In this document: one piece after another, positions 1-64,000 of the stretch
How the letters are laid out: each line of letters begins with the position of its first letter
How positions within the stretch are numbered: position 1 is the first letter of the stretch
NCBI GenBank assembly: GCA_017545505.1
Contig: JAFWNB010000004.1
Span: 1-64,000 of the forward strand
Reading direction: 5' to 3'
Length of the DNA: 64,000 nucleotides
DNA from: Candidatus Saccharimonadota bacterium
GTDB taxonomy: Bacteria; Patescibacteriota; Saccharimonadia; Saccharimonadales; Saccharimonadaceae
Position numbers and translations under genes: made by a program
Notes under the pieces: model-generated
Told to the model about the DNA's origin: nothing
Seen by the model: the letters and a program-made list of their open reading frames with translations, nothing else
Databases searched by the model: none

Positions 1-1287
1 ACGCCAAACGGTGGCGATTCGACGATAAAGACAATTACTTTCTCTACACTCGTAACGCACGCCGCGCCAAACTTCTCGAACTTTGAATATAGAGATACTA
101 ACGCGACAACGACCGGGATGACCGGTAACGACCAAGCAATGATTCAAGGTCAATCTACTCCACTCGTAACGATTTCCACCGTCAACAAAGCAACTGGTAA
201 CGATGGAGTAGGAGTTTCCAACTACGCCATCACATTCGTTGGCCAATCCAAAACAATCGATTATTCTAGTAGTGAGGCCGTCTCTACCTCGTTAAACGCA
301 CCGGCGGAAGCTGGCACGAGCAATTTGACCGTATCTGCAGTAGATGCCCTCTCTACAGCAAAAGCCGTTTCTAAACCCGTAACGATTTATCCTTGGGCTA
401 AACCGACCATTTCCGCCTCGATACAGCGTGTAAATAACTTTGAATCGGAAGCCAAACTGAACGCGTCCGGAACTTACTCGCCAATTCTAATAAATGGCGT
501 GGCGAAGAATACAATTTCTCTCGAATATAGAACCAAAAAGTCATCCAGCTCGGAATGGAGCAGCTGGACTTCAAGATCCGTAACAATAAGTGGCGCTAAC
601 TGGTCGCTCTCTAACCTATCGATTACGCTCGACAATAATTACCAATGGGATGTACAAGTGCGAGCCGTGGATACTTTCTCCAATACCGCAACCGACTTAT
701 CGCTCTCAATCGGGATGCCGAACTTCTTTATTGGCGTGGACGGCAGAGTTTCTATCGGAATGAGGCCAAGTAAAACCTTGGCGAGTGGCGATCGCGGACA
801 TCTCGAAGTAGATGGGCCAGTATATTCAAAAGGCGTGCCACTAGTTTCTAGTCATGTCGGGCAGATTATTATGACAACAACCCTAAATACGGCCGCCAAA
901 GTTCAGGCCATTTATGGCGGAACTTGGGTAGCGTGGGGTGCCGGACGCGTGCCGGTAGGTATTGGTTCAAACGGAACCACAAACTATTCAACAGTAGAGG
1001 CGACCGGCGGCGAAGAAAAGCACACATTAACTATAGCTGAAATGCCGAGCCATACTCACACGCAGAATTCTCATTCTCACACGACTTATAATAGATGGAA
1101 TTCATACGCCGCAGGTAATTTGTCGGGCTATGGATATACTTCGCCGGCGAACAGCTGGGCGCAGGATGGCTGGCAACAAGATTATACCGGTGGCACGACA
1201 GCAACAAACCAAAATACTGGTGGCGGTGGATCACACGAAAATAGACAGCCATACATCACGGTCTATATGTGGAAGCGGACGGCATAA
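1..1287 (+). CDS. Phage tail / receptor-binding protein, 5' end outside window
   Basis: The frame is open from base 1, so the N-terminus is missing; the first ATG at 118 is internal. The N-terminal part is Ser/Thr-rich beta material of the kind found in phage minor structural (DUF859-like) proteins. The last ~140 residues (from about base 865) resemble the collar/T4 gp10 C-terminal fold used in tail fibres and baseplates: GGTWVAWGAGRVPVG, then EMPSHTH with a His-rich stretch, then a GGGGSHENRQPYITVYMWKR end. Role inferred: host-surface recognition by a phage tail or tail-derived particle. No other phage structural gene is visible, so it may be the end of a prophage or tail module lying to the left. 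Confident of phage ancestry, less so of present function. Confidence 0.8.
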   Translation, partial: TPNGGDSTIKTITFSTLVTHAAPNFSNFEYRDTNATTTGMTGNDQAMIQGQSTPLVTISTVNKATGNDGVGVSNYAITFVGQSKTIDYSSSEAVSTSLNAPAEAGTSNLTVSAVDALSTAKAVSKPVTIYPWAKPTISASIQRVNNFESEAKLNASGTYSPILINGVAKNTISLEYRTKKSSSSEWSSWTSRSVTISGANWSLSNLSITLDNNYQWDVQVRAVDTFSNTATDLSLSIGMPNFFIGVDGRVSIGMRPSKTLASGDRGHLEVDGPVYSKGVPLVSSHVGQIIMTTTLNTAAKVQAIYGGTWVAWGAGRVPVGIGSNGTTNYSTVEATGGEEKHTLTIAEMPSHTHTQNSHSHTTYNRWNSYAAGNLSGYGYTSPANSWAQDGWQQDYTGGTTATNQNTGGGGSHENRQPYITVYMWKRTA

Positions 1288-1302
1288 ACTTACATTTAAT
1301 GG

Positions 1303-1308
1303 TATAAT
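1303..1308 (+). promoter_or_regulatory. -10 box of FtsK-like gene, leaderless arrangement
   Basis: TATAAT is followed by exactly six bases and then the ATG at 1315, so transcription should begin at or next to the start codon. No Shine-Dalgarno is present between them. The -35 is weak. Confidence 0.55.
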
Positions 1309-1314
1309 AGTAAT

Positions 1315-2076
1315 ATGAACACCAACCAAAAGTATCCATCTTTTGTACTTGGTTGCGGCGAAGACGGAGCCGATATTTCTTATACACTTGGGCCTAGAGA
1401 ATCCGTGATTCTAATGGCTGGTACTTGTGGTAATGGCCGCACGACTCTAATTCAACGAATTATAACACAGTTGATAAGTAGTTACTTTTCAGATGAGGTT
1501 CAATTCATCCTCGCAGATACTATTGGAATTTCGTTTGGACAATATAAAGGACTACCATATCTAATAAAAGATCCATTAACTAAGCCAAAAGAAATAATTG
1601 AGGCAATGGACTGGATCCTAGAAGAAAACAAGCGTCGAACCGAAATAGTCAAAAATAGCAAAGATAAAAATAAAGCCGCCTCCAGCTTTCCGGCGCTCAT
1701 TTTTGTAATAGATGAATTTTCTTATCTATTTAAGAGAGATGGTATTGAGCATGACAAATTTACTTTATTCTTGAGTGAGTTTAATAAGCTTAGTCGCTAC
1801 GCTAATACCCACATTATCTTATCAACTCAAAGACGCGAAGAAGAATTTATAACGGAACAGGATCTAGGCTATATGCCAACAAGATTTATCTTCCATTGTC
1901 TTGACGACAAAGAATCTAAGCGACTAATTCTTTTAGATGGTGCCGAAAATCTAAAGCAAGGAGAATTTCTATACCGAAGTGATACTATGCCCGAGCCAGT
2001 TTTCTGTAAAATCGAGAATTTATCAGAAAAAGATATAGAAAAAACGATAAAGGAGATAAATGAAAAAGTGTCCTAA
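1315..2076 (+). CDS. Stand-alone FtsK/SpoIIIE-type ATPase domain with atypical Walker A
   Basis: A 253-residue protein made of only an FtsK-like motor domain. The family order is visible: P-loop region AGTCGNGRTT (residues ~36-45), Walker B FVIDEF preceded by PALI (~125-134), the sensor ILSTQRR (~164), then PTRFIFH and the DxKESKRLIL / GEFLYRS segment typical of FtsK C-terminal halves. The Walker A lysine is replaced by Arg (NGRTT instead of SGKST). No membrane segment, coiled coil or gamma DNA-reading domain is present. It heads an operon with two overlapping downstream genes and follows the phage tail gene by 27 bases. Possible roles: DNA pumping for an integrated element, or an ATPase that binds but hydrolyses poorly. 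Family assignment is firm, function is not. Confidence 0.8.
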   Translation: MNTNQKYPSFVLGCGEDGADISYTLGPRESVILMAGTCGNGRTTLIQRIITQLISSYFSDEVQFILADTIGISFGQYKGLPYLIKDPLTKPKEIIEAMDWILEENKRRTEIVKNSKDKNKAASSFPALIFVIDEFSYLFKRDGIEHDKFTLFLSEFNKLSRYANTHIILSTQRREEEFITEQDLGYMPTRFIFHCLDDKESKRLILLDGAENLKQGEFLYRSDTMPEPVFCKIENLSEKDIEKTIKEINEKVS

Positions 2077-2281
2077 ATGCGGTGAAAGCCTAATTGAAAT
2101 CGTATATGGAATGCCTGGCATAGAATTATTTGAAGCCGAAGAACGCGGTGAAGTAATTCTTGGTGGCTGTTGCGTATCTGATGATGATCCAAAATATCGT
2201 TGTAAAAAGTGTGACATAGATTATTCCCGAGACTTAAAAAAGACATTTAAACCAGATCACGGAATTGAATTAGATGGATAA
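2060..2281 (+). CDS. Small zinc-ribbon protein
   Basis: Seventy-three residues with two CxxC knuckles: KCPKCGE at residues 3-9 and RCKKC near 47-51, which together would bind one zinc ion. The middle segment (IVYGMPGIELFEAEERGEV, LGGCCV) matches a small uncharacterised zinc-ribbon family widespread in bacteria. It overlaps the end of the FtsK-like gene by 17 bases, with an AAAGGAG Shine-Dalgarno inside that gene, so the two are translationally coupled. No function is known to me; it could be a nucleic-acid-binding or adaptor protein. Fold assignment is good. Confidence 0.75.
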   Translation: MKKCPKCGESLIEIVYGMPGIELFEAEERGEVILGGCCVSDDDPKYRCKKCDIDYSRDLKKTFKPDHGIELDG

Positions 2282-2657
2282 CGAAAACCTGGTTTTAAAA
2301 ATCGAACACGAAAACTGGGGAGAAATTGGTCCGGGAGGTTGGCAAGGCACCGTATGGAAAATTTATGGCGACTTGAAAATGGAAATATTTCTGACTGTCA
2401 GTTTTGGGGATAAGAAGAAAAAACAAACTAAAATAAGCCAGAAAGATTTTGATTATATTCTAGACCTACTAAAACAGTCCGAAAAAGATGATAGAAAAAT
2501 CGAAGCTCTAGACGGTTCTGTATGGTCAATAAAAAGATATCAAGGCAAAACGCTCGTCTGGGAACGCAAAATAGGATACATTTACGGTATTAAGTCATTA
2601 GAGACTCTATCCGGATTTCTCTACAAACTAGCCGGAATGAAGAAAATTAATTGGTAG
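2274..2657 (+). CDS. Hypothetical protein of the FtsK-like operon
   Basis: A soluble 127-residue protein that overlaps the zinc-ribbon gene by eight bases and therefore belongs to the same transcript. It is Lys-rich and contains several Trp (GGWQGTVWKIYG, DGSVWSIKRY). I see no signal peptide, membrane segment or recognised motif. The sequence looks like a compact alpha/beta fold. I do not recognise the family. Conserved coupling with an FtsK-type ATPase would suggest a shared role, but that is inference. Confidence 0.6.
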   Translation: MDNENLVLKIEHENWGEIGPGGWQGTVWKIYGDLKMEIFLTVSFGDKKKKQTKISQKDFDYILDLLKQSEKDDRKIEALDGSVWSIKRYQGKTLVWERKIGYIYGIKSLETLSGFLYKLAGMKKINW

Positions 2658-2768
2658 CTACTTCTTTTTCTTCTTAAAGAGCTTCGCGATATCTTTACCG
2701 AAGCTGACAAGAAAAGCAACCACAATAATTACGGCGATAATAATAAGAGCGATTACTAAAATAGGCAT
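2658..2768 (-). CDS. 36-residue membrane protein with polylysine tail
   Basis: A short reading frame from ATG at 2768 to TAG at 2658. Residues 2-22 form one strongly hydrophobic Ile/Val/Leu helix, followed by SFGKDIAKLF and a final run of five lysines, the pattern of a single-pass protein with a positively charged cytoplasmic end. A TATAAT (2775-2780 on the opposite strand) ends six bases before the ATG, the same leaderless spacing seen for many recognised genes here, which supports it as a real gene. It converges on the operon 1315-2657 with no gap. Function unknown; a toxin-like or membrane-associated peptide is possible but not shown. Confidence 0.55.
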   Translation of the reverse strand: MPILVIALIIIAVIIVVAFLVSFGKDIAKLFKKKKK

Positions 2769-2796
2769 ATAACCATTATATCAAAATCAGCATAAT

Positions 2797-2934
2797 CCTA
2801 GTAGCTTCTCCTGGGCCGGCAATAAGATGAAAAACCTGTTGGACGGGATTTTCAATGTCGGGCTTGCAAGGAACTAGGCACTTTTGTTCGCCCAATTAGT
2901 TGCGATGTTTGTCGGCCCGGGAGAAACTACTAGG
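2797..2934 (+). ncRNA. Candidate structured RNA (three-way junction)
   Basis: Arms 2797-2821 and 2910-2934 form a 25-position stem. Read on the plus strand it has 22 Watson-Crick pairs, two G-U pairs and one mismatch. The interior holds two more hairpins: 2829-2853 (GAAAA/TTTTC plus CC/GG) and 2860-2893 (GGGC/GCCC stacked on GAAC/GTTC with a seven-base bulge). No open frame explains it. It does not match SRP RNA, tmRNA, RNase P or T-box signatures that I can recognise; a 6S-like role is possible. The strand is uncertain, since the minus-strand fold is almost as good. Confidence 0.5.
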
Positions 2935-2941
2935 GTTTCTC

Positions 2942-3181
2942 CTAAAAGATTTTCGTTTCCGACACAATATATCCCTCCGTGGTAGATTCCTGCTTGATGA
3001 TACAAATTGCTTCGAAGCGGTCTTCCTCTTTTAGGATCTTCTTGTATCTGCGAGCATGGTCGCGATTTTTAAACCATAGTGAATACGGGTGGTTGCGATC
3101 ATTATTCACGATAACCTTATAAATTGCTTGATTATCAGCCCATTCGGATGAGTCGATTATCTTCATGGCTTTGTCGACCAA
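2942..3181 (-). CDS. Hypothetical protein, start uncertain
   Basis: Seventy-nine residues if the TTG at 3181 is used, 74 from the ATG at 3166. The product is small, charged and Arg/Lys-rich (FKNRDHARRYKKILKEEDRFE), with no membrane segment or known motif; the NRDHARRYKKIL helix could contact nucleic acid. A perfect AGGAGGT (3241-3247) lies too far upstream for either start but is five bases from an in-frame ATA at 3235; reading from there adds about 18 residues of credible protein (IRDKVRISLFGRSGSF). The gene may therefore use a non-canonical start or have lost its ATG. Function unknown. Confidence 0.5.
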   Translation of the reverse strand: MVDKAMKIIDSSEWADNQAIYKVIVNNDRNHPYSLWFKNRDHARRYKKILKEEDRFEAICIIKQESTTEGYIVSETKIF

Positions 3182-3340
3182 GAAACTACCTGACCGTCCG
3201 AATAGACTAATACGAACTTTATCTCTTATACCTATAGATTACCTCCTGCTTAAAGTTGATATTGATGTGCTAGGCGTCTTGTTGCCTCTGTGGAGTAATC
3301 AATAAATCTTCTGCATACCAAATTGACGACTCCAATTGAA

Positions 3341-3376
3341 CCAACAAAAAACTCAGAGATTTAACTCTGAGTTTTC
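3341..3376 (-). terminator. Terminator after the tRNA cluster
   Basis: An 11-bp stem (AAAACTCAGAG, 3347-3357, with its complement 3365-3375) and seven-base loop, followed on the minus strand by a run of T. It lies directly downstream of tRNA-Thr. Confidence 0.85.
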
Positions 3377-3385
3377 AATTTCAAA

Positions 3386-3460
3386 TGGAGCCGTCTGTGG
3401 GATTTGAACCCACGACCCCGTCCTTACCATGGACGTGCTCTACCACTGAGCTAAGACGGC
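3386..3460 (-). tRNA. tRNA-Thr (GGT)
   Basis: A complete 75-base cloverleaf with encoded CCA. The acceptor GCCGTCT pairs with AGACGGC; the anticodon arm is CGTCC/GGACG around loop ATGGTAA, giving anticodon GGT. The T arm holds GGGTTCAAATCCC. It is the last gene of a minus-strand tRNA cluster. Confidence 0.92.
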
Positions 3461-3485
3461 ATAAACCGGTTATGTTCGAAATGTA

Positions 3486-3566
3486 CGGCACTTCTCGCCA
3501 CTGTAGCCTCAGTTGTAAGACCGTAGCCTTACCATGGATGCGCTCTACCAACTGAGCTATCGCGGC
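3486..3566 (-). pseudogene. Decayed tRNA-Thr-like gene
   Basis: The first 40 bases (3566 down to 3527) read as a good tRNA 5' half: GCCGCGA acceptor strand, D arm AGCTCAGTTGGTAGAGC and the loop ATGGTAA with anticodon GGT, close to the intact tRNA-Thr nearby. After that the cloverleaf fails. The anticodon stem cannot close fully, a direct repeat GGCTAC occurs twice, there is no GGTTCRA T loop, and the 3' acceptor strand TCGCGGC and CCA are absent. I read it as a broken duplicate. An unusual functional tRNA cannot be fully excluded. Confidence 0.65.
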
Positions 3567-3567
3567 A

Positions 3568-3588
3568 TGATGCTGGAGGTTGGACTCG
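3568..3588 (-). repeat. Second copy of tRNA-Tyr 3' end
   Basis: These 21 bases repeat the last 21 bases of tRNA-Tyr (3643-3663) with one difference, so the CCA end reads TCA. The offset is 75 bases. Its T-arm side forms a short hairpin (CTCGCT/AGCGAG) absent from the tRNA. A hairpin (CATTC/GAATG, about 3628-3642) stands between the tRNA and the copy. This is the same layout as at the two tRNA-Ala genes. Confidence 0.75.
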
Positions 3589-3642
3589 CTTCGAGCGAGG
3601 CGAGAACTGGTGTCCTGCTTTTTAATACACATTCGAAGAATG

Positions 3643-3728
3643 TGGTGCTGGAGGTTGGACTCGAACCAACGATGGGGGAACCCCGGCAGATTTACAGTCT
3701 GCTGTCATAGCCACTAGACGACTCCAGC
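3643..3728 (-). tRNA. tRNA-Tyr (GTA)
   Basis: An 86-base class II tRNA with a long variable arm and encoded CCA. Acceptor GCTGGAG/CTCCAGC, anticodon loop CTGTAAA (anticodon GTA), T arm TTGG-TTCGAGT-CCAA. It starts 40 bases after the stop of the TPR gene and may be co-transcribed with it and with tRNA-Thr. Confidence 0.92.
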
Positions 3729-3767
3729 TTGTAGTCTATTATATCAAACAATAATAAAAAATCAACG

Positions 3768-4526
3768 TTATATGCGCTTTCGTCCAGCGTGCGGTTTAAT
3801 AATCTTTGGCGCTGAAATTGGTTTCTTTTTGACTGTTTTTACGGGCTTAAGATTATTTCGATTGGCTTTAGTTACTTTTTTAGCTTGGTGGCGACGTTGT
3901 TTTGCTTTGTTGTCGCGTATGATTTGGGCCTCTACGCGCGCCGCAGTAGCAGTAGCTGCTTCCGTATCGCCAGCCGCTTCGTAAATAGCTAAAATTTGAC
4001 GTAAGGTTGTGACTTTAGGGTCTAGTTCATATGCGCTTTCTAGGGCATTAATTGCTTTTTTGGTGTTACCTAATTTTTCTTCTGCTTTAGCTAACGCAAT
4101 ATAACGGGTTGGAACATCCCCTTCTAGCTCGATTGCTTGGTTGAATGCCATAGCAGCTTTTTCGTATGCTCCAGTTTCTAAATATATCAATCCGACATTG
4201 TGTATTGATGCCGGATTATTATCTAGAGATTGAGCAATTTCAAAACATTCTACCGCTTCATCATATTTTTGACTCTTTGCATATAAAATACCTAGGCGGT
4301 TGTAAGCTGCGGCGTTTTTCTCGTCAAACTTCAAAATTGTGAGAAGTGCTTTTTCTGCACGAAACGGTTTACGTTCTTTCATTGAGGTCTGAGCAATTTG
4401 CCAAAGTTTTTTCATTTGTGCTTTGTATTTAGGAGATTTTTCTTCTGTCGGTTTGGTTTTTGGCTCCATTGGAAAGAAAAATGTCAAATACAAGACAAAA
4501 ATAAGTATAGCAAATACTGCAATCAT
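3768..4526 (-). CDS. Membrane-anchored TPR protein
   Basis: The 252-residue product starts with one hydrophobic segment (residues ~2-20), then a charged linker, then about four tetratricopeptide repeats (~60-200; for instance NAAAYNRLGILYAKSQKYDE and ASIHNVGLIYLETGAYEKA). The last ~45 residues are very basic (KKVTKANRNNLKPVK, HAGRKRI). TPR arrays scaffold protein complexes; the basic tail may bind RNA, DNA or acidic phospholipid. A TAAAAT box (4533-4538 on the other strand) ends six bases from the ATG, inside the end of holB, which implies its own leaderless transcript. The specific partner is unknown. Confidence 0.8.
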   Translation of the reverse strand: MIAVFAILIFVLYLTFFFPMEPKTKPTEEKSPKYKAQMKKLWQIAQTSMKERKPFRAEKALLTILKFDEKNAAAYNRLGILYAKSQKYDEAVECFEIAQSLDNNPASIHNVGLIYLETGAYEKAAMAFNQAIELEGDVPTRYIALAKAEEKLGNTKKAINALESAYELDPKVTTLRQILAIYEAAGDTEAATATAARVEAQIIRDNKAKQRRHQAKKVTKANRNNLKPVKTVKKKPISAPKIIKPHAGRKRI

Positions 4527-4535
4527 ATTAATATT

Positions 4536-5198
4536 TTAGCATAAATCTGCGATAAGGTGAAGCTTTATATGCCCGTTTGCGGCAATATTATCATAGGCAT
4601 CCAATAATTTCGGAATTTTTTTAAGAAAAATGTTTTTACCATTCATAAAATATGCCTTATATGACATTTTGATTGCTATCGATAGAACATTTAAAGTATA
4701 TTCACGATCCTTTTTCTTGGCTATCTTTTCTGCAACATCAATTAGCTCCTGACCTTTTGCCATTAAAAGATTTCTTGAGATACTCTTCGTTCCTTCGTCA
4801 GCGTCTATTTTTGATTCGAGAGATTCTATTGACTTCATGAAATATAATGCCGAACGGCTACGTATTGTAGGTAAAATTTTTGCTATATTTTCCGTTATTA
4901 GTACAAAATGAATATTCTCGGTTGGTTCTTCGAGATTTTTTAAAAAAGCGTTGGCGGCTTCTGTCTGCATTTTATCGGCTGGCTGGATTAAAATATATTG
5001 CGGTTTCGATGTTTTTAGTTTCAACCTTTCTATAACATTTCTGACTTGTTCAATCGTGATAACAGATTTCTCTTGAGGCTCAAGCAAAATAGCATTTTTG
5101 ATTTCAATCCTCTGATTATTTGGAATAACGAATATTGCCGCATGGTGGTTTGCGGCGATGTCTTTGATTTCTGAAGTCTCATTAAAAAACATTTTCAA
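4536..5198 (-). CDS. holB: DNA polymerase III delta-prime-type subunit
   Basis: A 220-residue protein matching the AAA+ core of clamp-loader delta-prime: SVITIEQVRNVIERL, then ILIQPADKMQTEAANAFLKN LEEP, then VLITENIAKILPTIRSRS, the canonical sensor region with the SRC-like motif as SRS. The N-terminal P-loop section and zinc knuckle of larger delta-prime/gamma proteins are missing, so it is shorter than the usual ~330 residues and should be a non-hydrolysing loader subunit. It overlaps the upstream pseudouridine synthase gene by 17 bases, indicating coupling. Family assignment is solid; delta-prime rather than another holB-like paralogue is inferred. Confidence 0.8.
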   Translation of the reverse strand: MKMFFNETSEIKDIAANHHAAIFVIPNNQRIEIKNAILLEPQEKSVITIEQVRNVIERLKLKTSKPQYILIQPADKMQTEAANAFLKNLEEPTENIHFVLITENIAKILPTIRSRSALYFMKSIESLESKIDADEGTKSISRNLLMAKGQELIDVAEKIAKKKDREYTLNVLSIAIKMSYKAYFMNGKNIFLKKIPKLLDAYDNIAANGHIKLHLIADLC

Positions 5199-6057
5199 AT
5201 TCCTTAGGCATAGCTGCAGTAAAAGTTGTGCGCTTGCCGCCCGGAAGCGTAATTTCTAGGCTATTTGCGTGCAAATATAATCTATCGGCTTTTGTGCCGT
5301 AAATCGGATCTCCAACTATTGGATGTCCTAAGTGCTTCATATGCACCCTTAACTGATGAGTGCGGCCAGTAGTTGGCTTAAGTTCCACCAGCGAATAATC
5401 GCCATTCGATTTTATGACTTTATAATATGTTTCGGAAGGTTTGCCACCTGCTTCTACACGAAAAGTGGTCGGATGCCTAAGATCTCGGCTAATTGGTAGG
5501 TCTATCTTAGCTTCATCTAGTTTTGGTCGACCTTCTACAATTGCATAGTATGTTTTATGTGTTTTGCGGTCTTGAAACTGTTTTTTGAGAAACTTCTGTA
5601 CATTCTCATTTTTTGCCAAAATAACTACGCCCGAAGTATCACGATCTAGACGATGCACCAATAATCCGTACCGTTCTAAAGTGTTTTCAGGGCAATATTC
5701 ACCCTTAGCCATTGATAAAAGTCCAGCTGGCTTATTCATGACTATGACATTTTCGTCTTCATAAATGGTTTCCGGCACTAAATCTGCATTTTTCATAGTT
5801 TCAGGTACGACTAGTTCGATTTTTACCCCTCTTTCAAATCTTTTATTTGGCTTCGTGACCTTCTCACCGTCGACTTTAACGAAACCCATTTCAATAAACC
5901 TTTGGAGCGTAGAACGATTATAGCTTTTATAAATTTCGGTCATTAAAATATCTAAACGAGTCTTTTCGGGATTCTCTGCTTCCTCTGGCAAGATTGTGTC
6001 ACCATTAATCACCCTAGACATCGCTGGCTTGCTAAACTTTTTTCCCGTTATAATCAT
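5182..6057 (-). CDS. RluA-family RNA pseudouridine synthase
   Basis: This 291-residue enzyme converts specific uridines in rRNA or tRNA to pseudouridine. An S4 RNA-binding domain occupies about residues 30-95 (DILMTEIYKSYNRSTLQRFI). The catalytic domain carries the signature VHRLDRDTSGVVILAKN, with the catalytic Asp in HRLDRDTSG, and the later TGRTHQLRVHMKHLGHPIVGD. Domain order and length fit the RluA/C/D family; which base it modifies cannot be told. The start codon ATG overlaps the trpS stop (ATGA), so it is translationally coupled to trpS, and it runs into holB with a 17-base overlap. Confidence 0.88.
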   Translation of the reverse strand: MIITGKKFSKPAMSRVINGDTILPEEAENPEKTRLDILMTEIYKSYNRSTLQRFIEMGFVKVDGEKVTKPNKRFERGVKIELVVPETMKNADLVPETIYEDENVIVMNKPAGLLSMAKGEYCPENTLERYGLLVHRLDRDTSGVVILAKNENVQKFLKKQFQDRKTHKTYYAIVEGRPKLDEAKIDLPISRDLRHPTTFRVEAGGKPSETYYKVIKSNGDYSLVELKPTTGRTHQLRVHMKHLGHPIVGDPIYGTKADRLYLHANSLEITLPGGKRTTFTAAMPKEFENVF

Positions 6058-7064
6058 CTTAAATTAAACGCTTTCTGAACTGCAAGTAATTTTTGATTAG
6101 CTACTTTGTTGGCGTATTGTTCGCCGGCCTCTAAGAGCTCTAATACGTCTTCGTCGGTAATTTCGGCTAGTTTTGCTTGAAAATCTTCGAGCATCCTTGA
6201 AACGCTGCCTGCAACTTGTTTTTTAAGATCGCCATAACGTGTTTCGCCGCTCCACGTCGAGATGACGTCTTGCAAAGGAACATCTGTAACCAATGATTCA
6301 ATTAGTATTAAATTCGAAATACCCGGCTGACTCCACATATCAAATTTGATTTTACCAAATGAATCCGTCGTTGCGGCCATAATTTTTTTAGCAGCTTTTT
6401 CAGGGGTATCATCCAGCATAATTTTGCTATTCTCGGCAGCGGTTGACTTACTCATCTTTTTTTCTGGGTTTAATAAATCACGAATGCGTATGCCGTCGCT
6501 CATCCCCATAAATTTTACTTGATCGGCTGTTTTAGCTGGAATTGTAAAGATGTCGCCGTACTTATGGTTAAATCGAATAGCGATATTTCGCGTCAATTCA
6601 ATATGCTGGAATTGATCCTCTCCGAGCGGAATATATTCCGCATCATAGAGCAAAATATCCGCAGCCATCAGAATTGGATAGTTGAAAATACCAACATTGC
6701 AAGATTCCTGGCCTTTGGATTTTTCTTTAAACTGAATCATGCGCGAAGCTTCTCCCATTGTAGCTACACAATCTAGAATCCAGCAAAGTTCGGAATGGGC
6801 CGGAACATAACTTTGGCGATAAATATGGATATTTTTGTTTATCTTAAGACCGGCAGCTAGATAATATTTGATAGTACGGATAGCATTTTCTTGTAGATTT
6901 CCGTCTACATCTGAAATAATCGAATGTAAATCGGGCACAAAAATATTGATATTATTGTCCCCCGAGTGTTGGTTCGCTAGACGAACCATTGGGAGTAATG
7001 CCCCTAAATAATTACCTAATGTTAAAACTGAATTGGCCCTAATGCCTGTTAGAATGGTTTTCAT
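6054..7064 (-). CDS. trpS: Tryptophanyl-tRNA synthetase
   Basis: A class I synthetase of 336 residues, the normal length, that charges tRNA-Trp. The HIGH-equivalent is TLGNYLGA (residues 15-22) after the family start TGIRANS, and the KMSKS loop is KKMSKSTAAENS (~202-213). ILMAADILLY and GEDQFQHIELTRNIA are also family hallmarks. Upstream, a TATAAT ends 16 bases before the ATG, giving a short leader. It is the first gene of a coupled set with the pseudouridine synthase and holB, and diverges from tRNA-Ala. Confidence 0.95.
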   Translation of the reverse strand: MKTILTGIRANSVLTLGNYLGALLPMVRLANQHSGDNNINIFVPDLHSIISDVDGNLQENAIRTIKYYLAAGLKINKNIHIYRQSYVPAHSELCWILDCVATMGEASRMIQFKEKSKGQESCNVGIFNYPILMAADILLYDAEYIPLGEDQFQHIELTRNIAIRFNHKYGDIFTIPAKTADQVKFMGMSDGIRIRDLLNPEKKMSKSTAAENSKIMLDDTPEKAAKKIMAATTDSFGKIKFDMWSQPGISNLILIESLVTDVPLQDVISTWSGETRYGDLKKQVAGSVSRMLEDFQAKLAEITDEDVLELLEAGEQYANKVANQKLLAVQKAFNLR

Positions 7065-7105
7065 TCTTTCATTTTAACACATTATATGTTAGAATAAAAA
7101 TATGT

Positions 7106-7182
7106 GGGGCGTTAGCTCAGCTGATTAGAGCGCTACTATGGCATAGTAGAGGTCATGAGTTTGAATCTCATACGCTCCACCA
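7106..7182 (+). tRNA. tRNA-Ala (GGC)
   Basis: A 77-base tRNA with encoded CCA. Acceptor GGGGCGT/ACGCTCC, D arm AGCTCAGCTGATTAGAGC, anticodon arm CTACT/AGTAG with loop ATGGCAT (anticodon GGC), T arm ATGAG-TTTGAAT-CTCAT. It is the first part of a cassette with a terminator and a CCA-ended hairpin that recurs at 10893. Confidence 0.93.
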
Positions 7183-7187
7183 GAGAT

Positions 7188-7217
7188 AAAAAAGAAGTCG
7201 CTTGCGGCTTGTTTTTT
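7188..7217 (+). terminator. Terminator after tRNA-Ala(GGC)
   Basis: AAGTCGC pairs with GCGGCTT (one G-U) around a two-base turn, preceded by A-run and followed by TTTTTT. It is nearly identical to the terminator after the second tRNA-Ala at 10975. Confidence 0.85.
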
Positions 7218-7225
7218 ATTTCTTA

Positions 7226-7267
7226 GGAGCGGCCTGAGATTACGCAGTAATCTCATACGCTCCACCA
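7226..7267 (+). ncRNA. tRNA-minihelix-like hairpin, cassette 1
   Basis: GGAGCG (7226-7231) pairs with CGCTCC (7258-7263) and TGAGATTAC (7235-7243) with GTAATCTCA (7247-7255), separated by a 3x2 internal loop and closed by GCA. The 3' strand ends ACCA. Bases 7249-7267 are identical to the last 19 bases of the neighbouring tRNA-Ala, 85 bases upstream. A T-run follows. It could be a tRNA-derived RNA, a second terminator, or a scar of integration. Its transcription is not shown, since a terminator stands before it. Confidence 0.55.
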
Positions 7268-7270
7268 TTT

Positions 7271-7903
7271 TTATATTCTGTTTGCAAATATTACATACCG
7301 ATGCGATGCATCGCCGTTACCGTAAGATGTGCCATAGCAGGTCATGATTGATAAATCGTAACTTACGCCTTCGCTTTTAGCGTTGGCTACTTGGCGCATA
7401 TAATTTCCGGTTCCGTTCAATTGAAGTTTGCCGGTTGTGGTGTTTTTTTCGTAGATTACGACTTTCGATACGACGTAATTCGTGGTATTTCCGTTGTAGT
7501 TTACTACAAATACGCCACCTACACCTACATTTTTTAAACCACCAAATACAATATTAGAATTATGGCCATAGAGAAATTTTTCGCCATATTTATTCACATG
7601 ATTTCCGGCATCAACCGCTGTGTCTGGAACATCGATGATTTCGATAGTGCGTCCAGCTATAGAAATACTATTTGCCGGAGTATTATATACTGGAGCAGGC
7701 TTCATTACAGGAGCTGGTGCTGCTTTTGTAAGCTGAATGCTACTATTTGCTTTATCCTCAATCTCTGGTTTAATTTCGATAATTTCTACAGCATTAAAAT
7801 CTGGCTGCATTATGTTTACTGAGTCAGTTGCAGCTAAATAATTAAGGTTACATATTGAACTAAATAAACTGGATAATAGTAACAAAAAAAGGCGTTTGCC
7901 CAT
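7271..7903 (-). CDS. Secreted sortase-family protein
   Basis: A 210-residue protein with a Lys/Arg-led hydrophobic signal (residues 1-24), a linker rich in Pro/Ala (~58-80) and a C-terminal sortase barrel. The three catalytic positions are visible: His in LYGHNSN (114), Cys in SIMTCYG (189) and Arg in SHRYVIFA (202). The family transpeptidates surface proteins to the envelope or joins pilin subunits. The TLxTC box is degenerate (SIMTC). It stands alone, converges with the tRNA-Ala cassette, and has a GGGAG Shine-Dalgarno. Its substrates are not identifiable in the window. Confidence 0.82.
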   Translation of the reverse strand: MGKRLFLLLLSSLFSSICNLNYLAATDSVNIMQPDFNAVEIIEIKPEIEDKANSSIQLTKAAPAPVMKPAPVYNTPANSISIAGRTIEIIDVPDTAVDAGNHVNKYGEKFLYGHNSNIVFGGLKNVGVGGVFVVNYNGNTTNYVVSKVVIYEKNTTTGKLQLNGTGNYMRQVANAKSEGVSYDLSIMTCYGTSYGNGDASHRYVIFANRI

Positions 7904-8013
7904 ATAAAACTCCCATTTATGACCAATTTATGTCTTTATTTTATCATACTTTTGCTTATTTGTCAATATTTAGGATATTTTTACAGATATAAATCAAACT
8001 CTATTCTTAGAGG

Positions 8014-8040
8014 TATAATGCTATAATTGTAAAAAGGAGG
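8014..8040 (+). promoter_or_regulatory. -10 box(es) and Shine-Dalgarno of thyA operon
   Basis: Two overlapping candidates for the -10 (TATAAT at 8014-8019 and 8022-8027) precede AAAAAGGAGG at 8031-8040, which places a TTG four bases later as the start of thyA. The 140 bases between the divergent sortase gene and thyA hold nothing else I recognise. Confidence 0.5.
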
Positions 8041-8044
8041 TTAA

Positions 8045-9010
8045 TTGAGTAAATTTGACGACCAATATATTGACCTTTGTCGGCGTATATTAGATAAGGG
8101 TGAAAAAATCACGAATTATAAAGGCACTGATTCTCGCTCCGATCAGACCGCTTCTGCAATCCCTGACCATACCGCTCAAGCAAATTCAGGTGCGTCTACT
8201 CTTCGTTTGCCCCATCAAATACTACAGTTTGACCTTTCTGAAGAGTTTCCGATTTTAGTCTCAAAAAAAGTCGGCTTTAAAACTGCTGTTCTTGAGATAC
8301 TCTGGATTTATCAGGTAGCCTCTAATGATGTAAGATGGCTACAGGACAGGGGTGTAAAAATCTGGAACGAATGGGAGATTTCTGACTCTGGCGAATATCA
8401 AGGCAGAAATATTAATCAATTGTTTAAAAAACTTCACCCAAATATGGCTGCAGAGGATTTTGCACACACCATTGGTACTGCTTACGGCTGGATAGTAAAA
8501 CGTTATAATCTAATTCGCAACCTAATCGAAACCCTAAAAACTAACCCTGGGAACCGACGTATGGTCCTTTCGCTTTGGCAAAACGAATGGCTAGAAACAG
8601 CTGCACTTCCCAGCTGCGTTTGGAATACTCAATGGAATTTAATCGATGGTCGCCTAAATCTTCTCGTCACCTCACGTTCGTCTGATGTGCCCTTGGGTTT
8701 ACCATTTAATGTAGTCCAATACGCCGTTTTGTGCCACTTAATTGCCGCTTGTGTCAAAGCGAAGCCAGGACAATTAACTTTTATCACGAACGATGCTCAT
8801 ATTTACGAAAACCAAATTGAAGGCATCAGAGAACAAATCGCTCGTTATGATAAGGCTTTGGCCGACAATTCTCTGCCGGAAGCTCCAAAACTATGGATTA
8901 ACCCCAAAATCAAAGATTTTTATAAATTCGATAATTCGCGCGAACTTAAAGATATCCGTCTTGATAATTACAAAAATTTAGGCACAATTTCGATGCCGGT
9001 TACGGAGTAA
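8045..9010 (+). CDS. thyA: Thymidylate synthase
   Basis: This enzyme methylates dUMP to dTMP using methylene-tetrahydrofolate. The start is TTG, fixed by a strong AAGGAGG four bases upstream. Visible features: catalytic Cys in LPSCVWNTQ (~residue 192), SRSSDVPLGLPFN for phosphate and uracil contacts, and NDAHIYENQ near 258. The common PCH is SCV, so the His after the nucleophile is replaced, as in a known ThyA subclass. An insertion of ~20 residues (about 32-52, Asp/Ser/Ala-rich) makes it 321 residues instead of ~265-280. dfrA follows after one base and glyA after that, forming the full folate cycle. Confidence 0.93.
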   Translation: MSKFDDQYIDLCRRILDKGEKITNYKGTDSRSDQTASAIPDHTAQANSGASTLRLPHQILQFDLSEEFPILVSKKVGFKTAVLEILWIYQVASNDVRWLQDRGVKIWNEWEISDSGEYQGRNINQLFKKLHPNMAAEDFAHTIGTAYGWIVKRYNLIRNLIETLKTNPGNRRMVLSLWQNEWLETAALPSCVWNTQWNLIDGRLNLLVTSRSSDVPLGLPFNVVQYAVLCHLIAACVKAKPGQLTFITNDAHIYENQIEGIREQIARYDKALADNSLPEAPKLWINPKIKDFYKFDNSRELKDIRLDNYKNLGTISMPVTE

Positions 9011-9011
9011 T

Positions 9012-9485
9012 ATGTTTAGCATAATAGCAGCAATTGGCAAAAACAATGAACTGGGAAAAAACAATGGTTTAGTTTTTAAAATTAAAGAGGATATGAAGTT
9101 TTTTAAAGATAAAACTACCGGGCACAAGGTTTTGATGGGGAGCAATACGTGGAGGTCTTTGCCTGGTAAATTAAAAGATCGTGAAAATATCGTGATAAGC
9201 ACTAGAGATTTTGAAGGTCCCGATCTAATAATCCATGATATTAAGAGTTTTATTAGTAAAAATGTCGATTCTGATGAGGAAATATTCGTAATTGGTGGTG
9301 GCACGGTATATATGCAACTTTTACCTTTTGCTAAATTTTTGTATTTAACAGAGGTAGAAGCCGAGGATTCTGGCGCCACAACTTATTTTCCTGAATTCAA
9401 CAAAAATGACTATGATATCGTATTAATTAAGAAAGGCTCCGAAAATGGCTTAAATTATAGTTTTATGAAGTATATTAAAAAATAA
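9012..9485 (+). CDS. dfrA: Dihydrofolate reductase
   Basis: This 157-residue enzyme reduces the dihydrofolate made by thymidylate synthase. Family signs are the start SIIAAIGKNNELGKNN, the active-site segment FKIKEDMKFFK with the acidic residue in place, GHKVLMGSNTWRSLPGKL, and VIGGGTVYMQLLP near residue 95, which binds NADPH. The usual PW of the LPW loop is replaced by VF (GLVFKI). It begins one base after the thyA stop, so translation is coupled, and ends nine bases before glyA. Confidence 0.93.
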   Translation: MFSIIAAIGKNNELGKNNGLVFKIKEDMKFFKDKTTGHKVLMGSNTWRSLPGKLKDRENIVISTRDFEGPDLIIHDIKSFISKNVDSDEEIFVIGGGTVYMQLLPFAKFLYLTEVEAEDSGATTYFPEFNKNDYDIVLIKKGSENGLNYSFMKYIKK

Positions 9486-9493
9486 GGAGGAAT

Positions 9494-10867
9494 ATGGAAG
9501 ATTATGTATTTGATTTGATCGAGCAAGAGACCAAGCGCCAAAGAGAGGGCTTAGAGCTCATTCCGAGTGAAAACTATGTATCTAAAGCAGTACTAAAAGC
9601 TATGGGTTCAGTTTTAACTAATAAATATTCAGAGGGATATCCTAGTTTTGAAGGCATTACTTCTTGGGATGATAAAAAGATTAGCAATGAAATATTACCG
9701 AATTATCGCTATTATGGCGGTCAGGTAAATATAGATAGGGTGGAAAGATTAGCAATTTCGCGTGCTTGTCGGTTGTTCAATGCTGATCATGCTAACGTAC
9801 AGCCACACTCTGGCGCTAACGCAAATGAAGCGGTTTATTTTGCTTGGTGTGAGCCCGGCGATAATATTTTAGCGATGAATCTAGGTCATGGTGGTCATTT
9901 GACTCATGGTTCTCCTGTTACTCGTTCGGCAAGGATTTATAATTTTATCCCTTACGGTACTACCCCAGATGGTGACCTAGATTATGGAGAAATCGAAAAA
10001 CTTGCACTTAAAAATGATATTAAACTAATTTTGGTTGGTTATTCTGCTTTTATGAAAATCCCCGATTTTAAGCGTGTTTCTGAAATACGAGATAAAGCAT
10101 CAAAAAAATGGGGACACGAAATCTGTTTAATGGCCGATATGGCACATGTGGCTGGCCTTATCGCTGGTGGCGTCCATCCAAATCCGCTCGAGTTTGGTTT
10201 TAATGTTATGACTACTACCACCCACAAAACTTTGCGTGGCCCAAGAGGCGGATTAATTATGAGTATGGGTAAAGTTAATTCGCCAATCAAAAAGATTTCC
10301 GAAAAATCTCTTGATAATTTACCGACTATGATAGATAAAGCAGTTTTTCCTGGTACTCAAGGCGGCCCGCTAGAGCATGTGATTGCCGCCAAAGCTGTTG
10401 CGTTCGGAGAAGCTTTATTGCCGGATTTTAAAGAATACGCTAAGAAGATTGTTGAAAATGCCCAAGCTTTAGCTAAAGGATTAATTAATCGTGGTTTTGT
10501 CTTACAGGGAGGTGGTACAGATAATCACCTAATTTTAATTGATGTTATGAAAAGTTATGGAATTGATGGCAAAATGTATGAAAAGGCGCTAGACATGGTG
10601 GGTTTAACCTTAAATGCCAACGCCCTTCCTGGCGATACCGGTGGAGCTTTTCGACCGAATGGCGTGCGACTTGGGACTCCAGCAATCACTACCCGTGGCA
10701 TGGGCATAAAAGAAATGGAAAAAATCGCTGATTGGATGGAGAGAGTTGCAAAAATCTGCCAAAAGACTAAAGATGAAAATGAGCTAGATGATTATAAGGA
10801 AGAGTTTGACAAGATTAGAAATGAAGTCAAGAATATAGCATCTGCATTTAAATTGCCAACAGAGTAG
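9494..10867 (+). CDS. glyA: Serine hydroxymethyltransferase
   Basis: A PLP enzyme that transfers the serine hydroxymethyl group to tetrahydrofolate, regenerating methylene-THF for ThyA. The PLP lysine lies in TTTTHKTLRGPRGG (~residues 238-251). Also seen are the start LIPSENYVS, QPHSGANANEAVYFA and TRGMGIKEME. At 457 residues it is longer than usual (~415-430), mainly through an extra loop (FEGITSWDDKK, ~55-75) before YRYYGGQ. AAGGAGG precedes the ATG. Third gene of the thyA-dfrA-glyA operon; the promoter of tRNA-Ala(CGC) lies over its 3' end. Confidence 0.95.
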   Translation: MEDYVFDLIEQETKRQREGLELIPSENYVSKAVLKAMGSVLTNKYSEGYPSFEGITSWDDKKISNEILPNYRYYGGQVNIDRVERLAISRACRLFNADHANVQPHSGANANEAVYFAWCEPGDNILAMNLGHGGHLTHGSPVTRSARIYNFIPYGTTPDGDLDYGEIEKLALKNDIKLILVGYSAFMKIPDFKRVSEIRDKASKKWGHEICLMADMAHVAGLIAGGVHPNPLEFGFNVMTTTTHKTLRGPRGGLIMSMGKVNSPIKKISEKSLDNLPTMIDKAVFPGTQGGPLEHVIAAKAVAFGEALLPDFKEYAKKIVENAQALAKGLINRGFVLQGGGTDNHLILIDVMKSYGIDGKMYEKALDMVGLTLNANALPGDTGGAFRPNGVRLGTPAITTRGMGIKEMEKIADWMERVAKICQKTKDENELDDYKEEFDKIRNEVKNIASAFKLPTE

Positions 10868-10882
10868 TTAATATGCTATAAT
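10853..10882 (+). promoter_or_regulatory. Promoter of tRNA-Ala(CGC)
   Basis: TTGCCA (10853-10858), an 18-base spacer and TATAAT (10877-10882), ten bases before the mature tRNA 5' end. The -35 lies within the last codons of glyA. Confidence 0.7.
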
Positions 10883-10892
10883 ACATTGAGGC

Positions 10893-10968
10893 GGGGTGTT
10901 AGCTCAGCTGATAGAGCGCTGCATTCGCATTGCAGAGGTCAGGAGTTTGAATCTCCTACACTCCACCA
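10893..10968 (+). tRNA. tRNA-Ala (CGC)
   Basis: A 76-base tRNA with encoded CCA. Acceptor GGGGTGT/ACACTCC, anticodon arm CTGCA/TGCAG around TTCGCAT (anticodon CGC), T arm AGGAG-TTTGAAT-CTCCT. Closely related to the tRNA-Ala at 7106, with compensating changes in acceptor and T stems. Confidence 0.93.
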
Positions 10969-10974
10969 AAAATG

Positions 10975-11004
10975 AAAAAAGAAGTCGCTTGCGACTTGTT
11001 TTTT
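10975..11004 (+). terminator. Terminator after tRNA-Ala(CGC)
   Basis: A perfect 7-bp stem AAGTCGC/GCGACTT with A-run before and TTTTTT after. Near-identical to the one at 7188. Confidence 0.87.
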
Positions 11005-11011
11005 GTTTTTA

Positions 11012-11053
11012 GGAGTGGCCGGAGATTACTTCGTAATCTCCTACACTCCACCA
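11012..11053 (+). ncRNA. tRNA-minihelix-like hairpin, cassette 2
   Basis: GGAGTG (11012-11017) pairs with CACTCC (11044-11049) and GGAGATTAC (11021-11029) with GTAATCTCC (11033-11041); loop TTC; end ACCA. Bases 11035-11053 equal the last 19 bases of tRNA-Ala(CGC), again exactly 85 bases downstream. Compared with cassette 1 both stems differ by paired changes (C-G to T-A, T-A to G-C), so pairing is kept. A run of T follows. Confidence 0.55.
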
Positions 11054-11066
11054 TTTTTTGTTATTA

Positions 11067-11095
11067 TTGACTTTTTAGCTTAAGTGTGTTATAAT
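11067..11095 (+). promoter_or_regulatory. Promoter of SleB-like hydrolase gene
   Basis: TTGACT (11067-11072), a 17-base spacer and TATAAT (11090-11095): an almost consensus housekeeping promoter. The leader to the ATG at 11164 is about 60 bases and contains a small hairpin (ACGGT/ACCGT). Confidence 0.85.
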
Positions 11096-11163
11096 ATAGG
11101 GATACGGTGGTATAACCGTTGTAGTTTAAAAGAGGTTAATTTTTCAAATTGAAGGGGGATGTG

Positions 11164-11949
11164 ATGAAAAAAGCATTTATTGTTGTATTTATCATAGGAT
11201 TTATGACTGGATTTTTTATTGGTCTAGTCACGCCGAATGACCACCGGCCCGAGATCGTAGTGTCTCATGCTGAGGAAGCTATTCAGGAGGTCGACGAAGC
11301 CGAAACCGCTTCGAATTTAATTCGAAATGGAATTACGGCCGAACGGCCTAGCGTGTATGTCGTCGACGATCAAGAAGGACCTTCGGAGGAGGAAATCCTC
11401 TTCCAAGAGCATCTTGATTTACTAGAAAATGGAAGGATCGAATACAGTAGATATTCAATGAATCCCTATCGAACGTTTTATACGCTCGACAATCTGCAGT
11501 TTCCTTCGTTAGAAGAATTCTGTAGCTACATCGGTGTAACAACCACCGATCTGATTGCGTCAGCACAGACGCTTTATGGCGAGGCAGATTCTGTACCGTA
11601 TATTAGCCATAAGGCTATGGTAGTATGGAATTTGTTAAATCGTCTGGATACTGGATTCGGGGGAGCTTATTCCCTCTATTCGGTGGTTTCAATGCCGGGC
11701 CAGTACGCTGGCTACAGTACTGGATTTCCTGTAACTGATGAAAATCTATCGATCGTGATAGATGTCCTCTGGAGATGGCATCTTGAACATACTGGCGTTG
11801 CGGATGCCGGACGAGTCCTGCCTCGGCACTACATGTACTTTTGCGCTTACGGCGCTGCCGGTATGGACAATAAGTTCTACTATCTCGAGAACGGAGAGAG
11901 GTTCTACCTCTATCCCGACCAGTGCGGTTCTGGGCCTTACGTCAGCTAA
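11164..11949 (+). CDS. SleB/CwlJ-like cell wall hydrolase
   Basis: I start it at ATG 11164, eight bases after the AAGGGGG Shine-Dalgarno, rather than at an upstream TTG. The 261-residue product has an N-terminal membrane or signal segment (residues ~3-21), an acidic linker, and a C-terminal domain resembling Hydrolase_2: SAQTLYGEADSVPYISHKA with the catalytic-type Glu after YG, WNLLNR, MPGQYAGYS, and a final region with Cys pairs. Such domains cut peptidoglycan, probably as lytic transglycosylases. It is monocistronic with a strong promoter and terminator and is more GC-rich than its neighbours. Fold assignment fairly sure; own wall or host wall as target unknown. Confidence 0.72.
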   Translation: MKKAFIVVFIIGFMTGFFIGLVTPNDHRPEIVVSHAEEAIQEVDEAETASNLIRNGITAERPSVYVVDDQEGPSEEEILFQEHLDLLENGRIEYSRYSMNPYRTFYTLDNLQFPSLEEFCSYIGVTTTDLIASAQTLYGEADSVPYISHKAMVVWNLLNRLDTGFGGAYSLYSVVSMPGQYAGYSTGFPVTDENLSIVIDVLWRWHLEHTGVADAGRVLPRHYMYFCAYGAAGMDNKFYYLENGERFYLYPDQCGSGPYVS

Positions 11950-11967
11950 AACGACCTCTAATTCAAC

Positions 11968-11996
11968 AAAAACCGCCCCTTACGGGGTGGTTTTTC
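11968..11996. terminator. Bidirectional terminator
   Basis: AACCGCCCC / GGGGTGGTT around TTAC with T on one side and A on the other; serves the hydrolase gene and the convergent rpsI operon. Confidence 0.85.
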
Positions 11997-12015
11997 ATTG
12001 GGCTTAAAGCATAAT

Positions 12016-12414
12016 TTAACGCTTGCTGAACTGCTCTTTGCGACGAGCAGAGCGAAGACCATATTTCTTGCGTTCTTTTTCGCGTGGATCACGTGAGGTA
12101 AAACCAGCCTTCTTCAAAATTGGACGAAGGTCTGGGGCCTCAGCCGTGAGGGCTTTTGAGATTGCAAGTTTAATTGCGTCTACTTGCCCAGCCAAGCCAC
12201 CACCCTTAACTAAGATGGTAATATCATAGTTTTTTTGCTTTTCAGTTAGAGCTAGTGGGTCAGTGATTTCAGCAAGATAAGTTTTATTGCCGGAGAGATA
12301 CTCTAGGGCTGGCTTATCGTTGATTTTGATATCACCTTTACCTTTGTATAGCCTTGCGGTAGCGGTAGCAGATTTGCGGCGACCCAACCCATAGGCGTAT
12401 TTTTTCGTAACCAT
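12016..12414 (-). CDS. rpsI: 30S ribosomal protein S9 (uS9)
   Basis: At 132 residues it has the usual length. The start YAYGLGRRKSATATARLYKG and the end GLRSARRKEQFSKR, whose last Lys-Arg reaches the P-site tRNA, are diagnostic. It overlaps rplM by one base (stop/start), the universal L13-S9 pair, and is the last gene of the long minus-strand alpha-type operon. Confidence 0.97.
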   Translation of the reverse strand: MVTKKYAYGLGRRKSATATARLYKGKGDIKINDKPALEYLSGNKTYLAEITDPLALTEKQKNYDITILVKGGGLAGQVDAIKLAISKALTAEAPDLRPILKKAGFTSRDPREKERKKYGLRSARRKEQFSKR

Positions 12415-12839
12415 TATTTAATCTCCTTTGGATTTTGTGCTGCATGTGCGTGTTCAGAGCCGGCGAAAACGCGTAATCTCTTGAGACGCTCTGCTGCTAA
12501 TTTGTTCTTAGGAAGCATACCCTTAACCGCTTCGATAATTGCACGAGACGGATCTTTTTCGATAACTTCCTTTAGTTTTAATTCTTTAATTCCACCTGGA
12601 TAACCGCTATGGCGATAGTATTTTTTCTGAACCATTTTGTCGCCAGTAACGACTAAATCTTTAGCGTTAATTACTACTACGTAGTCACCGTTATCGATAT
12701 GTGGGGTGTAGGTAACTTTTGATTTACCCATGAGTTTATCAGCAATAACAACCGCAAGTTTGCCAAGAGGCATACTTGAAGCGTCGATTAGCCACCACTG
12801 GCGACTAATCTCAGAACCTTTTTGAGAATAAGTTTTCAT
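12414..12839 (-). CDS. rplM: 50S ribosomal protein L13 (uL13)
   Basis: A 141-residue protein with family hallmarks RQWWLIDASSMPLGKLA near the start, TPHIDNGDYVVVINA and KKYYRHSGYPGG, and the GMLPKNKL segment. It overlaps both neighbours by one base, so rplQ-rplM-rpsI are translationally coupled. Confidence 0.97.
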   Translation of the reverse strand: MKTYSQKGSEISRQWWLIDASSMPLGKLAVVIADKLMGKSKVTYTPHIDNGDYVVVINAKDLVVTGDKMVQKKYYRHSGYPGGIKELKLKEVIEKDPSRAIIEAVKGMLPKNKLAAERLKRLRVFAGSEHAHAAQNPKEIK

Positions 12840-13252
12840 TATTTATCCTCCTTTTTGGCGGTCTTATTGGCCTTTTTCTCTGGCTCGTCAAAATTAAGCG
12901 TATCTACAAAACTGATAGTAGCCATTTCGGAATTATCTCCGCGGCGAAAACCAGCACGTTCGATTCTTAAATAGCCAGAATCGCGCTTGATTTGAGGAGC
13001 AATTACGTCAATTAATAACGTTGCGGCGTCTAGATTATTTAGACGTGCGATAATAATGCGACGATTTGCTAAGCCACCTTTTTTAGCTCTTGTAATGAGC
13101 TTCTCGGTAGAACGACGAATTTCTTTGGCGCGAGCCAAGGTTGTAGTAATTGATTGATATTGAATTAGAGAGCACATCAGCCCACGAGTGAGTGCCAATC
13201 TCTGATCGGTTTCTCGGCCAAATTTACGGCCTTTATACTTATGGCGATGCAT
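12839..13252 (-). CDS. rplQ: 50S ribosomal protein L17 (bL17)
   Basis: A 137-residue protein starting MHRHKYKGRKFGRETDQR and LTRGLMCSLIQYQSI, with the TTLARAKEIRRSTEKLITRA helix; the Lys-rich tail after residue ~120 is a lineage extension. It follows rpoA by one base, the conserved rpoA-rplQ order. Confidence 0.97.
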   Translation of the reverse strand: MHRHKYKGRKFGRETDQRLALTRGLMCSLIQYQSITTTLARAKEIRRSTEKLITRAKKGGLANRRIIIARLNNLDAATLLIDVIAPQIKRDSGYLRIERAGFRRGDNSEMATISFVDTLNFDEPEKKANKTAKKEDK

Positions 13253-13253
13253 T

Positions 13254-14204
13254 TTAAATATTTAACTCCGTTAACTTTTCTTTTACTTCGTCTAGCGCCT
13301 TTTGGCCAAAACCTTTGAGATCTTTCAAATCTGTTTCAGACAAGGTAACTAGATCGCGGATAGTCTTGATATCGTTGTTTAATAGAGCGTTAGCGGTTCT
13401 GGCGGTAAGATCAAGCTCTTCGATTGGGAGCATGAGGCCAGAATCGTCTTCGTCATTAACGGTACCAGGGGTTGGGGCAGATTCGACCTTAGTGCTGCCC
13501 GCGAGTGCGGTATATTGATTAACTAAAATAGCTGCAGCTTCCTCAAAAGCTTCCTTTGGCGAAATTGTGCCATCGGTATCGATTGTAAGAGTAAGCTGTT
13601 GGAGATTCGTATCTTGGCCAACACGAGTGTTCTCGACTTTGTAACGAACTCTTAATACCGGCGTGAATACTGCGTCTAGAGCAATCATATCGGAATGAAC
13701 TCTAGATTCGCTGGATTGTTCAATCGTAAGATAACCACGGCCAGTTTCGACGATGAAATGCATCTTTAATACTGTTTTTGGGTTATCGATGTGACAAATG
13801 ATTTGATTTGGGTTAGCAATTTCAACTTCGGATGGAAGTTTGATATCACCAGCTACAACTCTTTTGTCGCCATCTTTTTCGGATTGTTTATCACCTTTCA
13901 TTTCGAGTGTCAATTCGATTGGGGCGTCGGTATGCATCTTAAAACGAATGTTTTTAAGATTTAGCATAATATCGACAACATCCTCGCGAATGCCAGGAAT
14001 TGCAGTATACTCGTGGTTGGTTCCTTCAATTGAAAATGAAGTAATTGCAGCGCCTTTTACGCTTGAGAGTAATACTCTACGGAGAGAATTGCCAAGTGTA
14101 TTGCCGTAGCCATAATATAGTGGCTTAATGACAAATTCGGCGCTAGTCTTGCTAAGCTCTTTGACGCTAGCTAGTTTTGCTTCGTGAATGTTTTTTGTAG
14201 TCAT
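13254..14204 (-). CDS. rpoA: RNA polymerase alpha subunit
   Basis: The 316-residue subunit contains an N-terminal assembly domain (YGYGNTLGNSLRRVLLSS for dimerisation; GIREDVVDIMLNLK) and a C-terminal domain from about 255 (PIEELDLTARTANALLNND and DLKGFGQKALDEVKEKL). The alphaCTD helix-hairpin-helix is preserved, so UP-element and activator contacts are possible. It sits between rpsD and rplQ as in the classical alpha operon. Confidence 0.97.
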   Translation of the reverse strand: MTTKNIHEAKLASVKELSKTSAEFVIKPLYYGYGNTLGNSLRRVLLSSVKGAAITSFSIEGTNHEYTAIPGIREDVVDIMLNLKNIRFKMHTDAPIELTLEMKGDKQSEKDGDKRVVAGDIKLPSEVEIANPNQIICHIDNPKTVLKMHFIVETGRGYLTIEQSSESRVHSDMIALDAVFTPVLRVRYKVENTRVGQDTNLQQLTLTIDTDGTISPKEAFEEAAAILVNQYTALAGSTKVESAPTPGTVNDEDDSGLMLPIEELDLTARTANALLNNDIKTIRDLVTLSETDLKDLKGFGQKALDEVKEKLTELNI

Positions 14205-14212
14205 TTTTTCTC

Positions 14213-14830
14213 CTAACGTGAGTAGTACTCAACGATTAATTGTTCATTGATGCCAGCCTCTGCTTCTTCGCGCTTTGGCAAGCCGGTAACTTCAATTTTC
14301 ATTTTCTTCGCGTCGACCTTTAACCACGAAAGCGGAGTAGCGCTTGCAGCTCCAATGATATTCGAAAGATTCTTGAAATATTCTAGTTTGCTAGATTTTG
14401 GACGAACCTCTAGAACATCACCCGGGTTCAAACGAATTGATGGAATATCAATTCGGCGACCGTTCAATAGAAAATGTCCGTGGCTGACTAATTGACGAGC
14501 TTGACGACGGGTTAAAGCAAAACCTGCGCGGTAAATAGTATTATCGGCGCGGCGTTCCAAAAACTCAAGAAGTTTTTCACCGGTCAAGCCTTCAGCTTTA
14601 GTAGCCTCTCTCATTAATTTTGCAAATTGTTTTTCAAGTAAACCATACATGCGGCGAACTTTTTGTTTCTCGCGAAGCTGGGTTAAGTAAAGACTACCGC
14701 CCCTTACGCGCATATTACCATGTTCACCTGGAATACCTGATTTTTTAGCCATCACTTTGTGAGCTTTTGGCGCTAAAGCCACGCCCTCACGACGGCTTTG
14801 TTTTACTACTGGAGAATGATCCCTTGCCAT
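14213..14830 (-). CDS. rpsD: 30S ribosomal protein S4 (uS4)
   Basis: A 205-residue primary assembly protein. The S4 RNA-binding domain is clear: LEFLERRADNTIYRAGFALT and ARQLVSHGHFLLNGRRIDIPS. The N-terminal region lacks the four zinc-binding cysteines of some S4 proteins. The end IVEYYSR is family-typical. Stop and start overlap by one base with rpsK. Confidence 0.97.
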   Translation of the reverse strand: MARDHSPVVKQSRREGVALAPKAHKVMAKKSGIPGEHGNMRVRGGSLYLTQLREKQKVRRMYGLLEKQFAKLMREATKAEGLTGEKLLEFLERRADNTIYRAGFALTRRQARQLVSHGHFLLNGRRIDIPSIRLNPGDVLEVRPKSSKLEYFKNLSNIIGAASATPLSWLKVDAKKMKIEVTGLPKREEAEAGINEQLIVEYYSR

Positions 14831-15267
14831 TATGGTTTCCTTTCTCCCTTTGGTCGTACACCACCGTGTGCGATTGGGGTTACATCTGTAATGCTGTCGA
14901 TTTTGATACCTACGGTAGAGACGGCACGAATTGCAGCGTCACGACCTAGACCGATTCCGGAAACGTAAACATCTACAGAATTTAATGCATGATTTTTCTT
15001 TGCTATTTCTAAAGCTTTTTCTGCGGCTACACCAGCGGCGAATGCTGTGCCTTTCTTTGAGCCACGAAAACCATTGGCCCCAGCGCTTGAAGCAGCCAGC
15101 ACACCGCCGCTCTTATCTGTTACACTAATAATAGTGTTATTAAAAGTGGCCTGGATGTGAACTGCACCAGCGTTGACAATGCGTTTAGTTTTCTTGGATT
15201 TTTTAGTTTTAGATGTAGATTCGTCAACTTGAGTTGCCTCATTGTTCTTGATTTCTTCTTCTGCCAT
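14830..15267 (-). CDS. rpsK: 30S ribosomal protein S11 (uS11)
   Basis: A 145-residue protein with an acidic/Lys-rich 30-residue N-terminal extension before the conserved core (VHIQATFNNTIISVTDKSG, GFRGSKKGTAFAAGVAAE, GIGLGRDAAIRA, DVTPIAHGGVRP). It lines the platform near the mRNA exit. Eight bases separate it from rpsM. Confidence 0.97.
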   Translation of the reverse strand: MAEEEIKNNEATQVDESTSKTKKSKKTKRIVNAGAVHIQATFNNTIISVTDKSGGVLAASSAGANGFRGSKKGTAFAAGVAAEKALEIAKKNHALNSVDVYVSGIGLGRDAAIRAVSTVGIKIDSITDVTPIAHGGVRPKGERKP

Positions 15268-15275
15268 ATTACTCC

Positions 15276-15662
15276 TTAAGTCTTGCTCGCAGCTTTAGGT
15301 TGCGTTCCACCGACCGCGATCGCCTTACCCTTACGAGTACGTGCATTCGTGCGAGTACGTTGGCCGTTTACTGGCAATTTTGCCTTGTGGCGCATTCCTT
15401 TGTAGGAATTGATATCCTTTATACGTTTAATATTGTTGCTCACGAGACGTCGGAGATCACCTTCGACATGATATTTCTTAGAAATAATGTCGTTTAGTTT
15501 TTGTTCGTCAGCCTCGGTGAGATCTTTCACCCGAGTGGTAGGCTCGATTTTAGCCTCCGCAAGGATTTTCTTTGATGTTGTACGCCCAATACCATAAACA
15601 TAGGTCAATGCAATCCAGACCTGTTTTTCGGATGGGATAACAACGCTAGCTATTCTAGCCAT
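15276..15662 (-). CDS. rpsM: 30S ribosomal protein S13 (uS13)
   Basis: A 128-residue protein with the family core [38 protein letters not shown], and the end [15 protein letters not shown], which reaches the decoding-site tRNAs. It follows rpmJ by two bases. Confidence 0.97.
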
Positions 15663-15664
15663 AT

Positions 15665-15781
15665 TTAACCCTGCCTTTGCTTATTCTTAGGTTTTTTCTT
15701 GTTGATGACACGTAGAACACCTTTACGGCGAACAATAATATCATCTGGGGAAATTTTTTTAACACTTGCACGTACTTTCAT
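15665..15781 (-). CDS. rpmJ: 50S ribosomal protein L36 (bL36), cysteine-free form
   Basis: I start the 38-residue protein at ATG 15781, because MKVRASVKK is the family start; the longer open frame upstream is leader. The end [12 protein letters not shown] is typical. All zinc-ligand cysteines and the His of the zinc form are missing ([12 protein letters not shown] where CxxC stands in the zinc form), so this is the C-minus type that works without zinc. Confidence 0.93.
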
Positions 15782-15927
15782 AGTGTCAAAATATCCTTTC
15801 CTTGTTATATTTTTAAGTTTGAAACATAATATTGAGTTACGTAATCTCAACATTAAGTTTTAATGATTTTTATCCCTGTAAAACCTCCAGGTAAAAAATC
15901 ATAATATCAAACTTAAAAAGTTTAATA
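15782..15927 (-). promoter_or_regulatory. Structured leader between infA and rpmJ
   Basis: A 146-base gap inside an otherwise tightly packed operon holds two hairpins on the transcript. One is at 15863-15902 (nine-base arms ATGATTTTT/AAAAATCAT, with a GGAGG inside its loop), the other near 15830-15850 (TTGAG/CTCAA plus TTA/TAA). They could attenuate or autoregulate the alpha operon. No known r-protein leader is recognised. Confidence 0.45.
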
Positions 15928-16152
15928 TTAATCCTTGAGCCTGAAGCTGATTCTGCCCTTTGTAAGATCGTATGGGGTTAACTCAACTTCGACTCTGTCA
16001 CCCGGAACTAAACGAATGTAGTTTTTACGCATCCGCCCGCTCATATGGGCAACAATAATATGACCATTCTCGAGTTCAACCCGGAATTGGGTATTTGGCA
16101 GTGCTTCAACAACACTACCTGTGAGCTTAATCACTTCCTTTTGACTAGCCAT
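15928..16152 (-). CDS. infA: Translation initiation factor IF-1
   Basis: A 74-residue OB-fold protein with the conserved [39 protein letters not shown] and [20 protein letters not shown]. It binds the ribosomal A site during initiation. A promoter lies just upstream: TTTACA, 17 bases, TAAACT, with a leader of about ten bases. It opens the alpha operon. Confidence 0.97.
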
Positions 16153-16196
16153 AAATTACATTTTCAGTTTAGCACAAAAATTCTTATTTGTAAAGA

Positions 16197-16273
16197 CTAA
16201 AATATACTTAATTCTCGGGAGCGCTCAAGGCCGCTAGGCCAAGCTTTACTCCCTCGAATCAAGTATATTTTAG
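16197..16273. repeat. Palindromic element across the sortase stop codon
   Basis: Arms CTAAAATATACTT (16197-16209) and its complement (16261-16273) pair perfectly. An inner imperfect stem follows, and the core reads GGCC-GCTA-GGCC then AAGCTT (16229-16246). The core and its flank CTCAAGGCCG match the element inside leuS at 32464-32489 in 20 of 23 positions, whereas the outer arms do not. The sortase stop codon (16270-16272) lies inside the right arm. Confidence 0.7.
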
Positions 16274-16974
16274 CCTTCAACTAAGATTGCTCGTGTGAAC
16301 TGACGGGAAAGGTAAGTTCCTTGTTGTTGGGACCATTCGCCCGTGCAAGTGATTAATGTAACGGATTCTTTTCCAGGTTCAGGAGATTTTTTAGCAGTCA
16401 CCATATAATCGTTTGCTTCAGATAGTGGGATTTCATTGTTTTCGACAACGGCATAGCGATAGACAACTCCGTCTCCTCGCTCAATCGTGATAATGTCGCC
16501 CGATTTTAGTTTAGGAGTGTTTTTAAAAACACCTAAAACATGCGGTCCACCGTTGTGGCCATCGATAATCATGGTGCCACCTTGACCAGGCTTACCAGAG
16601 CCTTCATACCAACCAACATCGTAAACATTGCGTGGGGTGTCTAGCTCGCCACTACTTTTAACCCCCATAGGTAAAACTCGCGAGTTTTTAATTCCTAGTT
16701 TTTCAATTGATAAATATCTTGGACGGTCTGGAGCAACAGTATACTCGGCGATTTCAGTTTTAGTGGGTTCTTCTTCGATTAATTCTTCTGTTTCTTCGTT
16801 GGTACTGATAGTTACAGCACGTTCGCTACCTTCTTTTTCGTTATAATAATAGTTTTCAAACGAAGCAACTCTGATTAAAAATACAAGGAGTAAAATAACA
16901 ACTACGGACCAACCCGCCCATTTTATAATTTTGCGCCAACCCTTAATCTTCAAGCTCATTACCGAAATCATCAT
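16270..16974 (-). CDS. Membrane-anchored sortase (class E/F-like)
   Basis: A transpeptidase of about 234 residues with an N-terminal cytoplasmic basic stretch, one membrane segment (~20-36), an acidic linker (57-77) and the sortase domain. Catalytic residues are visible: His in IIDGHNGG (140), Cys in TLITCTG (210), Arg in FTRAIL (228). The layout LSIEKLGI, then NVYDVGWYEGSGKPGQGG, is typical of Gram-positive class E/F or D enzymes. It overlaps the secY 3' end by 32 bases from its first ATG; the start may instead be ATG 16959. Co-transcription with secY links surface anchoring to secretion. Its last codons derive from a palindromic element. Confidence 0.88.
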   Translation of the reverse strand: MMISVMSLKIKGWRKIIKWAGWSVVVILLLVFLIRVASFENYYYNEKEGSERAVTISTNEETEELIEEEPTKTEIAEYTVAPDRPRYLSIEKLGIKNSRVLPMGVKSSGELDTPRNVYDVGWYEGSGKPGQGGTMIIDGHNGGPHVLGVFKNTPKLKSGDIITIERGDGVVYRYAVVENNEIPLSEANDYMVTAKKSPEPGKESVTLITCTGEWSQQQGTYLSRQFTRAILVEG

Positions 16975-18373
16975 ATGTTATCATTAGAGCTCTAGAATCT
17001 ACCGACCTGAGATTCTCTAACGCCACCGTCACAACAATTAGAAGACCAGTACCAGAAATCGAAAGACCGATTGGATAGCCGAGTACTAAAATGAAAATGT
17101 AATCTGTAATAAATGGCAACATTGCAATAAGACCAAGCGCTAAGGCGCCAAACAGATTTAAATGATTAACAACCTTGCTGAGATAATTTGCCGTGGAAAT
17201 TCCTGGACGTACACCTTCTATGAAGCCGCCTTGCTTCTGTAAATTGTCGGCAATTTCTTTGGTGTTGAAAATAATTGAAGTATAAAAATACGTAAACATA
17301 AATACTAGGACAAAATATAAAGCTGGGTAAACAAACCATTGTCCAGTGATACCGTCTGGGTACATCGTAGAGAAATTATTTGCGGAAGGCGCGGAGAAGA
17401 CTGATACTAATGTTTGACCAAATTCATTGCCTGGGTTAACTGAACTAATCACCTGACCAATTAGGGCTGGAAGAGACAAGAATGCAGTGGCGAAGATTAC
17501 TGGAATTACGCCTGCTGCAATCATTTTGATTGGCAAGATTGATTTAATACCGCCATAAGACGAATTGCCGTGCACTCGCTTAGCGTAATTAATTGTAATA
17601 ATGCGTTGTGCTTCGTTGAGTTTTACTAAGAAGTAGATAACAATAATCATAGCGACGGCAAAGCCTAGCACTATCCAGAAGATAGTTGGATTAACTGGAA
17701 TATCTAAGCCAAATAAATTGAGCGAGCCCTGCGTAGTGTCGAATAAGGCGGCGCCGAGCGATGCTAATGTATTGGGTAGTTGCGAAATAATTGAGGCGAA
17801 GATCATCATAGAAATACCGTTACCAATACCCTGCTCGGTAATTAGCTCGCCCATCCACATGAGCAAAAGTGAACCCGTAGTCATAGCTGTAACTGAAAGG
17901 GCCCAATCGCCAAATGTAGGAGTGAATTCCGATGCAATATTAGCCGAAATTGTGGACTGATATAAAATAAATATATATGCAATCGATTGAATTATGGCTA
18001 GCGGGACTGTAAGCATTCTGGTCCATTGGTTGATTTTGCGTCGACCAGTTTCGCCATCATTTGATAATTCTTCGAGTGAAGGGATGGCTTTAGTTAAGAG
18101 CTGAATCACAATTGAGCCAGTAATATATGGTGACAGACCGACTAAAATAATACTAAATGACGCCAAACCGCCGCCCGAAATAAGATTTAGAAAACTTGAA
18201 AAATCAGATTTTTCTAATAGATTTGCTACAGCTTCTTTAAAAGTGGAAACGTCGCCCATTGGCACTGGAATCTGTGCTAGAAAACGGTATGCAACGATAA
18301 TGCCGAGTATAATTAATACCCTTTTTAGCATATCTTTATTTTTGAGTGATTTAAAAATTGTCTTGAAATGCAT
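16943..18373 (-). CDS. secY: Protein translocase subunit SecY
   Basis: The 476-residue channel of the Sec translocon has about ten membrane helices. Diagnostic segments are the start AYRFLAQIPVPMGD, the plug region SGGGLASFSIILVGLSPYITGSIVIQLL, the TEQGIGNGISMMIFASI loop and QKQGGFIEGVRPG. AAGAGGT precedes the ATG. In most bacteria secY sits in the spc operon after rplO; here it is separate, with its own -10 (TATAAT at 18411-18416 on the other strand), and is followed by a sortase. Confidence 0.96.
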   Translation of the reverse strand: MHFKTIFKSLKNKDMLKRVLIILGIIVAYRFLAQIPVPMGDVSTFKEAVANLLEKSDFSSFLNLISGGGLASFSIILVGLSPYITGSIVIQLLTKAIPSLEELSNDGETGRRKINQWTRMLTVPLAIIQSIAYIFILYQSTISANIASEFTPTFGDWALSVTAMTTGSLLLMWMGELITEQGIGNGISMMIFASIISQLPNTLASLGAALFDTTQGSLNLFGLDIPVNPTIFWIVLGFAVAMIIVIYFLVKLNEAQRIITINYAKRVHGNSSYGGIKSILPIKMIAAGVIPVIFATAFLSLPALIGQVISSVNPGNEFGQTLVSVFSAPSANNFSTMYPDGITGQWFVYPALYFVLVFMFTYFYTSIIFNTKEIADNLQKQGGFIEGVRPGISTANYLSKVVNHLNLFGALALGLIAMLPFITDYIFILVLGYPIGLSISGTGLLIVVTVALENLRSVDSRALMITYDDFGNELED

Positions 18374-18412
18374 AAAACCTCTTGTATCTATATAATAATA
18401 GCATACCTTGAT

Positions 18413-18447
18413 TATAAAATAAAGGGCTTAAAGCCCTTTATTTTATA
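18413..18447 (-). terminator. rpoC terminator overlapping its stop
   Basis: A 17-base perfect palindromic arm pair (TATAAAATAAAGGGCTT and complement) covers the rpoC stop codon; T-rich 3' side. It also contains the secY -10. Confidence 0.75.
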
Positions 18448-21400
18448 GATTTTCGAGATCCTCTTCCGTAGGAACTTTTGATTCCGGTAATTCAAAATCC
18501 TCGATTGGTGCCACTCCGGTACCAACAGGAATTTTGCGACCAATAATCACGTTCTCTTTGAGACCTTTCAAATGGTCTACTCTACCATTGATTGCAGCGT
18601 TGATTAATACGCGTGTTGTATCTTGGAACGACGCAGCGGATAAGAACGAATCAGAGAAGATTGATACTTTCGTAATGCCAAGTAACAAATTCGTGAAGGT
18701 GGCTGGTTCCTTGCCGGCCGCTTCTAATTCCCTGTTTGTCAATGCAGCTGCACTTCTTGATACAATGTCACCAGCTACGAACTCTGAATCACCAGGTTCT
18801 TTTATTTGAACTCTAGAGAACATTTGACGTACAATTATCTCAAGGTGCTTTGGTGAAATCTCGTGTCCTTGCGCGGCATAAACATTCAGGACATCATTCA
18901 TGATATAACGTTCAGTCGCTTCGATACCTTTGTATTTCATTAAATCTTGGAGATTTAATGAACCGGTAGTGATGCGGTCTCCAGCAGCAAGAGTATCGCC
19001 AGACTTAACTATTATTTCGGCGTCACCAGGGATTTCAAGCTGCACGCTCGAAGCAGCCGAGGCAACTAGTATTATAGCGTCTTTAACTAACTCCACAATG
19101 CCGTCGCGCGGTGCTTTGATAGCAGCTTTTTCACCACTCTTTTTAACGAGAGTTGCGCCCATTTTGACTGCTTCGCCATCTTTTACAGCTGGCTTTCTAC
19201 CTTCAAGCTCAAATCTTTCGATGCTGCCAGATTGAGGTGTAACATGAACAATATAGCGATTACCATCTTCTTCAATGTCGACTACGCCATCAATTGGCGA
19301 AACATATGCTTGACCCTTTGGCGTACGTGCTTCGAGTAACTCTTCAACACGAGGAAGACCTCTTGCAATTGCACCAGAACCTGCCACGCCGGAACCGTGT
19401 TTGGTATCTAGTGTAAGCTGTGTACCCGGCTCACCAAGAGATTGTGCAGCGATCACGCCGACTGGTTCGTGCGCTGCAACTAATTCACGGCTAGCCATAT
19501 CTATACCGTAAGCTTTACGAGGTATACCTTCAACGGCCGTAGTAGATAAGATTGACTGAATTTTAACTGATTCAATTTTTTCGTCAGCTTCAATTTGCTC
19601 AGCCATTTCTTTTGTAATGAGCTCATCGGCTTCTAGGTAACCTGGAACTGGCTCTGCAGTATAGCGTCCATTTAATCTTGCGGCAAAACTAATGCCGGAA
19701 TATTCAGTTTCGTCTCTATGGACAGTGAATCCTGGGTCTTCGGCTTCTTCATCCGTCGTGAAGACATCTTGCGATACATCTACTAAGCGACGAGTGAGGT
19801 AGCCTGAGTCTGCAGTACGAAGCGCCGTCGAGACCTGGCCCTGGCGAGCACCACGAGTAGCAATGAAGGACTCGAGTGTGTTTAAGCCTTTCTTGTAAGA
19901 TGATTTAACTGGGAGCTCGATCTCGTTGTTGTTAATATCCACCATGATACCAATCTCGGCCGAGGCTAGTTTGATGTTCGAAATATTACCACGAGCGCCA
20001 GAGTTCACCATCACTGCGATATCAGTATCCATTTCGGCAAGTTTTGATGAAAGGAAATCAGAGATTTTCTTATCAATATCTCGCCAGTTGGCAATAGTAA
20101 GCTTGTAGCGCTCATCTTCTGTGACTAAACCGTCATTAAATTGCTGCTGGATCAATGCAGTTTTAGCATCGCCTTCAGCTAAGAAATCATCGATCTCGTC
20201 GTAGGTTGGATAATCGTCCTTGGCGGTCGAAATAGAGGCAATAGTCTCATATTCGAACGCTAAATCCTTCAAAGCGTCTGCGGTTTTAACCATAACATCG
20301 GAACCATATAAATCGAAGATGTTAGCCATAACTTTAGATAAATGTTTCTTAGTTTGGACGGAGTTATCATACGGATAATCTTCTGGCAGAATCTCATTAA
20401 AGATTACTCTACCTAGAGTAGTGTCACGGATTTCTTTCTTTGCAAATACACGAATTGGGGTTTGAAGGGCAATAATTCCTTGATCGTAAGCCATTTCTGC
20501 TTCATAAACACTAGAAAATGCTTTTGGATTACCCGTATCGGTACCAGGTTTATCGTATGTTAAGTAGTATGCTCCAAGCACGACATCCTGGTAAATCGCT
20601 AACACTGGTGAACCATCAGCTGGCTTTAATAGATTTTTGCTTGCTGACATTAGTTCTCTAGCTTCAGCCTGAGCGGCGTCAGATAGCGGTAGATGGACGG
20701 CCATTTGGTCACCATCGTAGTCAGCGTTGAAGCCCGACGCAACGAGTGGGTGTAGCTTAATTGCTTTACCTTCGATTAGTCTTGGCTGGAAAGCTTGTAC
20801 TGACAAACGGTGCAAGGATGGAGCACGGTTTAAGAGCACATACTTTCCTTTAATTACTTCATCGAGCGCATCCCATACGACGGTTTCTTTTGCTTCAATC
20901 AGCCTTGAGGCAGCGCGAATATTGTTAGCATATTCGTTGCCAATTAACCATGAAATAACGAACGGTTTAAATAATTCTAGCGCCATCTGCTTTGGTAAAC
21001 CACATTCATGAAGTTGAAGTTCTGGGCCAACTACGATTACTGAGCGGCCAGAATAGTCAACGCGTTTACCGAGCAAGTTTTGGCGGAAACGACCTTGCTT
21101 ACCTTTGAGTAAATCTGAAAGCGATTTGAGTTTGCGGCGACCATTAGTAGAGTTTGCGCCACGAGAGCCGTGTGCAGCAGAGTTGTCAATTAAGGCATCG
21201 ACTGCTTCCTGAAGCATACGCATTTCGTTGCGGCAAATTACTTCTGGCGCATTAAGATCAAGCAGTTTCTTCAGACGATTATTGCGGTTAATAACACGAC
21301 GATATAAATCGTTTAAATCTGAAGTTGCAAAGCGGCCACCAGGTAAGGCAATCATTGGACGTAAATCTGGTGGAATAACTGGAATCACTGTGAGAATAAG

Positions 21401-22276
21401 ATCTTCTGGCTTAATACCGGCAGACTGCATGCCCTCTAGAGCTTTAAGTCGTTTTTGAATTTTCTTTTCTTTTTGACCTTTCGCTTCAGCTTCTTCTTTA
21501 CGTAAATCTTCAATTAATCTATCTAGATTGATTTCGTCTAAGAGTTTTTTGATGGCGGTTGCGCCCATTTCTACCGTAATTAAATCTTCATACTCTTCTG
21601 GTAGGTTACGATAAGCTACTTCCGTAATAGTGCCACCTTTTTTAAAGGATTCTAGGGTTGATTTACGGAACTGATAGTCACTATCCAATTCTTCGATTTC
21701 TTTACTTTCAGCTTCTGCTAGAGCTTTAATATTAGCGCCTTCAATCTTAGCTTCTTTTTCGTAACGAATCTTAATAGCTTGGCGAGCGGCTAAGGTCTGA
21801 CTTTCTAGATTTTCTAGAGTTTTATTGATTTTATCGGTTTTTGCATCAATTATTAAATATGTCGCGAAATAGACAACTTTTTCGATGTTTTTGACCGTAA
21901 TATCAAGTAATAATGATAAAGCAGAAGGGATACCACGCATAAACCAAATATGTGCAACAGGGGCCGCTAAGGCAATATGGCCCATACGTTCGCGGCGAGT
22001 GATTGATTTAGTGACTAAATTACCTTCCTTATCTACTGCTGCTTCACGTGAGCGGACGCCTTTTAGCTTTGAATCGTGCGGATTAATATCTTTGGTTGGG
22101 CCAAAGATTCTTTCGCAGAACAAACCATCACGTTCTGGTTTTTGGGTACGATAGTTAATAGTTTCTGGCTTGGTAACTTCGCCGTAACTCCAGTTCAGTA
22201 TATCGTCGCGACTCGCAACGGTTAATCTGATAGAGTCGAAGTCGGAAGCAGAAATGAAATTATCCATCCACGCCAT
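18443..22276 (-). CDS. rpoC: RNA polymerase beta-prime subunit
   Basis: I start this 1277-residue subunit at ATG 22276, one base after the rpoB stop, with AGAGGAG as Shine-Dalgarno inside rpoB; an upstream ATG would overlap rpoB by 41 bases. The catalytic loop [16 protein letters not shown] binds the two Mg ions. Also present are [38 protein letters not shown] and [14 protein letters not shown]. The zinc-ribbon cysteines normally found near residues 60-90 are absent: [20 protein letters not shown] follows directly after KSITRRE. Terminates in its own palindromic terminator. Confidence 0.97.
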
Positions 22277-22277
22277 C

Positions 22278-25200
22278 TTAGAACTCCTCTCCGAGGTCAA
22301 CTGTACCATCATCTTCATCGACCTCTGTTATTTCGATACCTTCTTCAGCCATCATGGCTTCTGCCTCATCCTCGTCGAGATCGAGAATTTGTGGCTCGGT
22401 ATCTTTTTTATGTTGATCATAGATGGATTGATCATCTTTAGATTTTTCAATCTCTTTGGATGTTTTTTCAATTACATCGCCCGCATCTGTGGCTTCACCG
22501 TGATCTAAGAGATCTACTTTTAGACCTAGACCTTGAAGCTCTTTGACGAGAACATTGAAGCCTTCAGGAAGCTTCGGACCCTCAATTGGTTCATGCTTAA
22601 TGATTGCTTCATATGCCTTTGCACGGCCATAAACATCATCTGATTTTATTGTGAGCATTTCTTGAAGTGTAGTAGCTGCACCATATGCTTCTAGGGCCCA
22701 CACCTCCATTTCCCCGAAACGCTGACCACCATTTTGGGCTTTACCGCCGAGTGGCTGCTGAGTAACCATTGTGTAAGGGCCGGTCGAACGAGCGTGAATT
22801 TTATCTTCTACCATATGGTGAAGCTTCAACATATGCATTACACCGACCGAAGTTCTTTCATTAAATGGCTCACCAGTCAAACCGTCGTAGAGTTGAACGC
22901 GGCCATCTTTATCGAAACCAGCCTTTTCGAGTTCGCTGGAAATGATCTCGTCTGGGACTCCGTTAAATGATGGTGTGGCCACTTTGTAACCTAATGCTCT
23001 TGCTGCCATACCAAGGTGAGTTTCAAATAGCTGTCCAAGATTCATACGTGATGGGACGCCCATTGGGCTTAAAATTACATCAATTGGTGTACCATCCGCC
23101 ATAAACGGCATATCTTCTACTGGGAGGATACGAGAAACTACACCTTTGTTACCGTGACGACCAGCGAGCTTGTCGCCAACGCCAATTTTGCGCATTTCAG
23201 CTACAAAGATTTTAATCTGCATAATGACACCAGCTTTTAATTCATGGCCTTGTTCACGGGTATAAACACGAACATCCACTACTTTACCGGTAGATGAGCC
23301 ATTCATGCGTACCGACGTATCGCGGACGTCTTTAGCTTTTTCGCCAAAGATGGCGCGAAGGAGGCGTTCCTCACTACTTAATTCTTGTTCGCCTTTTGGT
23401 GTAATTTTGCCTACCAGAATATCACCATTTTTGACTTCTGAGCCAACTGCGACGATACCATCTTCGCCAAGATGACGAAGTGAATGTTCTGAAACGTTTG
23501 GAATATCGCGAGTGACTTGTTCTGGACCAAGTTTTGTTTCGCGGACTTCAACATCGAAATCCTTAATATTGATAGAAGTTAGAGTATCGTCTTCTACTAA
23601 TCTATTTGATATAACAATAGCATCATCCATGTTGTAACCACGCCACGGCATGAAAGCTACAAGTAAATCACGACCAAGCGCAAGTTCGCCATCATTAATA
23701 GATGCTCCCTCGATTAATATATCATCTTTTTTGACTTTTTGGCCGCTTGCAACTTTACAACGCTGGTTATAACAACGGTCGTCGTTGGTTTTTTCGAAAT
23801 GTTGCAATTTGTATTCGACGTCACCGCCTTTATCATAAGTTACAACAATAGATTCACCATCTGCTTTCTTGACTGCACCACTGCCAGTCGCGACAACTAA
23901 TTGAGAAGTGTTTCTAGCGATTTCTCGTTCAATACCAGTGCCTACGATTGGATTGTCATTTTTAAGCAAAGGAACTGCCTGTTTCTGCATTGCGCAGGCC
24001 ATTAGGGAACGGTCTACACGGTTTTTTTCTACGAATGGGATCAAAGAAGCTGAAGTACCGAGAATTTCCTTATGTGCAGCATCAATATGGGTTACTTTTG
24101 ATGCCTCTACCTGAGCTGGCGTACCGTGTACACGAGCGGAAACCCAATCTTCAACGAATTTGCCGTTTTTGTCGAGTTTAACCGACGCATCTGCGATGAC
24201 CATATCGTTTTCGGTGTCTGCGTCCATGTAGACAACCTCGTCAGTAACTTTACCATTTTTTACGACTCTATATGGCGCTTCAATAAAACCATATTTATTG
24301 ATACGAGCATAAGTAGCAAAGTTTAACACCAAACCTACGTTTCCACCTTCTGGTGTCTCTACTGTACAAATACGTCCATAGTGTGTTGGGTGGGCGTCAC
24401 GAACGTCAAACCCAGCGCGCTCACGAGTGAGACCGCCAGGGCCCATCGAACTGAGGCGGCGCTTATGGGCTAATTCTGAATATGGGTTGACTTCGTCCAT
24501 GAGCTGTGAAAGTTGTGAGGTAGAAAAGAATTCTTTAACAGCTGCTACAACTGGACGAGAGTTCAATAATTGTGAAGGCGTAACGTCTTCGAGACTTGCC
24601 ATAGACATGCGGTCAAGAATATTTCGCTGTAAGCGCAACATACCAAGACGGAATTGCCTTTGAACTAGCTCGCCAACTAGTTTTACTCTACGATTTGATA
24701 ATGAGTCGATATCATCAGCTGGCTCTTGAGTATTATTTAGTCTAATAATTTCTGAAACAATCGCAATGACATCTTCCATTTGCAATGTACGATGTTCTGG
24801 ATCGTTTGGCGTATCGAAGTGGAGTCTACGATTGATTTTAAAACGACCGACATCTGAATAATCATATCTTTTTGGATCAAAGAATGTGCGCTCAATCATT
24901 GATTTAGCATTTTCCACGGTTGCTAAATCGCCTGGACGGAGACGTCGGTATACTTCTAGTAAAGCTTCACCTTGCGTAGAGCTCGTATCTTTTTCGAGCG
25001 TAGACTCGATATAGCTTTTATCGCCATTATCTACGTTCGTAAATTTAGATTTGATTTCTGATTGAGTCATGCCGAGTGCTCTTAAGAAAGTGGTCACGGG
25101 GATTTTGCGACGGCGATCGATTTTAACATAAATTGCACCGTTTGCGGCCGTCTCAAATTCGAGCCATGCACCACGACCTGGAATAACTTTTGCACCATAG

Positions 25201-25658
25201 TATCTGCGCATCCCTATAGTATCAGCACTGAAGAACACGCCTGCAGAACGAATGAGCTGCGAGACAATAACGCGCTCGGTACCATTAATAATGAACGTTG
25301 CACGTTCGGTCATCCAAGGATAATCGCCAAAATAAATATCTTGTTCTTTCTTTTCGCCAGTGGTTTTGTTTTCGAGCTCAACTAAAACATGTAGTGGAGC
25401 TTCGTATGTGGCTAAATTGTATTTAGCTTGCTGTTCTGACTCTTTTGGATCTTTGAAATAATAATCTTTAAAACGGAGTGATAGTTTTTGCCCAGTGTAA
25501 TCGTCAATAGGATTGAGTTCAGCAAAAACTTCACGAAGTCCGTTTTTTACAAAATCTGCCCATGAATCTTTTTGGTGTGCCGTAAGATCCGGAATTGGCA
25601 GAGCTTGATCGCCTTCGGTGAAAAATACCCTCTCACCTAACTTCGGTTTTGTTGCCAT
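22278..25658 (-). CDS. rpoB: RNA polymerase beta subunit
   Basis: A 1126-residue catalytic subunit. Diagnostic stretches are SQLSQLMDEVNPYSELAHKR with RRLSSMGPGGLTRERAGFDV (the rifampicin pocket), HPTHYGRICTVETPEGGNVG, the GYNMDDAIVISNRLV motif and KLAGRHGNKGVVSRILP. The C-terminal ~60 residues after the conserved end are very acidic (EEGIEITEVDEDDGT). Rifampicin-pocket residues look wild type (S in SQLS, H in AHKR). It forms an operon with rpoC and is preceded by a ~120-base leader; rplJL are not adjacent. Confidence 0.97.
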   Translation of the reverse strand: MATKPKLGERVFFTEGDQALPIPDLTAHQKDSWADFVKNGLREVFAELNPIDDYTGQKLSLRFKDYYFKDPKESEQQAKYNLATYEAPLHVLVELENKTTGEKKEQDIYFGDYPWMTERATFIINGTERVIVSQLIRSAGVFFSADTIGMRRYYGAKVIPGRGAWLEFETAANGAIYVKIDRRRKIPVTTFLRALGMTQSEIKSKFTNVDNGDKSYIESTLEKDTSSTQGEALLEVYRRLRPGDLATVENAKSMIERTFFDPKRYDYSDVGRFKINRRLHFDTPNDPEHRTLQMEDVIAIVSEIIRLNNTQEPADDIDSLSNRRVKLVGELVQRQFRLGMLRLQRNILDRMSMASLEDVTPSQLLNSRPVVAAVKEFFSTSQLSQLMDEVNPYSELAHKRRLSSMGPGGLTRERAGFDVRDAHPTHYGRICTVETPEGGNVGLVLNFATYARINKYGFIEAPYRVVKNGKVTDEVVYMDADTENDMVIADASVKLDKNGKFVEDWVSARVHGTPAQVEASKVTHIDAAHKEILGTSASLIPFVEKNRVDRSLMACAMQKQAVPLLKNDNPIVGTGIEREIARNTSQLVVATGSGAVKKADGESIVVTYDKGGDVEYKLQHFEKTNDDRCYNQRCKVASGQKVKKDDILIEGASINDGELALGRDLLVAFMPWRGYNMDDAIVISNRLVEDDTLTSINIKDFDVEVRETKLGPEQVTRDIPNVSEHSLRHLGEDGIVAVGSEVKNGDILVGKITPKGEQELSSEERLLRAIFGEKAKDVRDTSVRMNGSSTGKVVDVRVYTREQGHELKAGVIMQIKIFVAEMRKIGVGDKLAGRHGNKGVVSRILPVEDMPFMADGTPIDVILSPMGVPSRMNLGQLFETHLGMAARALGYKVATPSFNGVPDEIISSELEKAGFDKDGRVQLYDGLTGEPFNERTSVGVMHMLKLHHMVEDKIHARSTGPYTMVTQQPLGGKAQNGGQRFGEMEVWALEAYGAATTLQEMLTIKSDDVYGRAKAYEAIIKHEPIEGPKLPEGFNVLVKELQGLGLKVDLLDHGEATDAGDVIEKTSKEIEKSKDDQSIYDQHKKDTEPQILDLDEDEAEAMMAEEGIEITEVDEDDGTVDLGEEF

Positions 25659-25780
25659 TCTACCTCTTTTTTATTAGTGTTATTATAATCTTTAGCGCCG
25701 AAGATTACTGCCCTATATCCCCCAGAAAGTCGCCAGCTTCCCTAAGTATTAAAAATAAGGCACACTACTTCTTATATCTA

Positions 25781-25809
25781 AATATATCGTATTTTTCGAA
25801 AAAAATCAA
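25781..25809 (-). promoter_or_regulatory. rpoBC promoter
   Basis: On the minus strand TTGATT (25804-25809), 17-base spacer and TATATT (25781-25786). The leader of about 115 bases includes a hairpin TAATCT/AGATTA near 25690. Confidence 0.7.
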
Positions 25810-25817
25810 GAGTTTTT

Positions 25818-25848
25818 TGCCAAAAAAGCACCACAAATTGGTGCTTTT
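25818..25848 (-). terminator. Terminator of the rpsP-khpA transcript
   Basis: AAAAAAGCACC and GGTGCTTTTTT flank a seven-base loop, a symmetrical hairpin with T and A runs, between khpA and the rpoB promoter. Confidence 0.85.
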
Positions 25849-25946
25849 TTAGACATATAAGACTCTCAACTTTTTTTATAAGCTGACTCGCAGTTAGTTA
25901 GCTTATTTTTATTTTACGCTTATGATTTAGATTTGTCAAGACTTTT

Positions 25947-26363
25947 TTAAATATCTAGATCATCTAAATCAGCTAGTTCAGCACGAGTTTTTTCGGCTAG
26001 TTCTGAAGTCTCTTCTTCTGGTTCTTCTTCGGCTTCTACTGGTTCTTCCTCTGGTTCCTCAGAGTTTTCCACAGGTTTTTCCACTGGTTTTTCTTGTCGC
26101 CTTGGCGCATCCTCTTCATCGGTATTAACAATTTTTAAATTGTAGCGAGCATCTTGCTTTGTACCAAGAGCACGGAGTAATACCCGGAGTGCCTGTGCCG
26201 TTACCCCTCTTTTACCAATCACCCTGCCGACATCTTCTGGGTCTACAGTTAGACTGAGCAAAACCCCTTTTTCGTCGATTTTTCTATCTACTGCTACCTT
26301 TTCTGGATTATTGACTAAGGTTTTTACGATGTATTCTACAAATTGTTGGTCGATAGTAGCCAT
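25947..26363 (-). CDS. khpA: KH-domain RNA-binding protein
   Basis: A 138-residue protein. Residues 1-80 are a single KH domain with the GxxG loop VIGKRGVTAQALR (50-53), as in KhpA, the partner of KhpB/Jag in sRNA and division control. The rest is an acidic Glu/Pro tail (~85-138), longer than in ordinary ~80-residue KhpA. The neighbour rpsP upstream is the conserved context in many bacteria (rpsP-khpA-rimM-trmD); here rimM and trmD are missing. Confidence 0.88.
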   Translation of the reverse strand: MATIDQQFVEYIVKTLVNNPEKVAVDRKIDEKGVLLSLTVDPEDVGRVIGKRGVTAQALRVLLRALGTKQDARYNLKIVNTDEEDAPRRQEKPVEKPVENSEEPEEEPVEAEEEPEEETSELAEKTRAELADLDDLDI

Positions 26364-26428
26364 GTTTTCTCCTTAATTTAGTGCTTTGAAATAATTATAC
26401 CACAAACGTTTTGCTTAGTATTAGAAAA

Positions 26429-26815
26429 CTACGCTTTTGCTTCTTCAGCTTCTTCGGCTTTTAGCTCTTCTACCGGTGCTTCAGCAGGAGCCGGCTCTTC
26501 TTTTGGTTGATTTTTGCGAAGTTTATCAGCGTGTTTTGCCGTAGCTGTCTTTTTGTTGGCTAATTTAACCCATTTTGGTAGTTTTATACCATTTTTACTT
26601 AAAATAAAAGCTACACGGCTTGAAGGCTGAGCTCCATTATTTAAATATTTTTCTACCGCTTCTTTGTCTAGGGTTAGAGCCTTAGTTGCGGGGTTATAGT
26701 TGCCGACCTCAGCCACAACGCGCCCCGAAAGAGGATGACGCTGTGATTCTTGGACGACTATCCGGTACGTAGGATAATGCGCCCGGCCTTTACGTTGCAT
26801 GCGAATCGCTAGCAT
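26429..26815 (-). CDS. rpsP: 30S ribosomal protein S16 (bS16)
   Basis: The first ~85 residues are the S16 core: MLAIRMQRKGRAHYPTYRIV, VEVGNYNP-type turn (EVGNYNPATKALTL), and YLNNGAQPSSRVAFIL. A 40-residue Lys then Ala/Glu-rich tail follows, an extension seen in other ribosomal proteins here. AGGAG upstream. First gene before khpA. Confidence 0.96.
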   Translation of the reverse strand: MLAIRMQRKGRAHYPTYRIVVQESQRHPLSGRVVAEVGNYNPATKALTLDKEAVEKYLNNGAQPSSRVAFILSKNGIKLPKWVKLANKKTATAKHADKLRKNQPKEEPAPAEAPVEELKAEEAEEAKA

Positions 26816-26859
26816 TGTTTCTCCTTTATTTTATTAACTTTGTTATTTTAGCATATTTT

Positions 26860-26896
26860 TCAAAAAATGAAAAGGGGGAGCCCGTGGCTCCCCTTA
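26860..26896 (-). terminator. Terminator of the 26902 gene
   Basis: AAGGGG-GAGCC / GGCTCCCCTT hairpin with T-rich sequence after it on the minus strand. Confidence 0.8.
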
Positions 26897-26901
26897 GACT
26901 T

Positions 26902-27483
26902 TTACAGCTTGACCGACTGCTGTCGTCGGTACAGGACGATCCTTTCGATATCCTGCATCGACGCGATGCGGCCGCTGTTAAGTAACATTTTGAGTTCCTT
27001 CCAGAACTCTTCTCGGTTCCGATCGGATTCGAAAATCCGAATTTCGAAACCATATCCAGGCTCCATCACTTCTTTGCCGAAATAATCTTTTTTGACAAAG
27101 TAGCTGAAGGTCAGCCAATCGAGGAAATTATCAATTTCCTTAACTGGCTTGATGCCTTTCTCTTCCAGCGCTTCATTCAGCTCACGAACAAGCTTTTCGC
27201 AGCGTTTCTTACAACCGTTGTTTACGGCGTAGTTCAGTCGCGTAAAAGCGTTTTTGAGATCTTCCGAGCTCGCGCCGGAAATGGACTTCCCTGAAAGAAA
27301 ACCCTTCGAAAAATATCTCTTAGCGGAACCGTCTACCTCGCTCAGAGGAAGATTGTAGTCCCTCCAGAGACCCATTTCATACTGGGTCTTCCTTACTTTG
27401 GCATACTTTAAAAGAGCTGCCTCATTACCGGAGAAAAGCTCCTCCAAAATTACCTTAATTGGTCTTTTAATGTTCTCCGCCAT
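26902..27483 (-). CDS. Hypothetical soluble protein
   Basis: A 193-residue product, mostly charged alpha-helix, with no signal peptide or membrane segment. Recognisable stretches are EEKGIKPVKEIDNFLDWLTFSYF and the end SMQDIERIVLYRRQQ, but I do not recognise a family. It is monocistronic: its own near-consensus promoter (27521-27549), a GGGGGTGAT Shine-Dalgarno and a strong terminator. Base composition is visibly richer in G and C than rpsP or rnc, as is true of the hydrolase gene at 11164, which suggests later acquisition. Confidence 0.65.
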   Translation of the reverse strand: MAENIKRPIKVILEELFSGNEAALLKYAKVRKTQYEMGLWRDYNLPLSEVDGSAKRYFSKGFLSGKSISGASSEDLKNAFTRLNYAVNNGCKKRCEKLVRELNEALEEKGIKPVKEIDNFLDWLTFSYFVKKDYFGKEVMEPGYGFEIRIFESDRNREEFWKELKMLLNSGRIASMQDIERIVLYRRQQSVKL

Positions 27484-27520
27484 ATCTTATCACCCCCTAA
27501 CTGAGCGGAATTATATCTAT

Positions 27521-27549
27521 ATTATAGCACATTTTACCATAAAATGCAA
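27521..27549 (-). promoter_or_regulatory. Promoter of the 26902 gene
   Basis: Minus-strand TTGCAT (27544-27549), 17-base spacer, TATAAT (27521-27526), giving a leader of ~35 bases. Confidence 0.8.
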
Positions 27550-27591
27550 TATTTTAAAGCGTTAAAAAATGGGGCGCATTGGCCCCTGTAA

Positions 27592-27987
27592 TTAATGATA
27601 AATGATTTCTTTTAAAGATTTGGCTGGACATCCCTTAAATATCCTTCGCCTACATTTAGAGCGTAATGCTCTACAGGTTTCTTCGTTTTGCAAGTTGTTG
27701 TATAGCCAATCTCGGTCTATTGGTTCCACTTTGTATGCTTTACATACCTTTTTGAAATATTCGATTTCTGTGTCGACTTTTTTTGAAAAGTGCACCTTAG
27801 CGCTATTTAGGCGCTTTAGATCGCCACCATATCTCTCTCGGAAAATCTCCTGGACTTTTGAGGAATACCCCAACGAGAGAACACACTGAAATAACAGCCT
27901 TGTTTCTTGATATAATATCCAGTGGTTGATTAACTCAGCCGCCGATCTCCAATATTCGTTGCTCGAAAAATCTTCTGGAATTTCCAT
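27592..27987 (-). CDS. Hypothetical soluble protein, Cys- and Arg-containing end
   Basis: A 131-residue protein of mainly alpha-helical character. The C-terminal part has several Cys and a basic cluster (ETCRALRSKCRRRIFKGCP), possibly a nucleic-acid or metal site, but the spacing is not a known finger. Start fixed by AAAGGGGGGGA before the ATG. Monocistronic under its own promoter (28039-28067) and downstream of rnc. Not recognised; it may be functionally paired with the neighbouring unknown gene at 26902, which has the same style of promoter and Shine-Dalgarno. Confidence 0.6.
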   Translation of the reverse strand: MEIPEDFSSNEYWRSAAELINHWILYQETRLLFQCVLSLGYSSKVQEIFRERYGGDLKRLNSAKVHFSKKVDTEIEYFKKVCKAYKVEPIDRDWLYNNLQNEETCRALRSKCRRRIFKGCPAKSLKEIIYH

Positions 27988-28038
27988 AACCGTCCCCCCC
28001 CTTTTTTTTATACGAAATCATTTTAATGTGCTTTCGTA

Positions 28039-28067
28039 GTTATACCACACTTATTAACGTAAGTCAA
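28039..28067 (-). promoter_or_regulatory. Promoter of the 27592 gene
   Basis: Minus-strand TTGACT (28062-28067), 17-base spacer, TATAAC (28039-28044). The -35 overlaps the last codons of rnc. The leader contains a hairpin ACGAAA/TTTCGT. Confidence 0.8.
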
Positions 28068-28771
28068 GAATTCTTAGGGGTAGCACGATATTTTTTAACG
28101 CCTTCTCTAGCGGCGTTTGTTTGAGCCTCTTGCTTAGAATGACCTGTGCCAATGCCTTTTAGTTTACCGTTGACATATAGACCAACAGTAAACGTTTTGT
28201 CATGATCAGGACCTTCTTCTTTCATAGTTTTATAGATTGGCGTAACGCCATCATACTTCTGGGATAATTCTTGAACATACGATTTCGGATCGCGCCAGGT
28301 TCCCTCTTCTAGAACGGTATCAATCTTCACTAAAATATGCTTATCGATAAACTCACGCGCTTTTTCGTACCCTTGGTCTAGATAAATCGCACCAATTACC
28401 GCTTCGAAACAGTCCGCTAAAATAGAATCGTGAGCTCTTTCTGAGCCGTGTGCTTCCCCTTTGGAAAGACGCACGAGCGGTTCGTAACCAAGTTCTTTGC
28501 CGGCATCGCCGATTGACTCCGTGCGGACAAGTGCGGCGCGTACCGCAGTCATAATTCCCTCAGGTTCGTTGTAATTGCGATACAAAAAATCTGAAGAAAC
28601 TAATTCTAAAACTGCATCACCTAAAAATTCTAGCCGCTCGTTATGCTCGTGTGCGGATTTATGTTCATTGACGTAGCTGCGGTGGGTAAGGGCGGTTACG
28701 AGTAAGTTGATATCGTTAAATTCAAAACCAAGCTTTTCTTTTGCGAACTCTTGATACTTGGTTACTTCCAT
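28064..28771 (-). CDS. rnc: Ribonuclease III
   Basis: I start it at ATG 28771, six bases after a full AGGAGG; an upstream ATG at 28795 overlaps the nudix gene and lacks a site. The 235-residue enzyme cuts double-stranded RNA in rRNA and mRNA maturation. The nuclease signature NERLEFLGDAVLELV carries the catalytic acids, and ILADCFEAVIGAIYLDQG the second acidic patch. A dsRNA-binding domain fills the C-terminus (PKSYVQELSQKYDG to GHSKQEAQTNAAREG). It follows nudix and nusB in one transcript. Confidence 0.95.
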   Translation of the reverse strand: MEVTKYQEFAKEKLGFEFNDINLLVTALTHRSYVNEHKSAHEHNERLEFLGDAVLELVSSDFLYRNYNEPEGIMTAVRAALVRTESIGDAGKELGYEPLVRLSKGEAHGSERAHDSILADCFEAVIGAIYLDQGYEKAREFIDKHILVKIDTVLEEGTWRDPKSYVQELSQKYDGVTPIYKTMKEEGPDHDKTFTVGLYVNGKLKGIGTGHSKQEAQTNAAREGVKKYRATPKNS

Positions 28772-28781
28772 TTGTTGCCTC

Positions 28782-29366
28782 CTATTTATAATCACCGGCG
28801 CGAATTTTTTTCTTGGCGATTAGCATTAATTTTTCTATATCATCATATTCGATTGCGTCTAGTGCCTTGGCAAACGAAAACCACTTAATCCCCTTCATCC
28901 ATTTTTCTGGTGTTGGCATTTCGTGACTATCTAGTGCCTGAACTAGATAAATCTGGGTGGTCATGAGCACCAATTTGTCTTGACGGCGATATTTGAAATG
29001 AATTTTACCAAGCCAAGTTAATATTGAGACATTTTTTAGCCCAGTTTCTTCTTCTATTTCTCGACGAGCAGTCATTTTGGCGGTTTCACCTGGCTCGATA
29101 TGGCCCTTTGGAATCGTCCAGCGTTCTTTTGAGTCCTGGATTAGCAAGACTTCAATATCTTTCTTGTCTTTAGTGAAACGGAAAATTATACCACCCGAAG
29201 TTGGCTCACGAACGATCTCTTGAATGGCCGTTTTTTTGCGAAATACGGCTGATTTAATTTTGTCGAATGCCGACTCTTTAACTCTTTCGGTCGGAAGCGC
29301 TTCCGGCACCTTTAGGGCCCTTCGCGCCGTCGGCTCCATCGACGGGTTTGTCCTCTTTTCCATCAT
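28782..29366 (-). CDS. Nudix hydrolase
   Basis: The Nudix box runs [22 protein letters not shown] around the middle of the protein, matching GX5EX7REUXEEXGU, so it should hydrolyse a nucleoside diphosphate derivative; WTIPKGHIE preceding it is typical of diadenosine-polyphosphate or RNA-cap type members. The start is uncertain: candidate ATGs at 29411, 29366 and 29339 all lie inside nusB. I use 29366, an ~88-base overlap. The first ~45 residues are low-complexity and probably arose from the overlapping GC-rich palindromic sequence. Confidence 0.82.
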
Positions 29367-29802
29367 TTTCGGTAATTCCAAGTTTCTTATAAGCCGTGCC
29401 GAGAACTCCATTGATAAATTTAGAGGAATTCTCTGAGCCGAATGCTTTGGCTAGCTCTACGGCTTCATTAATTGCGACTTTCGGCGGGATAGAATCCCCA
29501 CATTCCGAAAGCTCATATAGCCCCATCCTAAGTATATTTCTATCAATTGCCGAAATTGATTCAATTGGCCATTCCGGAGCGAGAGGAGCTAGTACTTTGT
29601 CTAGAGTCTCAAAATTGTTTTTTACATTCCGTGCTAAATTATAGACAAATTCAGTATCTCCTAAGGCTTTTTCGTATGGTTCAATGTTTTTTGCTACGAC
29701 AATATCTAGATCGACTTCGGGGTCACCAGCAAGAGTGCGGAGTTCGAATTCGTACAAACTCTGTAAAACAATTACTCTGCCTAAATGTCGATTACTTGCC
29801 AT
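29278..29802 (-). CDS. nusB: Transcription antitermination protein NusB
   Basis: A 174-residue protein. The core (residues 1-140) fits NusB, which joins NusE (S10) on box[39 protein letters not shown] and [31 protein letters not shown]. The ~30-residue tail (Asp/Gly/Lys/Ala-rich) is unusual and is encoded by the palindromic stretch 29292-29345 that also encodes the nudix N-terminus in another frame. It follows rpmF closely. Confidence 0.93.
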
Positions 29803-29817
29803 ATTTTAAATCTTCTC

Positions 29818-29976
29818 TTATTTATTAGTTTTAACTTTTAGATTTGGGGTGGTTTTCTTGGTCTCAAAAGCTTTAACTGGAGAGGTTTTGTTAACTCTTT
29901 TAGCAAGCTTTAACCTAAGATGACTCCTACGTAGACCGGTTTTGCGCGGGCTACTTTGTTTTTTTGGTTCAGGCAT
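29818..29976 (-). CDS. rpmF: 50S ribosomal protein L32 (bL32)
   Basis: A 52-residue frame from ATG 29974-29976 to TAA 29818-29820. The start EPKKQSSPRKTGLRRSHLRL matches the L32 N-terminus (the PKRKTSKSRRDMRRSHW pattern). The zinc-binding cysteines of many L32 proteins are absent, replaced by a Lys/Thr-rich end, parallel to the cysteine-free L36 here. AAGGAG lies six bases before the ATG. It ends 15 bases before nusB. Confidence 0.85.
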   Translation of the reverse strand: MPEPKKQSSPRKTGLRRSHLRLKLAKRVNKTSPVKAFETKKTTPNLKVKTNK

Positions 29977-30070
29977 TTTGCTCCTTAGTTTAATAGATAA
30001 TTTTATTTATAATACCACGAAAATCAAAAATAGACAATAATAACATCGATGGATTATTTAAACAAATCAA

Positions 30071-30274
30071 TTATTTTAGGTTCTTTAAAGCTTTTTTGAT
30101 GGCTGGACGGTCGAATCCAACGATTCTTTCACCGTTTATTTCGGTGACCGGGACTACGGAAATCCAATCTTCTTTAGTAGCGTCCATTTCTTGGTATTCA
30201 ATGCCTTGCTCATCTAACCAATTCATGAGCGCGTGGCAATAAACACAGGTTGGTGTGGTATAAATTTTAATCAT
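30071..30274 (-). CDS. Glutaredoxin-like / NrdH-type redoxin
   Basis: A 67-residue thioredoxin-fold protein with the redox motif CVYC (residues 10-13) after IKIYTTPT and the cis-Pro turn VPVTEINGERIVGFD. It would reduce disulfides, possibly of ribonucleotide reductase. The first codons overlap the methyltransferase gene stop by four bases (ATGA type), so the pair is coupled. Confidence 0.85.
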   Translation of the reverse strand: MIKIYTTPTCVYCHALMNWLDEQGIEYQEMDATKEDWISVVPVTEINGERIVGFDRPAIKKALKNLK

Positions 30275-30777
30275 AGGTTCATTATAACATACGAAGCAAT
30301 AGCTGCTGCTACGGAAACATTGAATGATTCTTTTTTGCCGTGCATTGGTATTTCTAAAAATAGATTAAATATATCATGAAGTGAATAATTTATACCATGT
30401 ACTTCTTCACCTAAAACTAAAACTATTTTCTCTGAAAGATTTTGTTTTAGCTTTGAGTCATTTAACTTTATTATTTTGCCCGATTCTATGTTATTTTCTA
30501 GGCCAATTATTTGCCAACCAGATTCTTTATACTTTTTTAGCTCAAGCTTGATATCGTCTGATAAATCTATTTTCAGCATATCTTCGGCGCCCAGTGCTGT
30601 TTTATGGATTTCTTTGTCCAATTTTTCCCTTAAATGGGGCAACAATTTTGAGTCATGCACTCTTGGAGTGTAGCCCGATAAAATGACTTTTTCTACGCCT
30701 AGCCCTTCTGCAGTGCGAAGTATTGCTCCAACGTTATAGGTCGAACGGATATTATCTAAAACTAAAACTAATTTCAT
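30271..30777 (-). CDS. SpoU-family (SPOUT) RNA methyltransferase
   Basis: A 168-residue knotted methyltransferase for 2'-O-ribose methylation of tRNA or rRNA. Three SpoU motifs are present: LDNIRSTYNVGAILRTAEG, then LVLGEEVHGI, and IPMHGKKESFNVSVAAAIASY. There is no separate RNA-binding domain, so it resembles TrmL/TrmH-type small enzymes. It overlaps leuS by four bases and the redoxin gene by four, forming a coupled trio. Confidence 0.9.
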   Translation of the reverse strand: MKLVLVLDNIRSTYNVGAILRTAEGLGVEKVILSGYTPRVHDSKLLPHLREKLDKEIHKTALGAEDMLKIDLSDDIKLELKKYKESGWQIIGLENNIESGKIIKLNDSKLKQNLSEKIVLVLGEEVHGINYSLHDIFNLFLEIPMHGKKESFNVSVAAAIASYVIMNL

Positions 30778-33230
30778 ACTACAATATTTAATAATTTAGC
30801 TCGACTAATAAAAATGGTCTTTTTGATGCCGTTTTCGGTATATTTTTGGATTCTTTCGTCATCAAGAGCGAGTTTTATAATCTTATCTTCATTTTCAAGA
30901 TCATCTTGACCTACTACAAGTTTTGAACGTAGCTTACCATTTACTTGTATTACGATTTCTACGGTATCAGATACGAGATATTTGTCGTCCCATTTCGGCC
31001 ATTCATCATCAGAATCTAATTTCTCAAGCATTTCGGAAGCTAGATGCGGTGCAAATGGCTTAAGTAATTTAGCTAGCGTTATTAAATCTTCTTCTTCGGC
31101 TCCGCTTTTATATAATTCGTTGACATATTCCATAAGAGCGGCGACGGCGGTATTGAAATTGCAATGATAGATGTCTTCGGTGACTTTTTTGATGGTTTTG
31201 TGTCTGAGAGATTTGGTATCTTTAAAATCTTCTTCTTCGGGACGTTCCTCGTGCCCGTCTTTACGGGGCTCGTCACTGAGTCCTCGTAGCGACTGCGGAT
31301 TCCCCTCAGAAGAAGATTTTAAAGTTTCATCAAAGACTAAGTTCCAGCAACGATTGAGGAAGCGGTAGACGCCACCAACCGAACGCGGGTTCCAAGCAGC
31401 GTCAAACTCGACAGGGCCAATGAACATTTCGTAAGTGCGGAGCGTGTCTGCGCCATAGCCTTCGTCGATCACATCGAGCGGATCGATTACATTACCTTTA
31501 GACTTGCTCATTTTCTTACCATCTGGTGCATTAATGTAGCCATGATAAATTAATTTTTTAATTGGTTCACGGAAAGGCAGATATCCTTCATCGGCAAAGA
31601 ATTTACACCAGAAACGAACATATAATAGGTGCGCTACGGCGTGATCAGCGCCCACATAAATATCAGTCGGAGCCCAATACTTGACCGCATTTTGGTCCCA
31701 AGCAGCTTTTTTATCGTGAGGTGAAGTGTAACGCCAGAGATACCAAGACGAGCAAGCATAGCCATCTAATGTATCGGTTTCTCTAGTCATTTCTTCTAGG
31801 TGGGTTTCGCCGGTTTTTGGATCTTTAACTGGGATTTTTACTTTTAGCCAATCGTTAGCCTTGGCAAGTGCCGAGCGGCCGGTTTTATCTGGTTGATAAT
31901 CCTTAATTTCGGGCAATAAAACTGGGAGTTGGTCTTCTGGAATCGGGTGCGGATTGCCGTCTTTATCATAGGCGATAGGAATTGGGCAACCCCAATAACG
32001 CTGACGGGAAATCAACCAATCGCGCATTTTATACATAGTCTTTGGTGTGCCAAATTGACCAAAATCACAGAGCTCAGCTTCGACTATAGGTAAGTCGAAT
32101 TTTTCGGCAAATTCGCGATCGCGTTCATCCATAGACGGAACGGCCATAATTGCGCCAGTGCCGTAGCCCGCCAAAACGTAATCTGCTACCCAGATAGGGA
32201 TTTTTTCTTTAGTGGCGGGATTAATGGCATATGAACCGGTAAAAACACCGGTTTTTTCTTTGTTTTCCTGACGTTCAATTTCGGACTTTAGGAGCGCGTT
32301 GGCCTTATAACTCAACACTTCGTCGCGAGTATCGTCGTTTACTAAATATTCTAGGCCTGGATATTCTGGTGCGACCACAATAAAGGTGGCGCCATAGATA
32401 GTGTCGGGGCGAGTAGTAAAGACTTTGACTTTTCGAGAAGGCGACAAAGATTCTTTTGCGGACACACTCGAGGCCGTTCGGCCAAGCTTACGGTCCGCAA
32501 AAGAACTTTGCTCGCCTTCTCTAGCAATTGCAAAGTCTATTTCTGCACCAATTGAGCGGCCGATCCAGTTTTTCTGCATGGTCTTGATTTTGTCGGGCCA
32601 GTTTAGCGAATCGATTTCTTCTAGTAACTCATCGGCATATTCAGTAATTTTAAAAAACCACTGTTTCATTTTCTTTTTTTCGACTTCGTGTCCGCAACGC
32701 CAACATTTACCATTTTCTACTTGCTCATTAGCGAGAACAGTTTGATCTTCTGGACACCACCATTGGTAAGATTCTTTTTGGTAGGCGAGGCCTTTTTTGT
32801 ATAACTGAAGAAAACACCACTGGGTCCATTTGTAATAATCTGGATCCGAAGTGTTAACTTCTCTATCCCAGTCTATGGCGTAACCTAGACGCTTGGCCTG
32901 TTTTTTGAAATTGGCAATGTTTTGTTTGGTGACTTCTTGCGGGGCAGTACCAGTTTTGATGGCATAATTTTCAGCCGGGAGACCAAAAGTATCGTAGCCG
33001 AACGGTCGCATTACATTTAAACGTTGCTGCTCGTAAAACCGCGCGAGAACATCGACAATGGTGAAGTTGCGTACATGGCCTACATGCAGGCCTGCGCCGG
33101 AAGGATATGGAAACATTTCGGCGATGTACATTTTTGGGGTGTTTGGTTTTTCCTTTGCTTTAAAAGGCTTTTCTTTTTCCCAAATAGCTTGCCATTTTTG
33201 TTCAATTTTAAGCGGTTCGTATCTATCCAT
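30774..33230 (-). CDS. leuS: Leucyl-tRNA synthetase with two palindrome-derived insertions
   Basis: An 818-residue class I synthetase. HIGH is PYPSGAGLHVGHVRNF (~38-53), the KMSKS loop is GKKMSKSKGNVIDP (~570) and the editing domain starts at VFTTRPDTIYGATF. The CP1 entry carries an additional Arg/Ser/Ala-rich stretch (REGEQSSFADRKLGRTAS and on), encoded by a palindrome at 32435-32521. The linker before KTIKKVTEDIYHCNFNTA carries another low-complexity insert from the palindrome at 31220-31324. Both keep frame. A TTGTAA-17-TATAAT promoter (33238-33266) ends seven bases before the ATG, predicting a leaderless mRNA. Confidence 0.95.
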   Translation of the reverse strand: MDRYEPLKIEQKWQAIWEKEKPFKAKEKPNTPKMYIAEMFPYPSGAGLHVGHVRNFTIVDVLARFYEQQRLNVMRPFGYDTFGLPAENYAIKTGTAPQEVTKQNIANFKKQAKRLGYAIDWDREVNTSDPDYYKWTQWCFLQLYKKGLAYQKESYQWWCPEDQTVLANEQVENGKCWRCGHEVEKKKMKQWFFKITEYADELLEEIDSLNWPDKIKTMQKNWIGRSIGAEIDFAIAREGEQSSFADRKLGRTASSVSAKESLSPSRKVKVFTTRPDTIYGATFIVVAPEYPGLEYLVNDDTRDEVLSYKANALLKSEIERQENKEKTGVFTGSYAINPATKEKIPIWVADYVLAGYGTGAIMAVPSMDERDREFAEKFDLPIVEAELCDFGQFGTPKTMYKMRDWLISRQRYWGCPIPIAYDKDGNPHPIPEDQLPVLLPEIKDYQPDKTGRSALAKANDWLKVKIPVKDPKTGETHLEEMTRETDTLDGYACSSWYLWRYTSPHDKKAAWDQNAVKYWAPTDIYVGADHAVAHLLYVRFWCKFFADEGYLPFREPIKKLIYHGYINAPDGKKMSKSKGNVIDPLDVIDEGYGADTLRTYEMFIGPVEFDAAWNPRSVGGVYRFLNRCWNLVFDETLKSSSEGNPQSLRGLSDEPRKDGHEERPEEEDFKDTKSLRHKTIKKVTEDIYHCNFNTAVAALMEYVNELYKSGAEEEDLITLAKLLKPFAPHLASEMLEKLDSDDEWPKWDDKYLVSDTVEIVIQVNGKLRSKLVVGQDDLENEDKIIKLALDDERIQKYTENGIKKTIFISRAKLLNIVV
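31220..31324. repeat. In-frame palindromic element 2 in leuS
   Basis: Perfect 16-base arms CTTTAAAATCTTCTTC (31220-31235) and complement (31309-31324) enclose 73 bases with further hairpins (CCCGT/ACGGG; AGTC/GACT). The total of 105 bases is 35 codons, so the frame is kept. It encodes a Ser/Glu/Arg-rich loop at a length-variable linker of the enzyme. Confidence 0.65.
32435..32521. repeat. In-frame palindromic element 1 in leuS
   Basis: Stacked perfect arms pair: GAGAAGGCG (32435-32443) with 32513-32521, CAAAG (32445-32449) with 32506-32510, and TTCTTTTGCGGAC (32451-32463) with 32493-32505. The core GGCC-GTTC-GGCC-AAGCTT (32472-32489) matches the core of the element at 16197-16273. The 87 bases equal 29 codons and add a loop absent from ordinary LeuRS. 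Confidence 0.75.
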
Positions 33231-33237
33231 AGAGATA

Positions 33238-33266
33238 ATTATAACAGGTATTGGTAGTTTTTACAA
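33238..33266 (-). promoter_or_regulatory. leuS promoter, leaderless spacing
   Basis: Minus-strand TTGTAA (33261-33266), 17-base spacer, TATAAT (33238-33243), seven bases to the ATG. This is the best-formed example of the leaderless layout in the window because the -35 is also good. Confidence 0.75.
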
Positions 33267-33302
33267 TTTAAGTACATTGTTCGGGCTTTGTTCGGCGATA
33301 CG

Positions 33303-33378
33303 CTAGATATAGTGTGCATAAATTATATCTAGTACGCTATATATAGCACGTAGGACCTACTATATATTATATATAGCG
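33303..33378. repeat. Cluster of AT-rich inverted repeats
   Basis: Within 76 bases: CTAGATATA/TATATCTAG (33303-33332), the palindrome GCTATATATAGC (33336-33347), GTAGG-A-CCTAC (33350-33360) and CGCTATATATA/TATATATAGCG (33335-33345 with 33368-33378) nested around it. It lies between the adhesin stop and the leuS promoter. It could be a terminator-like, protein-binding or recombination site. The rest of 33231-33448 holds only the leuS promoter. Confidence 0.6.
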
Positions 33379-33448
33379 TCATTTATATCCCAGCATAAAG
33401 TCTTTGATTTGCGCAAAACACTCAAGCGTTCCTAAGCTCTTCACGAAC

Positions 33449-35278
33449 CTAAACGCCAGCAACGCAACGTACTGTCCTCCCGCTATACTTGTAGACGTTG
33501 TAGCCGCCTGTGCCTGGGTAGACGCCAGACGAAGTCAGGAACAAGTAGTAGGCGCTGTTAGACGAGTACGCCGTAGACGACCAGTAGTAGCCGTTAGTAC
33601 CACGACTGATCACCGAACCACTGTTGACGTAGCCGGAATAGACGAAATTGACTGGGTATTTACGCCAACGGAGAGAAGCGGCTGCAGCGGATTGATCTCG
33701 TCCGGTGCCACCCATTTTTCTGTCTAAGTATGAGAAGCCTGGTACTTTGTTTGCTGTATCAGATGCGCCTTGTTCTATATCACCAGTGCTAGTTTTACCT
33801 AGTGGAATCTTCCAACCAGTTGGGCAGATGGATGTAGTGTCATGATCGCCGCTGGAATAGTCGGTAGTATCAGCAATAGTAGCAGCCCAAGTGTAGTAGT
33901 TGCCGTAGCTATATATTGCCACATTAGTACCAGTTGCAGGACTAGAAGACCTAGTAGACGTATTAATATTATTATAGCGTGGGAAACGACTGCTAGCATT
34001 ACTGGTGCCGATATTTACGGTATCGTTAGCGCCATCTGTGCTATATAGGTTGTTTGCAGTGGTGATATTATTTGCCCAGGCTGGTTCAGCAATAGCTAGA
34101 CCAACGAATTGTCCACCGTAACCTTGAGCAAGAGAGCCGGAAGAGTTATCAGAGTTCGTGTAGTCTAGGCGGAGATTCTCTATCATCCAACACTTACCAT
34201 CGGCCAATCTAGCTATGGCATAAGTTTGGTTGTCGCGTTGATCCGTGAGAGCAGAAACAGAATCTAGGTTTGCAGTACCATCGGTTGGAGCAGGAATTAG
34301 CGTGCCATTAGAAGTGTCGCATAATGCTGATACATCACTAGAACTTTGTAATGATCCAGCAGATTTTACCCATACAGCATAAAGCGAAGTACCGGTAGTG
34401 GTTTGGGTGGATGGGGTAGTAAAGGTTTCATTAGGACCATAAAAATGAGCGTCTGGGTTAGTGGCATAATCATATTTATCAGACCAACCCGCAAAACCGT
34501 AACCAGTACGGCTAAAGTTAGATGCGAGAAGTGTCACGGCGGCGTTGTTGCTATATGCAGTTTGTTGCCCCATAGTACCAACTACATTGCTACCATTTGC
34601 ATTGTAACAAATTCTATAAGCTACACATGGCACAGGTTGAGGCGGTGTTTCTGTGTTTGGATGTACCATAGTGTATTTAACTTTACCATTATATGTCCCA
34701 GCCGGTTGATTACCTGCTATATAAGCTCTGTAAGTAACTTCTGCTTCTGCGCCAGAAACGGTAGTAGAGTTTGGAAATTGAGCAATTTTAGTATAAGTAG
34801 TAGGAACCACAGAATAACTACCATAACCATTCTGGGCTGCTACGTTAGTGGTGACTGGAGTTAGCATCATAGCCCACTGTGAATTACCGGTCGTAGTATC
34901 TCCTGTGACTATATCATAAGTAGGAGCAAGAGTTCCACCAACAGTAGCTAGTAGTTTAGTGTTACCATATTCTTGGTTAGAATAACCTACGGCATAGATA
35001 GCGAATCCGTTTGGATCATTACATACTACATTAAAGGTAGTTTTACCAATTGCTGGTCTGATTGTACCATTTGGAATAGTAGCAGTATGTGCTTCATCTA
35101 GAGTACCGGTCATAGTACAAGCATCAGGAATAATTACAGAAGCATTAGCGGTAACAGAAGATGCAGCATGAGAGGATGAGCTAGATAGTAAAATACCAAT
35201 TAAAAATGTTGCTATACACAACAATATTATAATACTTTTTATATTTACTGCTATATTATAATTATTTGCTGGCCTCAT
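33449..35278 (-). CDS. Secreted surface protein with InlB-type repeat and FISUMP domain
   Basis: I start it at ATG 35278, which follows GAGAGGT; the 609-residue product then begins with a signal peptide (hydrophobic IIILLCIATFLIGILL, AlaSerSer cleavage region). Order: a beta-rich domain (~45-195) with repeated NxT and Gly, resembling pilin/spore-coat-type modules; one Listeria-Bacteroides (InlB B) repeat, YNANGSNVVGTM to TSLYAVWV (~225-300); and a C-terminal Fibrobacter succinogenes major-paralogous (FISUMP) domain with ADGKCWMIENLRLDY, ICPTGWKIP, GYYWSSTAY and RTVRCVAG. No sortase signal or membrane anchor is seen at the end. Probably an adhesin for host contact; partner unknown. Confidence 0.82.
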   Translation of the reverse strand: MRPANNYNIAVNIKSIIILLCIATFLIGILLSSSSSHAASSVTANASVIIPDACTMTGTLDEAHTATIPNGTIRPAIGKTTFNVVCNDPNGFAIYAVGYSNQEYGNTKLLATVGGTLAPTYDIVTGDTTTGNSQWAMMLTPVTTNVAAQNGYGSYSVVPTTYTKIAQFPNSTTVSGAEAEVTYRAYIAGNQPAGTYNGKVKYTMVHPNTETPPQPVPCVAYRICYNANGSNVVGTMGQQTAYSNNAAVTLLASNFSRTGYGFAGWSDKYDYATNPDAHFYGPNETFTTPSTQTTTGTSLYAVWVKSAGSLQSSSDVSALCDTSNGTLIPAPTDGTANLDSVSALTDQRDNQTYAIARLADGKCWMIENLRLDYTNSDNSSGSLAQGYGGQFVGLAIAEPAWANNITTANNLYSTDGANDTVNIGTSNASSRFPRYNNINTSTRSSSPATGTNVAIYSYGNYYTWAATIADTTDYSSGDHDTTSICPTGWKIPLGKTSTGDIEQGASDTANKVPGFSYLDRKMGGTGRDQSAAAASLRWRKYPVNFVYSGYVNSGSVISRGTNGYYWSSTAYSSNSAYYLFLTSSGVYPGTGGYNVYKYSGRTVRCVAGV

Positions 35279-35473
35279 TATACCTCTCTTATATTGTTCT
35301 GAGTGCGGCGCCATTTTAAACTAATTTTGGAGAAGAAGTTAGAAATGACGCCGTAATTATATAACCAGCCAGCTATCTCGTCGAATCTTTTAGAGTCCAA
35401 TACCGTAAGGCGTTTGTAACTCTATGCAATATTTAAAAAAATCGGCGCATAATTGTTGGATGATTACTTTTTC
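35279..35473 (-). promoter_or_regulatory. Long structured leader of the surface-protein gene
   Basis: About 190 bases of untranslated leader follow the promoter at 35474-35503. Shortly before the Shine-Dalgarno a hairpin pairs CGGCGTCATTT with AAATGGCGCCG (11 positions, one G-U). No known riboswitch is recognised. The leader could regulate translation. Confidence 0.45.
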
Positions 35474-35503
35474 ATTATACTCCTTCTATAAAGCTTATGT
35501 CAA
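35474..35503 (-). promoter_or_regulatory. Consensus promoter of the surface-protein gene
   Basis: Minus-strand TTGACA (35498-35503), 18-base spacer, TATAAT (35474-35479): both hexamers are perfect matches to the housekeeping consensus, suggesting high expression. Confidence 0.88.
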
Positions 35504-35522
35504 TATGGTTGGATATCTACTA

Positions 35523-36746
35523 TTACTCACCCCTCGAAATGAGTTTACGGTAAATATTAATGAATCGATCGAGTGTAGTTTCAAAATCATGTTCTTTCGC
35601 TATTTCAATTGAATTTTTACTAAATTTGTCTCGCAAGTTTTCGTCCGTTAATATTTTTTCAAGCGCGTCCGAAATATCCGATACATTGCCAGGTTCACAC
35701 AGAAAACCATTCTTATTGGTAATACATACTTCGGAAACGGCACCTTTATCTACGGCAACCAGCGGGAGCCCTGTGGCGGCCGCCTCAATTAACACGATAC
35801 CCTGTGTTTCAACTTCGCTAGCCGTAGCAAATACCCAACCTATTTTATATAATTCATATAAATCTGGCGGAATAACACGCCCTAAGAATTTAACCGAATT
35901 ATCTAGCCCTAATGATTTAACATGTTTTTCTAGTTTTGTCTTATTAACTCCGTCACCTACGATCACTAAAAACGCATCTGGTACTTTTGTTTGAACTTTA
36001 TAGAATGCGTCAATCAAGGTTCCAATCTTTTTTTCGGGATCCACGCGTCCTACATATAAAACAATTGGGCGGTTGGTCGGGATACCATATTTCTGATATA
36101 TCTTAACGTTCGGCTTTCCTGGTTCAAAATTGGATAAATCTACGCCATTTGAGACGGCAGCTATTGGCGCATCTATTGGATGCTTCTTTAATAAATTATT
36201 AATAGCCTGTTTAGTTGGCATAGTTACAAAATCGCTTTTGCTCTGGCGATTTCTGAAATAACCATAGAGCAATGCGTTAACTGGTTTTCTTACTAGGAAA
36301 GGTAGCTTGAGCGGCTCAGTTAATACTTCGGGTTGATTATGCTCTGTCGTAACGACTGGAATATGTTTTTTGCGCGCATAAAAAACAACGGAAAGCCCAA
36401 TCGGATCCGAAACCTGAACATGCACTATGTCTGGTTTGAATTCGTCTAAAGCGCGTTTAATTTCTGGACCTGGAAAAACTGACACCTTAAAACCATGCTT
36501 AAATAATAAGCGTTTTTTCTTTGGAACAGAGTGGATTTGGTCTGGATAAACCTTGGCCTCTATTGATTTAAGATAAGTAACTTTTACTCCATTTTCAATT
36601 TGAGTGTAGTTCTTTTTTGTTTGACTAGGTGCCAAAACTAGAACTTCGTGTCCTCTTTTAGCTAAGCCAACCGCTAAATTATGCGAAAATACCGCCACCC
36701 CATTTATCATCGGATAATATACAGCTGTAGCAATTACGATTTTCAT
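35523..36746 (-). CDS. GT4-family glycosyltransferase
   Basis: A 407-residue GT-B enzyme with the GT4 pattern: N-terminal YYPMINGVAVFSHNLAVGL, central VLYVGRVDPEKKIGTLIDA, and the donor-binding GIVLIEAAATGLPLVAVDKGA with the E-x7-E motif. Closest in style to glycolipid synthases (diacylglycerol glucosyl- or phosphatidylinositol mannosyltransferases), so a membrane glycolipid is a plausible product; the sugar and acceptor are not determinable. It starts one base after the ctpA stop and is the last gene of that transcript. Confidence 0.88.
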   Translation of the reverse strand: MKIVIATAVYYPMINGVAVFSHNLAVGLAKRGHEVLVLAPSQTKKNYTQIENGVKVTYLKSIEAKVYPDQIHSVPKKKRLLFKHGFKVSVFPGPEIKRALDEFKPDIVHVQVSDPIGLSVVFYARKKHIPVVTTEHNQPEVLTEPLKLPFLVRKPVNALLYGYFRNRQSKSDFVTMPTKQAINNLLKKHPIDAPIAAVSNGVDLSNFEPGKPNVKIYQKYGIPTNRPIVLYVGRVDPEKKIGTLIDAFYKVQTKVPDAFLVIVGDGVNKTKLEKHVKSLGLDNSVKFLGRVIPPDLYELYKIGWVFATASEVETQGIVLIEAAATGLPLVAVDKGAVSEVCITNKNGFLCEPGNVSDISDALEKILTDENLRDKFSKNSIEIAKEHDFETTLDRFINIYRKLISRGE

Positions 36747-36747
36747 T

Positions 36748-37935
36748 TTAGAGTGATTTAGCCTTATCCATTTGCGGATCTTTCATAGTGTTGATATCTT
36801 CATAAGTACGTTCAACTTCAATATCTGGTTTAATACCATCTCCATTAATTGAACGTTCGTTTGGTGTATACCATTCGGCTGTTGTTACTTTTAATACTGT
36901 ACCATTAGACAAATCAAAGAGGTTTTGGACTACGCCTTTGCCGTAAGTTGATTCTCCCACAATTGTTGCTTTTTTATAATCCTGCAAAGCACCAGCTACA
37001 ATTTCTGATGCAGAAGCTGAAGAACCATTTACCAAAACTATAGTCTTCATGTCTTTTAGTAATGCTTTGCCGGAGTTTGCATTTGTCGTTGAGTCGCCGT
37101 AATGTTTAGACTTCTGGATAAGAATCGGTTCGCCATCGAGCCATAAACTAAGCAAATCTTTCGCTGCCGATACATAACCTCCGCCATTGCCGCGTAAATC
37201 CAAAATAACTTTTTTAATCCCTTTCTTAGCGAAGTTTTTAGCAAAATCTTGAACCATACTACCAGTATTATCATCAAAGCGTGTGACTGTAATTATTGCA
37301 GTAGAACCATCATAATCAACATACGCCGAAACGTTATTGATTTTTTCGCGTTTCATTGTAAATGATTTTTCTTTGCCGTCACGTACGATCATCACGGTGA
37401 CTTCGGATCCAGATTCGCCACGAGTTTTCTTTGCTATTTCATCCGTGGATAGATTATATACTTCCTCTCCGTCAATTTTATAGAAAATATCCCCCGCTAA
37501 AATGCCAGCTTTTTCGGCTGGATTGTCCGGCAAGGTGCGAAGTACTCTAGTATAACCATCGCGTTCGCCTATCTCTACTCCAATCCCAGAACCAACATTT
37601 CCATGTAAATCATCATAAAAGTCTGCGGTTTCCTCAGCGTCCATGTAAACCGTATAGACATCACCCAGCGAATCGGTAAGACCTTTTTTCGCGCCCTCGA
37701 TAAGCTTTTCTTTGTCTATTTCGCCATTATAAGAATTAGAAAGTTTATTATATACTTCATCTAGTGCAGACCAGTCTGAATTTTTGTTTGTTCCTAGACC
37801 TAGATATGGTGCGAAACCGCTAAACCAGTTATTCCAATTGGCACCAATTACTCCACCAAGAATTGCTAAAACAGCTCCAATAATAATTGCGCTGCTTAAA
37901 TTAACCTTCTTTTCTTTCCACTCTTGCTTATCCAT
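36748..37935 (-). CDS. C-terminal processing protease (S41, CtpA/CtpB-like)
   Basis: A 395-residue secreted serine protease. One membrane anchor (residues ~15-34), a substrate-recruiting helix region, a PDZ domain (~115-195; GSGIGVEIGERDGYTRV, AGILAGDIFYKIDGEEV) and an S41 domain. The nucleophile Ser lies in VNGSSASASEIVAGAL and the base Lys in GESTYGKGVVQ. It could process or degrade envelope proteins such as PcsB or sortase substrates. A TATAAT ends six bases before the ATG (leaderless). It lies 19 bases after the pcsB-like gene. Confidence 0.92.
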   Translation of the reverse strand: MDKQEWKEKKVNLSSAIIIGAVLAILGGVIGANWNNWFSGFAPYLGLGTNKNSDWSALDEVYNKLSNSYNGEIDKEKLIEGAKKGLTDSLGDVYTVYMDAEETADFYDDLHGNVGSGIGVEIGERDGYTRVLRTLPDNPAEKAGILAGDIFYKIDGEEVYNLSTDEIAKKTRGESGSEVTVMIVRDGKEKSFTMKREKINNVSAYVDYDGSTAIITVTRFDDNTGSMVQDFAKNFAKKGIKKVILDLRGNGGGYVSAAKDLLSLWLDGEPILIQKSKHYGDSTTNANSGKALLKDMKTIVLVNGSSASASEIVAGALQDYKKATIVGESTYGKGVVQNLFDLSNGTVLKVTTAEWYTPNERSINGDGIKPDIEVERTYEDINTMKDPQMDKAKSL

Positions 37936-37954
37936 TAATTAATTATAGCATATA

Positions 37955-39136
37955 TTAGTGGAGATGAATGAAATTATACTGCCAAACTTCACCGGCAGAG
38001 ATAGTGCGAGAGCCAAAGTCACCATAATGTGAATTTCCGGAATATAAATATGTAGCATACGAATTATTGTACTCCGTCACATTGATAGAGCCATCACTAT
38101 TGACGCTTTCTACCCAAAAGACATGACCATATGGATAACCGTCGACCTGGCCAATAGTGTTAGCGGCCGGTGTTTTATTAACTACATAGCCAGCTGCGCG
38201 AGCACCATCATCCCACGAATAAGCATTGCCCCAGGCAGCCGCTACGCCGTAAGCTTCGTAAGCTTTCCATCCCGCGTAACTTACACATTCACAAACATAG
38301 CCACCAATTTTATGCCAGCCATAGGCATCTTCCCAATATGTAATATAGGCGTCTTGTCGTGACGGACAATCACCTTGCCACGGATAAGTATTAGCTCCTG
38401 AATAAGCACTACCACGATATAGTTCTGGATGCGCCTCTTGCTCGGCTCGCTCGGCTTCACGTTGTGCTTCAACTGCCGCTTTAGCCACCTCGGCATAAGC
38501 TTCGGCGTCATTTTCATATTTATTAACTAGAGCTTGCTGCTCACCGCGTTTTTTTACAAGATCTTCTCTTGCGACTTTTTGCTGATCCAGAAGCTCTTCC
38601 ACTTCTGCTTTGGCGGTCTCTAGGGCTTCTTTATCTTCTTTCACTTTTGTGGCAGACGTACTAATTTGTTCTTTAACAACTTCTTCACGTGCAGCTTTTT
38701 CGGCTAAATCCGAAATGGATGTTGAGCCAGCAAGAATACGAATTGGCTCAGCATCAGACTCAAAATGCATATTTACGAGTAGCTCCGCCAAGGCTTCTTG
38801 CTCTTCTAAGAGTTTTGCTTCGGTTTCGGCGATTTTAATTTTTAAAGCTTTTACTTCTACTTCAGTTTCGGCGATTTCAGCTTCTTTCTTGGCAATTTCT
38901 GCTGTTAGTTCACTAACTTTAATTTGATAGGCATTGGCTGTTCTTGCTGCAGATGCAGCATTTTTGTTAGCCTCTTGTTCCTTAGCGACTGCTTCGCGAC
39001 AGGCGGCAGAATTTTGACAGGCTTTTGAAATAGCTTCGGCTTTTTTACCACCTAAAACTGTCGAAAAAATTGGAACAGCGACTAATACTAGAATTATTAA
39101 GATGATGATGGTAATTTTTTTATTTTTATCTGCCAT
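37955..39136 (-). CDS. PcsB-like peptidoglycan hydrolase with CHAP domain
   Basis: A 393-residue protein. An N-terminal membrane or signal segment (8-28) is followed by a long coiled coil (~45-235, Glu/Lys/Ala heptads) and a C-terminal CHAP amidase/endopeptidase domain (~255-393). Catalytic Cys in CECVSYAGW (284), His in GHVFWVESV (338) and a polar third residue in VTEYNNS (~355). In streptococci PcsB is switched on by FtsEX through its coiled coil; ftsX and ftsE stand directly upstream here. Leaderless -10 (TATAAT, six bases before ATG). Confidence 0.9.
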   Translation of the reverse strand: MADKNKKITIIILIILVLVAVPIFSTVLGGKKAEAISKACQNSAACREAVAKEQEANKNAASAARTANAYQIKVSELTAEIAKKEAEIAETEVEVKALKIKIAETEAKLLEEQEALAELLVNMHFESDAEPIRILAGSTSISDLAEKAAREEVVKEQISTSATKVKEDKEALETAKAEVEELLDQQKVAREDLVKKRGEQQALVNKYENDAEAYAEVAKAAVEAQREAERAEQEAHPELYRGSAYSGANTYPWQGDCPSRQDAYITYWEDAYGWHKIGGYVCECVSYAGWKAYEAYGVAAAWGNAYSWDDGARAAGYVVNKTPAANTIGQVDGYPYGHVFWVESVNSDGSINVTEYNNSYATYLYSGNSHYGDFGSRTISAGEVWQYNFIHLH

Positions 39137-39157
39137 ATTAATATTATAATATAAAGT

Positions 39158-40192
39158 TTATGTTTTATGCAAGTATTTGGATACTGCAAGGCGAGCCGAT
39201 ACTCTACCTATAACAATTCCTGCCAATATAAAGATTAGAAATACTATAATTAGTTGATTAGAATCTAAGACATTATTGATAGAAGAAACATCTATGCCGT
39301 AATTAATTAGTTTTGGTGAAATAAATTTGAAGCCGAAATACGAAATAACCCCTGCCACTACCCCGGCGATAATACCGCATATTTCCGCCTCAACTAGAAA
39401 TGGCCCTCTAATAAAACCTTTATCGGCGCCGACTAATTTCATCATGTATATTTCTTCGCGGCGCGAAAAGATAGCCATTCTAATTGTGGAGAAAATTATT
39501 AGTATTGAAATCACAAGAAATACTACTGCAAGAACTATACCGCCTGTACGAGCAATTCTAGCCCAAGACGTAATAGTGGCAATCTCCGCTCTGTTTACGT
39601 CGTAGGTCGGAAGCTTTTCTTTATCGGTATACGCGCGAAATAGTTTATCTTCTTCGACAATTTGTTTAATACTATCGAGATTGTCTACGTCGTATACTTT
39701 AACACGCATAGTTGCTTGCATTTTATCAATCATCATTTTAGTCATATCATCGTCTAGGATGTTTATGATTTCATCACTAGAAGCGTTTTCTTCTAAGAAC
39801 TTTGCGTATTCATCTTTTGATGTTGAAGTTTCGACAGACTTAATATTTGGATCAGCTTTTATAGTATTGGAAAGATCCTCCAATATTTCGGCAGAAGTGT
39901 TTGGCTTGAAATAAATTGTAATATCAATTTTGTCTTTCATCATTTCGGCAGTATTAGTAAGAATAACACTAGCTACCACAGTTACAAAAAGAATTATCAG
40001 CGTAATGGCCATTACTACCGTAGCGGCGGTCGACAGCCAAATGTTACGGCCAAAACCTTTAGTCCCATATTTAACGACGCGTGCTTTTTCGCGAATAATG
40101 TGACGATTGCGATTTTTTTGCATCGTCCTTAGGCCTTTTTTTGAGACTTTTTTCAATTTCTTTTCTTTTAGAGCTTTTTCTTCTTTTGTCAT
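39158..40192 (-). CDS. ftsX: Cell-division protein FtsX
   Basis: A 344-residue ABC permease with four membrane helices: one at ~55-80, a large extracellular loop (~85-215) that contacts hydrolases, and three near 225-340 (GGIVLAVVFLVISILIIFST, GIIAGVVAGVISYFG, LIIVFLIFILAGIVIG). The cytoplasmic N-terminus is Lys/Arg-rich. The start overlaps the ftsE stop by four bases. With FtsE it transmits ATP-driven movement to PcsB at the septum. Confidence 0.93.
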   Translation of the reverse strand: MTKEEKALKEKKLKKVSKKGLRTMQKNRNRHIIREKARVVKYGTKGFGRNIWLSTAATVVMAITLIILFVTVVASVILTNTAEMMKDKIDITIYFKPNTSAEILEDLSNTIKADPNIKSVETSTSKDEYAKFLEENASSDEIINILDDDMTKMMIDKMQATMRVKVYDVDNLDSIKQIVEEDKLFRAYTDKEKLPTYDVNRAEIATITSWARIARTGGIVLAVVFLVISILIIFSTIRMAIFSRREEIYMMKLVGADKGFIRGPFLVEAEICGIIAGVVAGVISYFGFKFISPKLINYGIDVSSINNVLDSNQLIIVFLIFILAGIVIGRVSARLAVSKYLHKT

Positions 40193-40959
40193 TGTACGAG
40201 CTTCCTTTTAGTCTTGAGCGCGTGGCCAGGAGTCTGGACTACACGAGCTGGTGGTCTTTCGATTGGCGACTCATCAAGTTTGTAGATACCGTTATTTTTT
40301 TGATCGTCGACAATTTTGCCATGTTTCATAGTGATAACTCTTTTTTGCAGAGTATTAACTACATTTTCATTGTGCGTGGTAACTAGAATTGTGGTGCCGA
40401 AATCATTTATTTTTTTAAGTAAGTCAATGATTTCCTTCGTTGTAAGTTTATCTAGATTTGCGGTAGGCTCATCGGCAATTAGGATCTTTGGTTGACGGGC
40501 GACGGAACGCGCAATAGACACGCGTTGTTGCTGGCCGCCAGATAATTGATGTGGAAACTTTTTTGCCTGATCTAATAAATCTACTAATTCTAGAACTTTC
40601 GGTACAGTCTTTCGGATTTCTTTGCCGCTCATACCAGCAATTTCTAAAGCAAATGCTACATTCTCATAAACTGTACGTCGTGGTAAAAGTTTAAAATCTT
40701 GGAATACTACGCCTAAACGACGGCGATAACCAGGAATATGACGTTTTTTTACATAGTCTAAATCTATACCACCAATTATAATCTTACCAGAGTCGGGACT
40801 TTCTTCCTTTGTGATCATTTTCATCAAGGTAGATTTACCGGCACCGGATTTACCAACTAAGAAAACAAACTCATTCGGTTCGATATGAAGTGATACCGAA
40901 TCTAGCGCCGGCTCAGTATCGCCAGGATAAGTTTTGCTTACCGAGTCAAGTAGAATCAT
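40189..40959 (-). CDS. ftsE: Cell-division ATPase FtsE
   Basis: A 256-residue ABC ATPase. Walker A LVGKSGAGKSTLMKMI, Q-loop VVFQDFKLLPRRTVYENVAF (the FtsE/MacB-type sequence), signature QLSGGQQQRVSIARSVA, Walker B ILIADEPTANLD and H-loop TTHNENVVN. The C-terminal ~30 residues are basic and Pro-rich. A TATTAT ends six bases before the ATG. First gene of the ftsE-ftsX-pcsB-ctpA-GT run. Confidence 0.95.
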   Translation of the reverse strand: MILLDSVSKTYPGDTEPALDSVSLHIEPNEFVFLVGKSGAGKSTLMKMITKEESPDSGKIIIGGIDLDYVKKRHIPGYRRRLGVVFQDFKLLPRRTVYENVAFALEIAGMSGKEIRKTVPKVLELVDLLDQAKKFPHQLSGGQQQRVSIARSVARQPKILIADEPTANLDKLTTKEIIDLLKKINDFGTTILVTTHNENVVNTLQKRVITMKHGKIVDDQKNNGIYKLDESPIERPPARVVQTPGHALKTKRKLVQ

Positions 40960-40980
40960 ATTATTATAATACCATAAGTA

Positions 40981-43326
40981 TTATAATTTGTGAATAATAT
41001 GGAAAGTGTAGTTCTTCGACGATTGATTGTCGGCTTGATAAATTGAAACTGGGAGAATCTCTGTGTTTTCGTATTCTTTTTCAAGTTCTGCCAAAACTTC
41101 GGCATAATTTTTTTCACTCGTGATAGTAACGTCCTCTGAATTAGTTTTCGTGAATTCAATGCGCTTTTTCGTGGAAGCATTCTTCAATAATAAATCTAGG
41201 TTAATTTCAAATCCGGCTAGATAATCGGCGAGTTTAAAATCGCTTCTAACGGATTTCTTAAATTCGCCCACTACGCCAACATATTCCTCATTAATATAAA
41301 TTGCCGCAGAACGTTTCTTCTCAAATGGTTTTGTTTCGGGTCTATCTTCTTTTAGTGGGAGATAAGTTGCGGTAATATTATTGTCTTTAAAAATCTTGTC
41401 TACATATTTTTTGGCTTGATAAAAAGCAGTTTTGTTATTATACTTACGGTCGGCAATTGTAAATGCGAGCCACGTTTGCTCGACTGGCACGTCTTCGCTA
41501 GTTAAACCCCACTCTTTGCGGTATAGTTTATTGATTTCAAATATCGCAAATTGATTAACTGGCAATTTTTCGTTTAAGAATGATTTTTCGAGAAGATTCG
41601 GAATCAAACTTTGGCGTACATACTGCAATTCAGGACTAATGGAATTAGTTATTCTGTAAGAATTCTTAGTATCTTGACCGACCTTATTTAATAATCTTTC
41701 GCTAATAAAACTATATGTCAAAACCTCATTGGCGCCATATTTCGATAATAAATTACGTAGAGCGCTTTTTAGTTCAAACATTTGATTTTTAGAAGCTGTT
41801 TGATGAAGCGGTAGAGTCGGAGTAATATTATCATATCCTAATAACCTACCGATTTCTTCTATAATGTCTTCTTTGATATGAATATCTGTGCGCCAATATC
41901 CTGGGGTTATTTCTAAATTGTTCCCAGATTCTTTAACTTCAAAGCTGACGTTTTGGAGCGTTTTTATAATTAGTTCTTTGCTATAATTTGTGCCCAATAA
42001 TTGATTAATTTCCTCTGTTGTAATTTTTACAACAGATGGTACGATTGGTTGAGGGTAGCAATCTCTTGCCGAAATTGGTTTGCCGCCAATTTCTTTGATT
42101 GATCCCGCCAATACATTAAACGTACCGCCTACCGGCACTCCCTTAGTAAATCTAGTGATAGCTTCCGAGAAGATGCCGTGAGCCATTTGGGTTTTTCGGA
42201 GATTATATAGACTAAAAGAAGCAGACTCTATTAGGACATTTTTCGTTTCTTCGTCTATCGCAGTAGTAATACCACCCATTGCGCCGGCCATTGCTACAGG
42301 AACATCGTTTGAAGTAATTACGATATCACTTTCTATGCATTCAATTTGCTTACCGTCTAATAAGGTAAGTTTTTCGCCGGTTTTTGCAGCTCGCACGATT
42401 ATCTTTGGTTTATCCGATTTACCTATTGCGACAAATTTATTGAAGTCGAATGCGTGTAATGGTTGCCCGGTAAGATACATTAAATAATTCGTGACGTCAA
42501 CTATCTTTGAGTGCGTAAAGGTACCAGATTTCGCAATTTGAACCTGCATTTTAGAAAGATATTTTTCTTTTACGGTCGGCTCACTAGCCCTGATCACGGC
42601 GGCAGAATAGCGCGGACAAAGCGTTTGGTCTGAAAGCTCGATTTCTAAATTCTCGTCTTGACTTACGACCCCATCGGCGACGGATTTGAAAAATCCCTCT
42701 GGAAATACCGACTCATGAGTTAATAATTCTGGCTCTTTAAAAGATTGGCCAAGAATACCCGCTATTTCCCTTGCGAAGCCGATAATACCAAAACAGTCTG
42801 GACGATGAGTTAATGATTTATTCTCGATTTCTAAAATATAATCTTTCAAATCAAAAACATCCGATAATAAATCTCCAGGTTTTGCTATTTCTGGGTTGAT
42901 TTCGGCAATTTTTTCATGCTTGTCGTCGAAGTCTAATTCGTCGGCGCCAGCAAGCATACCCTCTGAATCATATTTTCCGAGCATTTTGCGTTTACCAATA
43001 ATAAATGGCGCGTCTTCATGCACGGAGACTGGCACGGTAGCTCCAGGAGCAAGCCATACTGCGAGCATACCTTCGCGAACGTTTGGTGCGCCGCAAACAA
43101 CTTGGACTAATTCTGGTTTACCAGTATTTATTTGGCAAAGCGTAAGGTGCGTATCGGGAATTTTTTCGGCTTTTTCGACCCTTACTACATATATATTGTC
43201 ATATTTATGTGTTTCGTCTATTACGCCCTCGACTTCAACTAAACGTAAGCCGATCAAACGAATCAATTCGTCGTCTGGAATTTTAATATCAACGTATTCT
43301 TTAAGCCAGTTTAATGATATTTTCAT
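40981..43326 (-). CDS. pheT: Phenylalanyl-tRNA synthetase beta subunit
   Basis: A 781-residue subunit with an N-terminal tRNA-binding OB domain (VVRVEKAEKIPDTHLTLCQI, VVCGAPNVREGMLAVW), B3/B4 editing region (NKSLTHRPDCFGIIGFARE), B5 (YLMYLTGQPLHAFDFNKF) and the core domain. The C-terminal anticodon-binding module is shorter than in E. coli (795 residues total there). GGGAG precedes the ATG; the gene begins one base after the pheS stop. Confidence 0.95.
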   Translation of the reverse strand: MKISLNWLKEYVDIKIPDDELIRLIGLRLVEVEGVIDETHKYDNIYVVRVEKAEKIPDTHLTLCQINTGKPELVQVVCGAPNVREGMLAVWLAPGATVPVSVHEDAPFIIGKRKMLGKYDSEGMLAGADELDFDDKHEKIAEINPEIAKPGDLLSDVFDLKDYILEIENKSLTHRPDCFGIIGFAREIAGILGQSFKEPELLTHESVFPEGFFKSVADGVVSQDENLEIELSDQTLCPRYSAAVIRASEPTVKEKYLSKMQVQIAKSGTFTHSKIVDVTNYLMYLTGQPLHAFDFNKFVAIGKSDKPKIIVRAAKTGEKLTLLDGKQIECIESDIVITSNDVPVAMAGAMGGITTAIDEETKNVLIESASFSLYNLRKTQMAHGIFSEAITRFTKGVPVGGTFNVLAGSIKEIGGKPISARDCYPQPIVPSVVKITTEEINQLLGTNYSKELIIKTLQNVSFEVKESGNNLEITPGYWRTDIHIKEDIIEEIGRLLGYDNITPTLPLHQTASKNQMFELKSALRNLLSKYGANEVLTYSFISERLLNKVGQDTKNSYRITNSISPELQYVRQSLIPNLLEKSFLNEKLPVNQFAIFEINKLYRKEWGLTSEDVPVEQTWLAFTIADRKYNNKTAFYQAKKYVDKIFKDNNITATYLPLKEDRPETKPFEKKRSAAIYINEEYVGVVGEFKKSVRSDFKLADYLAGFEINLDLLLKNASTKKRIEFTKTNSEDVTITSEKNYAEVLAELEKEYENTEILPVSIYQADNQSSKNYTFHIIHKL

Positions 43327-43327
43327 A

Positions 43328-44284
43328 TTAAAACTCCCTCAAAAAGTTTAGATTACCCGATTCAAAATAACGCACATCGCCTAAACCGTAGCGCAGCATC
43401 ACTAAGCGGTCTATTCCTCCGCCCCAAGCAAAGCCATGATACTTCGTAGGATCTATGCCGGCTATTTTCAGTACATTTGGGTGGATCATTCCGCAACCCA
43501 ACATTTCAAGGAAGTCTCCTTTTTTGCCGCCAAGAGATTTCGGTTTTTCTATCATAAACTCTAAGCTCGGCTCAGTGAACGGAAAATATCCTGGCTGAGT
43601 ACGAATATTTAGTTTTTGCTCATAATATTTTTCAAAGAATTCGCGCAGAATACCGAGCATGTCCCCCATAGTACAATCTTTTGAAACATAAACGCCTTCG
43701 CATTGATAAAATGTATGTTCATGCGTAGCGTCTACATCTTCGTTTCTAAATACTCTGCCCGGAACAACGACGGCAATCGGTTTACCTAAGTCTAGATTAT
43801 TTTTGTAAGCTTTTAAAACTCGGTGCTGCATGGTAGAAGTGTGGGCGGGAGGAATTAATCCTTCTTCGGTACGAAAAGTATCGTAACCATCGCGCGCCGG
43901 GTGCTCTTTTGGAAAATTCAAAGAATCAAACATATGATACTCGTCGTCTAATTGGCGCGATTCAATCACATCAAAACCCATAAGTTGGTAAATACCAACA
44001 ACTCGGTCTAATTCTGTCATAAGTGGGTGTTTAGAACCTAATTCCGTAGGATAAAATTCCGGCATAGGCTCATTCACACCACACCACGCCGTTACATCGA
44101 TTGGCTCTGCCGCAATGTCTAGTTCGGCTTTTTTGGCTGCTTCAATCTTATCTAGAATGGTTTGTTTTTTGCGATTTAAATCACGGCCAAATTCTGCACG
44201 TTTTTCCGGCGGCAAATCACGCATTTTTGCTGCTTGCAAATTTAGATCTTTTAATTCCTGTTTTAACTCTTCCAGATTATTCAT
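43328..44284 (-). CDS. pheS: Phenylalanyl-tRNA synthetase alpha subunit
   Basis: A 318-residue class II catalytic subunit. Motif 2 region TSTMQHRVLKAY and VVVPGRVFRNEDVDATHEHTFYQ, and motif 3 GMIHPNVLKIAGIDP with GFAWGGGIDRLVMLRYG. The coiled-coil N-terminus is shorter than usual. A TATAAT ends eight bases before the ATG, giving an almost leaderless transcript for pheS-pheT. Confidence 0.96.
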   Translation of the reverse strand: MNNLEELKQELKDLNLQAAKMRDLPPEKRAEFGRDLNRKKQTILDKIEAAKKAELDIAAEPIDVTAWCGVNEPMPEFYPTELGSKHPLMTELDRVVGIYQLMGFDVIESRQLDDEYHMFDSLNFPKEHPARDGYDTFRTEEGLIPPAHTSTMQHRVLKAYKNNLDLGKPIAVVVPGRVFRNEDVDATHEHTFYQCEGVYVSKDCTMGDMLGILREFFEKYYEQKLNIRTQPGYFPFTEPSLEFMIEKPKSLGGKKGDFLEMLGCGMIHPNVLKIAGIDPTKYHGFAWGGGIDRLVMLRYGLGDVRYFESGNLNFLREF

Positions 44285-44332
44285 ATAGTGATATTATACA
44301 TCTATTTAAGCTTTTTGCCAAAGTGTAATATT

Positions 44333-46996
44333 TCAAGCAACAAAATTTTGATCCCTAAGTTCTGCTAATTCCATTTTGCCACACCAATAACAATAGGTAT
44401 TTTCTTTAATCTTTTCGTCCTTTATAATACTTATTGGTCGATTGGTTTGAAGGACTTGAAGCCCAAAAGCATATCTTTCGCTAGCATCATAATTGGCAAT
44501 AAATGTTAAATACGAAGCATATTTTAAGGCGATCTCTGCTTCGTCTTTGGTCATTCCGGAAAATCTGGCTATTTGGCCAGCCAATGAATTATCTTTTGGA
44601 TGTTTTTTGTAATAGTCTTCCTTAAACGCCGAAACGTTACTTTTTGAATCTTGAATGAGAGCATAAACTGTGTCATACAATACATAACCAGAGTAGTTTT
44701 CTATATTGGAAACGTCTCTGTTTTCGGAACTAAGAGCGTAGGCGGCACCAGTAGCGATAGCTATTTCCTCTGGGTCGTCCATGCCGCGACAAGCTCTATA
44801 GACACCGAAAATACCCGCTATTTTATCGGCAAGATCACCAAATATACCTTGATTTTCCTGCTTATATGCTTCACATATTCCTTTACTTTGCACTCCCGGT
44901 GTAGCGTCGCGGTCTGTACCGTATAATATAAAATTTTTTAGTCCCCCTGCCGGTTGTTCATTTTCAAGATTACCGCCCTCATTTAGGACACTTTGCCATT
45001 CTGCTTTAGTGCGATTCATATATTTAGTGGTGATAGTATTATGAGGATTACAATAAATATCACCTTCTACATTATTTGCTTTTTTCACCGTAGAACAATC
45101 ACCGGCTAGGGTGGTAAATTTCTGATCATTTCCTTCGGCTATCGTATTACCAATTAAGCTGTTGAGCGATTTGCTAGCCAAATCCGTAGTAGTACTAATT
45201 GCCGATATTATATTCGTATCGTCATTACTGGAGGAATGGCTTATCATGGTCTTGGCAAAGTTATGTACTATGCTACCCAAAAAAGTATTTGGAGAAGAAA
45301 CATCAAATGGGCTAAGTGTGGCACGTTCAGCCTCGTTTCTACGAGCTACCATTACGTCAACTTCGCGTTGGTATTTTGCTATAGTCGCAGCATCTGACGG
45401 CATAGCGCCCAAAGTTCTCATATTAATTGTATTCGATAAATATGAACCACCTTCTACAATTCTATTGCCGCCAACTATACTCGAGAATCTATTCGTATCG
45501 AATTCTGTAGTTGCCATTTGTACGCTACTTGTAGCCCTATTAATTATTTCTGGTTCTACGTTTCCGCTACCTCTTCGTAGGGCCGCACTAGTCGAAGAAC
45601 TACTTTCATCTACGGTAGTCTGGCTAATAGTGCTATTGTCCATGGTACCAGTGGCGATTAATACATTATCCCGCGAAAAGTTATTAGCTTCGCGTGTAGA
45701 GTATTTGCCATTTGAAACAGCAGCAACAAAATTGTTGGTTTCTAGAATAGATTTTTTGACTGTAACTTCTTCGTTGGTATTAACATCAGTATAGGTGATT
45801 TCCGTTGGTGTCGACAACGTATTCATTACCTGATTAACTGGACCATCGCCATCTATCCTTGCGCGCTGAAGTGGCTCCTCGAGTGCCAAAAATGCTCTAG
45901 CGGCTTGGCGGGGTTCGCTAGCAGAGATTGCGGAATTAAGTAGCTGTGCCGCTTCATGCGTGCCACCAGCATTGTTGCTTACTTCATTTACTATAGCGCC
46001 AGCATCTCCTCCAGTTGATAGCTGAGCTTCATCGCATGCTCCATCATCGCCCTCTCCACTACATCCGGCCATGTCGGCCGAAATATCAGTCGCTAAGGCA
46101 TCATCCAATATTTCATAAAAACTTTCTGCGTCTTTTTCATGATTGCCGGTAGATTGCCAGCCATTAAAAATACCACGAGAAAGGCCAAGATCCTGGTAGA
46201 CATCATTTACTTCGTCGCTATAATAGAATCTTGCCGTGACATCTAACGCACTTGAATACGCTGCATACATTTGAGGATTAGAGTGAACAGCTGCAACAAA
46301 ATTATCTGCATTCACGACTTGGTTATCAAACAAAAAAGCCAACTCACCTTCTGCTCCATTTACAAAATAATCAAATCCAGAGGCAGCTATTTCTAAATCA
46401 TCGTCTAGATTAGCAATATAACGATTAGTGCGAATAAAATCGCCAGACGCCGTAACTTGACCAACAATTATTCCAGATTTTGCTAGGTCACCTGCGAATT
46501 TATCTGGAAGTTCGCCTTTTTTAGCTAATTCTTCTGTGATATTTAAACCCTGTTCTTCTATGACGGCCGCTGTATCTGAAAATCCTAGAGAATCTTGCAA
46601 ATTATAATCGATCGTACCAATCATAAACATTGGCGCACCTAATAATAAAACAGGTATAAGAACAAGTAACAAAACTAATATTAATAATAACGGCATAGCT
46701 TTGCCGCCACTTAGCCCAAGCTTACCTAGCATACCAGATTTGCTATCTTTTCCGTCTTTGCCCGGCTTGCCTTTACCGCTAAATAATCCGCCGCCGAGAC
46801 CTCCGCCAATTTTATTGGCCGGTGATTGTGGTGCGTTTTCCTTTGATTTTGCATCTTTGCCGCTAGCTTTTCCTGCTGCAGAATTTTCAGCAGATTTTAA
46901 TTCATCTGCTGGATTATTGTCTGAACTTTTTGCTCCAACACCACCAAAATCCGGAGTGATGCTTTTTTTTTCAGAGCGCTCAACAGAATCTTCCAT
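44333..46996 (-). CDS. Large single-pass surface-exposed protein, unknown
   Basis: An 887-residue protein. Residues 1-100 are low-complexity, Gly/Lys/Ser-rich and presumably cytoplasmic; one strong membrane helix (101-127) follows; the remaining ~760 residues should be outside. That region is mostly helical with Asn/Ser/Thr-rich stretches, several Cys (GCSGEGDDGAC ~315; GDCSTVKK; GVYRACRG; YCYWCG near the end) and no repeat family I recognise. It could be a component of a secretion or pilus apparatus special to the lineage. A TATAAT ends six bases before the ATG, and the next gene upstream encodes a small membrane protein. Confidence 0.6.
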   Translation of the reverse strand: MEDSVERSEKKSITPDFGGVGAKSSDNNPADELKSAENSAAGKASGKDAKSKENAPQSPANKIGGGLGGGLFSGKGKPGKDGKDSKSGMLGKLGLSGGKAMPLLLILVLLLVLIPVLLLGAPMFMIGTIDYNLQDSLGFSDTAAVIEEQGLNITEELAKKGELPDKFAGDLAKSGIIVGQVTASGDFIRTNRYIANLDDDLEIAASGFDYFVNGAEGELAFLFDNQVVNADNFVAAVHSNPQMYAAYSSALDVTARFYYSDEVNDVYQDLGLSRGIFNGWQSTGNHEKDAESFYEILDDALATDISADMAGCSGEGDDGACDEAQLSTGGDAGAIVNEVSNNAGGTHEAAQLLNSAISASEPRQAARAFLALEEPLQRARIDGDGPVNQVMNTLSTPTEITYTDVNTNEEVTVKKSILETNNFVAAVSNGKYSTREANNFSRDNVLIATGTMDNSTISQTTVDESSSSTSAALRRGSGNVEPEIINRATSSVQMATTEFDTNRFSSIVGGNRIVEGGSYLSNTINMRTLGAMPSDAATIAKYQREVDVMVARRNEAERATLSPFDVSSPNTFLGSIVHNFAKTMISHSSSNDDTNIISAISTTTDLASKSLNSLIGNTIAEGNDQKFTTLAGDCSTVKKANNVEGDIYCNPHNTITTKYMNRTKAEWQSVLNEGGNLENEQPAGGLKNFILYGTDRDATPGVQSKGICEAYKQENQGIFGDLADKIAGIFGVYRACRGMDDPEEIAIATGAAYALSSENRDVSNIENYSGYVLYDTVYALIQDSKSNVSAFKEDYYKKHPKDNSLAGQIARFSGMTKDEAEIALKYASYLTFIANYDASERYAFGLQVLQTNRPISIIKDEKIKENTYCYWCGKMELAELRDQNFVA

Positions 46997-47026
46997 GAAT
47001 TAATTATATCACTTATGTTTTAATTC

Positions 47027-47260
47027 CTAAAGTAGAATAATTGAAACTAATGACGCAACGGCAAGTAATATTAATACAATCCAAATCCAGCCAAATTTAC
47101 TAGTTTTTTTGAAATTTTTAACGTATTCTGAATCATCAATTAAATCTGGCTCATCGCCATCTATAACACCAACACCTTCAGTCATTTTGGTTCTTAAGTC
47201 TGCACTAATTCTGCGAGACAATTCATCATTTTGATTTTCTTTGTTTACTATAATACCCAT
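47027..47260 (-). CDS. Small tail-anchored membrane protein
   Basis: A 77-residue protein with a soluble acidic N-terminus and one C-terminal membrane helix (~55-77, WIWIVLILLAVASLVSIIL). AGGA lies five to six bases before the ATG. It is next to the 887-residue membrane protein gene in the same direction, with a 30-base gap that includes that gene's -10. No family recognised; a partner of the larger protein is possible. Confidence 0.55.
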   Translation of the reverse strand: MGIIVNKENQNDELSRRISADLRTKMTEGVGVIDGDEPDLIDDSEYVKNFKKTSKFGWIWIVLILLAVASLVSIILL

Positions 47261-47344
47261 CTTTTTCCTAAATAAATTATTATTGCTTTATTATATCATA
47301 AAAAATATGCTATAATGTAAATAATAATATTTAAGGAGGCTAAA

Positions 47345-48262
47345 ATGGCGACTAAAAAGTCGAAATCGTCGAAGAAGTCCGCAAAGACCACAACGACAAA
47401 ACCAAAAACCGCCGAAAAAGCGGTTAAAACCAACACGGTGGAGAAATCAGTAAAGACTGAGCCAAAAATGCCAGCTGAGAAGAAATCATTTCTTTCTGGA
47501 TTCTTTGCCAAAAAATACGAAGAAAAAGAAAGCATTCTTACCGTATTCAAGAGCCATAAGTTTTATGGTGCTTTACTTGGAGAATTGCTAGGTACACTTA
47601 TCATTGCACTTTTGCTCTTTTCCGTTTCTTTGATGGGAATTGCAAGTTTGGCAACCTATGCATTCGGAATTATTGCCGTTCTAATTGCGGTTTATGCATT
47701 TTCCGGTGCATGTCTTAACCCAATCGTCACGGTTGGCATGATGGCGTCTCGCAGAATGTCCGTGATTCGTGGCATTATGTATATAATTGCAGAGATTGTT
47801 GGTGCATGGCTTGGCTGGTTAATTTTTAACGGTTTCCATCTAGCTGGTGGCGAAACTGCCTATGATGTACCAGCTATGGCTGCCCTAGCCGAAGGTGGTT
47901 TCTGGGTAGTAGCAATGGTGGAATTAGTTGGCGCTATCGTAATCGCTTTCTTCTTCAACCGTGCTCTAAAATACAAAAGAAGCGTATTTACATTTGCAGC
48001 AACCGTTACTGGCGGTGTTATTCTTGCAATCATTATCGGATATGTTGTGTCAGCAGCATTCTTAGGATTAAATAACAACTTCATCTTTAATCCTGCTGTT
48101 GCAATGATGCTCCAGATTTTCCCACAAGCTGGCGAAAACTTCGGTGAAATCCTTGGCGGCATTTGCCAGGCATTATCACTATATGCAATCATCCCAATGA
48201 TTGGCGGTGTAGTTGGATTCTATATTTCTGATTTTGCTTCAAAACTAGCAGATGAAGAGTAA
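47345..48262 (+). CDS. MIP/aquaporin-family channel with altered selectivity motifs
   Basis: A 305-residue protein. Residues 1-65 are a Lys/Thr-rich cytoplasmic extension; then six membrane helices and two half-helix loops. The first loop is SGACLNPIVTVG (NPI for NPA, 125-127), the second FNPAVAMML (NPA 249-251) in which the Arg that normally follows NPA is Val. Loss of this Arg should widen or change the filter, so water/glycerol selectivity cannot be assumed. AAGGAGG precedes the ATG, with TATAAT upstream. It is one of few plus-strand genes in this half. Confidence 0.8.
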   Translation: MATKKSKSSKKSAKTTTTKPKTAEKAVKTNTVEKSVKTEPKMPAEKKSFLSGFFAKKYEEKESILTVFKSHKFYGALLGELLGTLIIALLLFSVSLMGIASLATYAFGIIAVLIAVYAFSGACLNPIVTVGMMASRRMSVIRGIMYIIAEIVGAWLGWLIFNGFHLAGGETAYDVPAMAALAEGGFWVVAMVELVGAIVIAFFFNRALKYKRSVFTFAATVTGGVILAIIIGYVVSAAFLGLNNNFIFNPAVAMMLQIFPQAGENFGEILGGICQALSLYAIIPMIGGVVGFYISDFASKLADEE

Positions 48263-48270
48263 TATTAAAA

Positions 48271-48298
48271 AATAACCCCGCAAGGGGTTATTTTTTTA
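48271..48298. terminator. Bidirectional terminator between the MIP gene and metG
   Basis: AATAACCCC / GGGGTTATT around GCAA, with T-run on the plus side and A-run on the other. Confidence 0.87.
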
Positions 48299-49711
48299 TT
48301 GCTTAGGAAATAGCGGCGTAGATGGTGGCGTTATGTTCTCTGAGAATACTTCAAATATTTTTGCAGAGGTATCTGGTAAGAATGGACTAAGTTCATAATT
48401 TGCATTTAATAAATCACCGATTAAAGTCGTAAGACATTCTTCAAGCTTTTCTCTTTCGCCGTTTTTGGCAAGAGTCCATGGTTTTTCGTCGTCTATTCTT
48501 TTGTTAAGACTTTGAATGTTTTCCCAAACTAAGTCAAATGCTTTTGAAAACTCGAATTGTTCCATTAGTTTTTGATAATCGGAACTGAATCTAAAATCAA
48601 TTTTTTGGCTAAGCGATATATTGTTTTTATTAGCCATAGTAGCTAGTCTTTGTACGAGATTTCCTAAATCATTTGCTAGTTCATTATTGTAGGCATTATT
48701 AAATTTTTCCCAGGTAAAATCCGAATCTGAGAAAGTGTCTATGTGCCTTAAGAAATAATAACGAAATGCGTCTAAACCATATTTATTTATAATATCTAAT
48801 GGATCTAACACGTTGCCGATTGATTTTGACATTTTTTGGCCATTGGCTAAAATCATACCATGAGATACGATAGCTTTTGGTAGAGATAGGCCTAATCCAA
48901 GTAACATCGCTGGCCAAATAATAGCATGGAATCTGAGAATATCTTTGCCGACAAATTGCGCTGTAGCGGGCCACCAGTCGGAAATGTCTTGGTCTGGATA
49001 ACCCAAAACAGTAATATAGTTTGATAAAGCATCGATCCAAACATACATTACTTGCGAGTCATCATCTGGAACTGGAACACCCCACGTAAGCTGTGACTTT
49101 GGCCGAGAAATTGAGACGTCTGGAGATTCATCGAGTAACCTTAGTATTTCTTTTTTGCGAAATTCTGGTAAGATTAACATCTCTTCAGACTCGATCGCCT
49201 GTTTAATCCTGTCTTTGAAGTCTGAGATTTTGAAATAGTAATTTTTTTCTTCTAATTTTTCGTAGGGTTTCTGGTGGTCTTTGCAGACGCCTTCGTTTTC
49301 TTCATACTCTTTTTGAGTGATAAATCTTTCGCATCCTGTGCAATACCAGCCTTCGTATTTTGCAGAATAAATATGATCTTTTAGCTTTAACCAAATCTCT
49401 TGGCAACGTTTTTCGTGATTTAAATCCGTCGTACGGATAAAATCAGTGTAAGATATTTTTAATTCTTCGATAAACTTTTTGAACTCATTTGCATTGCTGG
49501 AAACATAATCTTGGACTGGGATATTTAGTTCTTTGGCTTTCTGAAAAATTTTATTACCGTGCTCATCAGTCCCAACTTGAAATCTTATTTCATCGCCATT
49601 AAGACGCAAAAAACGCGCATAGACATCAGCTAAACAATAATCCATCGCATGCCCGATATGAGGCGTGCCGTTTACATACGGAATTGCCGTAGTAATATAT
49701 TTTTTTGTCAT
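48296..49711 (-). CDS. metG: Methionyl-tRNA synthetase
   Basis: A 471-residue class I enzyme, needed for initiator and elongator tRNA-Met. HIGH is PYVNGTPHIGHAMDY (residues 10-24), KMSKS is NGQKMSKSIGNVLDP (~295). A zinc-knuckle remnant is CTGCERFITQKEYEENEGVC with three Cys. The C-terminal dimerisation/OB extension of longer MetRS is absent. A TAAAAT ends six bases before the ATG (leaderless style). Confidence 0.95.
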   Translation of the reverse strand: MTKKYITTAIPYVNGTPHIGHAMDYCLADVYARFLRLNGDEIRFQVGTDEHGNKIFQKAKELNIPVQDYVSSNANEFKKFIEELKISYTDFIRTTDLNHEKRCQEIWLKLKDHIYSAKYEGWYCTGCERFITQKEYEENEGVCKDHQKPYEKLEEKNYYFKISDFKDRIKQAIESEEMLILPEFRKKEILRLLDESPDVSISRPKSQLTWGVPVPDDDSQVMYVWIDALSNYITVLGYPDQDISDWWPATAQFVGKDILRFHAIIWPAMLLGLGLSLPKAIVSHGMILANGQKMSKSIGNVLDPLDIINKYGLDAFRYYFLRHIDTFSDSDFTWEKFNNAYNNELANDLGNLVQRLATMANKNNISLSQKIDFRFSSDYQKLMEQFEFSKAFDLVWENIQSLNKRIDDEKPWTLAKNGEREKLEECLTTLIGDLLNANYELSPFLPDTSAKIFEVFSENITPPSTPLFPKQ

Positions 49712-49720
49712 GCAAATATT

Positions 49721-50872
49721 TTACAACACTTCGCAGCTATTTTCAACTGAGGTAACATCGGAGCTATTTGCGGTAGTATCGGTAACAAAATTGTTAATGT
49801 TGGTTTCGAAATTATTCTTTACGGTGTCGATAGTTAGAGTCACCGTGGCATCCTCAAAACCGGCAAGATCACTATATTCGTCAACCGTGAGAGTGCTGGT
49901 TTCTGTTTCGCTCGTGCCGTCGGTATGATTAATTTCTTTATCGGTGGAAACACTAGTTAGCTTGCCACCAGCGAAAGTATAATCATAGGTTGTTTTTGTA
50001 GATGCAATGCCGTTAGCATACGTCGAACCACCTTCGGCATAGATAATGCTATTAACACAGGTTAGACTGCTAGCAGTGGCAGTTTTATCTTCTTCTTCCT
50101 CCTCTTCTTCTGGTTCAATTACGGTTGGAGTATTCGGAGTAGAGCCACCGTCCGATCCGCCTGAGGTAGTTGGATTCATAAATTGCATAATTAATACAGC
50201 GGCAAGAGCAATCACTACCATTGCTGCAACTATGATTAAAGCGATAAGTGTGGTTTTGTTAGATTTTTTAGCAGGAGTACCAGGAGCAGCACCATCTGGC
50301 TGAACGGCAGGATCCGTAAACGACACACTTGGCGTTTGGCCACTTGGTGGAGTAGCAAATGGATTATCATCAGGCAAATCCGATTCCGGTGCGCTTGCTG
50401 GACCAGATACAGCGGAACCAATTGAACCAGGTACTGGTGCGGCCGCCTTCATTGGAGCTTTTAATTCTTCTTCAATTGGATCTGGAGTGGGAGCTGGCTC
50501 TGGCATCATGATAGGATCCGTGGCAGCTACACCCGTTGGCTGGAATACTGGATTAACTGGCGTTGATGCCGCAGGTGCAGTAATTGGTTCGGGCGGAGTA
50601 ACCACTGGAGTTGTAGGGTTTTGAGTCGAAAAGGCGCTAAAATCAGTGGTCTGTGCTGGGGTTGGAGTAACGGGGGCCGGCGCACCAACTGGTGGTTCTG
50701 GGGCTGGTACTGGTGGAATAGGATTTGGAGCTGGAGTTGGTGTAGGAGTAGGCGTAGGAACGGGAGTCGGGGTTGGTGTAGGTGCAGGAGTAGGGGTTGG
50801 GTTTGGCGTAGGAGTAGGAGTAGGTGTTGGATTTGGTGTTGGTGTTGGATTTGATGTAATCATTGGATCCAT
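49721..50872 (-). CDS. Pro/Thr-repeat membrane protein
   Basis: A 383-residue protein. Residues 8-60 are an (N/A/V)PTPTP repeat; up to ~205 stays Pro/Ala-rich and disordered; one membrane helix lies at 208-232; the outer domain (~235-383) starts with an acidic Glu/Asp run and has two Cys (CVNSIIY and the third residue from the end) that could form a disulfide. Signal-peptide logic puts the Pro-rich part inside the cell. AAAGGAATT precedes the ATG. Outer domain family not recognised; similar proteins are common in Saccharibacteria-type genomes as far as I know. The coding repeat is prone to slippage. Confidence 0.65.
50710..50850. repeat. Degenerate hexamer tandem repeat coding for Pro-Thr
   Basis: About 140 bases of imperfect GGNGTN units on the plus strand, which encode PT/PN repeats on the minus strand. 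Third positions vary (GTT, GTA, GTC, GTG), so it is maintained at protein level rather than being a fresh microsatellite. Confidence 0.8.
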
Positions 50873-50955
50873 TTTTTTGAATTCCTTTAGTTAAAAATAA
50901 TAATTATAATGCTACTGCTTATCATTATATCATAGTTTTTTGTATGTAAATAGTT

Positions 50956-52839
50956 TTAGCGACCAGAAAAACCACCGCCGCCGCCACCGCCGCCGGAGAA
51001 ACCGCCACCACCGCCGCCGGAAAAGCCGGATGACGATCCACCACCAGAGCTAGACATAACGGTAGAGTTTGTAGCGTAGGTTGCGGCACTTCGTAGACTT
51101 CTAATGACTTCAGAAGCCGCGTAGCCAGCCATTAGATAGTTTGGTTCCGTAATCTCTTCTAGCTCACAGTATTCCTTCATTTCTTTCATCCAACTTTCTT
51201 CCAGTCCAAATATCGCGGCATACGGCAACAGTTTTTCATACAATTTAACTATTCCTTTAGCTGATGTGTCCGCGCCTTCGACGCTTTGAAGTAGTTTAAT
51301 TCTATCCGCTTCAGCCATCTCAATATAAAGTTTTAACCCATCCATATAACGTACCGCCTCTAAGCCTTTTTTGGTATGGCTGGAATACTTTTGAGATTGA
51401 TCACTCAATGTCACACAGATTATAGTCGTTACGATAATTAGCATCAAAATTGTCGTATAAAAATGTTCATAAAACACGAACTCTCCGCCGTATGACGTAT
51501 TTAGGCCTAGCCAACCTTCAAGGATACTTAGGATAAAAATTCCTAACATCACGACAGTCGGAACAATAACAATAGTCATAGCGATAACATTAGCTATTCC
51601 ACTTTTACCGCTACTACCGAAATGGTAATTGTTTTCTACTAACCCATGTTGTTTTAGGTTATTCACGATTTTTGACTCCATGGCTTTTTCGGTGGCAACT
51701 AAGCTGCTGGTAGCCGTACGCCTTTTAAAAGTAACTTCATCGCCAATTGCCGGGCTAGTACCGCCATTTAGTATTTTTAATAGGTCCGCGTACTCACCCT
51801 TTACCTCTTTGTCTACTACGAGCGCCCATTTATATTTATCAACTTTCTTTAACTCTGCTTCATGTTTAACAAGCATCTCAAGCAACATAGCCACTTTGAT
51901 GTCTTTTTTCTTACCAATATATAAATCAGCCATTTCAGTCAAACTATATTCCTTATGTGGTTGATACTCTGGTTTTACGAAATAGTCTTTGTAGTAATTG
52001 GCCTTTTCGCGCGATTTGAGATATTTTTTAAGCGACCTTCCGATTAATAATAAAGCAATGGCAAATGCGGCAATCGTTAAATAAACATAACTATAATTTT
52101 TTTCGATTTCGGGGACTTTAAAACTTCCTGCAAATAGTTCTACGTCAAAAGTGAGGTTTTCACCAATAGCCAGGTTTTTGGCGACAAATTCGACTCCGTC
52201 GTCAGTTTTAGTAATTGTGCAACGGTCTTGGCCACTTATGCCATACCTTCCAACATAACACCAACTATCGCCAGTAAATACCTCTTTATCATCGAAATGA
52301 AGCCGCGCCGTCACAGAATCGAATCGTTGCGAAGTGCCGTTACCATTAGTATCCCAATATAATTCTTGGAATTCTTTGCCATTATCGCTAAACTCTGTAA
52401 TAACTTTTTCAAACTCATATTCGAAAGTATAAGTTTGTTTTCCTAGAACATATTCTTCGGTGCCAGTGCAAACATTATAATAATCGTTAACTTTTTCTAT
52501 GCTATAAATTGGCTCTGGCTCGCCATTCCTAGTAAGTTTTAGATCGTTTCTAGTGAGGCTTGGTAATGTAATATTTTTGCCATTTTGATTGGTGAAAGGA
52601 ATTTGACGACAAATGCCCTTGTTTTGATTATAGTCCGGAAAGATTGCCGTGACACTTTCTACTACTCTGAGGCGAGATATTCCAGTTTCATCTTTACTTA
52701 AATAATAATCACCAGTAAAATCACTAAAATAAAAATCGTTTACATTGGCCCAAACCGAGGATTGATTCAAAAAAACACCCAGAGCTAGACAAAACATAAG
52801 AAGTATGGTATAATAAGGAGATAGAGTTCTTCTCTTCAT
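50956..52839 (-). CDS. DUF2207-family membrane protein
   Basis: A 627-residue protein: signal segment (~10-31), extracellular beta domain (DUF2207, ~35-245), membrane helix at ~250-270, a cytoplasmic region, two more helices (~415-440 and ~455-475), and a C-terminal Gly/Ser/Phe repeat (SGGGGGGFSGGGGG). The order matches DUF2207 proteins, which are widespread but of unknown role, possibly envelope homeostasis. TAAAAT ends six bases before the ATG. It starts right after the ldh gene region in the same direction. Confidence 0.85.
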   Translation of the reverse strand: MKRRTLSPYYTILLMFCLALGVFLNQSSVWANVNDFYFSDFTGDYYLSKDETGISRLRVVESVTAIFPDYNQNKGICRQIPFTNQNGKNITLPSLTRNDLKLTRNGEPEPIYSIEKVNDYYNVCTGTEEYVLGKQTYTFEYEFEKVITEFSDNGKEFQELYWDTNGNGTSQRFDSVTARLHFDDKEVFTGDSWCYVGRYGISGQDRCTITKTDDGVEFVAKNLAIGENLTFDVELFAGSFKVPEIEKNYSYVYLTIAAFAIALLLIGRSLKKYLKSREKANYYKDYFVKPEYQPHKEYSLTEMADLYIGKKKDIKVAMLLEMLVKHEAELKKVDKYKWALVVDKEVKGEYADLLKILNGGTSPAIGDEVTFKRRTATSSLVATEKAMESKIVNNLKQHGLVENNYHFGSSGKSGIANVIAMTIVIVPTVVMLGIFILSILEGWLGLNTSYGGEFVFYEHFYTTILMLIIVTTIICVTLSDQSQKYSSHTKKGLEAVRYMDGLKLYIEMAEADRIKLLQSVEGADTSAKGIVKLYEKLLPYAAIFGLEESWMKEMKEYCELEEITEPNYLMAGYAASEVIRSLRSAATYATNSTVMSSSGGGSSSGFSGGGGGGFSGGGGGGGGFSGR

Positions 52840-52841
52840 AC

Positions 52842-53756
52842 CTATATTTTAACAGATTTTATGGCTTTCTCAATGGCATTAATAGACTTTTGAAGCATGA
52901 TGCCTTCTTTTTCTGAAATCTTTAAGTCAAGACGACGAATGACGCCAGCACGACCAACTACCGACGGAAAGCCATAACTAACACCAGAAAAATCATCATA
53001 GGATGAAACTGGTAAAACTCGCATTTCGTCATTTAATATACAATTTAGGATTTGCACTACACAGGCCGCAATACCATAAAACGTTGCACCCTTTTTGTCG
53101 ATAATGTCATAAGCCTCATTTTTGACATAATTAGAAATATCTTCGCGGATCTTTACTGGTAGCATTTCCGTGATTTTTTGACCGCCTACATCCGCGAGCG
53201 ACCATAGCGTAAATTCGGTATCGCCATGCTCGCCAATTTGATGGGCGTGTACAGATTTTGGATTGACATTTAAATAGCTTGCTATGCGGTTTTTGAGCCT
53301 AGCGGAGTCTAAAACTGTACCTGAACCAATCACTTTTTCGGCGGGAAGCCCTGAATATTTCATTGTCAGAAAAGTCAAAACGTCTACCGGATTAGTAACC
53401 ACTAAAAATATGCCGTCAAAACCGCTGGCCATGATTTGTTCGATCATGCCTTTTAGGATGTTAGCATTTTTCTTTAACAAATGCATCCTGGTTTCGCCTG
53501 GCTTTTGGGCGGCGCCGGCAGTTATAACTACAACATCACAATCTTTTGCGTCTTTATAGGTGCCGTTTTTTATCTTGATAAAACTCGGTGCTACGGCAAG
53601 CGCATCTCTTAAATCCATCGCTTCACCTTCGGCGTCTTTTGCGATAATGTCAGTGAGGACTATTTCGTTAACTGCGGTTCGTTGGTTAATAAGAGCGTAT
53701 GCGATACTGGCTCCAACATTGCCTGTGCCCACAATCATGACTTTGTTGTTATCCAT
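52842..53756 (-). CDS. ldh: L-lactate dehydrogenase
   Basis: The enzyme reduces pyruvate to lactate and reoxidises NADH, fitting a fermentative cell. Rossmann start VMIVGTGNVGASIAYAL, substrate loop AAQKPGETR (Gln in place that favours pyruvate over oxaloacetate), VTNPVDVLTFL, GSGTVLDSARL and active-site GEHGDTEF with the catalytic His. I choose ATG 53756 (304 residues) over ATG 53762, since TATAAT (53764-53769) ends seven bases from it, the leaderless spacing. The promoter lies just behind the sbcB stop. Confidence 0.94.
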   Translation of the reverse strand: MDNNKVMIVGTGNVGASIAYALINQRTAVNEIVLTDIIAKDAEGEAMDLRDALAVAPSFIKIKNGTYKDAKDCDVVVITAGAAQKPGETRMHLLKKNANILKGMIEQIMASGFDGIFLVVTNPVDVLTFLTMKYSGLPAEKVIGSGTVLDSARLKNRIASYLNVNPKSVHAHQIGEHGDTEFTLWSLADVGGQKITEMLPVKIREDISNYVKNEAYDIIDKKGATFYGIAACVVQILNCILNDEMRVLPVSSYDDFSGVSYGFPSVVGRAGVIRRLDLKISEKEGIMLQKSINAIEKAIKSVKI

Positions 53757-53776
53757 AAGCATTATTATAACATACT

Positions 53777-55117
53777 TTAGTATTCGGAGTCGAAAAGCGA
53801 CTCAAAGTAAAGCTTCAATTCTTCACCGACATACTCATCGTTTTGACAAATTTGTTCGAGTTCTTTCATAAATTTAGGAGCTAGTCTTTCGAGACGCAAA
53901 TGGCGATACTGCTCGTATTTAATCGCCTCATCCTCAGATAGAGTATCCGGATAATTACGACCCTTGTAATGAAGTAATAATTCCGGTAAGCGCTCATCAA
54001 TAAATTCTGGGTGGTAGTCGGCTAGTTTAGCCGGTTCGGTATTTCTAACCTTTATCACTTTGGCGCGATCTGAATCATTAAGAAATCCATCATAGAGCGC
54101 AGCTTCCGGTTCGATAGCAGGCGGAAATTCCGGCCTATTTTCAATTTCTTGACGCATTTTTTCAGCAAATTCAGGATGATTTAATAGAATATTGAGATTT
54201 TTTTCGACAGTTTCCTTATTTAGCTTTATTCTACCCCAACCATCACCTTCTTCTAGAACACTAAGCGGTGCAACGGCAGGACATTTATTAAAGCATAATT
54301 CTTTGACCGCTGGGTAGTACGATTCTAATTCCTCTAAATTATAACGCAAATCAAATACTAAAATATTACCATTGCGACCGCTAGTGAGTGGAAAAACCAC
54401 AGTAGTTTTATTAAACTCCGAAGAATAACGGCCTGAAGCATAAACAAATGGTTGCTTATCATCTAAATTAGCAAGCTTTTTAACTAGATTTTTGTCGCGC
54501 ATCTTAAATAAGTAGTCGTAAAGTTTCGGTTGTTTTTCTTTGATTAGTTTTGCAACTGCAATGGTAGCATAAACGTCGGAAAGCGCATCGTGCGCGTGCT
54601 CGTGCGATACCCCATTGAGCTTAGTAATTAGCTCTAGACGGTTGGTAGCTTTGCCTTCTTTTGTTACTGGCCAATTGATGCCTTCCGGACGGAGGGCGCG
54701 CGTAAAACGCACCATATCTAAAATATCCCAGCGACTGCGGCCGTCTTTCCACTCCCATTCATACGGATCATAAAAATTGCGCCAAAGCATCGCACGCATA
54801 AATTCATCATCAAAACGTACTGAATTATAACCAAGGGCGACAGTATTAGGAGTAAAGATTTCTTCGGTAATATACTTACAAAATTCCGGTTCGCTGATAC
54901 CATCTGCTAAGGTTTGTTGTGGCGTAATTTTCGTGACCATAATGGCGCCAGGGCTAGGCAAAACTTCGCTAGTCATTTTGACAAGGATATTAACTGGCTC
55001 TCCAATGGGATTTAAATCCAAATCGGTGCGCTGACCTGCAAATTGCATAATACGGTCTTCTCTGGGATTTAAACCGCTGGTTTCCAAATCGTAAAAAAAC
55101 AAGGATTTGCTGTTCAT
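53777..55117 (-). CDS. sbcB: Exodeoxyribonuclease I
   Basis: A DEDD-type 3'-5' exonuclease for single-stranded DNA used in repair and recombination. Exo motif I is FFYDLETSGLNP, followed by RIMQFAGQRTDLDLNPIGEP, motif II NSVRFDDEFMR, and motif III HEHAHDALSDVYATIAVAKL. The C-terminal SH3-like and helical domains complete a 446-residue enzyme. I start it at ATG 55117 because TATAAT (55124-55129) ends six bases before it; a longer frame would begin inside the preceding terminator. Confidence 0.93.
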   Translation of the reverse strand: MNSKSLFFYDLETSGLNPREDRIMQFAGQRTDLDLNPIGEPVNILVKMTSEVLPSPGAIMVTKITPQQTLADGISEPEFCKYITEEIFTPNTVALGYNSVRFDDEFMRAMLWRNFYDPYEWEWKDGRSRWDILDMVRFTRALRPEGINWPVTKEGKATNRLELITKLNGVSHEHAHDALSDVYATIAVAKLIKEKQPKLYDYLFKMRDKNLVKKLANLDDKQPFVYASGRYSSEFNKTTVVFPLTSGRNGNILVFDLRYNLEELESYYPAVKELCFNKCPAVAPLSVLEEGDGWGRIKLNKETVEKNLNILLNHPEFAEKMRQEIENRPEFPPAIEPEAALYDGFLNDSDRAKVIKVRNTEPAKLADYHPEFIDERLPELLLHYKGRNYPDTLSEDEAIKYEQYRHLRLERLAPKFMKELEQICQNDEYVGEELKLYFESLFDSEY

Positions 55118-55134
55118 GGTTTTATTATAGCATG

Positions 55135-55159
55135 AAAAACCCCAGGCGAAGGCCCGGGG
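55135..55159 (-). terminator. Terminator of the 55181 gene
   Basis: Minus-strand CCCCGGGC-CTTC-GCCTGGGG followed by TTTTT. It stands just before the sbcB -10. Confidence 0.88.
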
Positions 55160-55180
55160 CGGGTTGGTTAGTGACAAAGC

Positions 55181-55618
55181 CTACAGAGAAAGAATTTTTT
55201 CAATCCTTTCATCGGCAAACTTTCTTTTCGATGCGACCTCCAGGCTCTTCTTGTTGAGCCAAGAATATCTCGCTCTACAAACGAGATCATTGATTAGCGC
55301 CATGATAGCGCCATACCCGATCATTACTAACAATGCGACACACATTGTTAGAAAGAATGACCAGAACGGATTTGATTCCGTATTTCTGGAATCAAAATGG
55401 TTAAAAATTTGGCCGAATTCGGCTATAAAGAATAAAAAACCGAAAATTATTACGTCGATTGTGAACCAGAAATTCAATGCGTTTGCATTGAATTTCGTTT
55501 CCTTTATCCGATTCGAAATCGAGATAAAGGTATACTTCTTTACACCGAGGATTACTGCCATCGCGGCAGTAGCGACCGAGAATAAGATCGCTACGACTAA
55601 AATAATGTTAATGTTCAT
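55181..55618 (-). CDS. Three-helix membrane protein, unknown
   Basis: I start it at ATG 55618, preceded by AGGGGAGGAAAA, giving 145 residues. Membrane helices lie at about 4-24, 47-68 and 83-108; the C-terminal ~35 residues are basic and cytoplasmic or surface-lying (RARYSWLNKKSLEVASKRKF). No motif or family is recognised. Monocistronic with a strong Shine-Dalgarno and terminator, like the unknown genes at 26902 and 27592. Confidence 0.6.
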   Translation of the reverse strand: MNINIILVVAILFSVATAAMAVILGVKKYTFISISNRIKETKFNANALNFWFTIDVIIFGFLFFIAEFGQIFNHFDSRNTESNPFWSFFLTMCVALLVMIGYGAIMALINDLVCRARYSWLNKKSLEVASKRKFADERIEKILSL

Positions 55619-55718
55619 TTTTCCTCCCCTTATATATGCAAATTCTTTCAGATTAGTAAAAACCAACCTCTATTGGTATTATATCACAAATATCTTAAAA
55701 AGTCAATATCGGTAAAGC

Positions 55719-56441
55719 TTATTCTTCGGCGTCTAGAGATTCATCGTAATCCATGCCGTAGTAAGCATATTGCAGCTTGTTCATAGCGAGCGATAGCTCA
55801 TCGGCTAAATCAGCCATTTCGCCTTCTCTTGCAATCGGCATAACGATAAATTTGATTGGTTTATTAGTGCCACCACAGATTTCGCCTTCACCATAAGCAA
55901 GTTCCGATGGAATCGTGATTTCGCGGACGCCACCAATTTTGGCACCTTTCATGCCGGTATACCAGCCTTCAATCAGCTGGTTCGATTTAAGGTCGATAAA
56001 TGATTTGAGTTTGGTAGGATTAGCTGAGTCGTCAAATGAAGAATCAAAAATCGTTTCGTCGGCACACCAGCCAATGTAATAAGCAAGATATTCCGAATCA
56101 TTCTCGGCGATAGTGCGGCCGTCACCCTTGGCAAGATCCTTAGCTTGGACGCCGCCTTCGTTAGCGGAAGATTCGTTATATGCTTTAACTTCGGACTTGT
56201 ACTTTACGAGTTTGTCAAAGTATTTTTTAGATGCATCGGCTACTTTATTTGATACTTCATCGTAGGCCGCTTGATACTCGGCGATTTTTGCTTCGTCAAC
56301 TTTACTGTCACTACTAGAGCTGCCACCATTGTTGAGGATAATAGCTACATAGCCGGCAATAATTGAACCAAGCATTAAAATAGCAATTAAAATAATAAAG
56401 AAGCGCTGCTTCGGGCTGGTTTTTAATTCTTTTTCGTCCAT
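55719..56441 (-). CDS. Membrane-anchored FKBP-type peptidyl-prolyl isomerase
   Basis: About 240 residues from ATG 56441, which has GTGGAG upstream; the frame also allows a GTG five codons earlier. An N-terminal membrane helix (~13-38), a Lys-rich coiled segment, then an FKBP domain (~90-210): YYIGWCADETIFDSSFDD, QLIEGWYTGMKGAKIGGVREITIP and ELAYGEGEICGG. It should assist folding of secreted proteins outside the membrane. The aromatic pocket is partly conserved (W in EGW, Y in LAYG). Confidence 0.85.
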   Translation of the reverse strand: MDEKELKTSPKQRFFIILIAILMLGSIIAGYVAIILNNGGSSSSDSKVDEAKIAEYQAAYDEVSNKVADASKKYFDKLVKYKSEVKAYNESSANEGGVQAKDLAKGDGRTIAENDSEYLAYYIGWCADETIFDSSFDDSANPTKLKSFIDLKSNQLIEGWYTGMKGAKIGGVREITIPSELAYGEGEICGGTNKPIKFIVMPIAREGEMADLADELSLAMNKLQYAYYGMDYDESLDAEE

Positions 56442-56480
56442 ATCTGTAAACTCCACTTAATAATAGATACATTATAGCAC

Positions 56481-56509
56481 AAAAAAGCCCCCTGAAGGGG
56501 GCTTTTTTT
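56481..56509 (-). terminator. Terminator of the rplF-rplO operon
   Basis: AAAAAAGCCCCC / GGGGGCTTTTTTT around TGAA directly at the rplO stop. Confidence 0.9.
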
Positions 56510-56972
56510 ATTTTTCTTTCTTTTCTGGTCTTTTTAGAATTGAAACTTGTTTAAATGAGCCGCCGGCTTTTTTGATAGCTTCAATTGCGGTTTTGCTAGC
56601 AAATTGAGTTTCTAAATCGATTTTAGCGGTTAATTCACCACGAGTAATGATTTTTACTTTTACAAATGGTGAAGAAATTAAGCTTTTGTCTGCTAGAACA
56701 TAGTTATCGATTTTGCCTTTGAGTTCATTTAGTCTATCAGTATAAACTACCTCAGCTTTCGGATGGAAAGATTTAAAGCCTTTGAGCTTTGGTACAGCTT
56801 GCATGATAGCGCGTTGACCGCCCATGAAACCAGCTGGCATTTTGCGGTGACCAGTACGAGCTTTTTGGCCTTTTGTACCGCGACCGGCAGTTTTACCTTG
56901 ACCGGCGGAAATACCGCGACCTTTTCTGGATGGACGAGTATTCTTTTCTACTTTTAAATCATTGTATTTCAT
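56508..56972 (-). CDS. rplO: 50S ribosomal protein L15 (uL15)
   Basis: A 154-residue protein with the Gly-rich start RPSRKGRGISAGQGKTAGRGTKGQKAR and FMGGQRAIMQAVPKLKGF. It overlaps rpsE by one base. In most bacteria rpmD lies between rpsE and rplO and secY follows; here neither is present, in line with the loss of uL30 known for CPR bacteria. Confidence 0.96.
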   Translation of the reverse strand: MKYNDLKVEKNTRPSRKGRGISAGQGKTAGRGTKGQKARTGHRKMPAGFMGGQRAIMQAVPKLKGFKSFHPKAEVVYTDRLNELKGKIDNYVLADKSLISSPFVKVKIITRGELTAKIDLETQFASKTAIEAIKKAGGSFKQVSILKRPEKKEK

Positions 56973-57643
56973 TACTTAGTCTCCTTTTTGGAAGCGCTCT
57001 TTTTAGCTGGAGCTGCTTTCTCGGATTTCTCACTTGCGGGAGCTTTAGTCCATTTTTCGCGTGGGACTTGTTGGCGAAGACCTTCAATTACGGCGTAGGC
57101 AATATTAACTTTGTTATTGCCACCAAGTGACTTAGAAATTAAGTTTTTGACGCCAGTGAGGCCAATAATAGAACGAACTGTACCACCAGCAATAATACCT
57201 GTACCAGGAGCAGCTGGTCTTAGCAAAACATCTGCACCGGTTTTCTTGGTGCGAGTTTCGTGACAGATTGTCTCGCCATTCATATTAAAGGTAATCATGG
57301 TCTTTTTTGCCTTAGCAGTGGCTTTAGCGACAGCCGTAGTGACGTCGTTGCCTTTTGCTACGCCGATACCAACTTTGTTTTTGTGGTTACCCACAGCAAC
57401 TAAAGCTTTAAAGCGCATACGGCGACCACCAGCGACGGTACGCGATACGCGGTCTACTGCAATCGTGATATCGTCAAATTCTTTTGGACCAGCGTCTGCA
57501 CGAACACGATCACGACGGCGGCGGCGATCCATCTTTTTGCCAGAAATATCACGTACTACTTTGCTAGCAGCAGTTTCGTCTGACATCTTAAGAGTGCCAG
57601 ATTTATTGATAACTTTTGGGGCTTTTTTATCTGTTTCTGCCAT
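56972..57643 (-). CDS. rpsE: 30S ribosomal protein S5 (uS5)
   Basis: I start it at ATG 57643, one base after the rplR stop and preceded by GGAG, giving 223 residues. The core carries FDDITIAVDRVSRTVAGGRRMRFKALV and GNHKNKVGIGVAKGNDV, and the C-terminal domain GTGIIAGGTVRSIIGLTGVKNLISKSLG. N- and C-terminal Lys/Ala-rich extensions add ~60 residues beyond the usual ~165. Confidence 0.95.
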   Translation of the reverse strand: MAETDKKAPKVINKSGTLKMSDETAASKVVRDISGKKMDRRRRRDRVRADAGPKEFDDITIAVDRVSRTVAGGRRMRFKALVAVGNHKNKVGIGVAKGNDVTTAVAKATAKAKKTMITFNMNGETICHETRTKKTGADVLLRPAAPGTGIIAGGTVRSIIGLTGVKNLISKSLGGNNKVNIAYAVIEGLRQQVPREKWTKAPASEKSEKAAPAKKSASKKETK

Positions 57644-57644
57644 A

Positions 57645-57974
57645 TTAAAACTCCAATCCTTCTTTTCTCGCTGCATCTGCTAGCGCCGACATACGACCAG
57701 CATAGAGCTTAGAACCGCGATCAAATACAACTTTTTTGATTTTAGCGGTTTTAGCTTTTTTAGCGATTTCTGCGCCAATTAAAGCGGCTTTTTCGGTTTT
57801 GCTACCTGCCATTTTGCTACCAACTGTAGTAGCGTAGGCGAGGGTTTTTTGCTTTTCGTCATCAATTATTTGAGCAATAATGTGTTGATTCGAAAAAGAA
57901 ACGGTTAGTCTTGGGCGCTCGGTAGTGCCAGTAATTTTAGCACGAGTGCGCTTTGCTCTAAATTCTTTTTTCAT
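57645..57974 (-). CDS. rplR: 50S ribosomal protein L18 (uL18)
   Basis: At 109 residues, a typical 5S rRNA-binding L18: FRAKRTRAKITGTTERPRLTV, SNQHIIAQIIDDEK, and the end VVFDRGSKLYAGRMSALADAAREGLEF-type segment. Overlaps rplF by one base. Confidence 0.96.
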   Translation of the reverse strand: MKKEFRAKRTRAKITGTTERPRLTVSFSNQHIIAQIIDDEKQKTLAYATTVGSKMAGSKTEKAALIGAEIAKKAKTAKIKKVVFDRGSKLYAGRMSALADAARKEGLEF

Positions 57975-58510
57975 TACTTACTCCCCGCCTTTCCTGCTTT
58001 ACGAAGAATAACTTCATCAGCATATTTAATACCTTTGCCCTTATATGGCTCTGGCTTTTTAAGCGAACGAATCTCAGCAGCTACTTGACCGACTTTTTGT
58101 TTGTCGATGCCAGAAACAGTGATTTCCATTTTGTTGGTGGTAAGTTGGACGCCTTCTGGAGCTTTGTATTTCACAGGATGTGAAAAACCAAGTGCCATTT
58201 CAATCTCTTGGCCACCACCAGAAAGTCTATAGCCTACACCATTAATCTCTAATTTTTTCTCGTAACCTTTGGTTACGCCGATAACGGCATTATTTAATAA
58301 TGCGCGTTGAAGACCGTGCCAAGCACGGGATTTGGGTTCGTCATCCTCGCGGGTGACGGTAGCCGTGGTACCTTCAACCGTAACTTTGGTTTTTGGTTGG
58401 ACCGGTACAATGAGCTGACCCTTCGGGCCTGCGACAGTAATCTCACTCTCGCCGACCGTGATTGTCACTCCCGCTGGAATCTCAACGGGTTGTTTTCCGA
58501 TACGACTCAT
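57974..58510 (-). CDS. rplF: 50S ribosomal protein L6 (uL6)
   Basis: A 178-residue protein: MSRIGKQPVEIPAGVTITV at the start, SRAWHGLQRALLNNAVIGVTKG, and the C-terminal KPEPYKGKGIKYADEVILRKAGKAG. Here it is the first gene of its operon; rpsH and rpsN, normally upstream, are not adjacent, so the spc operon is split. AGGAAGAG precedes the ATG. Confidence 0.97.
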   Translation of the reverse strand: MSRIGKQPVEIPAGVTITVGESEITVAGPKGQLIVPVQPKTKVTVEGTTATVTREDDEPKSRAWHGLQRALLNNAVIGVTKGYEKKLEINGVGYRLSGGGQEIEMALGFSHPVKYKAPEGVQLTTNKMEITVSGIDKQKVGQVAAEIRSLKKPEPYKGKGIKYADEVILRKAGKAGSK

Positions 58511-58539
58511 ATCTCTTCCTTTTAATTAATATCTCGGTA

Positions 58540-58568
58540 ATTATAACACAAGTCCCCTAAAAAGTAAA
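58540..58568 (-). promoter_or_regulatory. rplF operon promoter overlapping an intergenic hairpin
   Basis: Minus-strand TTTACT (58563-58568), 17-base spacer, TATAAT (58540-58545). The -35 and spacer lie in a 12-bp hairpin (58553-58564 with 58571-58582) that also ends the cpsB transcript. Confidence 0.78.
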
Positions 58569-58583
58569 CTCTTTTTAAGGGAT

Positions 58584-59309
58584 TTATTTTGCGAGAAGTT
58601 TGTTTGGATTGATTGAAAGAATAGTTCTTAATTCGGCGGGTTTGTAATACTTTGATAGTTTTTTGATGGCTTTTTCTACGTAATATTTGCCTCTGGCATG
58701 GTGAATATCGCTGCCAAAAACAAAAATCATTTTATCTTTGGCAAATTTTTTTACAAGTTTTTTTGCTTCTTTGCCATATTTTCCAATTATACTTCCGTAG
58801 TTACATTGGAATAAAACACCAATTTCGCGTAAACTTTTGGCCGCTCCAAAATCTTTTTGAAGAATCGAGTATCTTTCTGGGTGAGCCAGGATTACAAAAT
58901 ATCCTTTTTCTATTAACTCCGAAAAATAATCTTCGTAATTTGGATAATCTGAGTCTAGCGGTAGCTCAATTAGCAAATATCTACTATCGGCCATTGTGGA
59001 AACTTTGCGTTTTTTAATTAATCCAGCAATATCCGGCTCAATAAATATTTCATTGCCTAGATACAAGTTTACTTTGATATTCTCTGCTAGTAATTCTTTT
59101 TTTAGCTGTGATAATAGTTTACTATTATTGGCGCGAGTGGAAGTATAGTTAGTCTCGCTGACAAAATGTGGAGTCGCAATTATATCAGTAACACCTTGCT
59201 CCACGAGTTCATTTATTAAATCAATACTATCCGATAGGGTTTTGGCACCATCATCAATGCCCGGTAAAATATGTGAGTGTGTATCTATAATTTTACTCTT
59301 TGTCGCCAT
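58584..59309 (-). CDS. CpsB/YwqE-type tyrosine-protein phosphatase (PHP domain)
   Basis: A 241-residue metal-dependent phosphatase. PHP motifs: IDTHSHILPGIDDGAKT with the metal His pair (~9-16), IIATPHFVSE, YLGNEIFIEPDI, ILAHPERYS and VFGSDIHHARG. These dephosphorylate the Tyr cluster of the cognate BY-kinase, whose gene lies immediately upstream and overlaps by 17 bases. Last gene of the polysaccharide operon. Confidence 0.93.
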   Translation of the reverse strand: MATKSKIIDTHSHILPGIDDGAKTLSDSIDLINELVEQGVTDIIATPHFVSETNYTSTRANNSKLLSQLKKELLAENIKVNLYLGNEIFIEPDIAGLIKKRKVSTMADSRYLLIELPLDSDYPNYEDYFSELIEKGYFVILAHPERYSILQKDFGAAKSLREIGVLFQCNYGSIIGKYGKEAKKLVKKFAKDKMIFVFGSDIHHARGKYYVEKAIKKLSKYYKPAELRTILSINPNKLLAK

Positions 59310-60663
59310 AATGGTAGTAATTATTATAATACTTAGATGACTTGTGGTTTACCATATTAAATACGACACCGGCAACCCTTGCCCCTACTTTATCTAAGGA
59401 ATCCTTGGCGAGAGCTAGATCTTTTTTACTAGTGTTACCATCTTTTACTATAATAATCGTTTCATCCATTAGGCTAGATAAAATTACTGAATCGGCTAAT
59501 CCGCCAATTGGGGCACCATCAAATATAACAATATCATAATGTTCACTTAAAACCTGTACGAGGCGCTTGTTCTTTTGGGAGGCGAGAAGTTCGCTTGGAT
59601 TTGGTGGATATGTACCACAAGTGACGATATCTAAGTTTTTAATTTTGGTAGGACGAATATATTCGCGCACATTGCGCAAACTGCCGGCAAGTAGGTTAGA
59701 CAGACCGCTAGTATTCGATAAGCCAAACATCTTATGAGAGCGGCCTTTGCGTAAATCGCAATCTACTAATAGTACGTTTTTGTCGGCTTGCGCGAACGAA
59801 ATAGCCAAGTTAGCTGCAACAAAGCTTTTGCCTTCACTCGCATTAACACTTGTCACGAGAATGGTTTTAAGGTCTTTGTCGATAGCCGTAAATTGCAAGT
59901 TCGTTCTTAAACTCTTAATGTTTTCACTAACAATTGCCTTTGGTGTCTTTTCGGCGATTAATTCGTTGCCTGGCTTTTTATTCTTTATTTCGCCCCTTGT
60001 AATACGGCCAGTAATTGGGAAACCGATGGCTTTTTCTACGTCGTCATTATATCTAATAGTGTCGTCTAAATAGAATTTTAGGAAAGCAAAACCAGCGACG
60101 AGAATAATCGCAATAGCAAACGACAATATTATATCGCGAGTCAGAGTATTATTGGCAGGCGACTCTGGAGTTTCTGCTACACTTAGCTGTGTAACGTTAT
60201 CTACTTTGTAGATACTTTTGACTTCCTCAGTGAAGACCTTAGCTACTTCGTTGGCGGTGGCTGAAGCAACCCTTGGAATTGGGTCCTTAACAGAAATACT
60301 TAGAATAGAGGTATTATCAATTACCTTGACGGAAAGATTTTTACTAAGCTGCTTAGCGTTTAACTGAAGACCGAGATTTTCGACTACTCGGTTTAGTACT
60401 AATTCACTTTTGGCGATTTCGCTATAAGTTGTGACTAGTTTTTGGCTAGCATTAATATCATTTAGGGTAGCAGCGGAGCTATTTTCTAAATTTGTGCCAT
60501 CGGCATTTGCAACAACAACGGTAGTTTGAGCTTGATATATTGGCTGCTTAATCACGGTATCATATATAATAGTTCCGCCAACAGCAACAATCGCCAAAAT
60601 TATAAAAGCTAAAATATAATGTTTTAAATAGTTAAAAAAATCTTTGATATTTATTTCGTCCAT
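59293..60663 (-). CDS. Polysaccharide co-polymerase / tyrosine autokinase (Wzz-BY-kinase fusion)
   Basis: A 456-residue protein. A Wzz chain-length domain with membrane helices at ~13-33 and ~172-192 is fused to a cytoplasmic BY-kinase. Kinase motifs: Walker A SVNASEGKSFVAANLA, Walker A' NVLLVDCDLRKG, Walker B HYDIVIFDGAP. The last residues are the autophosphorylated Tyr cluster (KYYNNYYHYGD). The two halves are separate CpsC/CpsD proteins in streptococci and fused as in Proteobacteria and Actinobacteria. It controls capsule or wall-polymer chain length together with the phosphatase. Confidence 0.93.
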   Translation of the reverse strand: MDEINIKDFFNYLKHYILAFIILAIVAVGGTIIYDTVIKQPIYQAQTTVVVANADGTNLENSSAATLNDINASQKLVTTYSEIAKSELVLNRVVENLGLQLNAKQLSKNLSVKVIDNTSILSISVKDPIPRVASATANEVAKVFTEEVKSIYKVDNVTQLSVAETPESPANNTLTRDIILSFAIAIILVAGFAFLKFYLDDTIRYNDDVEKAIGFPITGRITRGEIKNKKPGNELIAEKTPKAIVSENIKSLRTNLQFTAIDKDLKTILVTSVNASEGKSFVAANLAISFAQADKNVLLVDCDLRKGRSHKMFGLSNTSGLSNLLAGSLRNVREYIRPTKIKNLDIVTCGTYPPNPSELLASQKNKRLVQVLSEHYDIVIFDGAPIGGLADSVILSSLMDETIIIVKDGNTSKKDLALAKDSLDKVGARVAGVVFNMVNHKSSKYYNNYYHYGDKE

Positions 60664-60680
60664 AATAACTCCTGTTTTCG

Positions 60681-60708
60681 ATTATAACATAAACATTTTA
60701 ATTGTAAA
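60681..60708 (-). promoter_or_regulatory. Internal promoter before the tyrosine-kinase gene
   Basis: Minus-strand TTTACA (60703-60708), 16-base spacer, TATAAT (60681-60686), then a short leader with AGGAG. Allows kinase/phosphatase expression apart from the upstream LCP gene. Confidence 0.7.
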
Positions 60709-60714
60709 TGTATA

Positions 60715-62232
60715 TTATTCATTCGAATCACTCTCTTTTTCTTCTGGGTCGACCGGCTCTTCGGCTAAATATTGATGAATTTTATTTACGGCGTTATTAA
60801 TTGATTCTTGATTTGGAATCATTACGTAAAGTGGACGATTAGCGCCCATGCTATAAGTTGGTTGCATTGAGCCAGCACCATCAATCGCGATAGACTCAAC
60901 TTGCCAACTAATTGGATTTGTTAGCTGTAAACGAATAAAAGAAGTAATGTCTTCGCGTTCAAAAGTCGTTTCGAATAAATCCGCTGCGGCGTCTAAAATA
61001 CTTGGAGCTTTTAACAAATAATCTTTCGAGCTAGTTAGTCTTTCGATAATACTAGCTATAACCTGCTCTTGATTTTCGCCGCGATGACGATCACCGCGTT
61101 CATATGATTTTCTTTCACGAGCAAAACGCAAAGCGCAATCCCCATCTACATGCTGTTTGCCTACAATGTATTCACAGGTTTTTTGATTATTAGTATTAGC
61201 GGCTTTCAATTTCATAGCTTGATCGGAATAGATATCGATACCGTCTAGCTCATCTACGACTTTTACTACCGCCTCGAATCCTACTTTAATGGTGTGATCG
61301 ATTTTGATACCTAGAAAATCCTCAATTGTGGTCTTGCTCATATTGATGCCATATATTCCAGCATGTGTGAGTTTATCTTTTAGGCCAACAGTGCCATTTA
61401 ATTGGACATATGTATCACGCGGGATGGAGACAAGAAGGATCTTGCCAACTTTTGGATTGACCACGGCTATGATATTAACGTCCGAGCGCGCCGTAGTTTT
61501 AATACCGGTTCTTGAATCGCTACCCGAAATATAAACAATGAAAGGCTCGGTAGTAATTTCCTTGTCAGAAATCTCTATATTTTCACTTTCTAATTCAATT
61601 TCAAAAGTATAAATAATGCGCGTATCTTTTAATGCATCTTCTTCGTTTTCGTTAATCGCATCTAGACGATCAGATTCTAGAACGATACCATCAGTGATGC
61701 TGGTTTCTAGTGCGCTAATTAAAACATCTAAATCATCATAGAAGTCCGCTTCGAAACTAATAACGTTTTGCAGATATTGTTCGGCATTAGCGGATTTTGG
61801 ATCGGTTTTTATAAAGCCAATACTCTTATTTTTGAGTGATTCGATTTTTCCTGTTTCGCTAGAATCTAAAACCATCACACTGTATTCTTTAGTTTCTGGT
61901 TTTTGTTCTGTGATTTTATTCAAGAACCCATTAATCGCATCTGTATAGCGCAGGGCAAAAATGCTAGCAGCAATACAGATGATCGAAATAATTGCGCAAA
62001 TAATACGTGCTGAAGTTGAAGGCGATTTCTGAATAAAGAGTTTTGTTGCGCAAATAATCAATAATGATATGAGAATAATTGCAACGATTATAAGTATAGT
62101 GGAGTTTAGCACATTAGTATTTAATAATGAGATTATTAATAGTACCGACGAAATAGTTTGTGCTAAAACTAAGACAAAACCTAATGCTCGCCAAATTACA
62201 TTTGATGATTTTTTTGAAGTAGGTTCTATCAT
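60715..62232 (-). CDS. LytR-CpsA-Psr (LCP) family glycopolymer transferase
   Basis: A 505-residue protein with a cytoplasmic N-terminus, three or four membrane helices within ~12-110, and a large outer part. The LCP catalytic domain spans ~240-430: ISGSDSRTGIKTTARSDVN, ILLVSIPRDTYVQL, AGIYGINMSKTTIEDFLGIKIDHT, CALRFARERKSYERGDRHRGENQ with the catalytic Arg cluster. LCP proteins attach lipid-linked glycopolymers to peptidoglycan or proteins. The N-terminal membrane part is more elaborate than in typical one-helix LCPs, which matches CpsA. AAAGGAG precedes the ATG. Confidence 0.92.
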   Translation of the reverse strand: MIEPTSKKSSNVIWRALGFVLVLAQTISSVLLIISLLNTNVLNSTILIIVAIILISLLIICATKLFIQKSPSTSARIICAIISIICIAASIFALRYTDAINGFLNKITEQKPETKEYSVMVLDSSETGKIESLKNKSIGFIKTDPKSANAEQYLQNVISFEADFYDDLDVLISALETSITDGIVLESDRLDAINENEEDALKDTRIIYTFEIELESENIEISDKEITTEPFIVYISGSDSRTGIKTTARSDVNIIAVVNPKVGKILLVSIPRDTYVQLNGTVGLKDKLTHAGIYGINMSKTTIEDFLGIKIDHTIKVGFEAVVKVVDELDGIDIYSDQAMKLKAANTNNQKTCEYIVGKQHVDGDCALRFARERKSYERGDRHRGENQEQVIASIIERLTSSKDYLLKAPSILDAAADLFETTFEREDITSFIRLQLTNPISWQVESIAIDGAGSMQPTYSMGANRPLYVMIPNQESINNAVNKIHQYLAEEPVDPEEKESDSNE

Positions 62233-62244
62233 ATCGCTCCTTTA

Positions 62245-63429
62245 TTAATCGCGTGAATATAAATCGCGCGTATAAACTCTATCTTTGACGTCTTCTAATT
62301 CTAAGCTGAGACGATTGGCTAGAATCACTGAGCTTTGCTTTTTGAAATCTTTGAGATTATTGACGACTTTTGCGCCAAAAAAGTCTGATTCATTAAGCGT
62401 TGGCTCGTAAATGATTACTTTTTTGCCTTTTGCCATAATGTGTTTAATAATATCCTGGACGGCGGAAGCACGGAAATTGTCTGAACCGGCTTTCATAGTA
62501 AGACGATAAAAACCAACTATTTCTGGGTTTTTGGCTAATACTTCTTCGGCAATGAATTTTTTGCGGGTGTCATTTGATTTAACGATCGCCTCAATGAGAT
62601 TTTGTGGAACATCTTTATAATTTGCAAGCAATTGCTTTGTGTCTTTTGGCAAACAATAGCCGCCATAGCCAAACGATGGATTATTGTAGTGAGTACCAAT
62701 ACGAGGATCTAGCGAAACACCTTCTACGATACTTTTAGCGTTCAATCCTTTCTTTTCGGCGTAGGTGTCTAGCTCATTAAAATATGCCACGCGTAGAGCA
62801 AGATAGGTATTAGCGAATAATTTCACTGCTTCAGCTTCGGAGCTATTCATAAATAAAACTGGAACATCTTTGGCGAGTGATGCACTTTGTAATAATTCGG
62901 CGAATTTGTGAGCTTCTTCTGAGTATGAGCCCACAATAATGCGAGATGGATATAAATTATCATATAGGGCTTTGCCTTCACGCAAAAACTCTGGCGAAAA
63001 AAAGATGTTGTCGATTTTGTATTTTTTGCGAACTGAATCGACGTATCCGACTGGAATGGTAGATTTGATGACTATCGTAGTGTGTGGGTCGTTTATGGAA
63101 ATGACTTTTTCTATCACATCTTCTACCGAACTAGTGTCAAAGAAATTTGTTTTTTCGTCGTAGTTAGTAGGCGTAGAAATAATAACGTAGTCGGCGTCTT
63201 TAAAGGCTTCTTGATAATCTAACGTAGCTTTTAAATTAAGTTGACGCTTACCTGCTTTGGCGTCGTCAAAGTATTTTTCGATATATTCGTCTTGGATGGG
63301 TGAAGTGAAGCTGTTCACCATTTTAACTTTTTCAGGGATTACGTCTAGTGCTGTTACTTCGTTGTTTTGGCTTAGTAAAGTTGCTAGAGATAATCCGACA
63401 TAGCCTGTGCCGGCAACCGCTATTTTCAT
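62245..63429 (-). CDS. ugd: UDP-glucose 6-dehydrogenase
   Basis: A 394-residue NAD-dependent enzyme that oxidises UDP-glucose to UDP-glucuronate. Rossmann start [19 protein letters not shown], substrate loop [21 protein letters not shown], and catalytic Cys in [13 protein letters not shown] (~258). It supplies a negatively charged sugar for the capsule or wall polymer handled by the following LCP and kinase genes. First gene of the operon, with GGAG before the ATG. Confidence 0.94.
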
Positions 63430-63471
63430 TTATAACTCCATTATTTATAGTTTAATTAAGTCTTCAATGTA

Positions 63472-63500
63472 ATAATACTCTATATAGTTCTTTTAGTCAA
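63472..63500 (-). promoter_or_regulatory. Promoter of the ugd-LCP-kinase-phosphatase operon
   Basis: Minus-strand TTGACT (63495-63500), 17-base spacer, TATTAT (63472-63477); a leader of ~40 bases precedes the ugd ATG. Confidence 0.8.
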
Positions 63501-63506
63501 TTTAGC

Positions 63507-64000
63507 TTATGATAATGGCTTTTCTTTTTCGTCATCTTCTTTGTCTTTAGTAGCAAGATACAATAATCCAAGAATGGTTACCGCTGCAGATGCGCCAACT
63601 AGAATACCAGTGGCAGTATTATCTTCTGAGTGTATAGACTCATCGGAAGCATATGTTGATGTATTAACACCTAGAGGTTTAGAGTAATCAAGTTCTATTT
63701 CTTCAGTAGATGGCTCCTCTTCTATATTTGTTGGTACATTTGCTACAGGAGGATTTGTTACGATAGGCTGGACTTCTTCTGGAGTTTCTGGCTCAGCAGG
63801 GCAATATTCCTCTTTTAGACGCTCCGACCCTTCGCAGTATGTCAACCAAATATCAGTATTCAGCTGATTGGATACTAGATACCATTTGAATACATCGAGC
63901 GTAATGCCGTATTTAGTAGCGAGATATTTAGCCTCACGAACACGTAAATCATCAAACATCTTGCGCGGCAAACCGATGTCGGCAAAATCTTCAAAGGTAT
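63507..64000 (-). CDS. Tail-anchored acidic protein, probably cut by the window edge
   Basis: The frame is open to the edge; internal starts would be TTG 63971 or ATG 63959, neither with a clear Shine-Dalgarno, and the translated sequence reads smoothly upstream (TFEDFADIGLPRKM), so a longer protein is likely. The visible part has a soluble helical segment with two Cys, a Pro/Glu/Thr-rich linker (~60-95), one C-terminal membrane helix (GILVGASAAVTILGLLYLAT) and a charged KDKEDDEKEK end, like a membrane-stop anchor. No sorting motif resembling LPxTG is seen. Function unknown. Confidence 0.6.
   Translation of the reverse strand, partial: TFEDFADIGLPRKMFDDLRVREAKYLATKYGITLDVFKWYLVSNQLNTDIWLTYCEGSERLKEEYCPAEPETPEEVQPIVTNPPVANVPTNIEEEPSTEEIELDYSKPLGVNTSTYASDESIHSEDNTATGILVGASAAVTILGLLYLATKDKEDDEKEKPLS

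Follow-up and report, generated by a model that had tools for sequence, protein, structure and literature searches.

The window, the whole 64-kb stretch of DNA analysed here, is part of a 707-kb genome with 45 tRNAs, whose RpoA shares 98% identity with its counterpart in a Saccharibacteria genome from sheep ileum; all but one of the listed relatives are labelled Saccharibacteria, many of them from ruminant guts. On the minus strand, tRNA-Tyr(GUA) is followed by a 75-nt unit closing with a second copy of the tRNA 3′ end, and two tRNA-Ala genes on the plus strand are followed by units of 85 nt. Units of this kind are built in the order D, X′, core, and X, where D is often a terminator-like hairpin, X is the tRNA's last 18–30 nt again, and X′ is an inverted complement of the first part of X. 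The sister genome is the closest relative available (L042, genome G550).

3643–3728, minus strand: tRNA-Tyr(GUA); its last 21 nt (3643–3663) are X1
3568–3642, minus strand: 75-nt unit behind tRNA-Tyr (D, decayed X′, core, X copy)
3630–3642, minus strand: small hairpin CATTC-TTC-GAATG, the left part of D of the Tyr unit
3607–3617, minus strand: decayed X′ of the Tyr unit, CAGGACACCAG, where the complement of the tRNA 3′ part belongs (read by comparison with other units)
3589–3606, minus strand: core of the Tyr unit, TTCTCGCCTCGCTCGAAG, like the cores at Ser-gct (TTCTCGCTTTGCTCGTAT) and Gln-ttg
3568–3588, minus strand: X copy of the Tyr unit, the last 21 nt of tRNA-Tyr repeated with CCA changed to TCA
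7106–7182, plus strand: tRNA-Ala(GGC)
7183–7267, plus strand: 85-nt Ala-type unit, a terminator-like hairpin and then a minihelix; absent from the sister genome
7249–7267, plus strand: X of the Ala(GGC) unit, the 3′ strand of the minihelix, equal to the tRNA's last 19 nt
10893–10968, plus strand: tRNA-Ala(CGC)
10969–11053, plus strand: 85-nt Ala-type unit behind tRNA-Ala(CGC), read as a precise insertion; empty site in the sister (L042)
11035–11053, plus strand: X copy of the Ala(CGC) unit

The displaced tRNA-Tyr 3′ end reported in a preliminary description of this DNA is borne out, with positions 3568–3588 and 3643–3663 identical at 20 of 21 bases on the minus strand, 75 nt apart from start to start, and the change of CCA to TCA being the sole mismatch. 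The hairpin said to stand between the tRNA and its tail copy is present, and three tRNAs of the window, tRNA-Tyr and both tRNA-Ala, do share the order of tRNA, hairpin, and own 3′ end. No other stretch of the 64-kb window matches the tRNA-Tyr tail at 16 or more of 21 bases. Direct repeats of at least 14 identical bases, 30–200 nt apart, were found across the whole window only at the Tyr unit, at the two Ala units (7164/7249 and 10950/11035), and at 31084/31225, compared with 0.05 in the shuffled control; these shuffles, the lack of a rival 16/21 match, and the census of tRNA flanks given below rule out a chance repeat.

The suggestion that the unit behind tRNA-Tyr might be a tRNA-Ala type element in worn form stands in part. 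The unit is worn, with its decayed 5′ strand giving a fold z-score of −1.0 compared with −7.6 and −6.3 for the two Ala units, however it does not belong to the Ala type. With its TTCTCGCCTCGCTCGAAG core it is of the B/C type, and the copy that follows this core begins at T-loop nt 56; in the Ala units, which fold into an acceptor/T-arm minihelix, the copy begins at nt 58. A model of the long class described below does not match the window's Tyr unit, which is a short-class member. In the sister, the core of the Tyr unit is clean and of the B type, TTCTCCGAAT, and X matches the T stem of the sister's own tRNA (CCTACC), with the X of the window's Tyr unit matching the T stem of the window's own tRNA (CCAACC). 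Judged from this sequence comparison, the longer core, the damaged X′, and the change of CCA to TCA indicate a worn T-loop-type unit that was either independently acquired or is long diverged. The Tyr repeat is a decayed T-loop-type member of a widespread family resembling the RtT repeats of E. coli.

Directly beyond the Tyr repeat, a further tRNA-Thr survives as a truncated 5′ half (3527–3566, minus strand), cut after the anticodon arm. In the sister, tRNA-Thr(GGT) is intact just past the Tyr unit; in the window the 5′ half alone remains, followed by a partly inverted self-copy (3495–3566 together, minus strand; fold −34.2 kcal/mol, z −4.6). A second tRNA-Thr(GGT) at 3386–3460 adjoins phage-like genes at the contig end (window 118–3460), including a tail protein (118–1287) and an FtsK/SpoIIIE-like protein (1315–2076), and it is possible that a prophage broke and replaced the native tRNA-Thr(GGT) in the window.

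Census and anatomy of the units

For the census, the last 20 nt of each tRNA were sought within 150 nt downstream, with at least 16 of 20 matches scored as positive. Repeats of a tRNA's own 3′ end were found behind 16 of 45 tRNAs, compared with 0 of 45 upstream and 0.8% in the other-tRNA control, which disposes of the proviso in the preliminary description that such repeats might occur no more often than chance at other tRNAs; the arrangement is a recurring kind of element and not a coincidence of spacings. With diverged units included, from flanks read by eye, ~19 of the 45 tRNAs are followed by units, within ~180 nt downstream and on the same strand. Tandem arrays, within which units are near-identical, stand at five tRNAs (Ser-gct, Gln-ttg (5), Arg-tct, Leu-caa, and Pro-cgg). 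Many tRNAs and genomes are without units. Most of the genomes compared are metagenome bins.

A phylum-wide search with a tRNA-Ala repeat pattern gave mostly coding low-complexity matches outside the genus. Apparent repeats were seen behind two tRNA-like genes in family f59 (L269 and L271), also outside the genus. In the window's genome, an RtT-like unit (L402, G000:C5:4514-4594) closes with the tail of a tRNA-Leu, CTCCAGTCGCGGGCACCA, and no tRNA was found in its vicinity; tRNA-Leu(UAG) is not listed in this assembly.

An anatomy survey of 292 distinct tRNAs from the first loci yielded 91 units at 74 tRNAs. The units carry no gene, and most classes are short (58–85 nt), with a long class (class L) of about 174–188 nt. 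The start of the copy tracks the class: X measures 22 nt (from nt 55) with the core TTCTTCGAAT, 21 nt with GACC-TTC-GGTG-like cores, 18 or 19 nt in the Ala-type minihelices and the long class, and 29–30 nt in a few units, with the acceptor strand of X left unpaired in class B. The duplication usually ends at CCA, since 38 of 76 share no base past it and 59 of 76 at most two; two of the 76 extend 16 or 30 bases further. A shorter module, GTAGGARNCGAG-hairpin-GAGGYGACGCCC, which is the long-class P3 stem alone, directly abuts the CCA of tRNA-Ala or tRNA-Ile at L400, L406, L097, and L042, the last of these having the first part only (GGTAGGAAGCGAG).

Whilst X, and mostly X′, match the host tRNA, the same cores turn up behind many different tRNAs. 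The pattern CRTTCTTCGAATCRA for the core TTCTTCGAAT gave 79 matches in 174 genomes of the genus, compared with 4 for the reversed pattern. This core sits 23–109 nt behind a tRNA on the same strand in 31 of the 34 occurrences read (for the remaining three, of which one is at a contig edge, the nearest 400 nt hold no tRNA), and its hosts in the deduplicated set comprise 22 tRNA kinds. The fit of X′ to its own tRNA is 7.56 of 9 in class L, compared with 4.97 when permuted and beyond all 2000 permutations, and 6.79 of 9 in class B, compared with 5.83 (maximum 6.27 in 2000 permutations), the latter being modest because T-arm 3′ strands are alike. Behind tRNA-Glu, the unit L231 combines a D and X′ of the Leu type (as in L234) with the X of Glu itself, so the body appears to move, with X as a target duplication; no other case speaks as strongly for this. 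The Val-tac and Gln-ttg units have TTTTTGTTTCACGAAAA in common. The same body is found at different targets, with few recent cases, and the direct evidence that bodies move between tRNAs is a small sample, the pairs L231/L234 and Val-tac/Gln-ttg.

Empty sites and turnover between sister genomes

All tRNAs of the window's genome and the sister were compared, and were read by eye as some automatic unit calls were spurious. Insertions facing an empty site in the relative were found in both directions. In the sister, tRNA-Ala(CGC) runs directly into TTTTTGTTGTCATTGACTTTTTAGCTTAAG; in the window the 85-nt unit lies between, followed by TTTTTTGTTATTATTGACTTTTTAGCTTAAG. Besides this site (Ala-cgc, +85 bp), the window's genome has insertions against empty sister sites at Ala-ggc, Arg-ccg (+78 bp, next to tRNA-Met), and Thr-cgt, with the sister having its own at Asp-gtc, Arg-cct, and Leu-gag (+58 bp). 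The same unit is retained in both only at Glu-ctc; Gln-ttg and Tyr have units in both sisters, but different ones. Clean empty sites in both directions show that the units are precise, lineage-specific insertions on the 3′ side of tRNAs, with fast turnover.

The D elements of the Ala-cgc and Arg-ccg units are absent from the corresponding empty sites, and a native terminator D with simple tandem duplication was rejected for these two, with the sister's Gln unit remaining compatible with it. D repeats the native 3′ flank in the sister's Gln-ttg, in Arg-tct, and in L122, giving several units the appearance of local tandem duplications, which counts against mobility.

Two gene insertions, of 4.2 kb and 1.3 kb, were found inside units, neither with an integrase between the repeats. 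The larger separates tRNA-Ala(CGC) from its displaced 3′ end (L053, 3868-8409) and holds a UvrD-like helicase and a surface protein, with CAAAAAT flanking the insert; the locus L072 carries this unit without it. The smaller, ~1.3 kb with genes, lies between tRNA-Val or tRNA-Gln and a long-class unit (L286, 45-1600; L300, 174-1700), and the motif GTTATAAAATAATTTTCAACTATTTCRTAATCT stands after each of the two tRNA ends of L286 and also after tRNA-Leu(CAA) in L195/L196. A separate integrative element with two serine recombinases (L242, G136:C1:50000-66000) ends right at an array of Tyr-type units, with no tRNA-Tyr within 14 kb upstream and a tRNA-Thr following.

The long class and E. coli RtT

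Class L units comprise the X′/X stem, a GAGAACC-GGTTCG hairpin, a long stem holding a conserved internal loop (GUAGGAG..CGAG / GAG.CGACGCC), and a final hairpin. Their pattern gave 54 matches in 170 genomes, compared with 0 in the control, mostly 53–60 nt behind Val, Leu, Tyr, Gln, Arg, Ser, Phe, or Ile tRNAs, and an RNA core of ~100 nt is conserved at 10 tRNA kinds. Class L is a covarying RNA structure, with double-sided changes in 35 of 44 pairs (179 cells, compared with 56 in shuffles) and the signal abolished by sliding the partner.

The tyrT/RtT repeats are a long-known oddity of E. coli, and a literature search found no paper treating them as a family. In E. coli K-12, tyrT carries 178-bp repeats, each with the last 19 nt of tRNA-Tyr, of which one is annotated as rttR, a small RNA, and four are matched by RF00391; no repeat is annotated behind tyrT in E. 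coli SK1144. RF00391 found no match in the window at the Rfam gathering threshold, nor in the long unit L225 even at E ≤ 5; Rfam fails to recognise the long class. A covariance model built from Saccharibacterial long units alone, however, finds all four E. coli tyrT copies (24.5–29.2 bits, E 4e-7 to 7e-6). The tRNA-Tyr genes of E. coli score 3.6 bits with this model, which shows that the score is not merely that of the shared tRNA tail, though X, X′, and CCA contribute to it. Among 192 Patescibacteria, the model gave matches in all 3 genomes of the genus and in 3 of the 189 others; of the latter three, G272 (tRNA-Gln) and G219 (tRNA-Arg) have real units behind tRNAs. By sequence, the long class is related to E. 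coli RtT, and the units of the window's genome are RtT-like elements, far wider in distribution than tyrT and apparently mobile.

Origin of the units and comparison with known systems

The reading we favour, with a probability of roughly 0.55, is that tRNA genes are the targets of short non-coding RtT-like elements inserting immediately downstream of them, the Tyr repeat being a decayed member. The body (D-X′-core) would move between tRNAs, with X′ helping to choose the target by pairing with T-arm/acceptor sequence, and X (18–30 nt, usually ending at CCA) would arise by duplication of the target tRNA 3′ end at insertion, so that the tRNA stays intact. X′ would pair with X to give a T-arm/acceptor-like hairpin, and arrays may grow and shrink through slippage between X copies. 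Mobilisation would occur in trans, possibly by a host Xer-type recombinase, given that no reverse transcriptase or Y1 transposase was found. A bolder version is in our view doubtful: the units would be a new class of target-complementary mobile mini-elements that move in the form of their RtT-like fold, with X′ base-pairing to the 3′ part of the tRNA and so steering insertion, and the tyrT repeats of E. coli would descend from this lineage as an enterobacterial offshoot.

No mobilising enzyme was found, which, together with the lack of genes in the units, counts against the favoured reading. Reverse transcriptase is absent from the window's genome (G000) and the unit-rich G127, G108, G018, and G136, and present in unit-poor genomes. 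A mechanism in which reverse transcription halts at modified bases of the T loop is attractive as a source of the 18-nt copies (nt 59–76), but is disfavoured because of this absence and because other classes start at 55, 56, or 48. Transposition of the Y1/REP type was rejected, with Y1 transposase in 0 of 12 genomes (control rings, 5 of 14). Tyrosine recombinases occur in 12 of 12 tested genomes, three of them in G000. An Xer-like tyrosine recombinase of ~280 aa seemed enriched in unit-rich genomes, and was set aside as a unit-associated enzyme, its copy in the window's genome sitting invertase-like between inverted MKKLAIAGA surface-protein genes (L322, G000:C4:172000-180326); neighbours are similar in G108 and G018, and the locus looks like a phase-variation cassette.

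An unlikely alternative is that the units are functional RNA genes or 3′-trailer structures under selection (a second terminator, a processing decoy, or an RttR-like small RNA), spread by recombination and not by mobility of their own. The strong structure conservation and covariation in class L, the terminator-like nature of many D hairpins, and the annotation of E. coli rttR as a small RNA all agree with this, however the fast turnover that leaves one shared unit (Glu-ctc) between two sisters, the many tRNAs and genomes without units, the unpaired acceptor strand of X in class B, and the decay of the Tyr unit do not.

Replication template switching at tRNA hairpins, a snap-back tandem duplication in which no element moves, is likewise improbable. 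Here X-D would be copied, the fork would snap back over the T arm to give X′, and then return to X, leaving the order X, D, X′, X as the expected residue of two switches; the near-identical tandem units, the native 3′ flank serving as D in the sister's Gln-ttg, Arg-tct, and L122, and the lack of a reverse transcriptase or Y1 transposase are in keeping with it. Local copying cannot, however, give rise to identical non-tRNA cores at 22 tRNA kinds or a conserved ~100-nt RNA core at 10, and the D of Ala-cgc and Arg-ccg is missing from the empty site. Local template switching is possible for some arrays.

Attachment-site scars, in which tyrosine integrases of phages or islands took tRNA 3′ ends for attB and left the units as attL/attR pairs stripped of cargo, are very improbable: the copies do start at T-loop positions, which are known integrase crossover places, phage genes abut tRNA-Thr in the window, two units hold gene insertions of 1.3 and 4.2 kb, and the serine recombinase element of G136 abuts Tyr-type units, but cargo-free units of 58–85 nt recur with constant anatomy at 19 tRNAs, X′ adjoins the displaced copy, cores are common to different tRNAs, and neither an integrase between the repeats nor ordinary cargo-filled integration was found at the units, in neighbourhoods of up to 20 kb. 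A viral origin was rejected, with 0 matches of the class B core in IMG/VR and none of 59 matches to a loose class L pattern having the full motif.

Amongst known systems, integron arrays (attI/attC) likewise have structured hairpin sites arrayed at a fixed end, whereas the units as a rule hold no gene cassettes and have arms that follow the host tRNA. MITEs and REP/BIME are also short, non-coding, palindromic, and multi-copy, with target duplication at insertion, although the units have no bounding terminal inverted repeats, stand strictly behind tRNAs, and go with no Y1 transposase. Like the units, phage and island attL/attR pairs directly repeat a tRNA 3′ end, starting in the T loop, however the repeats of the units are 58–180 nt apart without integrase or cargo between, and an inverted X′ and conserved core stand beside the displaced copy; a displaced tRNA 3′ end need not be a phage attachment scar. 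Like the units, the RtT RNA (rttR, RF00391) lies behind a tRNA and repeats that tRNA's last ~19 nt, with the X′ of E. coli RtT (GGGGAAGGAT) leading directly into GAGAA..GGTTCGA in a unit of 178 bp, compared with about 174–188 here. The shared X′-GAGAA..GGTTCG..X fold, about 130 nt in repeats of ~178 nt, is a property of the long class only and not of the Tyr unit or the short classes. In contrast to RtT, the Saccharibacterial units occur at many tRNAs in several classes, most of 58–85 nt, show empty sites and cross-tRNA sharing, and are not detected by RF00391. They constitute a structured RNA family not found with Rfam, which turns over between sister species and raises the concrete question of what inserts the units and whether X′ chooses the target. 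The E. coli tyrT/RtT locus would be one case of a family found after a sizeable fraction of the tRNA genes in one genus of ultra-small bacteria.
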